The translations under genes and the position numbers were made by a program. Below, piece after piece: positions 1 to 64,000 of a stretch of 64,000 nucleotides of DNA. This DNA comes from Sphaerolaimus hirsutus (lineage: Eukaryota; Nematoda; Chromadorea; Monhysterida; Sphaerolaimidae), in NCBI GenBank assembly GCA_964036195.1, contig OZ038453.1:3797469-3861468 (forward strand), written 5' to 3'. The notes under the pieces were generated by a model, which did not search any database, was not told the origin of the DNA, and worked only from the letters and a program-made list of their open reading frames with translations. Within the stretch, counting starts at the first letter, position 1. Each line of letters starts with the position of its first letter.

Positions 1-1695
1 CCATTACGCAAATTTTTCCAAGCTGCTGAGAGCAGTAAGGCACAATTGAAATGGACACCTGAATTAGAGAAATTGTTCAGGCAGATTTGCACTGAGATGG
101 GTGATCCAAGGGCATTAGCAATGCCTGTGCCAGGAAATGATTATGTGATAACCACTGATGCTAGTGCCGATGGATTAGGTGCTATGCTAGAGCAGGAAAA
201 TGAGCAAGGCAAGTTGCAGCCAATTGCTTTTGCTAGTCGTGTGACTGCACCTGCCGAAAAGCGCTACTGTGCCACTGAGTTGGAAGCGTGTGCAGTTGTT
301 TATGCACTTCAAACTTTCAGGCCATACATTACTGGAGAAAAAGTGACAGTATTTACTGATCACCACCCCCTGACACAGCTGTTTCAGAAAAATAGCCCAT
401 CGCATAGGCTCTACCGCTGGTGTCTTGTGTTGCAACAGTTTGATGTGAAATTGTGCTATAAGCCAGGAATAAAAAATTTAGTGGCTGATGCTCTTTCAAG
501 GGCACCTGCTGGCACAATTCCTGTTCGCATGGGGGAAAATGGCTCCCTTGACCAGCCTGAAGTCACACTTGATACAGTATGCAACATCAATTTCATTAGT
601 GTGTCACACATGTTAGCCAAATTGGCTACACCACAGGTAAGTGCTGTGCACAACATTGCATTGGCAAGTGACAAAGAGCGCAAGGACATGTTGCGCTGGC
701 ATCATGAAGGGCGCTGGGCATCACATGCAAGTGCCCAGAAAACGTACCAGCGCCTGAGACCATTCTATGGTCATGGAATATGGCCCACACTTGCAGCTGA
801 TGTGCAAGAGTATTGCAAAAATTGCAACACATGCAAGCAGCGATCAAATCGCTATGAGGTGCTGCCATTGATGCCTAGGCCACCTCCTGACCAGCCACGT
901 CGGCGCTGGCACATGGACTTTTCCACATTCATGCCAAACAGTTACAAAGGGCCAAAGTATTGCCTTGTTGCAATTGATGCCATGTCGCATTTCATCGAGG
1001 CAAGGCACAGCAATGCAACTGATGCAAAAAGTGCAGTCAAACTGTACAATGAAATTGTTGCCAGACATGGGGTCCCAGAAGAAATTGTGACTGACAGTGG
1101 GACACATTTTAAGTGCCGTGAATTTGAGTCTGCATTGCAGAAACACCAGACAGTTCTGCATGTGACCACACCTGGTTCCAAAACCAGCAATGGCATCTGT
1201 GAAAGAGCCATTTGCACACTGCAAGATGTGCTGTCCAAGAAAAGAGCTGATGACCACCGAGCCTGGCACCTGATCCTGCCTGATGCAGTGGCTGCCTACA
1301 ATGCTACAGAGCATTCTGCTACAGGTGTGTCACCATTTGAAGCTCATTATGGCTCAAAGCGTGCAACAACTGGGCATGAGTTTGAAGTTGCACCACCACT
1401 TGTCAAATTTTGTCAGATGATCAATGAAAAAGTGGCAAATGCCCAAAAGAAAGCAGCAAACTCTGCTTATATCACAAATCCCACCACCAAGTTCAAAATA
1501 GGTGATACCATTTTTGTGAAGGATACACCTGCCATGGGAAGTCGCAAAGCAAAATTGGACTTGCCCAATTCCAAAGAGGGTGAAATCATTTCATTCCCAT
1601 CACCCAAGGCTGCAACCATAAAATTTAGCAATGGTAAAGTGCGTGTTGTCCCCATTAACATGCTGCAGCCCCGTTCTTTAGTTACAGGTACTTAG
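1..1695 (+). CDS. Ty3/gypsy-type pol, partial (RT tail, RNase H, integrase)
   Basis: The frame is open from base 1 to a stop at 1693-1695, so the gene continues off the left edge; the RT catalytic core is not in the window. The first residues look like the RT thumb/connection. RNase H follows: TTDASADGLG (about nt 151), TELEA (nt 271), FTDHHPL (nt 352) and ADALSR (nt 484). Then come the integrase zinc-binding region with HH near nt 700 and CKNCNTC near nt 817, and the DDE core with HMDFSTF (nt 910), TDSGTHF (nt 1090) and NGICERAI (nt 1189), which gives DD35E spacing. A basic C-terminal integrase tail follows. No internal stop or frameshift is seen over about 565 codons, so this copy may be young. 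There is no chromodomain that I can recognise. The role is reverse transcription and integration of an LTR retrotransposon. Confidence 0.93.
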   Translation, partial: PLRKFFQAAESSKAQLKWTPELEKLFRQICTEMGDPRALAMPVPGNDYVITTDASADGLGAMLEQENEQGKLQPIAFASRVTAPAEKRYCATELEACAVVYALQTFRPYITGEKVTVFTDHHPLTQLFQKNSPSHRLYRWCLVLQQFDVKLCYKPGIKNLVADALSRAPAGTIPVRMGENGSLDQPEVTLDTVCNINFISVSHMLAKLATPQVSAVHNIALASDKERKDMLRWHHEGRWASHASAQKTYQRLRPFYGHGIWPTLAADVQEYCKNCNTCKQRSNRYEVLPLMPRPPPDQPRRRWHMDFSTFMPNSYKGPKYCLVAIDAMSHFIEARHSNATDAKSAVKLYNEIVARHGVPEEIVTDSGTHFKCREFESALQKHQTVLHVTTPGSKTSNGICERAICTLQDVLSKKRADDHRAWHLILPDAVAAYNATEHSATGVSPFEAHYGSKRATTGHEFEVAPPLVKFCQMINEKVANAQKKAANSAYITNPTTKFKIGDTIFVKDTPAMGSRKAKLDLPNSKEGEIISFPSPKAATIKFSNGKVRVVPINMLQPRSLVTGT

Positions 1696-2727
1696 GAGAG
1701 GATCAACAGGAGACCAGTCCAAGGATTTCAGGATCAAATCAGGTGATATTGTGATATAATTTAGGTTTAGGTATTTGAGGCCAAATACTTCCTGCACCCC
1801 TTGAGGAGTTAGCAGTGACTTCAAGTGATAAAAGTCATCCTAGGCAGACAACTGTGAATTAACAAAAAGTACATCTAGTGATATGTGTGTGATCCTCTTT
1901 CCCATTTCGTTGTTTAAATATGTGATAGCTGAGCCCCACCAGGCCAGCAGACAGCACTCCAGCCAATGAACCAGCAACCACCAACCAGCTTCACCAACTG
2001 TATGTTGTTGCAACAATTTTTTAATGCAGTTGGGTAATGAACTTGTGTTAGGACACTTGGGCTGTTTTTAGAAAATGGTCAACTTTATATGCAGTCACCC
2101 ATGCTTTAGTGGGTCGTCGGCAGCCGCCCCACTGGTGTAATGTGAGGAGGGTTGTTGGCAAGACATCCCCCCAAATTTCAGCTTCATACCGCCATCACAG
2201 CTGGAGATATGTCTCTCGTAGTGTAGCCAATCAAGTGGGTGGTGAACTTGATTGGGACACCAAAAACACCAAAAAAAATGTTGTATATAGGGCGACCCAC
2301 CCTGTAGGGAGTCGCCGCACCTCCCCCATTGTTGGGGAGTAGAGGGGTCTTACAACTTTATATATACAAAGTTTCAACTTTAAAACACCCCCATGAACTA
2401 TGAAACTTGAAAACACCCAAGATATTGCATTCGAAGTGAAATAAAAAAATGGGTGGTGAACTTGTCTGGGAAGGTGTTTATTTACTTTGTGTTATCATTT
2501 GTTTCTTGCCTTTGTAATAACTTCACTGTTTTTCACTGTGAACATATCCGTATTACCTTGGCATTTCTGCAGCAGACACTTTTTGTGATTATTTGGTCGA
2601 ATCTTGTATTGAGTTATGAAATATCACCATTAGACTACCCATGGTGTGGTTAGCAGTCGAAAAATGACCCACCGTAAATTCTCTATCATTGCGACCCCCT
2701 CCAATGAAGCGACCCCTCCAATAGTGC
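1696..2727 (+). other. 3' non-coding flank of the LTR element
   Basis: There is no credible gene. This stretch should contain the 3' untranslated region and 3' LTR of the pol element, but the 5' LTR lies outside the window, so LTR limits cannot be set. A 14-bp direct repeat GGGTGGTGAACTTG occurs at 2237-2250 and 2451-2464. The part at 2105-2345 is rich in GTCGC/GCGACC motifs. Confidence 0.5.
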
Positions 2728-3337
2728 GACCCCCTTGGGCTGTTTGCATGTTAATTAGGTTAATTACCACCAAATTTGCGTGCACAGAATTTCTGCAAGT
2801 CGATTACAGATGCTGATGCATTTTCTTTGGGGGAGTGTATAATTTGTTTTAGATTTGTCTCAAATTTGGCATGCGTGTACTCCTTCGTTTAGTGAGTTCA
2901 CATGCTAAATTTTAGCTCAGAGCGGTTAGTGAGTCGCATTTTATTTACATTTTGGTTGGGGTTATTCTTATTGCCGCCGGTCCCCGGTGGGATTTCGGTC
3001 ACTATACAAAACTACAGTGATCGACAAAAATCAAAGTGTAAATAAAATACGACTCACTAACCGCTCCGAGCTAAAATTAGGCATGCGAACTCACTAAACG
3101 AAGGAGTGCATGCATGCCAAATTTGAGACAAATCAAACTAAATTTATACACCCCCCAAAAAAATATGCATCAGCGTGTGTAACCGACTTGCATAAATTTT
3201 GTGCATGCTAATTTGGTGTTTATTAACCTAATTAACATGCAAACAACCCATACACACCAATGATTGACTTTTGAAGAAAAAAAATATTTTTTGCCGGGGA
3301 CCGGTCCCCGGCCGGGGCCTCTGTAAATAGCCTTAAT
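2728..3337. mobile_element. Foldback inverted-repeat element, about 610 bp
   Basis: Two arms of about 220 bp (around 2728-2960 and 3035-3255) are inverted copies of each other, for example the left GTTTGCATGTTAATTAGG and its complement at the right. The ends read GGGCTGTTT on the left and AAATAGCCC on the right. A hairpin GGGGACCGGTCCCC lies inside the right end. A truncated second copy of the family lies at 49432-49735. There is no coding capacity. Confidence 0.75.
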
Positions 3338-3477
3338 AATACTCTCATTTAGAGGGACGTGCGCACATAAAAGAGCCAGGTGTATAATTGCTATATACCT
3401 ATGCTACATGCGATATGGAATGAAAAAATATCGTTTATTTATATGTCATATTTGATGGATCCATCGAAAAATTACAC

Positions 3478-3691
3478 AAATGGTATGGCGCTGTTTGGGC
3501 GCTTTTTAAAGTGTGAGCGCCAAGCGCCAATGGCGCCACACCATTATAGCGCCAAGCGCCTAAAGCGCCATGGCGCTTTCGAAGGTCACGGCGCCAAGAG
3601 CGCCAATGGGGCCGCGGCAGAATAGCGCCATGGCGTTTTTTGTTTGGGCGCTAGCGCCAGGCGCCAGCGCCATGGCGCTTTGCCATCACTA
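3478..3691. mobile_element. hAT-like MITE made of GGCGCC-type arms, left end lost
   Basis: The interior is dense self-complementary GCGCCAAGCGCC / GGCGCTTT sequence. The right terminus TTTGCCATCACTA matches the family terminal repeat TAGTGATGG seen intact at 10922-12201. No clean left terminus or target duplication is visible, so this copy is truncated or diverged. Confidence 0.6.
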
Positions 3692-3945
3692 GTAGTGGAG
3701 CATGTCGATTATATCCCTCAAAATTTTGAATGAACCCCCACCCCCCCCCTCCACTACAGCTGTGTTCAGCATCGATTCAGAAAGTAAGTGTCGGACTTGG
3801 CTATGACTATGTCTATTTGAATGAAATTGTTCTGGTCCAGTTTTCGAATCTCTGTTCTTATTATGCCGCTTGAAAATATAAAACTCCCACGTGCAATTTC
3901 CACCATTAGACGGCAGCTTCATTTGTATGAAAATTGATTCAAGTA

Positions 3946-4193
3946 CCGTATTTCCTATAAAATACTCCCAGGAATTTCACCTGCAAATTTTGGGGGGTTA
4001 ATTCGAGGGGGGTCATTATTTCGCCAGAAGTTTTTGTTGTCAATAGTAGTAAAAAATAGGCTTTTACATCCCAAAATTGGTAATAAAGGTCACCAAAAAG
4101 GATATATTAAATACAGCATAGAACGGAGCTCGCTCACATCTGCAGGTATTTTGAGCGGGGTTCATTAAAATGTGCTATTTCGAGGAAATACGG
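3946..4193. mobile_element. MITE of the CCGTATTTCC family, TA target duplication
   Basis: The left end CCGTATTTCC follows TA (3944-3945) and the right end GGAAATACGG precedes TA (4194-4195). The interior shows the family runs of G/C and ATTATTTCGCCAGAA. The TA duplication and terminal palindrome suggest a TA-inserting DNA transposon family. Confidence 0.7.
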
Positions 4194-4750
4194 TATGAAA
4201 AATTACTCCAAGAAAATTAAATAATGTCTTCGATATACGCCTGTTTTAAAAAGGTTCAATTTACACAAGATCAAACATCTGTCGTCTAGGTACACAAATC
4301 TTTTTTTCAATTCGTCGCAATTTCTATCACAGCCCGTATAAAAAGCAGCGGTATTTTCAATTTTGAGATAAAATATCAAAAAGCAGAAAAATTTCAACCA
4401 AAAACACTGTGATTGAATTTACATGTATTGGCATAACCACCAACAAATGTATTGACATAAAAATATGTGTTTCCATAAATGAAACATTCAGCATTACCTA
4501 TTGTAGTAGTTGATTAAACTTCTATCAACCACTACAATATGCAATGCAGCATCTACCATATTCTCTCGAATTAACCCCCTTGAACTCCATGTAAAAACAC
4601 CAAAAGCCAAAGGTATAGAAGTTCAACAATTCTTTGTTCATAATATAGTCATAACTACACTATACTATAAAATTTATCATCATATCCATTTGAATCAAAG
4701 ACACTTGCAAAATACATGTAAATTCTGTCCATAAAAAAGACACCAAAAAC
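4194..4750 (+). other. Upstream region of the serine protease gene
   Basis: AT-rich and without a convincing gene. A TATA-like TATAAAAT lies at 4666-4673, about 80 bp before the protease ATG; it could be a core promoter, but AT-rich sequence makes chance matches common. No transcription start can be fixed from sequence. Confidence 0.3.
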
Positions 4751-7700
4751 ATGCATTTTATATTGCTACTGTCAGCCATCCTGATAAAGTCAGCATGGGG
4801 TAACTCAGGTGCCACTTCCAGACTCTGTAAAACACCTTGCAAATTTCAAATGTCAAATGTATCAAAATGCATGAAAGTAACCATATTTGCGTTTTTACAG
4901 GGCATTTTACATGACATTTGAGACTTTACATGACTCCTGACACTTTGCACAACATTTAGCATTTTTCAGGCAATTTTACATGACATTTTACAATTTACAT
5001 GACTTTCGACACTTTGCATGACATTTTACATTTAACATGGCATTTTACAGGGTCTGAGAGTGCCCCCAGATTGCGGAGTGCCTGACAAGTCCCACCCACC
5101 TTCAGTTAAAATTTCTGGTGGTAAAATCACTGGTCTAACACAAGGCATCCATGGGGGCCAGGAAGCAGAACCACATTCATTTCCTTGGATGGTTAGTGAA
5201 GCCACAGATTCGACACTTTCGGACAAGGCGACGGGCAGTTGGCAAAGCGCCAGCCGCGTCACTACCGCCACTATTCACTGTTTATTGCTTTACAGTGTCA
5301 TGCCCACACCAGGTGGCAATCCCAAGCCCTGTAAAGTGTAAAGTAAAGTGTCAATTGTGTATCCAAACCTCAGTTTTAGTATCCAAATCGTATGTTTCTT
5401 TGTATCCAAATCTTATGTTGCAAAAGAAGATTTGGATACAAAGCCATAAGATGTGGATACGAAAAAAATAAGATTTGGATTCACACTTGACACTTTACTT
5501 TACATTTGTCACTTTACATTTGACATTTGACATTTGACTTTGCATTTGACTTTGCATTTTACTTTGCATTTGACTTTGCATTTGACTTTACATTTGACAC
5601 TTTACTTTACATTTGACATTTGACTTTGCATTTGACTTTACATTTGACACTTTACTTTACACTTTACAGGGCTTGGGACTGCCCCCTGAGTTTTGTGGAC
5701 AGTGGAGTTGTTCATTTGAGGCAAAATATAATGTGACATCTCCAAAAGTGCGACCCCTAAAAATGTGCCAAAATCAAACAATTATCAAAAGAAAAAGTTT
5801 AGAAGTTAAAAAATACTAATAAACACCTTTGCACACAAGTTCGGCACCACTGCAGGCGAGCATGGGCGGCTGCGGGGCTGCATTGCTGAACGCGCAGTGG
5901 CTGGTTACAGCTGCACATTGCGTAGGTGATAGTAATCGGTAAGACTACATTTTACAGGGGGCATTACTGTAACAGACTCTGTAAAGTGTAAAAGACCTGT
6001 AAAATGTCATATGTCATGTAAAAGACCCTGTAAAGTGTCAAGTGTAATCAAATCTTATTGTATTGTATCCAAATCTTATGTCCAAAAGTAAGATTTGGAT
6101 ACAAAAACATATGACTTGGACGCGATACAATCATATTTGGATACACATGACACTTTACAGAGTATTTTACATGACACCTGAACTTTACCAGGGTATTTTA
6201 CACTTTACATGTTTTTTTTACAAACATGGACTGAAATATTGCGAAAGCCATCACAATTATTTTTTTTTTCAACCCAGTAAAGTTGCCAGAGGAGTTCGCG
6301 TGGCCCTTGGAACGCACCTGAGATACCCGGTGGATCAAAGTGAATGGGTGAAGATCGGTGAAGTTATCGTCCATCCCAAGTATGAGGGTGCGTGCAGAGG
6401 AAACGGACACGATATTGCACTAATGAAATTGCCCGAGCCTGTTAAGTTCACGTGAGTTGAGTCTGTTTGGTTTTACATAAATTAGTTTTCGACCGGAAAT
6501 TTGAAACTTCATAAATCAGCTCTGGGGTCAGTCCCGCAAGTTGACAAGTACTTAACTCTTGACTCTTTACTTCACTCTTGACTCTTAACCAGAGTTGCGA
6601 AAGCGTATTTACGCTTACCCGAAATACCCGGGTAAATGGGTATTTATACTTACGCTTACGCTTACGCTTTCATAAAATACCTGTACGCTTTATTACGCTT
6701 TCCCGGCTGAATTACCCGGGTACTAAAAGCGTAAAAAACTTTTCACACGGCCCAGTTTTACGGTTTTCAAAAAGCGTGAAACTACAAAAAAAAACAATTT
6801 GAACGACAATGCGTACCAAAAAAAAAATACTGCGTGTGTGCATAAACACACTGAAAATGGCGGCACATGTACAAATTGTGCTAAAATTCTGTCGCCTGCA
6901 ATATCGTGGCGTCAGACTATTAATTTTTGGGGCGACGATGGATTTTGTCACCAGCACTTACCGTATTACCTCGAAATACCCCTGTGGGGGTTTATTATTT
7001 CGCCAGCAAAATTTCAGGGGGGTTAATTCGAGGGGGGCTTATTCGAGGGGTTTTTATTATTTCCCGAGCTAATTTTGAGGGGGCGGGGGGATGGGGTTAA
7101 TTCAAGGGGGCTGGATAATTCAAGGTAATACGGTGGGTCCCAGTTAGATGAAGTTGTGTTGTTATGTGTGATCGTATTGATGAAATGATGTGAAAAAATG
7201 AATGGAAATAATATATAAAGTCGTCTAAAAGTGAAAGCTAGGGTGTTTCCCAATGCTCAACAGCAGGAGCACTTTCTAGAAAAAATTTTACGCTTACGCT
7301 TTTTTTACGCTTTCCTGAGTATTTTAAAAATACCTTACGCTTTTAGTATCTATACTCAAAATTTGGAAAGTGTATTTATGCTTACGCTTACGCTTTCCAA
7401 AAATACCGGTATTTTAACAACTCTGCTCTTAACTTATCCACTTGCTGAATCAGCACCAAGGGGAGAGGGCAGTCCCAAAGTGCCAATTGTGTATGATGAA
7501 CATAACATTTGGATACACCAACATAAGATTTGGATACACAAACACAATATTTGGATACACACGCATCAAATTTGGATACACAAACATAACATTTGGATAC
7601 ACCAACATAAGATTTGGATACACAATTGGCACTTTGAGAATGCCCCCTGGTGCCGATTCCAGAGGTGGAAAAGTGAAGAGGCAAGAGTTAAGTACCTGTC

Positions 7701-10700
7701 AACTTGCGGCACTGGCCCCTGAAAGCATTCGAGTTGACTGGAATGCAGTGGCTGTAAAATTCAATTGATCGGCATTAAAAATAATTCATTTGGCTAAACT
7801 CAAATGCACTCAAGGCTGATGTATGAGTTTACGACATTTTGGTGCTTATTCTGACATGTTAAATATAATCGATCGTTGTGACAAAATTCGCAGAGATAAG
7901 ATAAAGCCATTGTGTTTGCCGCAGAAAACAGATGACTTCAAAACTGATGGAGAAAAGCTCATAGCAAGTGGTTAGCTAGGATTGCTCTACATGCACATAG
8001 TTCACTGCCGAAAATTCAAATTCTGTTCTCGCATAAAATGTTGGATTGAATAAGATTTACTGTGAATCGAATGGAATCCATTCATTCAAATTCGAAATTA
8101 ACTTAACAATTTTAACGAAATTTGAAATTGGTACGTAAAGGCCGAATCACTGACTCCTTTCATGTCTGCCGAGTTTATTAAAAACTTACAAATCAGCTTT
8201 TAACGCATCTGAGATCCGAATAACAGTTAGCATTCAAAAAATAACCTGTGATTTATATTTTCGAAAATCACAATAAATATAAATAACCCGTGATTTATAT
8301 ATATTTATATTTTTTTCAAATTCTGAGTGATATATTTATATATATTTTTCAAATTTGAAAAAAAATCACTGAGAAAATCACTCATACATTGTGGTGCAAG
8401 TATTGCGCTTCATGACTAAAACATGTAATTTGTGCAAGAGAATTTGTATTTTGTAAGAGAATTTTCACCTGAAAATCTCTCATCTGCTCATGTAGAGCAT
8501 TATTGAGTTAAAATAGTGTTTGAAGCAGGTAAATATTGTGCCTACGCACACTAGTTTTCACCATGACTTTTTGAAAACTGAAATGGCCAAAAATGGTGAC
8601 ATGTCACCATCCAGTTTTCCACAATAGAATGCTGTAAGTGTTCAGTTTTCACATATAGCGTGAATTTCAGTGGGGTTGTTTTGGCAACTGTGCCACTGTG
8701 TTTACCACTGTGTTTACCTAATGTGAAAACTCAAATGATGACAAATGGTGATATCACCATCACTTAGTCTTCATTATGTGTGTGACAAAGATGTTAACTG
8801 TTTTAGTTACTTTTTGTGTCATCCTGCTATGAATTGTATTGTCACGTTTTAGTGTATAAAGCATCTCTCTATTTTATAACATACTTTTCTGAAATAAGAC
8901 ACAACATTGAATCAAAAATACCTGCTTGATGTCATCAAAAATGATCTACAGTAATTGAAAACTCACTTCACCACTTTTGAAAGCTGGCAACACTTGGTGA
9001 CATCCACCAATGTTGCCAGTTATCAAATATGGGGGACAACTGTGGGAAACTGTCACCATGGTGTCACAAAAATGTCACCAAAATTTTGCCAAACATGTAG
9101 CCATGTGCCCTGAGTTTTCACAGCTCACCACTGTTGAAAAAGTAGCTTTATAAAACACTAGATGATTGCATGAAGTACTGCATTTCCTCTAAATACCCCC
9201 TCAAAATGGACACTTTGAATTTATAACCCCCCCCCCCCTGGTTTAACCCCCCTCAAAATTCTCACTCTGAAAAAATAAACCCCTGGGGGTATTTCAAAGA
9301 AATATGTGAATTCACACTAAATTAAGTGAATTTGCACTAAACTTCCTCGGCATACCTGGCACTGCTGCAAGTACTAAGCACCTATTTAGTCAAACATCAC
9401 TGCCACAACCAGGCACTATAGGTTAACTGCAACATGTTTGCAGTGCAAAATGTTTTTGAAGTTGTCATTGAGGTTGTAGGTTGAATTTTCCTGTTGTGGT
9501 ATTTGTGTGATATTTTCACTTGTCAAAATTGTATGAAATGAATACTGCTTGTGAAACAGTAATAAATAGATTGTGGGATGTTAGAGTACATTTTTGTGCT
9601 TGCAAATAGTAAATAAAGCCTGCAATAGCCCACAATTTTGCTTGTAATTGAAATAAACCGCAAGTGATTTTTTTGTGATTTTTTTTTAGCTTAGAGTTAT
9701 TTTTTCAGTGATTTAATTATATTTTCTGAAGGCCTTGAGTGATTTATATATATTTATATTTTTTCCAAGTTTGGGGTGATATATTTATATACAGGGGTGG
9801 GCATCTTCAGTTACCGCTGGGAAAATGCGATAGATTGAGCTACGGTTGAGCTATCAGAATGAAATTTTAACACAATGGAGTAGACTCCATAGGACACCTA
9901 TTCTGAAGTTTGCAACCCAAACGGCCACATTTTGGGTGAGTTGTGGAACACACGGTTTTTAGTGTAATTTTGTGACTTGGCGTCACCCATAGGATAAATC
10001 GAGGGTGGCATTTGAGGGGGGGGGGGGGCATCGGTCGTTGGTGTCGTCCAATTCTGTCGTACATCGGCCGATTTTGATGCCCTTTGAGTATGTTGTTGTC
10101 GCGCCTACTACCAAATTCTTTTTTTACTCGAATAGTCCCCCAGTCCCGAGATAAGGGGGGTGAAGTCACAAAATTACACTAAAAACTGTGTGTTCCACAA
10201 CTCCTCCAAACTGTGGCCGTTTGGGTTGCAAACTTCAGCATAGGTGTCCTATGAAGTCTACTCTATTGTGTTAAAATTTCATTGTGATAGCTCAACTGTA
10301 GCTCAAGCTATCGTGTTTTTCCAGCGGTAAGTGAAGATGCCCACCCCTGTATATTTTCCAAACAATTGGTGATTTTTTTGAATGCTAATAACAGTTGACG
10401 GAGATGGAAAAAATAGCTCATTCCGGTAAAATCGAGTGCGATAAAATCAGAAAAAAAGTTTTCCAAATTTCTTAAAATTTCGGTAGTTAACTAGTGCGTT
10501 TAGGCACAATCTTTTATATGACACAAAAAATTTCAGTGAATATGTTCACTTCATGTCCGCAGGTTGGGGAAACACAAAACTACATAAAGATCCAGCTGAA
10601 CGTTTACAACAAGCATTATTTAAAACGTCGTTGACTCTTTGCAAGAAACATTACTTTGCCTGGTGCCACTCCTAGATCCTTTAAAATGCTCTGCCAAATG

Positions 10701-12877
10701 TCAAATGTTATTTATGTAAAGTGTCTGAAGTCATGTAAAATGCCCAGTAAAATGGCAGCACTTTACATTACATTTGACACTTTGATCTGGGAAAATGGCA
10801 AATGTAAGTTGACACTTTGCATGACATTTGACATTTTTCAGGGTATTTTACAGGGTCTGTGAGTGCCTCCAGGGGTTTTGCCAATGCTGACATTGAGTTC
10901 TGTGGATTTGGTGGTCAGGATTAGTGATGGAAAAAGCGCCAGGACTTTGGCGCCAAGCGCCAAAAGCGCCATGGCGCTTTTCCGAACCCCAGCGCCAAGC
11001 GCCAATGGCGCCAGAGCAAAATGGCGCCAAGCGCCAAAAGCGCCATGGCGCTTTTCTAGACCACGGCGCCAAGCGCCAATGGCGCCAGAGGATATTGGCG
11101 CCAAGCGCCAATAGCGCCAGCGCCAAAAATTTTTTGCTTCTCATATATGCAGCCATGCTGATGCACTGCTATTAATTTGTTTTTGGCGCAAGATACAAGT
11201 CATAGTCAACTGCAGTCACTTTTGTTATTTTTGTCTTAATATTTTGCAGCTGGGTGTTTGGGCTTAAGCATAGCACACCATCTGTAAAAAGTGCTAAGAT
11301 TTTTTAGCTGTTTTTTAAAATTACTTTTGAATTTAGTTGTTTTTTCCCAAAAATAATTTTCAAATGAAGTTTTCAATTAAAAAAAAAATACTTTTGATTT
11401 TTCTACAAGAATATTGCAGTTTCAAGTTTTGCTAGTCACTTTTGAACATAGGATTTTGAAGTTTCAAATTTTGGATTGCCATTGTTGGAATGGCTTCAGA
11501 AAGTGATTCCACACCCTGTAAAATCAAGTGTCAAATGTCAATAAGTAAATGTGATGTAAAATGTTAATCAAAATAAAAAAATTAAATTTTTGATTGAACT
11601 TTTGACATTTCGCATGATACCTAACAAAGTTGTATTTATGAAATATTGGATGATGTTTATTACTCAACTTCACACTTTTCAGGGTCCTTTGACCCTGCTC
11701 AAACAAAACTGCAAGGAACGAGCTCAGTATAGCGATTGAGCTAAAACCTATGTGAAGAGTGTTACGAGTCTGATGAATAGTCACATAAAGTCTTACATAA
11801 TTCTGATTAGATGGGACAAATGTTGAATACCCATGCAATCACAAGGAAATTGTTTATAAAGTAATCAAGAATAGGGTATGTTGATCCGGGAATACACTGA
11901 CAGTAGCACATAAATACTTATGTAAATTATACTTAACAGGTCTTTCTGCATAAAATAATGATGAATTTTGAGTAAACTTCCTGGCGCTTTTTTGGCGCTT
12001 TTTAAAATCCTAGCGCCAAGCGCCAATGGCGCCACGGAGTCATAGCGCCAAGCGCCAAAGGCGCCATGGCGCTTTTCCAAACCCCAGCGCCAAGCGCCAA
12101 TGGCGCCACAGCAAAAAGGCGCCAAGCGCCAAAAGCGCCATGGCGCTTTTTGCTTTGGCGCTAGCGCCAGGCGCCAGCGCCATGGCGCTTTTCCATCACT
12201 AGTCAGGATACTAAGATTACCGCGTGCAAGGTAAAGTTTCAGACATTTATTTCGGTTGACATGTCGGCACATAAAAATTTGGAAATAAAACAGTTGTACC
12301 GTATTTCGTCTAATAAAAGAGCGCCGTTCTATTTTGTCGTCAACTCTTTTACCTGCCATTCTTGTGGATTTTTTTGAATTTATTAATTGTAAATGTCATT
12401 TTTTTCTGATATCTACACAGGGAGGTGTAAAAATGAGCAAAAGTCAAAGTGAGACTCATCATTATCCCTACCCATTGCAACTTCTATCACTCCCGCTGCC
12501 ATTTTTGCAACCGTTTCAATCGTTTGAGTGGTTTTTGCGTTTTATACACCCCAAAAATTATCTCATTTACGTTTTCTGTACTCGCGTACTTTCAAAAAGT
12601 ACGCGAGTAAATAAGTACCGGTATTTTTTCGGGAGGAAACGTAAACGTATTTACTACGCAGTACTCGAGTATCCATATTTATCGAGTAAACGTAAAACAA
12701 CTGTGCTTTTCACTCTCGCAGGGGGACAGTGGGGGTCCTCAAGTGGCCTACAGAAATGGGAAATACGTGATAGCTGGCGTCAATTCCTGCGGCCAATGTG
12801 AAGACTACAATGTGCCGGCAGTTTTTACGCACGTGCCCGACTTTGTCGATTGGATAAATCAGCATATTTCAACATAA
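4751..12877 (+). CDS. Secreted chymotrypsin-fold (S1A) serine protease, 8 exons
   Basis: Exons: 4751-4808, 5070-5191, 5856-5938, 6278-6451, 7894-7970, 10563-10662, 10873-10921 plus 12210-12230 (one exon split by a transposon), 12722-12877. All phases agree and give about 279 residues. The start begins a signal peptide, MHFILLLSAILIKSAWG. The mature end is IHGGQEAEPHSFPWM (residue 46 on), preceded by TQG rather than the usual R/K, so activation by a trypsin-like cut is not obvious. The triad is His81 in LVTAAHC, Asp133 in HDIALMKL and Ser231 in GDSGGP. The primary specificity position before the catalytic serine lies in ITACKGDSGG: Thr, not Asp, so specificity is probably not trypsin-like. Expected role: extracellular proteolysis. 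Two introns are transposon-derived, and a hAT-like element interrupts exon 7. If that element is not spliced out, this allele is null. Confidence 0.88.
4809..5069 (+). mobile_element. Introner-like inverted-repeat element forming protease intron 1
   Basis: The element coincides exactly with the intron. The left end GTGCCACTTCCAGACTCTG is the donor and the right end GGGTCTGAGAGTGCCCCCAG is the acceptor. The two ends are inverted repeats of one another, continuing into TGTAAAA and ATGTCAAATG motifs. Excision joins the signal peptide exon to the mature chain in phase 1. Confidence 0.87.
5313..5690. mobile_element. Introner-family element lying inside protease intron 2
   Basis: The left end GTGGCAATCCCAAGCCCTG and right end CAGGGCTTGGGACTGCCCCC are near-perfect inverted repeats. 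The interior is made of TTTACATTTGAC repeats and a hairpin around ATTTGGATACAAAG. It sits within a larger intron, so its splice-like ends need not be used. Confidence 0.8.
6590..7419. mobile_element. hAT-like MITE, CAGAGTTG family, TSD CTCTTAAC
   Basis: The ends are CAGAGTTG and CAACTCTG. The perfect 8-bp target duplication CTCTTAAC lies at 6582-6589 and 7420-7427. The interior carries ACGCTTACGCTT-type arms and the CCGTATTACC element at about 6961-7132. An 8-bp duplication and CAGRG-type ends are typical of hAT elements; no transposase is encoded. Confidence 0.87.
6961..7132. mobile_element. Nested MITE, CCGTATTACC family
   Basis: The ends CCGTATTACC and GGTAATACGG are inverted. The interior shows GGGGGTTTATTATTTCGCCAG and related runs. 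It lies inside the hAT-like element at 6590-7419, which itself lies inside the element at 6522-7722. Confidence 0.65.
7454..7654. mobile_element. Small inverted-repeat element with ATTTGGATACAC array
   Basis: The ends GGGCAGTCCCAAAGTGCCAA and TTGGCACTTTGAGAATGCCC are inverted. Between them is a run of about six imperfect 22-bp units containing ATTTGGATACAC (about 7505-7622). The same ATTTGGATAC word appears in the interiors of the elements at 5313-5690 and near 6065-6150, which links the families. Confidence 0.7.
8228..10387. mobile_element. hAT-like element, TAGCATTC ends, TSD ATAACAGT
   Basis: The ends TAGCATTCAAAAAA and TTTTTTGAATGCTA are inverted. The perfect 8-bp duplication ATAACAGT lies at 8220-8227 and 10388-10395. 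The 2.16-kb interior is AT-rich, has no open reading frame with recognisable similarity, and contains the nested element at 9792-10349. It fills most of protease intron 5. Confidence 0.85.
9792..10349. mobile_element. Nested foldback hAT-like element with CAGGGGTGGGCA ends
   Basis: The ends CAGGGGTGGGCATCTTCA and TGAAGATGCCCACCCCTG are perfect inverted repeats. The inverted arms continue with mismatches for about 200 bp each way. The CAGGGGTGGGCA terminus is a common hAT-superfamily end. The target duplication cannot be fixed because the flanks are TATATA repeats. Confidence 0.8.
10663..10872 (+). mobile_element. Introner-like element forming protease intron 6
   Basis: The exon ends TTTGCCTG, the element begins GTGCCACTCCTAGATCC and ends GGGTCTGTGAGTGCCTCCAG, and the next exon begins GGGTTTTGCC. 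Removing the 210 bp gives an in-frame join (phase 2). The ends are inverted repeats of the same family as 4809-5069 and 35538-35729, with TGTAAAATGCCC and ATGTCAAATGT motifs inside. Confidence 0.87.
10922..12201. mobile_element. hAT-like element inserted in protease exon 7, TSD GTCAGGAT
   Basis: The ends TAGTGATGGAAAAAGCGCC and GGCGCTTTTCCATCACTA are inverted. The perfect duplication GTCAGGAT lies at 10914-10921 and 12202-12209. The arms consist of GGCGCCAAGCGCC arrays (10940-11125 and 11985-12190); the middle 850 bp is AT-rich and non-coding. The flanking bases are protease coding sequence on both sides. Using the GT at 10924-10925 as donor and the AG at 12201-12202 as acceptor, the element could be spliced out and leave three added codons in frame. 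Confidence 0.9.
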
Positions 12878-13369
12878 GCTTGCTGAGGCTACCTAGAAAA
12901 AATCACTGGGAAAACCACCTCGCTGACAACTCGTTGCCAGTTCGCTCGCCAAGCAGCAAAAATCAGGCCTAGCTCGCTGACAACTTTTTTGCACCTCGCT
13001 GCCAACTCGTTGACAATATTTTTTAAATGTTGTAATGTGTTTATAAAATATATGGTATTGATGTGCTTTCAGCAAGCTGACAACTCGCTGACAAATGTAA
13101 GCAACTGTATGTCAGCTTGTTGTCTCCTAGCTGACAGCAAGTTGTCAGTAAGGTACTTTTCCCTGTGAATGGAAGTGACAGCTGTTATGTAAAATGTTAT
13201 CTTATTGTGTATGGTTACGTCGTTCTTATATGGACATTTATGTTTGTCCTAGGCAACAAGGGTGATTGAGATCTAGGTATCTGACACAATAAACTTTCAA
13301 TTTAAAACAAACAAACTAACCAAATAGATAGACAAAAAGAATTTTGCCATCACACGCGGCCGTGTAAAC
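12878..13369 (+). other. Protease 3' UTR and downstream sequence
   Basis: It holds a diverged inverted pattern of GCTGACAACTCG words (12890-13140) and no gene. The first good polyadenylation signal after the stop is at 13288. Confidence 0.5.
13288..13293 (+). terminator. Candidate polyadenylation signal AATAAA for the protease
   Basis: AATAAA lies about 410 bp after the protease stop, before the next transposon. Plausible by position only. Confidence 0.45.
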
Positions 13370-14132
13370 CAGAGTTGTTAAAATACCGGTATTTTTGGAA
13401 AGTGTAAGTGTAAGTGTAAATACACTTTCCAAATTTTGAGTATGGATACCAAAAGTGTAAGGTATTTTAAAAATACCTAGGAAAGTGTAAAAAAGTGTAA
13501 GTGTAAAAATTTTTTTTTGAAAGAGCTCTCACTGTTGAGCATTAGAAAACACCGCTGTTCTCACCTTTAGATCAATTAATTTATCATTTTCATGCATTAT
13601 TTCACATTTTACAGCCTTTTATGAAACATTTCAGACTGTAACAAACACTGTAGTGGTATGAAGTTCCCTAATAATGGCAGTTATTCAGTGTTGGATGTTT
13701 TACTGATTAAACAATGCGATACACACTGTTTAAATGCAAGAATAGACATGCAGCAAATGTCAATGCAAAAGTTGACTTTGTGTCCAGTTGGTGAACTTCC
13801 ATTGATCTTGTCCTTTTTACAAAAGTATGATGAAAATGTAGAATACCATGAGTAATGATCAAAGGTTGTAGATCAAAGGTTAGTTTGTACATTTGCCATA
13901 TTTTCTACATTCAATGCATTTTTTTGTACATGATCCTATTTTATGCTTTCTCAAAAGCATAAAACAGGGCCATCTGAAAGAAAAAAATACACTTTCTGTA
14001 CCCGGGTATTTTGCCCAGGAAAGTGTAAAAAAAGTGTATGGGTATTTTATGAAAGTGTAAGTGTAAGTGTAAATATAAATACCCATTTACCCGGGTATTT
14101 CGGGTAAGTGTAAATACACTTTCGCAACTCTG
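13370..14132. mobile_element. hAT-like MITE, CAGAGTTG family, TSD GTGTAAAC
   Basis: The ends are CAGAGTTG and CAACTCTG. The perfect 8-bp duplication GTGTAAAC lies at 13362-13369 and 14133-14140. Sub-terminal AAAATACCGGTATTTT and GTGTAAGTGTAA arrays match the copy at 25944-26721 closely, including the interior, so both derive from one recent source element. Confidence 0.88.
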
Positions 14133-14454
14133 GTGTAAACGCTGCTTTAAAAATTAGGCCATTCATCAAATTAACGTTGATAAAATTGCTCCTCGAATGC
14201 CATTTTTTTAAAACTCAACCAAAGTGAATTTCAAAAGTGAAATGTTGTGAACGCAGAGATTTATGTAAAAGTTGTCGATGTGTCGGACCCAGTAAAGTGT
14301 AAAAGACTCTGTACGATGCCAGGATAGTTTTACTCGGTGGACCGCACGCTATGCATTTTTCTGAAGGATACACTCCATCATGATGTCATCATTATTGAGA
14401 TAAAAATCATTACAGCAAAACAAATCAAAAAATTAGGGGAAAAAACACTTTCAC

Positions 14455-14624
14455 TCTTTGGCCTTTGGCTCCAAACGCCAATAGCGCCATGGCGCTTTTC
14501 CAACCCCTAGCGTTAAGCGCCAATAGCGCCAGAGAAAAATGGCGCCAAGCGTCAGAAGCGCCATGGCACTTTTTGCTTTGGCGCTAGCGCCAGGCGCCAG
14601 CGCCGTGGCGCTTTTACATCACTA
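14455..14624. mobile_element. GGCGCC-arm hAT-like MITE, partial
   Basis: GCGCCA/TGGCGC arms end at GGCGCTTTTACATCACTA. The left TAGTGATGG end is not found. Same family as 3478-3691 and 10922-12201. Confidence 0.55.
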
Positions 14625-14649
14625 GTATTTACGTCTTCAGAGCAACGAT

Positions 14650-14960
14650 GGCAAAAACACACATATTAAATACGGAAACTCATTGAGTTTCCGTGTTTTT
14701 GTTTAACACAGAAACACGGAAACTCAACAATTTTGAAAAACACGGAAACTCAAATGAGTTCTTTTTTGGAGAACACAGAAACACGGAAACACAGAAAATA
14801 CGGAAATGTTTTTTTTGAGTTTTTTTTATCCAAGCAATTGAAGGCACAAGATTTGAACTGAACAATGTGTATGTGCATACATTAGGTATGCATGTATGTA
14901 TAGTGTATATAGTATCCAAGTTTAATGATGAAAAAAGTATCCAAAAAAATGGTGTCCGCA
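14650..14960. repeat. Dispersed repeat with GGAAACTCATTGAGTTTCC head (copy 1)
   Basis: It starts with the palindrome GAAACTCATTGAGTTTC, continues as ACACGGAAAC repeats, and ends in a TATGCATGTATGTATA tract. A second copy lies at 34490-34770 inside an intron of the CX-module-like gene. It is non-coding. Confidence 0.65.
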
Positions 14961-15091
14961 TCTCCTGGTGGTTTCGACAATATTAGGGACTGTGATCGAA
15001 GTGTTAAGGAGTGTCCACCAGGGTCTGCTAGCTCACATAATTAAGCTGAGAGCTCCTCACCTCCCAAGCTGTCAAAGGTATTGGTCACCCA

Positions 15092-15245
15092 TTTGGAACT
15101 ACCTCCAGTGAACTAATGAAAATGTTCCTTTTACATGACAAAACATATGCAAAACCAATATTTGATAAGAAAACCACTTTCAACAGTAAAATGCAACTTT
15201 TTCTAAATCAACTCGAGTTTTTACCAAAAAAACTTAAGTTTTTAT
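15092..15245. repeat. Dispersed repeat, copy 1 of 2
   Basis: The words GGAACTACCTCCAGTGAACT and AACCAATATTTGATAAGAAA are shared with 41092-41260 in the same orientation. No ends or coding capacity are recognised. Confidence 0.6.
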
Positions 15246-16349
15246 CGGCCGCACGCACACTAGTTTACTGGCGTTTTCAGTTTAGTGGTGGTAAACTCAA
15301 TTTTTTAGTTTACCGGCTAAATTCATGCATAGTAAAAGTGGGCGGAGTTTAGGCCGCCATCTTTATTTTTTTCAAGTTTGCCTGTGATGTGAATTTACGC
15401 TGTAAATGTTAATTTCTAATTTTTTTAATTGTGGAAGAACGGAGCATTGTCATGCAATTTTTTTGCGTCATCGTGTACAGTACGTTGTGTAGATGTTGTC
15501 AAAATTTTTAAAATATTTTTAAGTGCAACATTGGATTTTTTATTGAATTTATCAGTTTTTTGTGTATATAAATTTTTATAAAATCACCTGTTATACTCCG
15601 GTTACTTTACACCCTGCACGCGTGGTTCCCGCTGGAAGTGTGCCAACGATGGTTAACGCGTCCGAGTTTCATAAAAAGATGACAAAATTGATTGTTGTTA
15701 TAATGTTATTCATTAACATATTCACATCGATGAATTTTTTTCATATTTTTACGGAAATCGCATGATTTAATAATCATTGGCACGCTTCCAACACGAGACA
15801 TAAATCAGTGCGAGGGCAGAGTATCACGTACGCCGAGTATACATTTTTTTGCTTATTGAAACGTTCTAAATTATCAGTTTTCATTGCGCTATCGATTGGT
15901 GTACACGGCAGACATGAAATATAAACTTTCGATTTTTTATGATTTTATTTCAATTAAACACAAATAAATCACTAGCACGTGAACGGAAAGCCCGAATGCG
16001 GAAAAAAAAATCACACATGAAAGAGGAACATGAGATGCACACATCACACAATTTTTCGCGGCGTGAAACGAAAGACTTGGTGAATTATGATTTAATCACA
16101 ATTAAAAAAGAAAAAATCAGCCAAAAATTGAATAGTGAATGAAAATTGTCCATTCAACGACAGTGTACTACAGAACAACCATTATAACCGGTTGCAATCG
16201 AAAAATTAAGTGTAGCTGTAGCAGATAGCATGAAAATAAATTTTTTGTATTTGTTACATCAGTTTACCATTCCACTGCCACTTTAATGCTAACTGCCACT
16301 GCAACGGAAATTTTTCAGTTTGATTTTTATATTCAACGTAGTTGCAAAT
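15246..16349. other. Intergenic, no gene recognised
   Basis: AT-rich sequence, with an inverted GTTTAC/GTAAAC-rich patch at 15255-15325. Short open frames here have no recognisable domain. It may include the 3' flank of the Harbinger element on the minus strand. Confidence 0.4.
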
Positions 16350-17294
16350 TCAGCAGTCCGCGGGATTCACCCACGCAACACGACCGGTGACCGTCATCAT
16401 CCACTGCTTGATTGCATCCCTGATGGGGCGCGCATCTCTTTTGTCAACGTCCCTTCGCATTGGCACGTCATCGATTGTATCCATGTTATCGTACACTTGT
16501 CGCCACTGCAGCTGTGTATGGAAATGAATTTATGTGATGTTGAATTGTAACAGTGAATATGCAAGGTAAACTTACATTTCGCTCAACAGTGTTGTTTGGG
16601 TTGTCTTGTGGTTTTTCATCGCCATTTTCATAAAATTGGTTGGCAGCACTTTCCCCGCGGATATCACGCAGCCAATTGTGCAGGTGGCAACAGGCCATAA
16701 CCAGTCTTTGTACGTGTGGCGGTTCCATCGCAATACAGGTCAGCAGTATGCGCCATCTGCCGGCCAAAATACCAAAGACGCATTCGACAGTGCGCCTAGC
16801 TTGGGATAAGCTGCAGTAGTTGCAGTCAAATTTAGATTTCAGTTTAACCAAACAACGCTTCTTTCAGAATATTCAAGCACACCGATAGTTGAAGTGTTGC
16901 TGGCTGTCATCTGCATGCAGGGCATATGGCACCATACACCACTTGCGCAACGCGAACGCTTGATCACCCACAAAATAACTCGGAATGGTATTTGCAGGTT
17001 TGCTGGCATCTGCACCGGGCAGCAAGCACGGTGGCGCCATAAGCATTCTGCCATGTCTGTGTAAATGTATCACTTTTATCATGTGTAAATGTATAGCACC
17101 TCATTGGAACATGTCAAAAAGGATGTAAACTCACATCAAATCCTGCCCGAAATCAGACGTGATCAGCACAGCACCATCTGCTTGTGACCCCGGCATACCG
17201 ATGTCCACGTACTGAATTTTCAAATCCGCGCTGGCGCTGATGAACAGTATAATCGACGAGAAGCCCTTGTAGCACCAGTACTTCGTTCCACCCT
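16350..17294 (-). CDS. PIF/Harbinger (HARBI1-like) DDE transposase, C-terminal exons
   Basis: Minus-strand exons are 17135-17294, 16883-17056, 16576-16810 and 16350-16511, joined by small GT-AG introns (78, 72 and 64 nt) with matching phases. The protein shows the DDE_4 nuclease: KYWCYKGF followed by QYVDIGMPGSQADGAV (first Asp), YFVGDQAFALRKW (second Asp), and SQARRTVECVFGILAGRW (Glu) with the MACCHLHNWL motif. The last exon is polar and ends at a TGA. Upstream on the same strand, 17460-17534 contains EKKIALLLRYLAS, which resembles the N-terminal Harbinger region, but I could not join it, so the 5' part may be decayed. No Myb-like partner ORF or terminal repeats were found. Function: DNA cut-and-paste transposition. 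Confidence 0.82.
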
Positions 17295-17710
17295 CTGCAA
17301 GGCATTTTTCATTTACTTTTGTAACTGTAAACATTTCCACCTCACTGCACAGTTTCCCATCACTGTGAATTTAGTCATTTTTCTACAGTCGCCAGACCGT
17401 TGCCAGACCGTCACCATTTTGTCGCGCAATTTGTCCCTTTTTAAAAAAAAATCATAACTTTTTTTTAGATAACTTTTATGAGAAGCCAGGTACCTCAGAA
17501 GAAGCGCAATTTTTTTCTCTACAACTACATCCAAAAATCATTTTCACAACATTCCCATGACCCAAATGAAGTTACTTTGAAATCGGTGGGGGTTGGCGTC
17601 AAACTCAAGCAAAAGCGACGATTTTGCGACGTTTGCGACGCAAAATGCGACAAAAAGCGACGTTTTCACAAAAAAATTTGCAACCTTGGTAAACTGGCGA
17701 CTATTTCTGA

Positions 17711-20700
17711 TTGAAGGTGTGGGATTTGATAGCGGTAGTTTTGGTGAATATGCTACCCGCAGCCATGCCAGAGATACTAATAGGTACAGACATTATGCCG
17801 TATCTGAAACTATCATGGGTGATACCCCTGGCTTTGGAAAAAGACACAAAATTCCCGCCAATAGAAATCCCAGCTGAAAGGGAACAATTTGAAAATTTAG
17901 AGACCACATTTTTAGACAAAATGAAAAAAATAATCAGATTGAAAAAACGACTCTTCATACCAGCTAGAAGTCAAGCTCAACTACCTGTTCAATTGCCAAG
18001 AAAACCCAAGGAGATGTCAAACGCACAATGGGCTCAGTGCACATTCATTTTTGACAACACTACTTTACCTGACACAAATGGAATTAATATGTATAATACC
18101 ACTGTGCGCGTGACAACACCTCGTGCCTTTTTGACACTTTTCAACAACTCTGACATCCCAATCGAATTGAGCAAAGACACAGCGATCACTCAATGCTGTG
18201 TCATTGATAATTCGTCAATATACTTTCCTGGACCAAAATTCTCAGCGATTTTCAAAAACGATACTTTTCAAACAGCCATTGGAATGCGCGGCGACATTAG
18301 AAACGCAATTGCGACACCAGCCATTCACTTACCAAAGCCTCCTGATGTAGCGGAAAACGTTCAAGCACCTTCTGCTAAATTAACGCAACAGCAACAATAT
18401 GAGTATATATGGGAACATTAGTCACATGACAACAGAATCACTTTATCCTTGGAGGAATTACACTCATTTCAAAAATTACTTTTTGAATACCACGACATTT
18501 TTGCTTGCAGTGAGTACGACGTTGGCAAAACGCCATTGATTGCACATCGCATAGATACAGACCCAAAACATCCACCTATAAAACAAGCTCCACGTTATGA
18601 GGCACCTCACAAGCACGATTTCATCCACAAAACTGTGAAAAGCATGTTGCAAGAGGGAATAATAGAACACTCTAATGGGCCATGGGCATCACCAATAACC
18701 ATTGCGCCCAAGGGGACAGACAATTTCCGTTTTTGCGTGGATTTTAAAATGGTAAATTTAATAACAAAAATTGACTCTTATCCACTGCCACGGATTGGTG
18801 ACATTTTGGCTGAGTTTTCCGGGCGGAAAATATTTAGTGCCATCGACAAATGGCATGGATACTACAATATACCGCTAGCTGATGAGGATTCATGCAAAAA
18901 AACAAGTTTTGTGTGTAGCCTCGGACAGTTTCGCTACACAAGAATGCCGTTCGGTACCTGCAACGCAGGTGCGACTTTCATGCGTCTCATGCAGCTGATT
19001 CTCATGGATCTTAATGAAGATCTGAGCCGTGCATGGATACGAGCATACATTGATGACGTGCTCACATGCAGCGACACGGTCGCTGAGCATTTGCAACATT
19101 TGTGCCGACTCTTTACGCGCCTCAGGTGGGCCAATCTGAAAATGCAGCCCGCAAAATGCAACTTTTTCACATCAACGTTGAAGTACCTGGGACACCAGAT
19201 ATCCGCTGCTGGCATCGCGCCAGCATCGTCACGCGTCGCTGCCATGTTAGCTTTGCCCAAAGTGCATACAAAACAAGATTTGCGAAAATTTCTGGGAAAG
19301 TGTGTATACTACTCACACTTCATTCCCAATTTTAGTCGAGTGGCGGCACCACTATATGCGGTGTTGCGTGGCAAAGTGCCAAAACATGGTCAAACTCCCT
19401 TCGAATGGAAGAGGACATGTTGGATTCATGGAACACACTCAAATATTGTATTGGCTCGCCTCCAATATTGATACATCCACAGCGTGACGGACGACCATTT
19501 ATCCTAGAAACAGATGCAAGTCAAGTGGGGCTAGGCGCAGTATTATCACAATACGGCACTGACGGAAAATTACACCCAATCTCATTTATTTCCAAGCGTT
19601 TGACTCATCCACATAAGACTTTTTCCGCTGCAGAGCTGGAAAGTCTCTGCATTGCATGGGCAATCAGGCGACTCGCCGATTTTGTTGAGGGGCAGCGTTT
19701 AATTGTGATTACAGACAATAGCGGCATACAACAGATTTTAAAGAGCCCGTCGCACAGTAAACTTGAACGTTGGGCTTTATACGTGCAGTCTCGCGTCATG
19801 AAGTTCATACATCGATCGGCGCAATACAATTGCATGGCTGACGCCCTTTCGAGAAATCCTATCGACGAACCTGAATATGGTCAAGATGAGTTGCATGTAC
19901 CCACAGAGTTGATCCGCGGTATGGTGCTCAACACCACACCAGGGTTCCACCTCACAGGCCCCACTCATAAAGCCAAAATAATTACTCAGCAGGTGGAATT
20001 TGACTGGAAAACAGCTCAAAACAACGACCCTGAGTTGGGAATGATAATTGAGAAACTAAGACAAAATCCAGATGAATTTCCTGACGCACTAATAATTGAT
20101 GATGTATTGTATCATAAAACTCCATGTGGCGATGATTCATACGCCATCTGGCCCCCCATAAATTGGCAACAGGCTTGCCTGGAGCACGCGCACATGGGAA
20201 CTTACGCCAGTCATGGTAGTCAAGAAAAAACTTTGGATCTATTATGTCAATACTTCGCATGGCCTGGTATGCGCGCACAGATTTTGGATTTTTGCCAACA
20301 ATGTTTGGAATGCATGCAGAACAAACGTCACACTCTCAGGCCACACCCATTGGGGAACACTGAAACCCCAACACAACCTTTTGATGTGATGCATTTTGAT
20401 ACAATGCAGTTTGAATATAACAATCGTAAGGCCAAGGTATTCGTGGCTGTAGATGCTTTCACATGTTACGCAGTGACTTTCCCTTTGACGTCAGCTCGTG
20501 GGAACGCGGTAGCGAAAGCTGTTCTAAAAAATATATTTTTGGTGTATGGAGCGCCAAGATTAGTAATCACTGACCAAGGCACAGAATTTTTGAATTCCGA
20601 TTTCCACGCCCTTTGTGAAAGTTTTGGCGTCAAACACACACCTGTATTGGCACACAACCCCGCAGCCAATGGGATGGTTGAGCGCGTAAACGGGCGATTA

Positions 20701-21159
20701 AGAGATATTTACATGTTTGCCCGCCAACAGCACCCAAAAACTGACTGGAGGGAGCTTTTGCCGTTGGTTACCTTAAAATACAATTTGTCAATGAACAAGA
20801 ATTTGAGTTGTTGTCCATTTTTTGTGATTTTTGGCCACTTACCGCATTGGAACCTGTTTTACGTGGCGGCCAAACAAGATAATCCTGATTTGATTCGCAC
20901 GGTCGCTCGGAATCAAAGCGAGCGGAATCGGGATCGCTATAAAAAGTACTTTGACAGCAAACCGAACCGGAGCATGGAAGTGGGCGATATGGTAATGGTG
21001 CGACAACTTTCGCCTGATAAAACTGTACCACGTTTTCTGGGACCCTTTCGAATTGTTGATATATGTGGCCCCAACTTATCATTCCAACATGGTGAAACCC
21101 TGGAAACTGTTCCAGGGAGATATTGTTGGAAAGTGGTACATTTATCTCCAGGAAAGTAG
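17711..21159 (+). pseudogene. Degenerate Ty3/gypsy pol (protease tail, RT, RNase H, integrase)
   Basis: Order: end of a retropepsin (ILIGTDI near 17775), RT with HSNGPWASPI, FSAIDKWHGYYNI and an active site reading AYIDDV (near 19045), RNase H (TDASQVGLGA, ELESLCIAW, ITDNSGIQ, ADALSRNP), integrase zinc region with CQQCLECMQ near 20290, and integrase core (VMHFDTM, ITDQGTEF, GMVERVN). Breaks: a TAG at 18419-18421 with the same frame continuing after it, and a one-base frameshift near 19405-19420 at the RT/RNase H border. The gag and the protease active-site region are missing upstream; non-element sequence and the Harbinger copy lie there instead. It is likely a 5'-truncated, inactive copy of a different lineage from the pol at 1-1695. 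Confidence 0.88.
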
Positions 21160-21324
21160 ATGTTTTAGAATTTAGAGTTTTTTGTTTTTACTACTAGTTT
21201 TGTCGGTTACGCGCATGTTTTTCTGTTATCTCATTTATACCGTTGAAAATTTGATGAGCTGGGAACAACGGTAGCGCATACAATTCCATCAAAAAACTCA
21301 AAAAACTTCGATAGAGTTGCTGCA

Positions 21325-22526
21325 ATGGATAAAAACGTTGTGCTACTTCTGTTGTTGCTGTGCGCCGTCGCGGAGGCGGGCAGATGCCGCAGACGTAGCA
21401 AAATGTCTTCTCTGCCAAAAACTCCATCGCCGGAACCACCTGCGACGCCTACTTACGAGGAACCGCTGGAAACTGCCGACACCAATCCCGACCAGGAAAC
21501 CGAAGGCGGACACACCCCACAGTATGCTGATGAAACTCAAGAAGGCGCCGGAACCAGTCAATTATCAGTTAGCGATTTGGAGCGTAAACTGGAGGCAGAC
21601 AACCGGGTCATGTCCCAAATGCGAAAGGTCATTTGCATTAGGGTGGATATTTACGTTACGTTGCTGTGCCAACAAGTGTCAACTCTCTCCATTGCTACGC
21701 TTGTAGGACTTCGATAGCCTTGGCAAAAAGTACCAACAATTGCGCCGCGGTTTTGATTCATTGCAAACTGAGCATGATGACCGACATCGAACGGTCACCG
21801 GTTTTCGAGTTGAGAACAGACATTTAGGAGCCGCATTGGAAGCGTCTGAACGGGAATCGCAAGCCAAAAATGTCACTATCTGGGATCTAACAATCGAAAT
21901 TAGCAAATTGAAGTTGACAAACAATGATGCACGTGTGGACAATATGTCAAGTCAAACTGAGACTACGTTTTTTCCTCATGTGGGTAAAAGTTACAATGTT
22001 AACATTTGACGTTTGTCGACTCCAAGTTACGCGATATGTCACATGCGCAGCAAGGCCCTGTTGATGTTGATGGCGCGCGATTCTATCGCCGTCCAGAACA
22101 CGGGCCGCTTATGCGTTTTGATGGCCACATGACCGTAACCCCAGTCGAACTGAGACGTAGAGCTGATCAGCAAGTAATCATATTGATCTCACAGTGGCAA
22201 TTTTTTGCTAGTCAGCTTTTCGACACCTTTAAATACAGCACGCTGATCAACCAAGCACGAGCTCTTCCCGCATGCCAATCGCGCGTGATGTCCAAAGGGT
22301 GCCATCGGCTGTCCAGCGTGTGCCGGCCGCCCAGCGCTACCCACAGCGTCACTACAGCCGTTGTGCAACACCCGCTGTGCTGAGCTACCACAACTACAAT
22401 CGGCACCATAACAACCAACACCGTCGTCATCAACCGGCTAATAACAGGGGAGTTCACTCTCGGCTTGGCAAGCGCCAGTACAAACGTAGTTTCAAAAGTA
22501 CGCGCAACCGTTCCAGCTCTCGTTGA
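21325..22526 (+). CDS. Unrecognised 4-exon coiled-coil protein with basic C-terminus
   Basis: Exons 21325-21627, 21707-21979, 22027-22173 and 22239-22526 all join in phase 0 across introns of 79, 47 and 65 nt, giving about 336 residues. The first ATG would begin a leucine-rich stretch; a second ATG at 21402 (MSSLPKTPSPEPP) in good context is an alternative start. A Pro/Glu-rich N-terminus is followed by a helical segment (QLRRGFDSLQTEHDDR ... LTIEISKLKLTNN) likely to form a coiled coil. The tail is rich in His, Asn and Arg (YNRHHNNQHRRHQ) and ends in Ser/Arg. It starts about 165 bp after the pol pseudogene and ends just before a purine tract. It could be an extra ORF of that retroelement (nucleic-acid-binding structural protein) or an independent gene. 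No family was recognised. Confidence 0.55.
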
Positions 22527-22534
22527 GACCCACA

Positions 22535-22560
22535 CAAAAAAAAAACAGAGGGGTGATGTG
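22535..22560 (+). other. Possible polypurine tract / 3' LTR start
   Basis: An A-run and ACAGAGGGG directly precede TGATGTGG. This is the expected place and form of a polypurine tract before a TG-starting LTR for the upstream pol copy, but no matching 5' LTR is present to prove it. Confidence 0.3.
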
Positions 22561-23524
22561 GTTGATTGAAAGTTGATTGAAATTTATGAAAGTTATTTTG
22601 TTTTTGAGAGGTGATGTTGTGGGATTTGATAGATAGTTTCCTTAGTTACATGTAGATTGTTGTGATTTCCCAAATTCTAGTTATTTAAATGCTATACGCC
22701 GAGTACACGGGAGGTCCGGAATGAACGACAATTGCACAAAATCTTTATACGCGCCAGCCTAGTCATCGGCGGCCCCATAAAGGCGACGCACGCGTCGCCA
22801 GCGTTGCAAGCGTCGCAAATGCAACACTTAGTTTACCGTGACGTTGCATACGACTCACCATGTTTATGTTTACTGGAAACAAGACACATGAGGGCAAAAG
22901 TAAAATGCGTAAAATGATATGTACTTACCAGCGGGTTTGCGAATTCGCATTCTGAAATAAGTAAACAAGTTTTAAATTTTGCTCAAAAGTGTAACTCTTG
23001 TCAACAGCAATATAGTTTTGTTTTTGTTTTTTTCTTAGTATTTGTTACAGCGAGACGGAGAATGATTTCTTTTTTTACAGTTTTAGATTTAAATTGAAAA
23101 TTAGCCAGTACAAAGTTTGCATTTCTTTTTGCCGCACTTCCTTGCATTTCTTTTTGTCGAACTTCCATACAAATCACGTGTCCATGTAATCTTTCATTTT
23201 TCTATCCATAACAACATGATGAAATCATGCAATAAATCTGTTGAGTAGATTTCAATTTGTAAATTGAAGTAAAAAGTAACAAAAACGAATAAATATCAAC
23301 AGTCACGATAAAGAACAAATGTTAGCAGACACACCACAAACGTAATTGTGACGTCAAAATTGTCTACGTTTCGCAACACGTTTGGTTCCTCTGCTTGTAA
23401 TTGTTTTAATTTGTCTACAGGAGTTATTGGGGGCAACGCCATTATTGTACTACACATTAGTGCATGCGATTGTCCTGAAACCAGCTCATTTCCAGGTAAT
23501 TTTTTTCAGTAAACAAAGTATTTT
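22561..23524. other. No gene recognised
   Basis: This may begin with the 3' LTR of the degenerate retroelement. The rest is AT-rich and lacks convincing coding sequence. Confidence 0.35.
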
Positions 23525-24525
23525 GGTCCCTGGCAGGGGACTAAAAATGTGTCCCCTGCTGGGGATGAACGTCCCCAGTTGGGGACCAAAATTCGTTGTC
23601 TACTGAAAAAAAATTGTTCTCACTGGGGATGTTTGACCCCGGTCAGGGCTATTTTGACATTGCCGGGGACCAGTCCCTGGCAATGTCAAAATAGCCCTGC
23701 TGGGTGCATTCATCAATCGACTGTCTGTGATGTAACACTTTGAAAAACCTTGACATAACTTGGAAAAGATTGGCTGAATAGTTGATGAAAAAAATAGAAG
23801 GGCAACCTCCAATAGAAGGGCATCTCCCATAGAAGGGCAGGTAAAAAAGTTGATGAAAAAAATTGAAGATCGCTCTTCTATTGGAAGAATTGCGGTATTT
23901 ATAGCCCACACCAATCTACAATATCATTAACAACGCAAAAATACTAATAGGAAAAAGTTCTGAAAACGGTAGCCCCGCTAGCCAAACAAAAAATAATGTT
24001 AACAAATACTATTAAAAAATTTTTATAGGTAATGGGAATGGTATTGTGATCATTCCCAGTCATTTTTGCTGTGTAAAAAAGTAAAGAGTAAAATTGTACT
24101 GCAAGAATTGTGTCAACGTTATTCCGGGATGGGTATTTCGAGGGGGGGGGGTATATCGAGGAAATACGGTAACTGAAGTGTGAGCATTACATTGTAAAGG
24201 CTTTTATTCAAATGGCTTTTTATCCAAATGGCTTTTGATGTAAATCTAAAAGCTTTTTATGTAAAGGTAAATTCAATGTAAAGGTTTTCGTGTTATTTTA
24301 ACATCAAATCTTGAATGAACACTATGTATCATTATTCTATGAACTGTCTATGACATAAAACTTTGAATAACTGTGGCAGAACTTAAAAAAGATTCGCAGA
24401 AAAATTTATGAAATAAATAGAAGGGCAGTCTCCAATAGAAGGGCGTCTCCAATAGAAGGGCAGGTAAAAAAGTTGACGAAAAAAATAGAAGGACGCCCTT
24501 CTATTAGAAGAAATACGGTATATTC
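23525..24525. repeat. Cluster of foldback and AGAAGGGCAG MITE fragments
   Basis: 23525-23705 holds nested inverted repeats (GTCCCCTGCTGGGGA; the pair CCAGTCCCTGGCAATGTC and its complement). 23775-23895 and 24400-24522 carry AATAGAAGGGCAG units and end as ATTAGAAGAAATACGG. 24140-24176 is the right end of a CCGTATTTCC-family MITE. Confidence 0.5.
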
Positions 24526-25158
24526 AAATAGCATCGATTTTCACCAAGTGGTTCCCGAGATATAAACAGGTGCTCGTAGGCCGATCCCCCTCAAAATGGG
24601 CACTATGAATTAATAACCCCCCCCCCCCCATAAAAAATTGAGTGTAAATAAAATGTACATTGCCAAACAGTTCGGATTGTGATCTGGCAATGCATAACAT
24701 TTACTTGTCACTTGTCATTTGATAATATAAAAATACTCATTGAAAAAAGCGAAATTATGATGAGTAAGGAGTAATATCTGGACTTTATCAAATGACAAAT
24801 GACAAAACGTCAACACAGAAGCGCCGCTACATGACCAGCGGGATGAATTATATTTCAGCCGTGTCTACATGGCCAGGGAGCTAATTCAAAATTCCCACTA
24901 TGAAACAATCAACCCCCGGGGAGGTATTTCGAGGATATATGGAACATATATACGGTAAACACAAATACAGTATATGCAACACTCAACCCGTACTGTTCAT
25001 GTTTCAAGTCTGATATACTGCAGTAAATACCTGTATATGTCCGTTTTTACGCATGGTTTACTACCATATTTACACTCGTCGGATTCTTACGGCGTTTCTC
25101 CTTATTTGCGAGCACTTTGCTTAAATCGCAGAGTGGTCATTTTGAGACATCTTGCGAG
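24526..25158. other. No gene recognised
   Basis: AT-rich sequence with C-runs typical of decayed CCGTATTTCC MITEs (24590-24640, 24905-24955). Confidence 0.4.
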
Positions 25159-25431
25159 TAGTGATGGAAAAGGTACCGGGAAATACGGACCCGCACCGGC
25201 ACCTCAACCAGTCCCCAAAAAGGGCACCTGGCACATTGGGCACCGTCAAAAAAGTGGCAGAGCACCGGCACCGGTGACATTTTTAAAAAATAGCACCGGC
25301 ACCGAGGGGCACCGGCCAGCTGCTGGTGCTAACACCGAAAGGCTTGCACCCTCGAACAAGGGCACCGCACCGGCACCGGGTCTGTTCGACTTCGGTACCC
25401 AGCACCAGGGCACCGGTGCCTTTCACCACTA
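25159..25431. mobile_element. hAT-like MITE with GGCACC arms
   Basis: Left end TAGTGATGGAAAAGGTACC, right end GGTGCCTTTCACCACTA. Flanks CTTGCGAG (25151-25158) and CTTGTCAG (25432-25439) match at 6 of 8 positions, so this is an old insertion. The interior is made of GGCACCGGCACC arrays, the same design as the GGCGCC elements but with a different unit. Confidence 0.7.
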
Positions 25432-25633
25432 CTTGTCAGACTGGGGTGATTTGTTTAGGGTTAGGTTGAGTGATTAGCGTTTTTGTTACTGACGTGAAAA
25501 TCGGCAGTCAATGCCAAGGAAAAATAGCGCCACAGTAAAATGGCGCCAAGCGGCAAAATCGCCACGGCGCTCTGAACTTTGGCGGTTAGCACCAGGCGAC
25601 ATACGATTCCCGATTGGCGTTACAAAAAATATC

Positions 25634-25830
25634 GTATTTCTTCACATATAACGGCATACCTCCAATGGAACGGCACCTCCAAAAGAACGGCAGGTTTTGG
25701 CAAGTTTTTGCGCTCACAAAAACAAAAGAACGGCAGCCTCCAATTGAACGGCACCTCCAATAGAGTTGCAGGTAAAAAAGTTGATGAAAAAAAAGAACGG
25801 CGCCCTTCTATTAGAATAAATACTGTAGGC
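25634..25830. repeat. AACGGCACCTCCAA-type MITE
   Basis: Left end CGTATTTCTTC, right end CTATTAGAATAAATACTG. The interior has repeated AACGGCA(G/C)CTCCAATNGAACGG units. Related copies are at 23775-23895, 24400-24522 and 56815-57150. Confidence 0.5.
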
Positions 25831-25943
25831 GGTTTTCAGAAAATATAATTCAGTATAGTCTCAGAAAATCCCTGAAAACGAAAAATATTCAATCCCCCCG
25901 AAAAAGCGTAGAAAACATAATAGTAACACACATTAGAAGAATG

Positions 25944-26721
25944 CAGAGTTGTAGAAATACCGGTATTTTTGGAAAGTGTAAGTGTAAGTGTAAATACACT
26001 TTCCAAATTTTGAGTATGGATACCAAAAGTGTAAGGTATTTTAAAAATACCTAGGAAAGTGTAAAAAAAAGTGTAAGTGTAAAATTTTTTTAGAAAGAGC
26101 TATCACTGTTGAGCATTAGAATACACCACTGTTTTCACCTTTAGATCAATATATTTGTCATTTTTATGCATCATTTCACATTTTACTGCCTTTTATGAAA
26201 CATTTCAGACTGTAGCAAATACTGTAGTGGTATGAAGTTCACTAATAATGGCACTTTTTCAGTGTTGATATTTACTGATTAAGCACTGCGATACACACTG
26301 CTTAAATGCAAGATTGGACATTCAGCAAATGTCAATGCAAGTTGACTTTGTGTCCAGCTGGTGAATTTCCATTGATCTTGTCCTTTTTACAAAAGTATGA
26401 TGAAACTGTAGAATACCATGAGTACTGATCAAAGGTTGGAGATCAAAGGCCAGTTTGTACATTTGCTATGTTTTCCACATTCAATGCATAACTGCATGTG
26501 TGCACTGTGCAGTTATTTTTTGTACATGACCCTATTTTATGCTTTCTCAAAAGCATAAAACAGGGCCATCTGAAAGAAAAAAATACACTTTCTGTACCCG
26601 GGTATTTTGCTCAGGAAAGTGTAAAAAAGTGTATGGGTATTTTATGAAAGTGTAAGTGTAAATATAAATACCCATTTACCCGGGTATTTCGGGTAAGTGT
26701 AAATACACTTTCGCAACTCTG
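25944..26721. mobile_element. hAT-like MITE, CAGAGTTG family, TSD GAAGAATG
   Basis: The ends are CAGAGTTG and CAACTCTG. The perfect duplication GAAGAATG lies at 25936-25943 and 26722-26729. The interior is nearly the same as 13370-14132. Confidence 0.88.
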
Positions 26722-26729
26722 GAAGAATG

Positions 26730-27292
26730 TCTGTATTATGTTAGAACATGGTTTATACCATCTACCGTATTTCCTCGAATTAACCCCCCCCCTCGAAATC
26801 CCCCCCCCCCCCCTAAAATTTTGCTGGGGAAATAATGGACCCCCCCCCTCGAAATACCCCCCAAATTGGATGTACAGAGAACGTACATGACAAATACCGT
26901 AGTTTGTGATCTGTATGATGCAGAACACATGTTGAAACCGATTACTGAGTAACGATGGCAAACAGTCGAAAAAAAAGTATTTAAATTTTTAAGTGTTTTT
27001 TTCTGAAATGAATTTTCGAATTTTTGAATTTTTCTTCAAAATAATTTTTGAATTTCGAATTTAATTTTTGAATTTCGAATTTTCAAATTTTTTTTTGGCA
27101 ATTTTCGAATTTTTTTGGCTAGTTTTCGAATTTTTTTCAAATAATTTTTGAATCTTTTTGGTAAAATATTGAATCTTAAGCTTAAAACATAGAATTTGCA
27201 CTGTCTTCATGTTCTGCTCAGTTTTAACAACCTTATTTTTACCATAATTTATCGTTAAAAATGGTGTAAGTGGAAGGAGTTGTTCAAACCAG
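26730..27292. other. MITE fragment and TTCGAATTTTT-rich repeat
   Basis: 26765-26870 has CCGTATTTCC-family sequence with C-runs. 26955-27170 is a simple AATTTTCGAATTTTT tract. No gene. Confidence 0.5.
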
Positions 27293-27723
27293 TGTTGTAA
27301 TATCATTACATTGTGCTCTATTCTACACTTCAATGTTACACCATATTCTATTCTGTACACTTTATATTCTATTATAAGTAGGATTTTGGGTGATGTCTGA
27401 ACCCCTAAACTTTATGTTTCAACCATCTCTTTATAAGTGGCTAGTGTTTGTGTTAAAACAGTTCAGTTTTTGGTTGCCCAACTTGGGTATTTATTTTTGG
27501 GTGTTTCATGATTCACTTTGGTGATGAAATGAAGTACTGAAAAACAACATTGGAGCGTGTTGCTGGGCGACGGTGGAATCATAAAGCACATTCGCACTTA
27601 TCACAAACGTTCCTCTGCTTTCATCTTGCCAGCGCTGGTGAGCTCGGCTGAGGCTCGCAGCTGGATAACACATTTGGGTGAGCCTGCCTATTAGCGCTGC
27701 CCTATGTGTTACATGGTGATCGT
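27293..27723 (+). repeat. 5' LTR
   Basis: Begins TGTTGTAATATC, ends GTGTTACA, and is repeated at 30744-31164. AT-rich 5' part; the last 130 bp contain GAGCTCGGCTGAGGCTCGC. Confidence 0.9.
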
Positions 27724-27863
27724 ACTTATAATAAAATAAAATTAACTGAACCCATGTGCAAAAGGCCGGCTGCAAACGACAGCACAGGCAGCACAAAAAT
27801 TATCTGCCGCAGAGTAAATTTGACGTGTGCAGTGCGCCAAAATTAGCGCCCAGTAGGCACAGA

Positions 27864-30548
27864 ATGCCTGACACTGAAGCAACTGCCCCTGGAGGCTCTG
27901 GGGTGACGGACCCCCCAAAAATTGTCTGACAAGTCACGTACACTGAGTGCGAACTCACACAAAAAATCACCGAGTGGACCCTGGCCTCGGATAGGTGGTC
28001 ACTATTGAATGCGGGAAACTCAATAAACCAATACCGAAAAGACAAATGGCCAAAATTTAACTCACCGTGGAAATATGGCACAGAGGTGCTTGCAAAAAAA
28101 GTATTGAAGCTGGCAGAAAAATACTTCAGTACCACAAAGGATGACCACATCACAATGGAAGACCCAGAAGGGGATTCCGATGATGATGCGGACAAAGATG
28201 CATCTCCCATAATTCGCCCTGGTGCAGGGGCAGTGCAACATGCAGCATATGTTCCCACCCCACGACGGGAACTGAAAGCAAATGTGCGATCAATGGATAT
28301 GTCTGCACTTATGACTATGGTGCAGCAACTAATGCAACAGCAGCAGCAAATGAATGCACGAATTGATCAACTAGCCAGCACGTCAACACAGCAGCCCAAG
28401 CAGGTGCTAAGCCCTGCACCAGGCATCCCACAAATGACTGGCCAAATCACAGTAACCCCGCAATTGGCCAGTTCACAAAGTGGGCTGAGAAGTGACCCTT
28501 GGACTTGGGAAACAGATGATCGATTGGCAACATTGCCACAAGGGTCCATTTTGGAACGCATGATTGCATACATGGAATGCTTTGCACTGTTGCCAGATGA
28601 TGGACTGCCACGTTTGAGCATGCAAACCATACCCCAGGATCAGATGAGCGTTGGCCATGTTGCATCGGCAGCGAGCAAACAAATAAAATTTGACGGAGAC
28701 CAGAAAAGCAAAACCGGCCCATTCAAATTCTGGCTCCACATGGTCATGCAACAATCAATGGGTGTACCAGAAAGCCAGCAGCAATTATTTTGGAACATTG
28801 TGTTCCAACAGTGCCTGATAGATGATGCCCAAGACAGATACATGAGCATCAGAATCGCTAGGCGCCATGACATTCTGTATGTGGTGGACAAATTGATTGG
28901 AATTTACCGTCTTGACCACCAAGTATACTCAGTGGTGGACTGGTATAATTTGAAAGCCACTGCAGGGGAATCAGTCACAGCCCTGTACACGCGCCTCTGC
29001 ACAAAATTCTATCACATTACTGAAAGGCTTTCAGACAAGGACCGTGAACAAATGATTGGGGACAAATTATTCATTGAGGTGCCCAAATTGGTCCCATCGT
29101 CCTGCTGGTACATGTGGAGGCAACGCTGGACAGAAAATGGTTGCACACTAGACATGGCAGTAACAATGATGGAGGCTACATGCAAAGAGGTGGAAAGGAA
29201 TTGCGCACAGTGCAAGGAAGAACAGAATCAGAGGCAGCACCACCAGTACAGTGGAAATGAGAATGGGCAGACAGAATGCCACAATGCCGATCAAAGTAGA
29301 CAGACAAAGCAAAAAGTGCAAAGCACCATAGCAACAAATGGTGAGCAGGCCAAAATATGTGCCACTTTTGACCCGAAAACACACAAAGGGCCATGGTGCA
29401 CATACTATCTGCACGGAGCTCCAATGCCCCATGACCCATCTGAATGCTATGTAGACGGCAAATCACCAAAGTTCCGACCAAGCCGAGCAGAAAATGCGCA
29501 GCGCAACTTGACCAGACGAAGGCAAACTGACAAAGATGCGAAGCAAAACATGGAGAAAAAGTGCAAGGAGCTGAATATTCCATTCCAGACGGACAGCTCA
29601 GCAAGTCGGTGCACCCAAGCAGAGTATGAGGCAGAGTATGAAATATATGGGGCTGAAAGCGAAAATGAAGAATGGGGTGACCTTGACAGCTGGATCCCCA
29701 CGATTAACAGCACAAAATATGGTGAAGAAAGCCATGGGGCACTCACAAATTCACCAGACCCAATGGCTACAATAGTGTTCCAAGGAGTCCCGATCACCGG
29801 GCACATTGACACATGTTGCCATATTGGCCTGTTCATCGAAGAATTGACATTGGAGGAAATGTGGGCCAAATCAGCTCTTGACCCAACACAAGAACGCGCA
29901 AAATTCAGACCGTACACTGGCAGCGACATCCGAACATCGGGAAACATCATCAAAGGGGAATGGCTCAGAACTTATGACATGTTGGTGGAGCACACTACCC
30001 CAGATGGAGTACGGCACAAAGATATGCTGCCAGCAGTGGTGAAATTGTGTGAATTTTTGCCACCTGCAGACCCATTGCTGATTGGCCAAACAGCAATTTG
30101 GGGGCCACTGCAAATAGTGCGAACAGCACACAAGGAACTGGAAAGATTGTCAAAGAAATACAAACAAGAAATGGGAACAAAATTGAGACAGGGCAACACA
30201 AATGTGCTGCAAGCCCAGAAACAGCGAGAGGGACTGAAGGTGCCCACAGTGGTGGCAGCCAGATGCACACCATACAAGCCACCAGGGCACAAAACAAACC
30301 AGAAGCACATTCCCTCCACACCTGAAATCGCCAGCCACAAGGTCGCAGCCATGTTGAATGCAAGAAAACAAGGCAGTAAACACCACTCTCGCATATTTTG
30401 GAGTCAGAATTTCCGTAAAGTGTCCCACCTGATTAACACAAATGCAAATGATTCAACTCATGCAAAGAGCCCGCTGCCAAGTGCCCATGCCAAATACATG
30501 ACATCATCCTACCACCATCTACCCCGCCAATTCCAGTCATTACACTAA
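27864..30548 (+). CDS. Gag-protease polyprotein of the LTR element
   Basis: The ATG at 27864 opens 21 codons, then an in-frame TGA (27927-27929), after which the same frame stays open to 30548. Either the first part is joined by a 45-nt GT-AG splice (27906-27950 fits in phase), the TGA is read through, or translation starts later. Domains: a Gln-rich coiled segment (MQQQQQMNARIDQLAS, near 28335); a retrotransposon Gag capsid-like domain (about 28690-29200: FKFWLHMVMQQ ... VVDWYNLKATAGESVTALYTRLC); a Cys/His knuckle WCTYYLHGAPMPHDPSECY (29395); and a retropepsin-like domain with GHIDTCCHIGLF (about 29800) and LLIGQTAIW (30075). The protease keeps the catalytic Asp-Thr, but Gly of DTG is Cys, so it may be inactive. 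Function: particle formation. Confidence 0.85.
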
Positions 30549-30743
30549 TTATGGCATTCAATTGACAGATGAAGAACAAATGGAATGTGAGAGGAATTTG
30601 AAGTGTGGGTGATTGTGCCAAATTGTGATATTTACAGCTTGTGATTGATTTTTGGTATTTTGTTTGGCATTGTTTTATTATTTTTACAGGATGTTGATGG
30701 TAAGTTTTGTCAGTTCCCCCTGGTAGGGTGAACTTGGGGGGAC

Positions 30744-31164
30744 TGTTGTAATATCATTACATTGTGCTCTATTCTACACTTCAATGTTACACCATATTCT
30801 ATTCTGTACACTTTATATTCTATTATAAGTAGGATTTTGGGTGATGTCTGAACCCCTAAACTTTATGTTTCAACCATCTCTTTATAAGTGGCTAGTGTTT
30901 GTGTTAAAACAGTTCAGTTTTTGGTTGCCCAACTTGGGTATTTATTTTTGGGTGTTTCATGATTCACTTTGGTGATGAAATGAAGTACTGAAAAACAACA
31001 TTGGAGCGTGTCGATGGGCGACGGTGGAATCATAAAGCACATTCGCACTTATCACGAACGTTCCTCTGCTTTCATCTTGCCAGCGCTGGTGAGCTCGGCT
31101 GAGGCTCGCAGCTGGATAACACATTTGGGTGAGCCTGCCTATTAGCGCTGCCCTATGTGTTACA
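30744..31164 (+). repeat. 3' LTR
   Basis: Nearly identical to 27293-27723, preceded by a G-rich polypurine tract and followed by CCAG. Confidence 0.9.
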
Positions 31165-31742
31165 CCAGTGTGCTGCTTCTTCATTTAATTCACACATTGG
31201 CACATTTTATTCACCAACATTTATTTATCCCATTTTTTTGGCCAACCAAAAAATGAAAAAATTTGTATGGGAGGCTCCCCTGCGGCCACATCAAAGCAGC
31301 TACAGGGGTCCCCCCAGGGGTTCCTGTAGAGAAATGTGCGGGCTACATTTTGATGTGTGTGGCCCGCCATATATTATTTTCGTTGCGGAATGAAAAGTGA
31401 TTCAATTTTTTTCCAAAATGTCCCATTATTTTTGTCCGGCACTTTACACATACTTTTTGAGTAAACGTAAATACGTTTTAACAACTATGGCGGCATAAAG
31501 CCACCCTAATCTACAAGAATTCATTCCATATAAACTCCAGCAACATTACACCTGACAACAAAAATTTCATCATATTTATCAAATTGCTTTGATATGATGA
31601 AAAAATTTTATGTTTGTTCTTTTATTCAGATGTGATATGGTAGATTTCGTTGTAAGGTGTACACTGAATTTGGGGGGTATTTCGAGGGGGGGTATTTCGG
31701 GGGGGGGGGGGGGATTTCGAGGAAACACGGTAAAAAAATATC
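31165..31742. other. Foldback and palindrome relics, no gene
   Basis: 31270-31385 contains inverted repeats around GGGGTCCCCCCAGGGGTTCC, with the ends GGCCACATCAAA and TTTGATGTGTGTGGCC. 31530-31665 is a diverged copy of the palindromic element at 42738-42925 (ACATTACACCTGACAA ... TTGTAAGGTGTA). 31675-31732 is the right end of a CCGTATTTCC MITE. Confidence 0.5.
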
Positions 31743-32513
31743 AGGGGACACTCCCAGACCCTGTAAAAAAAACCCGTAAAAGACGCTGTAAAATGTCATG
31801 TGTCATGTAAAAAAACATGTAAAAGACCGTGGAAAGTGTCAAATGTCATGCAAAGTTAAAAAATCCTGTAAAAGACCCTGAAATTGTTATGCGAAATGGA
31901 AAAAACGCAACAACAAAAAAGAAAAAAGAAAACAGAATGATATTCGACAAGAATTGACTTGGATATTGTGACGGATCACGATGCCGAATCGGGGTTATCA
32001 ACCTATCGGGAACGGCAAAATTTTGGGGTGGTAAATGATTAGAAATTAAAACAATGATTCCGCCTTCATCTGGCAGGTTGATTTGTATGGAAGAGTCCCC
32101 GTATGTAATCTTGGCAAAATGCCAAAAAAGTCGTTTGGATAGACTCGTTAGTACACGCACAACACATAAATACGTCTGTACTAGTGTGCCCCATTAGCGA
32201 CCATTTCCGGTTACTTGATCGTATTGCACGGTCATTATTGGTAAAGTTGACGTAAATTCTGCGTCATTTACTCTCATTCATACAAGATTCACATGACATT
32301 TCACAGGGTCTTTTACATGACACATGACATTTCACAGGGTCTTTTACATGACACATGACATTTCACAGGGTCTTTTACATGACACATGACATTTCACAGG
32401 GTCTTTTACATGACACATGACATTTCACAGGGTCTTTTACATGACACATGACATTTCACAGGATGTTTTACACTTTACAGGGTCTTTCACAGGGTTTGGG
32501 AGTGGCACCAGGG
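31743..32513. mobile_element. Introner-family inverted-repeat element with internal tandem array
   Basis: The left end CAGGGGACACTCCCAGACCC and right end GGGTTTGGGAGTGGCACC are inverted repeats of the family found in introns at 4809, 10663 and 35538. Its right part holds a 31-bp tandem array (32290-32465). It lies outside any gene model, so it is a free copy. Confidence 0.75.
32290..32465. repeat. 31-bp tandem repeat, about 5.5 copies
   Basis: The unit CATTTCACAGGGTCTTTTAC plus ATGACACATGA is repeated almost without change. There are no spacers, so this is a minisatellite and not a CRISPR. It lies in the right arm of the element at 31743-32513. Confidence 0.85.
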
Positions 32514-33115
32514 GATTCATCATTTTTCTTGCAAATGTGAGGGGGTTATTCAATACTCATTAGAGGGAGGGGGTTGTTATTTCACCATAAATTTTAAAAC
32601 TCCACATACTCAAACGTATAAAAATTGAACAATAACAAGTTTATGACAATACAATATTTTTTTCTAGTAACAGAACAGCATACCTCCAATAGAACGGCAG
32701 GTTTTGGAAATATTCAAATCGGGTATTTTACTACGATAGCAAACAGAGTAAATGTTCTAACGAAAAAAACAACAGTTGCACGGAGTATCCAAATCTGTTA
32801 CAACTGCGCAAAATATCAAAAAATAAAATGCGTGCCCCATGCGAAAACTCGAAAATATTGATTTCTCAATGCACAGCGATTGACCCTGAAACAAATCTGG
32901 GATCAGCTCTCATTTTCGTTTACTTCTCTTATTTTATGCAACCTACTTAAGTATTTATTTCTAAATTAAAAAAAGGATAAACTTAAGCATTTTCAAGCTG
33001 AATGAAGGATAATGAATTAAATTGAGCGCATCTAAACATGGCATATGCCGCAGAAATCTGACTACAAATCAATTAAACATCATATTCTAAAATCGCTACA
33101 TTGAACGTCGTCGAG
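32514..33115. other. Upstream region of the CX-module-like gene
   Basis: AT-rich, with an AATAGAACGGCAGG MITE fragment near 32690. No gene and no convincing promoter motif. Confidence 0.35.
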
Positions 33116-36100
33116 ATGAAAGTGCTCACCAAAGTTGTTAAAAGTACTGAATTTTTCAAAGTAAACGTAAACATAAAGTATTTTATTTTACTCACCCCTG
33201 AGTACAGAAAATGTAAAGTAAACATTTTTCAATTCTACACTGCATAGGAGGTGAGTCACTGTAAAATAAAGTATTTTTATTCAGGGAAAACGTAAAAGTG
33301 AGTAAGTATCTTTGGATTTTGTAGTCAGGAAGACATGCTAAGTGAGTAAAAGCAAAAGCGAGAGTTGTCAGATTGTAAAATTGCCACAGCGTTGACCATT
33401 TCTGCTTTTATGACCATTTTCGCAGCAGTGTCAATTTGTTTGACTCATTTTTATGTTACACACCCCATTTTCCTGTACTTAAATACTTTCAAAAAGTATG
33501 CATCAAGTTGAGTAAATATGATTTTTCCAGAGGGAATGTACGCATATATACACAGTACTCGAGACTCGAGTATAAGTATTTTTACAATTAAAAGTAAATA
33601 CATTTTACCAACTCTGGTGCCCACACTAACAATCATCACAGTCCTACTACTAGGGTTGCAAATCCAACAGAGTGATTCGAGGGGTGGCAGAGGGGGTGGC
33701 GGCAGGGGTGGCAGCAGGGGTGGCGCCAGGGGTGGCAGTAGGGGTGGCAGCAGGGGTGGCTGGGGTAGCAGCAGTGGCAGGGGAAGCAGGGGTGGCAGGG
33801 GAGGTGGTTAGTTATGGTGTAAATGGCAAATAGTGTCCCTGTGCTGGCAACTAAGGATTGCAAATACTCTAAAAAAGTATAAAATGTTTTGTTTTTTCCA
33901 AAACAAATTTTCGAAATTTCAAATTTTTTTCTAAATATATACAATTTTTTTATTTTTTATTTGAATTTTTGAATCTTTTTGAGTAGCACATCTGCCAGTG
34001 CGGTGCCATGCCCCTTTTCAAAGGGTGCCTTTACATGCTGGCACCAGGGCCAATGTGCACCAAGAAAAACACCAGCCAAGTTTCTATTGGCTGTTAGATT
34101 ATGACTAAAGCAAGTGCTTGCTTATTAGGTAATATTTAAAATGGCAATATCAATACCCAACAGTTTTTAGTCTATTGTGGATAAAACCCTCATACTTAAC
34201 ATTAATTCCACTGTTTTTTCCACAATTTGTTCTCAGTTTATAGTGGCTCCAACCAGATAACAATATACACCAACGTTCTACATTTTCCAGAACTTTTTGA
34301 CAGCAAATCTTCTCACACAGGATCGGGGAAATCATTCAAGGGTTTCTTTGGTGGAGGCAGTAGCAAAAGTGCCAGCAAAAGTATATGGACAACTAGTACT
34401 AGAAGTAAACCGAGGACTACCTATGTAGGAAGGTACGTTTTGGGGTGACTGCTGTTTGAAACATGGTGAACACACACATATGTATTGAATGCAGAAACTC
34501 ATTGAGTTTCTGTGTTTTTGTTTAACACAGGAACACGGAAACTGGACAATTTTGAAAAACATGGAAACTCAAATGAATTTTTTCTGTGAACACAGAAACA
34601 CTGAAAACACTGAAACACTGAAAACTGAAAATGTTTTTTGAGTTTTTTCAGGCATATGATTTTAATTGAATGAGTGCAGTGAGTGAGTGAGTGCATATGT
34701 AGATTATGTACTCTATGCATGCATGTATAGTATGTAAATATGTACATAAAGTATCCAGTTAAATGACGAAGTAAGTATTCAAACATGAATAAGACACAAT
34801 GCTTGAATAAGACAACCCCTTGAATTACATCCCCCTTGAATAACTATGTATGTGTGGGGTGTGATGCTATGTGGGGTCAAAACGTGTGCAACCCTACGTA
34901 ACCCTATGGGCAACCCTATGGGAAATAATTTGCTTGTTGTGATATGGAAAACCTTGTATAAAGAAATTACAATAGTATTTCATTTCTGTGAGGTATGTTA
35001 AAAGTATGCATGCCCCACATTGAAAGCCTTTTTGTTAGTGTGTCTTACTTTTTCATGGCATTTTCATTGCACATAAAATTTTAATCCTTTTGCACATCAT
35101 GAATTTTAGACATTTTCAAATGTTCCATCACTCTCTTGAACTCACAGTTATGTTCATTTTAAGCACCACTGTTGCTGGAAGCAATGTCCAATGATGATAT
35201 GAACTACATATTTTCCTAGATACCATTCAAGGTTTTGACTGTAAGTTATTTCTTGAGCATGGCTCAACCAGGGAAATGTCATTCACAGAATACCTCCTGG
35301 TGGCAGTCCCAAGAACTGTAAAGTGTAAAGTAAGGTGTCAAATGTCATATGTCTAACATCATGTCATGATTGACATTTTACATGACATTTGACACTTCAC
35401 TTCACACCTTACAGAGTTTGGGACTGCCCCCAGCTGGTGAAAATAGGTGATTATTGAAGGGGTTACAAGAGATGTGACTTTGTGACATTATTCATTATAT
35501 TTTACTATTTACAGGAACACGTTTGCAGTTGGTTCAGGTGCCAGTCCCAGACCCCGTAAAATGCCCTGTAAAAGGTCAAATGTCATGTAAAGTGCCAAAA
35601 GTCATGTAAAATGCCCTGCAAAATGGCAACTCGGTTGCCATTTTGCAGGGCATTTTCCATGACTTTTGACGATTTGCATGACATTTGACATTTTACAGGG
35701 CATTTTACAGGGTTTGGGACTGCCCCCAGGTGTTGGCTCAAGGACCAGCTCCAACAACATTGTCAAAGGACTCCTGGCTGCGAATTTGGTGAAAAGTGGT
35801 AGCAAAGGATTTGTCAAAGCCCATCCCACTGGTGGTGGCTTATTCTCCAGCCCATATTATTATGGTTATTATAGTGGGAGGCAATATTATTACAACAGTT
35901 ATGGTGGCAGATCATCTGGGGTAAGTATTTGGGGCTGGGATTGAATGGAATTTATTTTAATGCGGTTTTATTGAGTTATGCTGGTGGGGGTGCACACTGC
36001 CACACTGGTGAATGTTTACTAAGAGGAAGAGGGAGCCCAGTGCCATTACGCATCTAAACCCATTATGCATGTAGAACTGGCCCGGCACTCATAAACTATA

Positions 36101-39100
36101 CATTTTATGCTGAAAATATGCAATCAAACACATGACCTAGTGATTTTAAACATGAAAATCTATGAAAGGTATGAAAATTAGCATATGTGAAAATTAGGGT
36201 AAAATAACTCAAAAGCGCTCCAGACAGCTAGATAGCTATGCAATTCTCGGGGGGGGGGCTGTTCAAGGGAAAGTAACCAAAACAATTGTAGCTGTTATAT
36301 GTAGATAACTGGGCAATTTGGGGTGGGGTTACCCCCCCCCCCCATTATTATCCCCGCGGTTATAGTGTGTCTATTAAGCCGGAATTACAGCTCAGCGGCG
36401 TTTGACGTGAAATGATGACGTCGTAAAATTGATTACATCAAAATAGACATAGGTACAGCGTTGAAATTTCAGAATTTGATAGTTCTAGTAATTGTGTGTA
36501 ATGTCCTAAAAAAATAAAGAAAATAATTATTATATAATAAGTTATTAATTTTACATCAAAATTTACACATTCTACATCAACATTTCGGGGCAGGCCTGAT
36601 ACGCACATCTGCCTGTTAGGCACATTTGCCCGTTTTTTCACTTGACACTTTTTCAAGTGATTTTCAGATATGAGTGAAAAACGCTGCGCAATGACATTAG
36701 TGAACGTTTTTCACTTCACTCATATCTGAAAATCACTTGAAAATGTGTCAAGTGAAAAACGGTGAAAAATGGCTATGGAAAAACGGCCTCACTAATCCCA
36801 CCACCAACAAAGCAAAAAGCCGCCGGTAATCGACCACGCTGTATTCCATGTGGTGGACACACACTTTTTTTTATGAGGGGCTGAGTTATTGGGGACACAT
36901 GTTTCTGCGCGCCTGCGCCCGACCAATCAGCATATTACAGCTGTGTGCATAAGTCCAGGTAGCCCTGGCACCAAGAGTGACTTTTTGAGATTTTTGAATA
37001 CCGTATTTCCTCGAAATATTTCCTTTATTTTTTCAGAGTGGAAATTTTGAGGGGGGTATTTCGAGGGGGGGCGCCTTATTCGAGGGGGGTTTATTATTTC
37101 GTCAGAAATTTTCATGAATATCATAGTAAAGAGTACGCGTTTTCATACCCAAAACCGGTAATAAACGCGAGAATATAGGATATATTCGGACATATCGGGT
37201 ATGTATATAGACGTACAACTGTATACATGAGCGTGTATGTGCATCTGCGATAAAAATTGGCGTCAATAAATACATAATGTACAGTGCATACATGATGTAC
37301 ATTTTTCCAGACGTGGGTATTTCGAGGGGGGTTTATTTTTTCCTCAGCCCGAAAACACCTGGGGGTTTTTCGAGGGGGGGGGGTTAATTCAAGGGAGGTA
37401 ATTCGAGGAAATATGGTACACACTTTGTATGTATTTCTCAGGTGACAACATGCTCATATGACGTATCCGGTGATGACCAATTTGGAAATGTATACTACAA
37501 TTCAAGTTTACCAAAATACTCTGTGAGTATGATAAATATGGACCCAGATGAAATTCTAGCAAGACTTAAAGGGCCGAAAACGAAACCAGTTAAACTGGAG
37601 AAACTTTTCTTTTCGTTGGTTTATATTTTCTATTGTGAAGCATTTTTCACAAAGAATTTCTAGTGGATACAATCATACCAGATTTACATTTTCAGATGCA
37701 TTGATTCTCAATTTTGCTGTGGCCTTGAATGTTGCAATTACAGCTACCAACACCGTTGGAGCACCGCCAAGTGGGTAATCATGTAAGTTCATCAAATTTC
37801 TGCCACTTTTTAATCGCGCCCATCGTTAATTGGAGTATCGCCAATTGCCAATCGTTAATTGGATCAGTATATCAACTGACTAAATTTAAAGTGACTTTTA
37901 AGCTGGAATTAGAGCTCAGCATGTAACGTGAAATGTTGACGTGGAATGTTTGACGTGAAATGTTTTGATGTAAAAAGATTTTTGAATTACAGCTATCTGA
38001 CGTAGAAAGATCCGACGACATCTCGACGTGAAAAGATTTGATGATATGTTGATGTAAAAAGATTCAACAACGGGAACACACACTGAAACCGAAGATTTCT
38101 GACATTAGACACCCCCCCCCCTTTTAGATGAGTGAGGACAACATAATTCCCCCTTTAAAGCATATATATGATAAAGTTGTGTTATCCAATCTGAACATAC
38201 TAACCCCCCCCACCCCCCCGAAATAAAATATTGACGAAAAAAGTATTCCCAACAAATGGAATTATTCAAGCAAATACAGTACACAAGTGTTTGTTGGCAG
38301 TTTGCCATTTTGAATGTCAAACTTAAACCGGTCCAACTGTATGGCATATTAGGCCACTTCAAAATATTTCTAATGTCTAAAAATTCTGAATACCCAGTTA
38401 GATAACTAGGCAAATTCAAAAGTATCAACACTTTTCAGAATATTGGTAGTTCTGATGTCTGGTGTTTTGCTTTGCTATTGCGCAAAAGAGTGCTGTTGTG
38501 ATGACGAAACAGAAACTGATGTTGAAAATCAGGAAGTTGAGCAAGTAATGTTTATAGAGAGACAAGAAGTGAGATATGAACGTAAGTCCATTATGTCATT
38601 CAATAAATCATTAATTGGTGGAAAATATATTGAAGACTCATTGTTTTGGTAGGCGTTAGTATAGCCACTCACTCTGGAACGAATGGACACTGCACTTAGC
38701 GTTCCAAAAATATTAAAAAATATAATTAAATATAAAAAATCTCTTATTGAATTATATTTTCTCCAGTTTTTTTCCAGAGAGATTTAATTATATTTTATTT
38801 ATGAGAAAAAATATAATTAAATCTCTCATTTATATTTATTTATGTTTTCTCAGCATTTTTTCAGAGAGATTAAATTTTTTTTTTTGAGAGATTTTCTGAG
38901 AATATATTTAATTATATTTTTTGAAAATCACCCATTTTTTGGAACGCTAACTGCACTTTAAAAGATGTTGATTTTGCACATGATGCGCAGTGCGCAAGCT
39001 GCGATGTGTGACAAAAGTTTTCTATTGGGATTAGATATCATCATATAGAAAAGTAATATGAACATTCAGTTGCACAATAATCGGAAAAGTACCCTAAATT

Positions 39101-40454
39101 CTTGAATATGTCCCCCTCAACCAGAGTTGTGAAAAGTACCGAACTTTTCTGAAAGTAAACAAAAATGTTAAGTATTTATTTTTTTAATCACAGGTGTGTA
39201 CAGAAAACGTAAAATATTTATTTTTTACTTTTACTCATGGTCATGAGTAAATGTGAATAAATTACTTATGTCCCCGGAAAACATAAAAGTAGGTACCGTA
39301 TTACCTCGAATTAAACCCCCCCTCGAAATACCCCCCCTAAAATTCGGCTGAGGAAATAATAAACCCCCCCTCGAAATACCCCCCCTAAAATTGAGTGTAA
39401 AGCTAACGTACATGACAAATACAACAGTTTGTGATCTGTACAATGCAGAACACACCTTAAAACTGATGATTGAGTAATGTTAGGGAAGGGTTTAAGTGTA
39501 TATACAGTTGTATACAGTTATATATGCCTTTAAAGACATCTACATCTATGTATTTGTTTGATTTTTCTACGTCTGAGTATGGGGAATTTCCGAAAATTTC
39601 TGGCGAAATAATAGACCCCTCCTCGAATAAACCCCCCCCCTCGAATTATCCCCCCCCTCAAATTTTGCTGGCGAAATAATAAACCCCCTGGGGGTATTTC
39701 GAGGTAATACGGTACTTTTGAGAATTTTGCTACAATTTTCGCTTAAAATCTCTAATTTTCAAACTTTTCGAATACACTATTTTATTTTGTCTATTTTTAT
39801 GCTATTTTGGATATTTTGTCCCTATTTTTGCATTTCTCTCCTTTTTATGCCTTGAAAAAGCCTATAACAAGCCTGTTTGAAATACGTTTTCTGTACTTGC
39901 GTACTTTCAAAAAGTACGCGAGCAAGTGAGTACTGGTATTTTTTTCAGGAGCAAACATAAACGTATTTACGCAGTACTCGAGTATCTGTATTTATCGAGT
40001 GAACGTAAATAACTTAACAACTAATGCCCTCAACCCCCCATTGAATTACACCCCCCTCCCCTGTTGACAAGGTGACGAAACAATAACCCCCTTGAGCTTG
40101 AATCATTCCTCCATACATGACATGTCACTGATTAGAATAATTTTTGCAGTTTGATAGTTTTTCTGTTTTGTTGTTGACTTTGGTTCCATTGAACTAAGTT
40201 CCATTGATTTTTTGAATTCCCACTTGCATGAATGCAATTGTCAGAAACCCAACCTGATCACATGTTTTTCCAAAAACTCTGATAAAAAATGCTGTTAACT
40301 TGAACAAATCCACAGCCAAATAACCACAGCCTGGGGACATATTCGAGGAATTATGGTATATCCAACTGATCAACACAGCTTTCTCCTATTTTCAGCCAAA
40401 TCAAGTCCGAATCCATCAGCGCCGCCGCCACCATATGCCTCAGTAGTTTCGTGA
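33116..40454 (+). CDS. CX-module-like single-pass membrane protein with RGG ectodomain and PPPPY tail
   Basis: Exons: 33116-33129 plus 33625-33806 (one exon split by a transposon), 34321-34432, 35515-35537, 35730-35920, 37442-37614, 37696-37782, 38439-38581, 40396-40454. All phases agree, about 327 residues. Order: signal peptide MKVLTLTIITVLLLGL; an Arg-Gly-Gly repeat block; Ser/Lys/Gly linker; Tyr/Gly-rich stretch (SSPYYYGYYSGRQYYYNSY); a Cys region VTTCSYDVSGDDQFGNV ending CIDSQFCCGLECC; a transmembrane helix (KWVIIILVVLMSGVLLCY); juxtamembrane Cys (CAKECCCDDE); acidic segment; C-terminus SAPPPPYASVVS with a PPxY WW-binding motif. The CC-G-CC pattern before the helix resembles the nematode CX module, and the overall layout resembles Shisa/WBP1/VOPP1 adaptors. 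Likely a cell-surface or endosomal adaptor; the true function is unknown. Intron 3 is an introner-like element. Confidence 0.75.
33130..33616. mobile_element. hAT-like MITE inside the signal-peptide exon
   Basis: Ends CAAAGTTG and CAACTCTG (CAGAGTTG family). Target duplication GTGCTCAC (33122-33129) versus GTGCCCAC (33617-33624), one mismatch. The flanking bases are consecutive codons of the signal peptide. I find no GT/AG pair that would remove it in frame. The frame entering the gene from the element is open from an ATG at 33518, so a product starting within the element is possible. Confidence 0.82.
34490..34770. repeat. Dispersed repeat with GAAACTCATTGAGTTTC head (copy 2)
   Basis: Same family as 14650-14960, lying in intron 2 of the CX-module-like gene. 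Confidence 0.6.
35298..35433. mobile_element. Short introner-family element within an intron
   Basis: Left end TGGTGGCAGTCCCAAGAACTG, given here from position 35298 of about 20 bases; right end GAGTTTGGGACTGCCCCCAG. Inverted termini, 136 bp, with TAAAGTGTAAAGTAAGGTGT and its complement inside. It lies in intron 2. Confidence 0.75.
35538..35729 (+). mobile_element. Introner-like element forming intron 3 of the CX-module-like gene
   Basis: Exon end GTTGGTTCAG, element start GTGCCAGTCCCAGACCCCG, element end GGTTTGGGACTGCCCCCAG, next exon GTGTTGGCTC. Excising the 192 bp restores the frame (phase 1). The inverted arms of about 55 bp continue through GTAAAATGCCCTGTAAAA and AATGTCATG. Same family as 4809-5069 and 10663-10872. 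Confidence 0.9.
37001..37416. mobile_element. MITE, CCGTATTTCC family, in intron 4
   Basis: Ends CCGTATTTCCTCGAA and TTCGAGGAAATATGG, flanked by TA on both sides. Confidence 0.75.
38697..38949. mobile_element. hAT-like MITE, TAGCGTTCC ends, TSD ACTGCACT
   Basis: Ends TAGCGTTCCAAAAA and TTTTTTGGAACGCTA. Perfect duplication ACTGCACT at 38689-38696 and 38950-38957. Interior AT-rich with ATATAATTAAAT. The ends resemble the 8228-10387 family. In intron 7 of the CX-module-like gene. Confidence 0.87.
39122..40026. mobile_element. hAT-like MITE, CAGAGTTG family, TSD CCCTCAAC, with nested MITE
   Basis: Left end CAGAGTTG, right end CAACTAATG (diverged). Perfect duplication CCCTCAAC at 39114-39121 and 40027-40034. 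Contains a CCGTATTACC-family MITE at 39296-39713 flanked by TA. Confidence 0.82.
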
Positions 40455-41435
40455 TTTTGATTTCTATATTTTTCGTGCCATAAATAGTTATGTTGACATG
40501 ACAGTACCATTCGCATTGACACCTGTGTATTCCACTTGAACAAGGGAATGCAGCACTTTTGTAGGACTTTTGTATACCTTACATTCATTCGTTTTACAGT
40601 TTTTTACATGGCTTTTGTCGTATATCATCTGATGCCAGTCCCAGAGCATTTTATACATACATTTTAAAAGTACACGTGTACAGAGAAAATGTATTCTTTG
40701 TTGCTATAATCACAGGTTTTTGTAGCTAAAATAAAGAAAATCTTGAAGAAATCATATCGATTTTCTAAAAAATACTAAATAATTTTTACGTTTTCTAGGG
40801 GAAAGCACTTGCTTTTACATTTTCCTGGGAAAAAAGTATTTACATTTTCTATACTTTGTGGAGTAAAAAAAACATTCCCCCTGCCTACCCGCATTGCATG
40901 TCGATCTCCCCACCCGCTTGGCATATGGCCCTATCCATCCACTTGGCATTTACGCCACTGTCCGCTTGGCATGTACCACTAGATAGTTGCCATGCGGGTC
41001 TAGATGAGAAGCGGAGAGAAATTGATGCCATAAGAGCCCAGATGCCAAGCAGTTTAGATGCTGTAGGGGCCCTCACCATTGCCATTTTGCAGTTGAACTA
41101 CCTCCAGTGAACTAATGAAAGTTTTCCAATACACTACAAAACGTATGCAAAACCAGTATTTGATAAGAAAACCACTGTTTCAACAGTAGAATGCTGTAAA
41201 ATGCAACTTTTTGTAAAACAACTCGCGTTTTTATCAAAAGTTTTTATAACAAAAACTTGAGTTTTTGCCAAAAAACACAAGTTTTTTTTAAAAACACAGA
41301 AATAAAACACAGAAACTCAAGTTTTTTTCGTGAAAAAAAATCAAAACACAGATATTCATTTCTGGAAACACAAATTACAGAAAGTATTTTTATTTTGAGA
41401 ACTCACCCATCATTGGTGGTGGTTCGTTTTATTTA
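40455..41435. other. 3' flank of the CX-module-like gene
   Basis: An AATAAA at 40729-40734 is a possible polyadenylation signal. 40621-40660 looks like the left end of an introner-family element. 40870-41090 has CCCGCTTGGCAT repeats with a short open frame and no recognised domain. 41092-41260 is copy 2 of the dispersed repeat at 15092-15245. Confidence 0.4.
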
Positions 41436-42441
41436 CCATATTACCTCAAAATACCCCCATGGGGTTTATTATTTCGCCAGCAAAATTTGAGTGGGGGTTA
41501 ATTCGAGGGGGAGTTTTTTTGAGGTTTTTTTATTATTATTTCGCCAGAAAATTTCGTGGAATTTGTAATAAAGAATACACTATTTCTTACACAAAAACGG
41601 TAATAAATGTGAGAATATAGGTTATATTGGGGCCATAGATGTAAACTCGGCAGACATGAAACGAATCAGCTTTCCTTCTTTTATGTACGAGTAAGATATG
41701 TCTCAAGTTCGAATTCGAACGGACGGTTTCCGTTCAATTCACAGTGAATTTAAACCGATTGAACTTTCAAATGTGAAAAATAAATGGATTAAGCACGGAT
41801 ATAACAATACACAGTCGGAAAGCTAGATATCTCGATCAAACAGTGCTAACGAATTCCTAAAAAGCACGAATGTGATAGAAATCCGGTATTTTACTTTGGC
41901 ACGCGTCGGGTTACGTATTATACGAATGAGGTGAAAGACGCAGGATTTACATTTGCGTTACTCATTATGCCTGTGGAATACAATTAAGCGACTGGAAATG
42001 ATCGCAAATGTGTCAACTAGTGTACGGGCTGCCATCTGTGATCATTTCCGGTCGATTTATTGCATTCCGCAGCGATAATCAGTGACGCGAACCTGCGTTT
42101 TTCATTCTCATTTGTCTGAAACGTAGAGCGACTTGAACGTGGGCCAAATTCACATATGACCCTTTTGTTAGTTTATACCGCACTCGTACAAAAATTCCTT
42201 AGACCATTGACTTCCATAATGTCCGCCGAGTTTACAGCTGTACACAAATGAGCGTTTATGAGTAGCTGCGATGCAAATAAGTAGTAATAAATACATCATG
42301 TACATTGCATACATGATGTACATCATTCCGGAGGGGGGGTATTTCGAGGGGGGGTTTATTTTTTGCCCAGCCAATTTTGAGGGGTGGTTAATACGAGGGG
42401 GGAGTTAATTCAAGGGGGGGGGATAATTCGAGGTAATACGG
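41436..42441. mobile_element. Long (about 1 kb) member of the CCGTATTTCC family
   Basis: Ends CCATATTACCTC and GAGGTAATACGG, flanked by TA. The interior contains inverted segments (GACTGGAAATGATCGC with TGATCATTTCCGGTCG; CTCGGCAGACAT with ATGTCCGCCGAG). It is the longest family member in the window, but no transposase is encoded. Confidence 0.7.
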
Positions 42442-42737
42442 TACTATAAAGCTGCATTCAGAACTGATGTATAAGTTTTTAAAATTTCAATGAAAACTAG
42501 TGTGTGTAGGGCGTACTCAAATAAAGACTGCAATAATGGACCAACTGAAATGTAACAAAATTGTGGATAGGTAAAATCAGAAACACCACCCTTAATTTGC
42601 TCCAAGACATGTTTTAGTGTACAACCAATATACCTATATTATTATGTAATCTATTCAACAGTATAACTTTAATTGCATTTTAGCATAATTTGCTGCATGT
42701 GAGTTTGATACTTGATGCAATGTAAACTTCAAAGTAT

Positions 42738-42925
42738 ACTCAAGCGACATTACACCTTACAATGAAATCTACCATATACCATCTGAACAAAAGAACAAAC
42801 ATAAAAAAATTGTATCATATTTATCAAAGCAATTTGATAAATATGATACAATTTTTTTTATGTTTGTTCTTTTATTCAGATGGGATATGGTAGATTTCAT
42901 TGTAAGGTGTAATGTCGCTGGAGTA
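42738..42925. mobile_element. Near-perfect palindromic foldback element
   Basis: Arms of about 90 bp (ACATTACACCTTACAATGAA ... and its complement) with a very short loop. The flanks AGTATACTC on both sides suggest a 9-bp (or 8-bp) target duplication. A diverged copy is at 31530-31665. No gene is present between here and 43222. Confidence 0.75.
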
Positions 42926-43222
42926 TACTCAACTTCTGCTGAGTAGTCAAATAATATATGCAGTTGAATATTGTTTAGCTAAATGTGGCTGTCCATGTTT
43001 AGTGGACTTTTAATCAATTCTTTCTTACCATATATTGCACCTATCTAATTGGTTAAAATGAATTTGCAATTCAAATAAAACAACGATGCCTATAGTTTAA
43101 TATTCATATCAATATCAGTGACTCGCTCACATTGTAAACTACGTTTCAAGTTAATTTAATAGGAAAAAAATCTCCCAACAACGCAACAGCATTAGAATTC
43201 TTATAGGACCTAAAATTAGAAA

Positions 43223-46200
43223 ATGCAGGGAAACAGTTCAATCGAGGATGAAAAGTTTTGTGGTTTGGCAAGACAGTTCAACAAGAGTACTTTGACATGG
43301 ATTTTAGCATGCACATTGATGATTTTTTCCATCTCAGGTAATTTCAATTAAAATTTAGAAGAAAACTGTAAATTGTGCTGTGAACTTGGTAAAACACTTC
43401 AGATTCACATTCTAACAACAATCAAATTTCACATGACTTGAAAGGATTATGGTTAAGTCAGACCAATCACTGCAAATCAGTTTCAATTTCAAATGAATAT
43501 ATTTATGTGTTTGCTTAAATTACCCCCGTGAATTGACCCCTCCTTCAGTTGAATTTTACTATGAGAATTTTTTAATGATTTCTGGCGCAATAATACCGCC
43601 CTCTCAAATAAGCCCCCCCCCTCGAATTACCCCCTCAAAATTTGTGGGTAAAATAATAAAAGCGCTGGCGTGTCTCGAGGACATACAGTAGTTACAAATG
43701 AAAACCACAAAATGTTAAGGCATTGAAAAAGACCACCTAATTTTCCAGGTGGCGCCCTGAACACAATTTTGCTGTGCGCCATGGCAGCCACCAAAGTTCT
43801 GTGTTCAGGTGTCAGGCAATTATTGGTCAACATTTCACTGGTGGCAATTTTGGCCTCTGGCACATGTGTAATCAAAGCTATGCTGATTTTATTGCCAGCC
43901 CTGGATGTTTTGGATGGGTGCCAAGTGACTGTTAGTTTGAAGTTTGTAGTTGTCCAGGAAGGTGGATTTTGAAAGCTGATTGGGACCTTATTTTTACAAA
44001 AAAATATCATTTAATCTAGGCATACTGCCTTTTTAATGGACATAATTGATAAAGAACTGTTTGAATATAGAAAGAGTGCAAAATTGCACTTGCCTCAGTC
44101 GGGAATCGAACCCGCACCTCTCGTATAGAACACGAGTGCCCTAACCACTAGACTACAGAGGCGGCTGGGCTCTTCACGTTTAGGGGGTGACATGCTGCGG
44201 CAGCGATGCCCTTAACAATATCCTGGATTTCACCCAAGAATTTTGAGGAATTGCATAAATGTGACACCAAAATAAATATTTGTCAGTGTTTTTGGCCAGA
44301 AAATTCCTCTCAAATAACTCACAATTTTTTCACAGACCAACAGAAAACAGTGTGCTACTTTGGATGCTCCAATGCTGATTTGTGTGTTCATGTTCTCAGC
44401 AGCAATGGTAGTTTTACCTTTGGAGAGGCTTGCAGCCACACCAAGGAAGCCAAATGTTGTTGTGTCTGAGACAAAGGCCACAAAGGTAGGTACCAGATTT
44501 GGAAAAGCAGATTTATGCTTAGCCAAAATAATTGTGTGTTTAAAATTACTCATTCCTTATAAGGTTTGGGTCTGAGATATGGTGATTTTGTGTTGAGCTT
44601 GTGACTGGTTACCAGCTTTGGTCACAAAATGAATTATGTTAGAGTGTTGTGTTGCCTCTGTTTGAGCAATTTTTCATCAATTTAAAACAAGTTTTGAGAA
44701 GTGGCATGACAAATTCAGCCAAGCTGCATTCAGTTAGCTTGAAATACTCCCAATAATCAAAACTACCTGAGCAAAACTTCCAGAAGATGGTGTTTTGAGT
44801 AAACATATTTTTCTAAATTCTCTGTATCTTATCAAATACATTTAGATTTGATAATTAAACCTAGCTATCCCTCACAGACTAGCATATATTACAACATTGG
44901 CTGTTGGGTGGCTACATGTGTGACTCTATCAATATCACTGCTCATAGTTTACACATCACCAAATGATAGGGATTTTATCATTTATTGCACAGGTGTCCTG
45001 GCAGTAGGTAAATACATTTTTATATTTATGTTCCATATCCCTCTGAAAAAGCCAGAGGAAGGTGTTTTGCGACTTTTGGATATGCATTTGGATTTGAAAG
45101 CTTTACTGTATTTATTTGAAGTCCCCCACTTGAAAAATTTCTCACTCAAAAAGTTTGGGATCAATTTAACAGCATGTATGTATACCTTTCTGCTGTTAAT
45201 TAATTCTTTTTGGTGCAGTAGTTGAAAAAATAAATGTAATACTATTCAAATTTAAAGTACCGTATTTACTAGAATAATTCCCCCCACTTGAATAATTCCC
45301 CCCCTCGAATAGTTCCACCCTGTTAGACAAGTGATGAAAAAATAATTCCCCCACTTGAAAAATTCCCCCCCCCCCTAAATGATGGAGAAAGTTAATGCAC
45401 ATATCTTTTAAAAATAATAGATGAAGTTTAACCAAGCAAAATAGCTGTGTCTGGTTTGAATCATCGAGTGCAAATGCAGCACTACCGGTGTGCAAAAATG
45501 CAATGGAATGTGCACTAGCAACGGGGACCAGGACAAAATGTCTACATAGTGTCACAGATACATGCTTGAAAATTGTATGGAAATAATAATTCTCCCACTT
45601 GATTAATTCCCCCCCCCCCCTCAAATAGTTCCCCCCTCAAAAATGTCTGACAAAAAATAATTCCCCGGGGGGATTATTCGAGTAAATACGGTACATATTG
45701 AGCATTTGGCGGAATTTACACGTTTTGAAGAAAAAATATTTTCAAACACTAAAATGCACTTTCAGGAAATCCACTAGCAATTATTCTGAGAATAATAATG
45801 TTGACAAACATTGTACTGATGTTTATATTTTTCGCATACACAAGACGCTTGAATATGAAACATTATGAAAGGAAATTTGGAAATGTGGCAGTGATGTCAA
45901 AAAGTGGAAAAGTTGTCACAGTCGAAGGCTGCAGTCAACCATTGGAAAATCGAATTGTTTTGAAGAGAAATATTGATATTCTGGATGCTTTTTTCCAATC
46001 TCTAGTGGTTAGGATTTTGATTCAATTTTGATACTATAGACATTATAAAGCATTTTAAGGCAATTTGATTTTTTTCCAGGCGTATGCAATAAGTTGGATC
46101 CTTATTTTATTCATCACAATATTCACTGTAAACACATTTGGAGGTAAGTTTATGCTGCATTAATGGGATATGAGATAGTGGGAAGTTGTTTTTGACATTG

Positions 46201-48167
46201 TTACACTTTTACTTATATGCCAGTAGCTACAGGGGAATCTATTATATCTCAACTGAGAACAGAGAACCAAAAATGTTGTGTTTTCTATTATCACAGAATA
46301 TTGCCTTTGCTGTGGTGTGAATGTGATTTCAAGAAGGGAAATATCAGAAAAATCTACTCAAGTATCAATACTGTTTCATTCTTTTCAAAGGACCTTCACA
46401 TTCTATGTCTGATAATTTGGCACTTAGAATAAGCATCCTCAAATTATCATAATTTTTTTATGGAAATGACACAGATGACAAATTGACAGCAGCCCAAATA
46501 GGATTGGCCCAACAAAATGTTCAAGCATTGTTTAACAATGTACATGTAATTGTGTTGGCTTGAAGTATGTTAAAAATATTACACATTTTTGTTGTTGTTT
46601 TTATACAGGTTGTACAGAGTAGTGATGTAAAGGCACCGGGGCACCGGTGCCCCGGTGCTGGGCACCGAAGGGCACCAGCACCGGTGCTGGTGCGGTGCCA
46701 TTGCAATCTTCAGAGGTGCCATGCCGGTGCCGGTTCCATTTTTTTCAGAATAGCACCGGTGCCGGTGCGGTGCGGTGCCATTTTTTTGCCGGTGCCAAAG
46801 GTGCTAGCACCAGGGCCAAAGTAAAAGGCACCGGAAAGGCACCGGCCAAGGCTTCATGTGCTGTGCAATTTTGTCAATACTATGTGCTTATTCATATTTC
46901 AAAAAACAGCGATATATTTACCCAACCGTTTTTGCCTATTTTGTAAACCTCCCATCAAATAAATATACCTACTGTGAAATCCATTATACCCGATACGTGA
47001 TCTGACGAGTGAATCCAAAATTTTGTTGAATTTTAAATCATTTTTATATTTTATATTTATCTTACGTTTTTGTTCAAAATTTGTTGTCAGTTTATGACAG
47101 AGATAGTTCCATTCTCTGTACAGCAACGACTCCGATCAGTAGACAATAGTGGCTATGGACATTGTAGTGAATTAAATATTTTATCTTTCATTAGTAATCA
47201 TTGTAATTGCTTCAAGAAAGTGATTGCCACATCATTCTGATCATTTTAAGTGCTCAACCATCAAAATCGGTTAAAAATTCATGGAAATATGCACTTCCAA
47301 AGGTGAGACCACTGAGAAACTGCCCGATATTTCCTTCAGAAATTCCAGCCCGGTGCGGTGCCTTTCGGTGCTAGCACCGGCAACCCGCCGGTGCCTTTCG
47401 GTGCCGGTGCCATTTTTTACAAAAGGCACCGGTGCCGGTGCGGTGCGGTGCCATTTTCTGGCCGGTGCCCCAGGGTGCCAGGTGCCCTTTTCATGCGTTG
47501 GCAAAGGTGCCGGTGCGGTGCGGTGCCATTTTTCCCGGTGCCTTTAACATCACTAGTACAGAGTAGCATGGAGTGGCACAAGTGCCATAACAGTGTTTTT
47601 CTGCCACTAAAATTTGCCAGTTTTTTCACTTGGTGTACCAGTGACCAGTACCTGCCCAAACAACTTCAGCTGGCTGGGGGCACCTGCTTATGGCTACTTG
47701 TCACCTTTTTCACAGCATTTGTATACTATTTTTATTTAAATCTGTATATTTCTATTTTGCATTTTGTAATAAATTTGCATACACACTTCTTAAGCAATCC
47801 ACACAAACAGTGCAAACATACCCAAACACTGCACAATCACTGAAAGAATAAATCTGGTGATAAATGCCACAATACATGCAGGTCAAAACTTTACCATTGG
47901 GCCACACTGGCAGTGCATTCCCTGTGGCCTCCAAAAGTCACTTTGACAGTGACCCACCAAAATGACACCAGCAAAAGCCAATCCCAAGATCATCAGAATT
48001 GGATACATTCGCCAAACCAGCTAAATGTGTCTGATCAGAATGAAAAATCTATCTCGGTGGTGCCACATGCATCAGTGTCTAATGACATTTGTGTGATAGA
48101 TTTGCATGGGCACTTTAATGAAATGAATTTTAGAATGAGCCAGTTGGGTCAAATGTGGCAGAATTAA
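43223..48167 (+). CDS. Seven-transmembrane nematode chemoreceptor-like protein, copy A, C-terminus broken
   Basis: Exons: 43223-43337, 43749-43930, 44336-44485, 44878-45007, 45766-46007, 46080-46143, 46475-46564, 47882-48167. Exons 2, 3, 5 and 6 match copy B in length. Hydrophobic segments follow the order of a 7TM receptor. Marks include C..TLDAPML before helix 3, LPLERLAATP at its inner end, and PLENRIVLKRNIDIL before helix 6, which resembles the L-Q-x-EN motif of nematode Sra/Srab/Sre receptors. Relative to copy B, exon 7 lacks 16 nt (GCAAGAAGTGCACCTC), which brings a TGA into frame at 46561-46563 and ends the protein at about 323 residues, just after helix 7 begins. Exon 8 is still open and homologous to copy B, so the loss looks recent. 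Expected site: sensory cell membrane. Confidence 0.75.
44092..44162 (-). tRNA. tRNA-Arg (UCU)-like gene
   Basis: Read on the minus strand, 71 nt fold as a cloverleaf: acceptor GCCTCTG/CTGAGGC with one T-T mismatch, D-arm with TAGTCTAGTGGTTAGGGC (A box), anticodon stem CTCGT/ACGAG with loop GTTCTAT, and T-arm CGGG TTCGATT CCCG (B box). Anticodon TCT. The acceptor mismatch and a 4-bp T stem leave open a tRNA-derived pseudogene. It lies in intron 2 of receptor copy A, opposite strand. Confidence 0.7.
45260..45691. mobile_element. MITE, CCGTATTTACTAGAATAATTCC subtype
   Basis: Left end CCGTATTTACTAGAATAATT, right end AATTATTCGAGTAAATACGG-like (45670-45691), flanked by TA. It lies in intron 4 of receptor copy A and is absent from copy B, so it inserted after the duplication (or copy B lost it). 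Confidence 0.65.
46620..47555. mobile_element. hAT-like MITE with GGCACC arms, TSD GTACAGAG
   Basis: Ends TAGTGATGTAAAGGCACCGG and CGGTGCCTTTAACATCACTA. Perfect duplication GTACAGAG at 46612-46619 and 47556-47563. The arms are GGCACCGGTGCC arrays; the middle contains a non-coding piece whose inverted copy is at 49125-49241. In intron 7 of receptor copy A. Confidence 0.88.
47564..47843 (+). other. Open frame with a hydrophobic segment, unassigned
   Basis: The frame reads SSMEWHKCHNSVFLPL and later GGTCLWLLVTFFTAFVYYFY, a credible membrane helix preceded by a Cys-containing loop. It sits in the last intron of receptor copy A and has no counterpart in copy B. It may be an alternative terminal exon, a fragment of another gene, or chance. 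Confidence 0.25.
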
Positions 48168-48277
48168 TAGCCTGCTTGAAAATATTTGATTTCTTTTGAT
48201 GATTGGAGGAATACTGTGGGTATTCAATGTGTTATTAATGGTTAATCATGTTTGTGAGATAAGGAAGGATTTGGATA

Positions 48278-48520
48278 CCGTATTTCCTCGAATTACCCCC
48301 CGGGGGTTTATTTTTTCAGAGTGACAATTTTGACAGAAAAACGTGAAAAATGCAACAATAACCACCATTTCTAAGTTTTTACAGCCTTTTATAATAATGT
48401 AGATGGTATAAACGATGTTCAAACATAACACAGTAAGTATTTTGAACGTCTGTTATGCATTTCCCGGACCACAAATACATAGTGCCCACTTTGAGGGGGG
48501 GGTATTTCGAGGAAATACGG
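48278..48520. mobile_element. MITE, CCGTATTTCC family
   Basis: Ends CCGTATTTCCTCGAA and TTCGAGGAAATACGG, flanked by TA on both sides. Closely related to 56516-56782. Confidence 0.75.
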
Positions 48521-48705
48521 TATATTCTTACAAATGTGTTATTTTCATTAACATTGGGGCAAGGGACACTACTTTATACTTTTATGACATATATTTCCAT
48601 GGAAACATTCATAGATACATACCCCTACTTCCTATTTCTGAAAAAGTTTTTATATTATCTATTCATTTAGATCTGTGTTATCCATTCTATTGGCTTGATG
48701 CATAT

Positions 48706-49122
48706 AGGGCCGTATCCAGGGGGGCGGGGGGGGGGGGGGCTGCAGCCCCCCCCCCTTCCCGAAGCGAGACCAGAAAGTGACCGGAAAATGCGACTTTTTC
48801 AACGTCAGCGTCATAAATTTTGCGCGCAAGCGCGCATTCTTCACCAGACATCAGGTATTGTCATCAGATTTGCTCCATGTGGCCGCAAATCGCTATAAAT
48901 ACACTCAATGTTGAACTGTTCGCTGTTTTGTATGTATATTTACATACATTTACAGCATTGCATGGCACTGGCGCCAACGCCAATGGCGCCATGGCGTGGC
49001 GCCTACTAATGGCGCCAGCGCCATGGCGCCATTCAGCCACTATGTAGCTAAAATTTTCGGGGGGGGGGGCTGCGGCCTCCGTAAACAAGCAGCCCCCCGC
49101 TCAAAAATCCTGGATACGTCCC
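48706..49122. mobile_element. hAT-like element with AGGGCCGTATCCAGG end, nested GGCGCC MITE
   Basis: Left GGGCCGTATCCAGGGGGGC, right CCTGGATACGTCCCT, inverted with mismatches, each followed inward by G/C homopolymers. 48960-49045 is a diverged GGCGCC-arm MITE. Confidence 0.55.
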
Positions 49123-49124
49123 TG

Positions 49125-49241
49125 ATTACAATGATTACAAATGAAAGATAAAATATTTAATTCACTGCAATGTCCATAGCCACTACTGTCTACTGATCGG
49201 AATCGTTGCTTTACAGAGAATGGAACTATCTCTGTCATAAA
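49125..49241 (-). repeat. Inverted copy of 47090-47215
   Basis: The complement of GACAATAGTGGCTATGGACA and TTAAATATTTTATCTTTCAT (47140-47200) is found here. The repeat is cut at 49241 by a CAGAGTTG hAT-like end. Confidence 0.6.
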
Positions 49242-49735
49242 CCAGAGTTGCGAAAGCGTATTTACGCTTACCCGAAATACCCGGGTAAATGGGTATTTAT
49301 ACTTACGCTTACGCTTACGCTTTCGTAAAATACCCATACGCTTTTTTACGCTTTCCCAGCCGAATTACCCGGGTACTGAAAGCATAAAAAAAGTTTCACA
49401 CGGTCCAGTTTTATGCTTTTGAAATAGTGGGTGACATGCAAAATTTTTTTGGGGGGTGTATAATTTTTTTCGATTTGTCTCAAATGTGGCATGTGTGTAC
49501 TCCTTCGTTTACTGAGTACACATGCCAAAATTCAGACAAATCGTAAAAAAAACTATACACCCCCCAAAAAAAATTTGCATCAGCGCATGTCACAATCTCG
49601 CAAAAATATTGTGCATGCTAATTTGGTGATAATTCACCTAATTAACATGCAAACATCCCATACACGCCAATTATTCATTTTTGAAAAAAATTATTTTTTG
49701 CCGGGTCCCGGTCCCCGGCCGGGACCTGTGTAAAT
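49242..49735. mobile_element. Truncated CAGAGTTG hAT-like end fused to a truncated foldback element
   Basis: 49243-49431 matches the left part of the family copy at 6590. 49432-49735 matches the foldback element of 2728-3337 (GGGGGGTGTATAATTTTTTT; CCGGTCCCCGGCCGGGACC) but lacks its left outer arm. Confidence 0.65.
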
Positions 49736-49959
49736 AGCCCATGTATTTTTTGTAGCAGCAAAAACAAATACTTATGTGGTAACAGCAGTAGGGCTGTAAA
49801 ACATAAAGATGTATTCAAACGTCAGACCAAAAATTTGAAAATGCAACAAATTGATGCAAAAAAAATGAAAAGTAATAAAAAAGATGCGAAAATTAAATTC
49901 GAAAATCCAAAAACTATTTTCAGGAAAAATCCAAAAATTCAAAAATTCATTTTTTTTGA

Positions 49960-50190
49960 ATGGGGTGACATTAGGGAAGGGTTTATGTGTAGGTATATAA
50001 AGTTATATATGTCTATAAACACATATACGTATAGGTATTTATGTAATTGTTTGATTTTTCTACGTCTGAGTATGGGGAATTTCCAAAAATTTCTGGCGAA
50101 ATAATACACCCCCCCCTCGAATTATCTCCCCCTCAAATTTTGCTGGCGAAATAATGAACCCCCTGGGGGTATTTCGAGGTAAAACGGTGG
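49960..50190. repeat. Truncated CCGTATTTCC-family MITE
   Basis: TCTACGTCTGAGTATGGGGA and AATTTCTGGCGAAATAATA are shared with 39560-39620. Right end GAGGTAAAACGG. Left end missing. Confidence 0.55.
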
Positions 50191-50239
50191 ATTTATTTGC
50201 TTGTGCATCGATCCACACAAATAAAATTATGATTGTAAT

Positions 50240-50351
50240 TAGTGATGGAATGGTGCCATGGCGCTGGCGCCATTTGATGGCGTCAAAGGGCGCCACGCCA
50301 TGGCTCCATTGGCGCTTGGCGCACTTTTTCCGTGGCGCTTTTCCATCACTG
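50240..50351. mobile_element. Small hAT-like MITE, GGCGCC arms, TSD ATTGTAAT
   Basis: Ends TAGTGATGG and CCATCACTG (last base changed). Perfect duplication ATTGTAAT at 50232-50239 and 50352-50359. At 112 bp it is the shortest intact family member here. Between it and the next gene (50352-50704) nothing was recognised. Confidence 0.82.
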
Positions 50352-50704
50352 ATTGTAATTCTGCCTTTTCTGGGATTACATCCCTTCCCATCCCAATCTT
50401 GTATTGCTTAATTGGTTATTTTCAAAAACAAGAATTCAATAGATAGCCAGTGCATTTGCACAGCACATTCATTAGCATTGTGATTTGTGTGGAAAAAATG
50501 GTCAAGGATGGTGCATATAATGGTGCCTTGGTTTAACCATTATGGTCTTATGAGCAATAAGCTTATTAGTTCAGAATCAACAAATGAATGATTAAAAAAT
50601 TGAGTTATCTTGTGAAAACAATAAAATAAGAATTTGCACAGTTAAAAAATGTAGGAAGACTATTTTCTTCAAAAGATACTTTATTGGGATTTAAATCTAT
50701 TCAA

Positions 50705-53700
50705 ATGGATGCAAACAGTTCAGCTGACAGTGAAGCATTATTTTGTGAAGCAGCAAGGGAGTTTAGTAAGAGTGCTCTGACAAGCACATTCGCATGCACA
50801 TTGTTGCTGCTTTCTGTTACAGGTAAACATTGATTGCGATTTTTTCAGTCAAAAGTACTTTTACACATACCATACTTAAGTAAAAAATTTTAAAATGATT
50901 TTTTTGCAGTTCTTAGTCAAAAGAAGTTTAACCTATTCCTGGGCAAAACAATTGGGCAAAAATCTACTTATTTTCCTTGTTTCAAGCAATAAATTCAAAA
51001 GAATTTTCCATTTACATATGCTTTGAAAAAAGTTCAATACTCTTCAGAACTTTTGCATGCAGGTGGCACTCTCAATGGCTTTCTACTGTGTGGTCTGACA
51101 ACAACAAAGGTGCTCTGCTCTGGTGTGAGAAAATTACTGGCAAATGCCTCAGTGGCAACAATTTTGTCCTCTAGTGCAGGCGTACTCAAAGCAGTACTGG
51201 TTCTATTGCCAGCCATGAATATTTTGGATGGATGCCAAGTGACTGTAAGTTTGGGAGCTTTCAATTTTGACCTAGGATGTGCATTGTGGCAGTGGAACTT
51301 GAACAGTGCATGAAGTTACTGCTAGCTACCACGTTACTTTTTGTCAACAGCCCAGAATAGCTACATTGGTATTTTATTCAATAGTTAAATTTTTCACAAA
51401 TAAAGAAGTGTAATGACACCAAATTAAGTAATCAAAAGATCAACTTATCTTAACTGCAACTTCAATCTCTATTTACAGACCAACAGAAAACAGTGTGTCA
51501 CACTGGATGCACCAATGCTGGTTTACGCATATCTTTTTGCAGCAACAATGTTTGTTTTGCCACTTGAAAGGTACTCTGCAACACCAAAACTACCACAGAT
51601 AGTGATATCTGAGACCAAAATAACAAAGGTCGTTTTCAGACACCTTCAACATTTGTGTAAAATCTTCAATGTATAACTTATTGACCCATGAAAAAATATA
51701 TGGGTCATAGGGTACTAAGTGTCATGGTTCTTTTCACTTTGGGCACTACTGCCAGTTTCCAGTACCATAGTGCTTTTACATGACTACTCACTTTAAGATC
51801 ATATTTCATTATTTCTGCAAGTAAAAAAATATAAGTGACTCACCTTTCACTCTAAAAAATACATTATTTTGGCAAAATGGCACTAGATGTTTTTACACAG
51901 ACAAGCATGTATTACAACATTGGTTCATGGATGGTTGCATATTTTGCGTTCGCAATATCAATGTTTGCAGTTTATACATCATCCAATGATATGGCAATAA
52001 TTTATTGCACTGGGATCCTGGCAATAGGTAAAAAATTTCAGTATTTCAGTTTTGAAGAAAAAATATTTTCAAACACTAAAATGCACTTTCAGGAAATCCA
52101 CTAGCAATTATTCTGAGAATAATAATGTTGACAAACATTGTACTGATGTTTATATTTTTCGCATACACAAGACGCTTGAATATGAAACATTATGAAAAGA
52201 AATTTGGAAATGTGCCAGTGTTGTCAAAAAGTGGTAAAGTTGTCACTATTGGAGCTCTCAGTCAACCATTGGAAAACAGGATTGTTTTGAAGAGAAACAT
52301 AGACATTTTGGATGCAGTTTTCCTGTCAATTCTGGTGAAAAAAGTTTCCTGCAGAACAAGGAATTTAAATTTTGTAAAAAATCATAAATAATTCATATAA
52401 TGTTTGTGCTTACACAGTTCCAGCAAGTCACATTCATAATACTGTCAAACAATGTTGCAAATTCCAAAATGATACACTGTTCACACATTGCACTGAAGTC
52501 TTTAAAAACTGTGCTTAACACTATTATCATACAAATACAGCTGTGCAATTCCTCTTTGTGTGTACTGACTGATTTAGTTGACAAATACATTCAAATAAAA
52601 TGTTGCTGCTGAATGCACATGCTGAAAAAATGCACAAGTATAATTCAGTTGACACAACTGTGTAATAGATGTTGCATACTGTTCACCTCATTGTAATTTC
52701 AGGCTTATGCTGTGACCTGGGTGATAATCATATTCATAGCAATATTTACTGTGAAAACATTTGGAGGTAAGCAAACAACACCAGTAAATTTCAATTTGAG
52801 TTTAATATATACATTATACAATATAACACAATTTGATGTGGAGAAATAGCATAATTTATGGAATTGCTTTTCTGATTTCGAAGAGAAGTGCCTCACCAAT
52901 CATCTGATGTTACCATTATAAATAAGTTTCATTTAAAAAATGCAGCAACCTTAAATATAAACAGCTTTGCTTTCACATGTTTGGTCCATGTTACACACAC
53001 CACATAAAAATTGTTGTAATTATAATCTGACAAACCTTCAGTTTATCATAAAAATCACGTTTTTATAACAACAGAAGACAAAGTGACAGCAGCCCAAATA
53101 GGATTGGCCCAACAGACTGTTCAGGCATTGTATAACAATGTACATGGAATCGTGTTGGCTGCAAGAAGTGCACCTCTGAAGTGTGTAAAATTATGTTGAA
53201 AATAGATGCTTGATTTTAGCTGTGTTGTGATAATGAATTGAAGATTGAGCTACACTTTTACATTTTTCTGGCGGTATGCTTCAATACTGGTGGATAAGTT
53301 GATAATTTGACAAGTGGAGAAGCAAAAAAAGAACATTTCAGACATGAGAAGTAAAAAGTTAAAACTGAAAGTATAAGTCAGAAGTAAAAAGAAAAATTGA
53401 AAGGTTACAGTTTCCATTTTAATTTTCTTGTTTCATATTTGGCGCTGATTTTCAATTTTGTAATGGATGTCATATCTCCAGCAGTGGGAGTGTAAAATTA
53501 TGAAATCTGAGGGGGGTAACCCACACAACCATATTTTCAACACCTGGGGGCTACAGCGAATCGCTACAATGTAAGTTGCTGCAGCATGCATTCCCACCAG
53601 TGGACTTTGTATAGTATAAGAATGTTGGCACACTTCTACACCGCCACAGCTGGAGATATGGCAGAAAAATAAATTGAAAATTGATGCCGAACTTCATGTG

Positions 53701-53951
53701 GAACTAGTTTACAAAGACGATAAATCCAAATAACTGATACAACCCCCTCCCACCATAGGGCAAAACTCTACCACTGGGCCACACTGGCACTGTACTCCCT
53801 ATGGCCCTCAAAGGTCACATTGAAGGTGACCCCTCAAAATGACACAAGCAAAAATCTACCTCAGGATGCCCAGATTAATTCATTAAATTTAAACCAGCAA
53901 AATGTGTGTGGCCCCACTCAAAATACAATGTCAATGGTGCCACTTGCATGA
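50705..53951 (+). CDS. Seven-transmembrane nematode chemoreceptor-like protein, copy B
   Basis: Exons: 50705-50822, 51063-51244, 51479-51628, 51901-52027, 52093-52334, 52703-52766, 53075-53180, 53759-53951. All phases agree and give 393 residues. N-terminus MDANSSADSEALFCEAAREF is outside, with an NSS glycosylation site. Seven hydrophobic segments follow; the conserved marks are CVTLDAPML, LPLERYSATP, NMKHYEKKFG and LSQPLENRIVLKRNIDIL, then the C-terminal YHWATLALYSLWPSKV after helix 7. The residues LERxxAT and L-Q-x-EN point to the nematode Sra/Srab/Sre superfamily of chemosensory receptors; this is by motif memory, not alignment. Tandem with copy A, same strand. Its tail ends at a TGA (53949) about 35 residues earlier than the homologous frame in copy A's exon 8. 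Confidence 0.78.
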
Positions 53952-54680
53952 ATGTGTTAACAGAGATGCATTAATCAGTGTGATACAACAAGAGCAGGCA
54001 ATGAAATGAATTTAACAAATCAATAAATTGGATTTATGTGGCAGAATTAGGGGCTGTAGAGCTTGGAGTTCCAGGGATGCTGTTTGGGGTAGATTGTAAT
54101 GATTTTGACTGGTGATTGTGACATGCTAATGTTTTGTAGATGGATATTACTTAATATCCAGGATTTTTTATCAGTGGTGTTTGTTTTTGCAGCCCCACAA
54201 ATGGGGGGGCTGAGCCCCCCCCCCCCCCCCCCGAAAACAAAAAAAAAATTTTACCCATTGTGACAGAATGGTAAAATGGTGCAGGTGCCATTTGTAACCC
54301 ATCCAATTTTAAATTTAAAAGTTAAGAGGAATGTTGAAACTGAGGAGGACAGAAAAAAATTAAAACTAAAAAGAAAGTTGAGAGACCAATAGAAAATTAC
54401 AAAACATAATGTGATAGAAAACTTTACACTAAACTTTACTTTTCATTTTTAGTTCACTCTTAACCTGTCATTTGTCAAATTACTTGTCATTTAACTATTA
54501 TTTGTGTAGAATTTGAATAAAAATAAACCATACTTTGTGAACTCAGTTGATAGAAACATGCTTGAAAATTTCGATCAGATAGTAATTCATCCCATTCTAA
54601 AGTTAAAAGTGAAGAGTAATGCATAGTTGTTTAAACGTATTTACATTTACACAAAAAGTACGTATACTCGAGTACTGAGA
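53952..54680 (+). other. 3' flank of receptor copy B
   Basis: Continues homologous to sequence after copy A for about 100 bp (to TATGTGGCAGAATTAG). AATAAA words near 54514-54525 are candidate polyadenylation signals. 54195-54235 is a G/C homopolymer hairpin. 54622 onward is the left end of a CAGAGTTG-family hAT-like element (CATAGTTGTTTAAACG) with no right end found. Confidence 0.45.
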
Positions 54681-55057
54681 TCCGTATTTCCTCGAAATAC
54701 CCCCAGAGGGTTTATTTTTTCAGAGTGACATTTTTGAGGGGGGTTAAACGACGGGGGTATTTCGAGGGGGGAGTTTCTTATTTCGCCAGAAATTTTTTGA
54801 AATCCCAGTACTAAATTGTTGTCTGTAACGTACACAGACGTCAAAAAATGAAACAAAAACCGCCATTTATAAGATCTATAGGCTTTATGTACGTAGACGG
54901 TATAAACCATGTTCTAACATAACACAGTCATTGTTTTTCACGTGTGTTGTACGTTTCCTGGATCACAAACCGTAGCTTTTGTCATTTATGTTCTCTATAC
55001 ACTATATTTGGGGGGTATTTCGAGGGGGGGGGGGGGGTATATCAAGGAAATACAGTA
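54681..55057. mobile_element. MITE, CCGTATTTCC family
   Basis: Ends CCGTATTTCCTCGAAATACC and TATCAAGGAAATACAG; the outer TA duplication has decayed. Interior shares AACGTACACAGACGTCAAAA with 55538-55991. Confidence 0.65.
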
Positions 55058-55537
55058 AATACGTTTACATATACTTTGAAAAAAGTAGCTGTACTCGCTT
55101 TACGTACTTTTTGAAAGTACTCGTCTACAGAAAACGTATTTCAGATAGGCTTTGTTATAGGCTTTTCAAGGCATAGTTGGGAAAAAGGGAGAAACAAGTT
55201 AAATAACAGTTTTTTTACAAAAATAGCGTAAGATACGCAAATAACACGCGGACTACCTAGTGTATTTGAAGCTTAAAATGGTGAAAAAAGGTATGAAGAT
55301 TAGTTATTGTGAGTGAAAATTGGGTCGAATCCCTAAAAAAATACTCACTTTTACGTTTTCTGGGGGGAAAAGTATTTTACTCATGTTTACTGATGAGTAA
55401 AAGTAAAAAAATAATACTTTTCTGTACTCAGGGGGTGAGTAAAAAATATATACCTACTTTACGTTTCCGTATACTTTGAAAATAGTTCGGTACTTTTAAC
55501 GGAGTAAAGTTATGCTTATTATCATAAAATAAAAATA

Positions 55538-55991
55538 CCGTATTTCCTCGAAATACCCCCCGGGGGGTGATTGTTTCATAGTGGTCCCGAGAGGGGGGGG
55601 GGGTTAAACGAGGGGGGGGGGTATTTCGAGGGGGGGGGGTTATTGTTTCACAAGAAAAATTTTCAAATCCCAGTACGAAATTGTCTTCTGAAACGTACGC
55701 AGACGTCAAAAAATACAACAAAAACCGCCATTTATAAGGTTATGTAGACTAATATTAGTATGTAGACGGTATAAACACTGTTCTAACGTGATTACGACAT
55801 TGTTTTAACGTGTGTTCTGCACTACGCAGAACACAAACTGCAGTATTTGTCATGTACGTTCTCTTTACACTCAATCTGGGGGGGGGGTATTTCGAGGGGG
55901 GGGGTGATTGTTTCATAGTGGTCTCGAGAGGGGGGGGGTCAAACGAGGGGGGGGGTATTTCGAGGGGGGGGGGTATTTCGAGGAAATACGG
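55538..55991. mobile_element. MITE, CCGTATTTCC family
   Basis: Ends CCGTATTTCCTCGAAATACC and TATTTCGAGGAAATACGG, flanked by TA. Long G-runs. Confidence 0.75.
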
Positions 55992-56515
55992 TATGAGTTT
56001 TTAAGACTAAAAATACCATAAAAATAAAAACCACCAGTAATGGAAATTTTATATGAAATTGCATGAACAAATTGCAAAATATCTACCTACTGAAAAAGTA
56101 CTAAACATTTTGGCCGCAGTTTAAAAAAAACAATTGTGTTTTCAAAACAACACGTTTTAAAAATCTTTGAAAAACTCTGGCCATCCCTAGTTGCTACACA
56201 GGAGCATGGTGTACATCTGTAGAAATTGCAAACATTTATTGAGGAAATGAATCTTCAAAATAATATGTGCACCGGTCTGCGTTAAATGTAGCGTGGAATG
56301 TGGCCCAACTTTTTCAAAACATAAAGTATCTATGAAAACAGGATATTACATTACAGGAAGCAGTATTGAAATTGGCAATAAGTGAAGCCACGTCATTGTA
56401 GCCAACCACAGAAGCCAGTTTACATGGTTCCAATTTGAAAACTCGTTCAAGAACTGAATGGTGAGGTGACGCAAACGCTGATTGACGCTTCCACCATCCC
56501 AAAACTGACCACTTA

Positions 56516-56782
56516 CCGTATCTCCTCGAATTACCCCCGGAGGGTTTATTTTTTCAGAGTGAAAATTTTGAGAGAAAAACGTGAAAAATGCAACAATGAC
56601 CACCATTTATAAGTTTTTACAGCTTTATATAAGGATGTAGATGGTATAAGCGATGTTCTAACGTAACACGGTAAGTGTTTTACACGTCTGTTATGCATTT
56701 CACGGACCACAAATTCATAGTGCCCATTGTGAGGGGGGGGGGTATTTCGAGGGGGGGGGGGGGGTATTTCGAGGAAATACGG
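56516..56782. mobile_element. MITE, CCGTATTTCC family
   Basis: Ends CCGTATCTCCTCGAA and TATTTCGAGGAAATACGG, flanked by TA. Interior resembles 48278-48520. Confidence 0.75.
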
Positions 56783-56814
56783 TAGGTAAATAGACTCAGC
56801 GCACTAGTACAGTA

Positions 56815-57150
56815 TTTCTTCTAATAAAATGGCATACTTCAAATAGAACGGCAGGTTTTGGCACATTTTTGCACCAAAAAGAATAGAATGGCATCCTCCA
56901 ATTGAACGGCACCTCCAATAGAAGAACGGCGGGTAAAATTACGTTGGGACTGTGCCAAAAAACAAAAATGAATCAAAAATGGATGGTGATAAAATGCAAA
57001 GCGTTTAAATAGGTGTTTATGTTTAATCTGCATTGATGCTCTGATATCAAAATATTGTTCAAGCTTCATTGAAAAAAAGCTATTTTGAAATGAGAAATGA
57101 ATGAAAAAATTGGTGAAAAAATAGAACATAAGCCTACAATAGAACAACAC
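56815..57150. repeat. AGAACGGCAGG-type MITE
   Basis: Left end CAGTATTTCTTCTAATAAAA followed by AATAGAACGGCAGG and CAATTGAACGGCACCTCC units. Right end not fixed. Confidence 0.5.
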
Positions 57151-57357
57151 CGCTACAATTTCAGATAAAAATCAAGTAATTATACTAATCCAAACTAGAC
57201 ATTTGTGACATTCAACTTGAAAATCTTTTGAATCTTAGTATTTGGCTTCTTCTTGACTCATTGTATTGCTCAGTGCCACATTTGGCATTTGCTTGATTTG
57301 CAATAACATAAATTCTTGGGCCTGTGGCCTCCCAAAAGAAGTATATCCGATAAAACA

Positions 57358-57483
57358 TGGCTAAAGCTAATAAAAAGTGGACGCTGCAGCCAAACATGTG
57401 TATGCTTTTGAATGCAGAAAAGTAATATATCAATACCATGACATTTGGCTGCAGTGTCCACTTTTTGTTGGCTTTAGCCATTT
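57358..57483. repeat. Hairpin-forming inverted repeat
   Basis: TGGCTAAAGCTAATAAAAAG and the complementary CTTTTTGTTGGCTTTAGCCA pair, then GCTGCAGCCAAA with TTTGGCTGCAG, over arms of about 45 bp. No gene recognised. Confidence 0.65.
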
Positions 57484-57882
57484 TTTAACGGTTCTAATAT
57501 ATTAAGGTCCAACAAAAATGGGACAAAATTGTCGATGGGCACACATAGAAGCACACCCTTCATTTGCTCTGTGACATATTGCATAACTTTAGTGAATATA
57601 CCACCAATATCCATTATGATGTAATTTATTTGACAGTAAAACTGCATTTTAGCATTTACCGTATTTCCTTGAAATACCCCCCCCCCCTCGAAATACCCCC
57701 CTCAAAATGGGCACTATGGATTTGTGGTCCGTGAAATGCATAACAGACATTGAAAATGTCAGATATTTTACGTTTTTACTAATTTTACTAGTTTCCGTTT
57801 TTACCACAAAAATACGCCACTCGTCAAATTTGCCGCGGCGGAGAATTGTAAATTCCGGTCCCTTTGCGCTTTTAATTGCGTG

Positions 57883-59476
57883 CGTAATTAAATAAATGTT
57901 TGTTTTTATGGTACGGGGATTTTACACGCAAATCAGGAACGGCGCCAGTACCCCTTGGGGTCCTGACAGTTCCTGAGGACGGACACGGCAACTTACCAAT
58001 CCCTTTCGTAACTGCAGCCGGCGGTTTACTTCGATTACTTGTTAATAAGCCGTGGATAAAAAAAAAGCCGTAATTAATAAAATTCAAATTAAAATTCAAG
58101 CAGTTAGTATTGCTTCAGGGGGACCAAGTTGGATTCACGGGAACTTTATTTAGCAATATAATCAGAGTCAATTTCACAATAGCTCAAGTGAGTCGTATAG
58201 CCTCTAGTGGGTGAAAAAATGTAAAATCAGCGCGTTTTATAATCACCAAAAATCTACCATAATAGAAATGAATACCAAATCTGAGACACAACAATTAACC
58301 GTAATGAGCGAATTATAAGGCGAATTCAATGATCACTGGAAAACTGTTAACGTAGCGTACAAGGCACACGTAATTTAATTAAATGCGGGAAAATAACTAA
58401 TTAAAGAAAAGGGTGCAAACGTAAATTAAACCAAACGTGAAGTAATTGTAATTAACAATGACGTAATTAAAATACAAATTATTTCATAGGTGAGTGTCAT
58501 AAACTGGGTTTCTATTCAGAGGTTACGGTACATTCTAGAGCAGGTGGTGTGACACGTGTTATCAACCTGCGCCCCTTTTGGTGAAAAATATTTTATAGCG
58601 CGCCCGACCAAGGCCACAGAAAGAACGCTCAGTTGCGGGGGTTGTTCAAGGTTATTGCATTGCCGGGTAAGGTTTGGAACTTTGGGCCTGAACACACGCT
58701 GCAAAGACACTAGCACTTATGAGTTCACCAATCACCCTGGGTGATGGGAATAATTAATTGGCACCGCTGTGCTCTTCACTGTAAACTGTGCTCTGCATGT
58801 GTCTTGCAGTCGCATGTCGACAATAATTGCCGTTTGCCACTTTTCCACCCATTACCTAGTCCTAAATAAAAATGCACTTGGTCGGGGAAATTTCTGAATG
58901 TTATCTATTGGGGTGTCTAGGCGTTTAACAGAGTCAACACCTTTTAGCTTAACAAGAAACTTTAAAGCTTTTCTAACCCATTCCCAGACACTGCACCCTT
59001 TTGACCAAATATGTAAACTTGATAAAAAACCTAAAAATTATAGCATTCGAAAGTACATATCGGAAAATGCATTAAAAAAAAACGAAAGTAATCATTTAAT
59101 TAACTTAAAAATGCGGGTAACCTAATTAGCTTAATTAATAAAACATGAAATGAAAAATTAACATCACACAAGAAATAATTACGTAATTAACGGAAAAGAA
59201 AAATATTTAATAAAATCATGGCCGCAGTAATGTCCATTCGGGCGTACCGTCCTGGGGCTGCGGCTTCGTTGGCGGATTTGCAGTGCACAGCGAACCGCAC
59301 GTTCACTGTGACTTCCCTGTGCACCGCGGGCCGTCATTCGGTCACGCATGGTCGTCCTCGAGTCGTCGGAGTGTCTGCACAAAATTGTCGTTACGTTTTT
59401 ACGCATGATTGGCTAGCCATATTTCCACCTACAATCCCACCAGCCATTAATTTTTTACCTCCGGGCTAAAAACGAC
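57883..59476. other. Non-coding or unresolved part of the compact right-edge segment
   Basis: Composition changes here: TAATTA/TTAATTA words recur (57890, 58070, 58375, 58400, 58455, 58752, 59092, 59128, 59178), as they also do at the very right edge (63985-63995). Two patches of higher GC (58555-58740 and 59218-59469) hold open frames without recognised domains. 59218-59469 may contain an upstream exon of the plus-strand gene, but I could not find a splice pair in phase. Confidence 0.35.
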
Positions 59477-59884
59477 ATGTTCAGAAAAAAGTGTTTTGCA
59501 CCGTTTTTTGGTTATTCAAAAATCATGCCTTCTCTGCATTTTTCGGTGGATGGCCGTGGCAGTCACATGCCCTGGGGGTGCAAATATGGCTCGTCTTCAT
59601 TCGAATTATGGCATCAGCTTTCTGCCGTGCCAGCCTTTTGTGCCCGAAACTTCGAAATTTTGGTTCCCGCACAGGGTTCAATGTGAGAAAAAGTTTTTCT
59701 TTTTGATTTTTCAAAAACTAATTAAGTAGAGCACTAAATTGTGTTACTTCACAGCATCGTGCCACTGTTGGACGGGCAGTTTGGGATCAACATTCAAATT
59801 ACCTGCTCGACCGACATGTCGCAGTCCGTGCGTGTGAAAATTGATTGTCAACAAGACTTTCTAATTATTTTAATGGAATATTAA
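59477..59884 (+). CDS. Small unrecognised protein, two exons, probably 5'-incomplete
   Basis: 59477-59682 and 59755-59884 join across a 72-nt intron (donor GTGAGA, acceptor TTCACAG) in phase 2. The join changes two short frames into one of 111 residues. The product is rich in beta-forming residues: LHFSVDGRGSHMPWGCKYG, then EILVPAQGS, IVPLLDGQFGINIQITC and SVRVKIDC. No family recognised; structural or enzymatic role cannot be guessed. The ATG at 59477 may be internal to a larger gene. It ends 128 bp before the helicase gene's stop and converges with it. Confidence 0.45.
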
Positions 59885-60011
59885 CAAGTATGTTTTCAAT
59901 TACTGATTTTTTTGTTACAAAGTTGTCTGTTTCTCCTGATGACAAAAGTTGTGCATAAATTATTACACCTTAAAACTTTTATAATTGGTTTTGACCAAAA
60001 ATTGTCTCGTA

Positions 60012-63000
60012 TCAATTTTCACAATTACCATTTTCCATGTGGTGTTCTACCTGTTGCGCTGGAGCCTCCTCCGGTGGCAGTGGGATGGCCTCAACCGCGT
60101 CGTGGTGCTCGGGCGGCGGCGAGGGGGGCTCAGCTACGTTCTGCAGTGCCATGGCCGCCATGTCGTTGCTAATGGGGGAATATTCTTCATTAGGGCGGTA
60201 AACTGGCTCAACAACGGGCACTACTTCCTCCACCACCGGCACAACTTCCTCCCGCGCGTCCGCGGAGGAGTCAGAGCCCGAGGAGGCGGTTTCAATATTG
60301 GATAAAACTTCCGCCTGCAGTTCTTCTTCAAGGGCCGGGTATCTATCCAGTCCGACTAGTTCTTTCAAGTCAGCCCGCGGGCGCCATTCCGGTGGCCAAA
60401 ATCCCAGCACGTTTCCCCAGATTTGGCCCGATTCATAAGAGTAAATTCGGTCGGCCTTGTGCTCGACCGTCAGAAACCGGTGGAAAAAAGTTGACCACAA
60501 CATGGTCTCGGCATTGGCCACCACGATGCGCACGCATTTGGCGCTGGAGGTGGCTACGTTTCCCCGGGGCAACTCTGCTACAAATCCAACTCTACCGTAC
60601 GCCTTCTTGGGATCGGCATCCAGCTGGGCGGAGTCGGTTGGCGGGCTGCCGCGCACACAGGAAATGATGACCACTTGTGCTTTGTCGGCGGTAATTACGC
60701 GGGTGGCCCAGTAGGCCGCGTCGTGTTCTGTATGGGCTACTAGTCGACTGATTAGGGCGCGCGCCTGCGCCGCATAAAAGCACACAATTAGCAAACTAGC
60801 GGGATCTGTGAGATCTGCCCAGGGTAGGGTGGGATCTTCTTTCACCGTGGCCACGAGGTAGTCGTACAGGTGCAGGATGATGCGTAGTTCCTTTTTGTTG
60901 ATAATGGACATGCCTTCTTTCGATTCGCAGCCCTGGTGCACCAATGTCGATGACAGCATGACGCCGTCCTCGAAGTCGCCAGGCGAGGGCAACATGGTGG
61001 CGCCGTGCACTGCTGTGTCGTTGTAGGCGCGTAGCAGTCCATTGTACGCCGCCACAGAGTTAGCCTGAATGAGCTGGCGATGCCCGCGGAACACTGTTTC
61101 CAAGTGAACCACGGGACATCGTTGATATTGTGTTAGCCTATCAATGAGGGTGGGGTCGGGTTTCAGGACGGGCTCCACCCAGTCTTGCACGCGAATCATA
61201 CGCGTCAATTGTTTACTGTCTCCAAATAGAAGTAGCATGCCGTTCACTGGGAGCTGAGCCGCCTGAACCACGCTAATTACTGCAGCGTCAGATGCCAAAG
61301 ACGCTTCGTCAACAATTACCGCACACACCGTCACACTTTTTATACGGGCGTCGTGGGCGGAGTCTAAAGTGACATGGATTTGACCGGGCTGCACCACCTC
61401 CAAGAACACCCGGTGCAGCCTGACCATAGCCCTGACATATTTAGACAGCGCCCTACGCAGCACCTTACCCCAAAATCCCTGGTCAGCTAAACTAGCCTCT
61501 CCAGCCCGGGCGCCCGCCACGCCTGCCTCGAAGTCATCGAATGTCTGTTCGTCTCCATCTTCGGCAGTGAGAAATGGCACCTGTTCGGTCAGCTGCGCGC
61601 GTATAACGGCGTCGTCCGTGCAGTTGTTAATAATCTCGTCTACCAGCTCGTAGTCCTTCTTGGCGCCGTCGTACTTTTCCAGCGCTGCCGTCCATTCGGG
61701 GCTGAGGCGGACAATGTTGTGGCCGGTTCGCTGTGCTAGGGTGTGCAGGGTTGGTAATTGGGTCGCAGGGGTGGTGCTATAAGAGGGATCACTTTCCCAC
61801 ATGGGGCTCAAAACACGCACCGGAAATGCCTCTCTTAATTTCAAAAATTCTTCGAAACCCTCCAGTTTTTTCATTTCAGAAAATGGCGTATCAGCCATAT
61901 CGGTCCATTTCGCGCGTTCCTGCAACAAAACTTCCAAAGCCCCAAAAATATCCCGTTGCCCTAATTTATTCAGGTTGGTCAGGGCCCTGCGCGCTCCTTC
62001 GTCGGCTGCCGAGTTGAGCGTGCACGTGATGAGCGTCGAATGGTATTTGGCGTTCGGCTGCTTGTCTGATGGCAAGTCGGAGCCCGCGCGCACCCTGGGT
62101 CTTGAGTTATAGTAATTATAGCCGCGTGAACACACATACGCCAGTTGATTTTGTGTGGTCGTCTTCCCGGACCCGAAAGGCGAGTCACACATGATCAAAA
62201 GGGGTTTGCGCATTCGCACGGCTGTGATCACAGCTTCTAGAACTTCTACCTGTCCTTGTTGCAGCAGAAACTCACCTAATTTGGCCTGAATCATTTGTTC
62301 ATTTTTTCCCCTGAACAATGATTCGTACAGCTCATTAGCCTCGCGGCTAATTAGCGCCCAGTCAGTTTCATCATCCAGCAGACGCAAATTCAATATCACC
62401 GCTAATTGGATTTGCGCCTCCAGGGTGAGTACTTTTGACCCCTGAACCACTTTTGGCACCCAGCCGACCGGCGCTTTGTTCAGGGCGGCCTGCAGTGACC
62501 GCATGGTTCGGTCATAATTGGGTGAGTCGTTTGAGCCGCGCACCATGTACCTTCCACTCTCCAAGGTACGGGGCAGTGCTGATTGCGACGCCGCCATGTC
62601 CAATTTTGCACGCAACATTGTAGTGGTTGGCTCTGATTCCACACTGGTAATTCTCACTGATAAGTTGGGGCTGCCCGCCGCTGGTTTGTCTTCGTCTTGT
62701 CGGGCCTGCACCAAACTCAACACTGACATGGGCGTCGCTTGGTTCAGCAGCTGTGTCTGCGTATTAACCTGCTCCAGCAAACGAACGCGCTGCTCTTCTG
62801 GTCCCTCAAAAGTGTCAGCTTGTAATTCTTCTGGGTCCGGGCGGCGCACCATAATGTTGCATGCAGTGCCCTGCGGCGTGTGCTCCCAGAACACATGTGC
62901 GCACACATCCGTTGCGCGTTTCGCCCGAAACCGCAAAAATGACTCGTTGTAGCAGTGGGCCGCTGCTAAAATACTCAATTTGTACCTGAGAAATACGTCC

Positions 63001-63963
63001 ATACTGTCTCGGTTCTCTGTGTCCGGCTGGACGCCCGTTGTGCTGATGTCCTCGGCCGTGGCGACCTGCAACCTGTACGCATGGCCGTAAAATTTGTCGC
63101 CAAACACGTCCAAATCGTTCAGATCGTGATATTCGACATGGGCCAGTCCCAACTGTCCAGCACTCAAATTTTCCACAGCTGTCACTCACATACTCTCTGT
63201 GCAAAATGACCAACTTTTCCGGCCCGGCATCGCCCCGCTCCGCCGCGCCCAGCGGTTCCAAATTCTTGTAATTTGACGGCGTGAAGGCTGCTCGCAGCCG
63301 CGCCGTTTTCCAGTCGCTCGTATAGGGCTGGTAGCCGGAAGTGTCGCCGCGCGTCAATGTACGTGCCGCTTGAGTGACGCACCGCGTGCCCTGCATACTC
63401 ACTACCACTGGGGCGGCAACATTTAAGGGGCATTTTGTCTGATTACCCCATATCGCGACGCCGGTGAACTCCCAGTACCTCGGGTTTTCTATTTTTTGTG
63501 CGATCGCGGTCGCCGAAAAACGCATTCCGTGGCGCACCAGGGGCAGAAACATCGAGGGGTGCTGTTTCTGAATTCTCGCGCACAAATCCACCAGCTGGGT
63601 GGTCCGTTTGTCTCTAGCCTTGGCCCGCTTATTCGAGTAGTAAAAATACGGATACGCCTCATCCGCATTCACCCACTGCTCGTTTTCGCTGAGTATCGCC
63701 ATCGTTTGCTCAGAAATTCTCACATGGCACTGATACTCAACATGCCCGTCGGCGCCCGTGTCAATATACACTCAATCTACCCAACCTTCAAATTTCCCTC
63801 TGCTGGGGTAGATTTCCGGTCCATTTTGCATCTGCTGCGCGCGGTAAAGTTGTCGCGGGGGAATGGTTCCACCGCCGCAGGCACCGTGTGTATTTGTCTC
63901 CTTGGATTTGATGGGCGGGGCGTCTGCACCTTCAAATGGGCGTTTGCGAGAGGCCGAAGCCAT
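60012..63963 (-). CDS. UPF1-like superfamily 1 helicase, three exons, about 1287 residues
   Basis: Exons (minus): 63781-63963, 63190-63729, 60012-63152. The introns are 51 nt (GTAGAT...TATCAG) and 37 nt (GTGAGT...GGACAG), both phase 0. Splicing them removes an in-frame TGA and a frameshift and gives one frame. N-terminus MASASRKRPFEGADAPPIKSK looks like a bipartite nuclear signal. About 540 residues without recognised domains precede the helicase core. Core motifs: Walker A SPFGSGKTT (nt about 62183-62157), Walker B VIVDEAS (near 61310), motif III LLLFGDSKQLTR (near 61230), a motif V-like ITADKAQVVIISCVRG (near 60680), and motif VI position GNVATSSAK, where the usual TRA arginine is absent. 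The C-tail is acidic and Pro-rich. Expected: ATP-driven RNA/DNA unwinding or translocation. GC content is visibly higher than in neighbouring host genes. Confidence 0.82.
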
Positions 63964-64000
63964 TATAAATGTGACAAAGTGATAAAATAATTAATTGCGA

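Follow-up and report, generated by a model that had tools for sequence, protein, structure and literature searches.

The protease gene and its first intron

The window analysed here, a 64,000-nucleotide stretch of the Sphaerolaimus hirsutus genome, carries a protease gene on its plus strand, and reading this gene across its further introns yielded a complete 279-residue trypsin-like protein, a 1,288-bp insertion including its repeat being omitted from the reading. The best PDB match of the protein was elastase 1bru (E 3.5e-33), and the alignment covered residues 39-277 with chymotrypsin and residues 47-277 with elastase. The features of the gene are given below; exons were placed by gene reading, with any further basis in brackets.

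4751..4808, plus strand, protease exon 1, signal peptide
4806..4808, plus strand, left copy of the CAG target duplication, end of exon 1 (sequence; target duplication rule of the family)
4809..5066, plus strand, introner copy E1, GTGCC...GCCCC, forming protease intron 1 together with 5067-5069 (matches family copies)
5067..5069, plus strand, right copy of the CAG target duplication, 3′ splice AG (sequence; target duplication rule of the family)
5070..5191, plus strand, protease exon 2 (also paralogue L007)
5313..5688, plus strand, copy E2, 5′ CAG and 3′ CTG, within protease intron 2, not an exact intron
5856..5938, plus strand, protease exon 3
6278..6451, plus strand, protease exon 4
7894..7970, plus strand, protease exon 5
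10563..10662, plus strand, protease exon 6, portion preceding E5 (also PDB match)
10663..10872, plus strand, introner copy E5, exact intron, 5′ CTG and 3′ CAG, splitting a Trp codon where the chymotrypsin fold has its W-G
10873..10921, plus strand, protease coding sequence past E5, resuming at 12210-12230 beyond a hAT-like insertion
12722..12877, plus strand, last protease exon

Positions 4809-5069, which start GTGCCACTTCCAGACTCTGTAAAA and end TTTTACAGGGTCTGAGAGTGCCCCCAG, constitute an inverted-repeat element with GT at one edge and AG at the other, exactly. In E1 proper (4809-5066), the first 28 bases matched the reverse complement of the last 28 at 21/28 positions in register, a score reached by 0/5000 dinucleotide shuffles (shuffle maximum, 18), and the element folded with a z of -4.5 against 100 shuffles, which bore out the inverted-repeat ends noticed in the first-pass annotation. 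Excision of 4809-5069 fused MHFILLLSAILIKSAWGNS to DCGVPDK in phase 1, placing a signal peptide in frame before the trypsin-like chain as had also been proposed, and the whole gene then read as the 279-aa protease.

The same annotation had equated the intron exactly with the transposon and had placed ready-made splice sites in the terminal repeats. The GT..AG bounds did fit 4809-5069, but the closing CAG (5067-5069) is the second copy of a 3-bp CWG target duplication, the first copy of which lies at 4806-4808, and it falls outside the terminal repeat. Likewise, the 5′ GT is supplied by the element, whereas the 3′ AG comes from the CAG target, and a CTG target leaves a TG end. The asymmetry claimed for the two ends was recovered as GTGCC (5′) versus GCCCC (3′), nearly constant among the aligned copies of the family.

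A paralogue of the gene, L007, located elsewhere on the same contig, has the identical insertion site for E1. Compared with E1, the interior of the L007 copy had blocks gained and lost, while both ends and the adjoining exons were conserved. This pattern is as expected for an established intron and suggests that the E1 insertion is older than the gene duplication; since it is common to a diverged paralogue, the insertion is judged not to be very recent. A further locus, L002 (G000:C4:3646594-3649855), is a partial, near-identical duplicate of the protease locus, and its match stops inside the introner near the 5′ end of the element, such that exon 1 is absent from the match.

Further insertions in the protease and a second gene

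Beyond E1, the window contains two more copies that are exact introns, E5 and E4. Removal of E5 rejoined a W-G that aligned with the W-G of both chymotrypsin and elastase. The same exon is interrupted at 10922-12201 by a hAT-like element with ends TAGTGATGG.../...CCATCACTA, flanked by an 8-bp repeat, GTCAGGAT, at 10914-10921 and 12202-12209. Inspection of this exon by hand found no simple GT-AG boundary for exact removal of the hAT-like element, and the protease allele that carries it may for this reason be damaged or else spliced differently. In protease intron 4, two inverted-repeat elements, one nested, were seen at 6523-7720 and 7459-7650, and their ends looked introner-like by eye.

E4 lies in a second gene, the surroundings of which are as follows.

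31742..32511, minus strand, copy E6, CTG/CTG, long variant, outside recognised exons, not an exact intron
35300..35433, plus strand, copy E3, 5′ CTG and 3′ CAG, within a larger intron of the second gene, not an exact intron
35515..35537, plus strand, second-gene exon preceding E4 (by hand)
35538..35729, plus strand, introner copy E4 including its right CAG, together an exact second-gene intron (sequence; exon frames by hand)
35730..35920, plus strand, second-gene exon following E4 (by hand)

E4 is a palindrome that matched its own reverse complement over 181/189 nt at 89.5%, and the palindromes of E1 and E5 are more decayed.

A large family with a CWG target

Searching the genome with the terminal repeats had been suggested as a check, and this was done for the 3′ repeat in the assembly that contains the window (348,482,957 bases in 762 contigs). 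When up to 2 mismatches were allowed, matches to the 3′ terminus GGTYTGGGASTGCCCCCAG numbered 7,740 + 7,690 = 15,430, compared with 0 + 6 for the reversed control, and the exact inner 3′ pattern without the last triplet gave 3,251 matches versus 0. The genome count of the 5′ CTG end was 1,207. Viral contigs had no match to the family 3′ end, and a prokaryote collection had 8, which we attribute to chance. Among 50 loci taken from exact 3′-terminus matches, a 5′ end was recognisable in 44 (at most 5 substitutions of 24), and the majority of the 5′ flanks of these loci ended in CAG or CTG.

The target was analysed in a sample of 54 copies (50 new loci and 4 earlier ones), which were the first places of the inner 3′ pattern in contig order all lie within the initial 6 Mb of a single contig and were chosen for an intact 3′ end. 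The W of the 5′ and 3′ triplets was T/T in 18 copies, A/A in 14, T/A in 4 and A/T in 2; 15 copies had another triplet on at least one side and one lacked a 5′ end. The base W was concordant between the two sides (Fisher p 4e-5), and CWG is therefore a target duplication. The base before the 5′ triplet was C in 27/43, and the first base after the element was G in 33/43, of the copies with a CAG or CTG at the 3′ side; thus, the preferred target is CCWGG. CTG targets were as common as CAG targets, and 21/54 copies ended in CTG. The family has both terminal inverted repeats and a CWG target site duplication, two of the hallmarks of a TIR DNA transposon or MITE; the duplication is 3 bp long, and no superfamily (e.g., PIF/Harbinger) is claimed. 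Two copies, L102 and L103, have CGG before the element and hence off-consensus targets, and their genes are lectin-like (by eye) and EB-module-like (a weak Pfam hit), respectively.

Copies as putative exact introns of conserved genes

Peptides translated from the joined flanks of the copies (50 peptides from 49 copies) were scanned in Pfam, several of them chosen by eye for likely homology; from one set of 32 open-frame peptides, 20 were scanned. A PDB set was searched with the joined peptides of L042, L051 and L104 and with the whole protease. Pfam hits above the cutoff that spanned the junction were obtained for 10/50 peptides, and the PDB set added two copies (E5 and L042). As listed below, 12 copies interrupt conserved domains, 12/12 in gene-sense orientation, 7 of them ending in AG and 5 in TG.

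Trypsin, E5: 3′ AG, sense, PDB
Na,K-ATPase, L042: 3′ AG, sense, PDB, gap-free
Acid lipase, L051: 3′ AG, sense, Pfam and PDB
CHGN, L020 first copy: 3′ AG, sense, Pfam
AMP-binding, L053: 3′ AG, sense, Pfam
Oscp1, L080: 3′ AG, sense, Pfam
STAG, L088: 3′ AG, sense, Pfam
AMPK gamma, L104: 3′ TG, sense, PDB gap-free and Pfam
CHGN, L020 second copy: 3′ TG, sense, Pfam
Oscp1, L079: 3′ TG, sense, Pfam
FERM, L004: 3′ TG, sense, Pfam
DNA primase large subunit, L072: 3′ TG, 5′ triplet CGG, sense, Pfam

Oscp1 and CHGN each have one AG-ending and one TG-ending copy. The AMPK gamma copy lies near 5,773,439 of G000:C1, and the two Oscp1 copies lie near 3,591,988 and 3,592,811. The protein homologues of the interrupted genes run uninterrupted at the junctions, and the protease paralogue L007 shares E1. 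Introners are recognised as similar sequences that serve as introns of unrelated genes with likeness reaching up to both splice boundaries, and the copies described here agree with this as predicted introns. The introner reading given to intron 1 at first pass is supported by the huge family, the coincidence of its copies with introns of unrelated genes and the nearly constant asymmetry of the ends. Weak or non-spanning Pfam hits were left uncounted (L014, LRR; L029 and L030, zinc fingers; L038, L084, L101 and L103).

Coding-likeness of the flanks was scored by codon statistics, for which the training loci were distinct from the sample, with two duplicate pairs among the 53 copies. Flanks were coding-like at 18/53 copies in the sense orientation and 0/53 in antisense, and at 19/352 random points. 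Open-frame counts alone were abandoned as a measure, as they gave 32/44 for sense and 32/44 for antisense and thus no discrimination. A candidate antisense exact copy in a GDT1 gene (L040) was also rejected, since removal of an ordinary GTAATA...TTTACAG intron around the element would connect DNTLG with FWHAFV in frame, by hand. The AMPK gamma protein (L104 and L117) was 41-56% identical to those of vertebrates, nematodes and annelids alike among the best 120 of 1,646 hits, which indicates an animal lineage with no near relation among those hits.

Predicted hairpin structure of the copies

The first arm paired with the last arm in 52/53 copies with both ends, and 100/1,060 shuffles passed the same arm-to-arm test. 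The median folding energy of the 53 copies was -0.59 kcal/mol per base, with a median z of -16 versus shuffles. The U of the 5′ GU was unpaired in 45/53 copies, as this is the point at which the two ends diverge (GTGCC versus GGGGC), and this asymmetry within a palindrome is consistent with selection for a 5′ splice site.

Copies that end in TG

A canonical 3′ AG is present in E1, E4, E5 and the CAG copies and absent at the exact boundary of the CTG/CTG copies. For four of the five TG cases (L104, L020, L079 and L004), all boundaries giving the same product were enumerated, and the end pairs read GT-TG, GG-CT, TG-CC and similar, with AG in none of them. A large class of GT-TG introns is therefore predicted.

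An alternative, which we hold to be unlikely, is that AG is indispensable: the CAG copies would be true introns, and the exonic CTG copies would be recent, harmful or heterozygous, or else imprecisely spliced via near AGs with few codons gained or lost. TG acceptors are indeed very rare elsewhere, 36 human genes being reported in PMC2374985. In 4/4 TG cases examined, at least one AG lay in frame no more than 30 nt away and was usable with the native 5′ GT: at +18 in L104, L020 and L079 (a loss of six codons), at -18 also in L104 (a gain of six codons), and at -9 in L004 (a gain of three codons); this frequency is near chance, about twenty in-frame positions having been searched per case. Any one of these cases may be spliced imprecisely, as GT-AG, through such a neighbouring AG. 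Measured from the end of the element, the closest internal AG was at 18 nt in L104, at 9 nt in L004 and, out of frame, at 19 nt in L020 and L079. Among the triplet classes, T/A copies were coding-like in 9/20 of a partly biased set and 3/4 of the 53-copy set and A/T copies in 0/8 and 0/2, respectively, a hint of a preference for AG. T/A copies also outnumbered A/T copies (4 versus 2 among 54); this was considered as a sign of selection for AG and set aside, the numbers being too few for a claim.

On the other hand, CTG/CTG copies were not depleted among coding-like ones (6/18 versus 4/14 for CAG/CAG, one duplicate pair in each), and five TG copies lie within conserved domains, e.g., those of AMPK gamma and the primase. 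In the consensus copy, the nearest inner AG is 19 nt from the end and would shift the frame. By our estimate, this alternative, extrapolated genome-wide, would further mean that a single reference has hundreds of conserved genes in a damaged state. The AMPK gamma gene (L104) retained its conserved downstream segments, where the splice signals that could be placed read GT or AG, and the codons that an alternative AG would drop from it are conserved. Given the conserved downstream segments of AMPK gamma, the conservation of its droppable codons and the lack of depletion of TG copies in coding sequence, the most likely fate of TG copies is precise removal by splicing.

A proposed mechanism

The reading that we consider probable is that protease intron 1 is a copy of a palindromic, non-autonomous, CWG-targeting transposon that is spliced out exactly, and that the CTG copies are removed as GT...TG introns. 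A non-autonomous, almost fully palindromic DNA transposon would insert at CWG, preferably within CCWGG, with duplication of three bases; that the element moved in this way, by transposition, is suggested by its ends and target. In gene-sense orientation, the element would contribute GTGCCA as the 5′ splice site along with a CCCC tract, the second CWG copy would become the last bases of the intron, and splicing would return the coding sequence exactly to its original state. With CAG as the target, a normal GT-AG intron would result, as for E1, and with CTG a GT...TG intron; the host would have to remove GT...TG introns as well, because CTG copies are about as frequent as CAG copies in conserved genes. 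From coding continuity, we infer that copies are spliced from RNA, with TG as a putative acceptor. Folded into its hairpin, the intron RNA would place the two exon ends side by side, and the hairpin, speculatively, may render a TG acceptor usable. In our estimate, it is as likely as not that the spliceosome of an animal accepts TG alongside AG as a matter of routine for a whole introner family, the hairpin aligning the exon ends and the acceptor being chosen by position (AG from CAG, TG from CTG); the positional role of the hairpin is the speculative part of this reading.

Programmed elimination at the DNA level, resembling that of ciliate IESs, would remove palindromic insertions between CWG repeats, if the assembled genome came from germline or mixed cells. 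Precise removal leaving one CWG would work without any splice site and equally on CAG and CTG targets, and full-length palindromes would suit excision. Such a process predicts no orientation bias, however, whereas coding-like flanks numbered 18 in sense and 0 in antisense, and the sole antisense case beside a conserved domain can be read by hand as lying inside an ordinary GTAATA...TTTACAG intron. Moreover, the 5′ end keeps GT where the palindrome would give GG, and we regard elimination from DNA as very improbable. Poorer still are the prospects of an old signal-peptide-boundary intron later filled by a transposon, with the ends of element and intron coinciding by chance: an intron close to the signal peptide is common in serine protease genes and the E1 insertion is old enough to be common to L007, but E1, E4 and E5 have no intron sequence outside the element on either side, and the same exact fit recurs in unrelated genes.

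Relation to known introners and non-canonical introns

Introners are a leading explanation of intron origin, yet few animals are known to have them. A survey recorded Introners in 175/3,325 genomes (Gozashti et al. 2022, PMC9860276). Families ranged from 5 to >2,000 copies, and the only two groups with Introners among animals and land plants were both animal groups (PMC9860276). It reports rare GC and GA 5′ sites, and its target duplication method speaks of GY/AG nucleotides; in Chrysochromulina, Introners carry their own 5′ site and co-opt the 3′ site from the target duplication (PMC9860276, Fig. 2 legend). Like the survey Introners of algae, dinoflagellates and others (PMC9860276), the family described here shows similarity reaching both splice sites, terminal inverted repeats and target duplications, with one site possibly derived from the duplication. 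Unlike them, its 3′ end occurs about 15,000 times (a subset of copies being shown as introns), its copies are near-full-length palindromes, and its target duplication gives AG or TG. Judged by this end count, the family greatly exceeds the family sizes given in PMC9860276, again with a subset of copies shown as introns.

The introner elements of Amoebophrya (PMC7789003) similarly have inverted repeats that draw the exon ends together, short direct repeats at the boundaries and non-canonical introns. Amoebophrya is a parasitic dinoflagellate, and its elements have inverted repeats of 8-20 nt and very varied ends, in contrast to the present animal family with arms of nearly the whole length and a fixed GT and CWG (PMC7789003). 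Mass deviation from GT/AG in an animal genome is also seen in the larvacean Fritillaria borealis (PMC13326754), where most introns deviate and this is linked to a duplicated U2AF; here, unlike in F. borealis, deviation is confined to the 3′ end of some hairpin copies, and the other splice signals placed in the same genes were GT or AG. The human TG 3′ splice sites are alternative sites of U2-type introns in 36 genes (PMC2374985), and they resemble the present case in TG as the end of a U2-type intron and differ from it in that TG is here the predicted regular end of a repeated family. Among the matches listed in open-licence literature on introners, non-canonical introns and TG acceptors, no such combined family was found. 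Introners are already known; what is new is the number of copies, the hairpin that spans the full length and the ends in TG.

Copies that differ in the target base W constitute a natural experiment on the need for a 3′ AG and on intron structure as its substitute. Methods that demand GT-AG would miss the CTG-ending copies (21/54 in the sample).

Other features of the window

Long retroelement-like ORFs, with a polymerase and integrase look by eye, occupy positions 1-1695, 17711-21159 and 27930-30548 of the window, and a 1057-aa open frame lies in a GC-rich stretch on the minus strand at 60012-63185.
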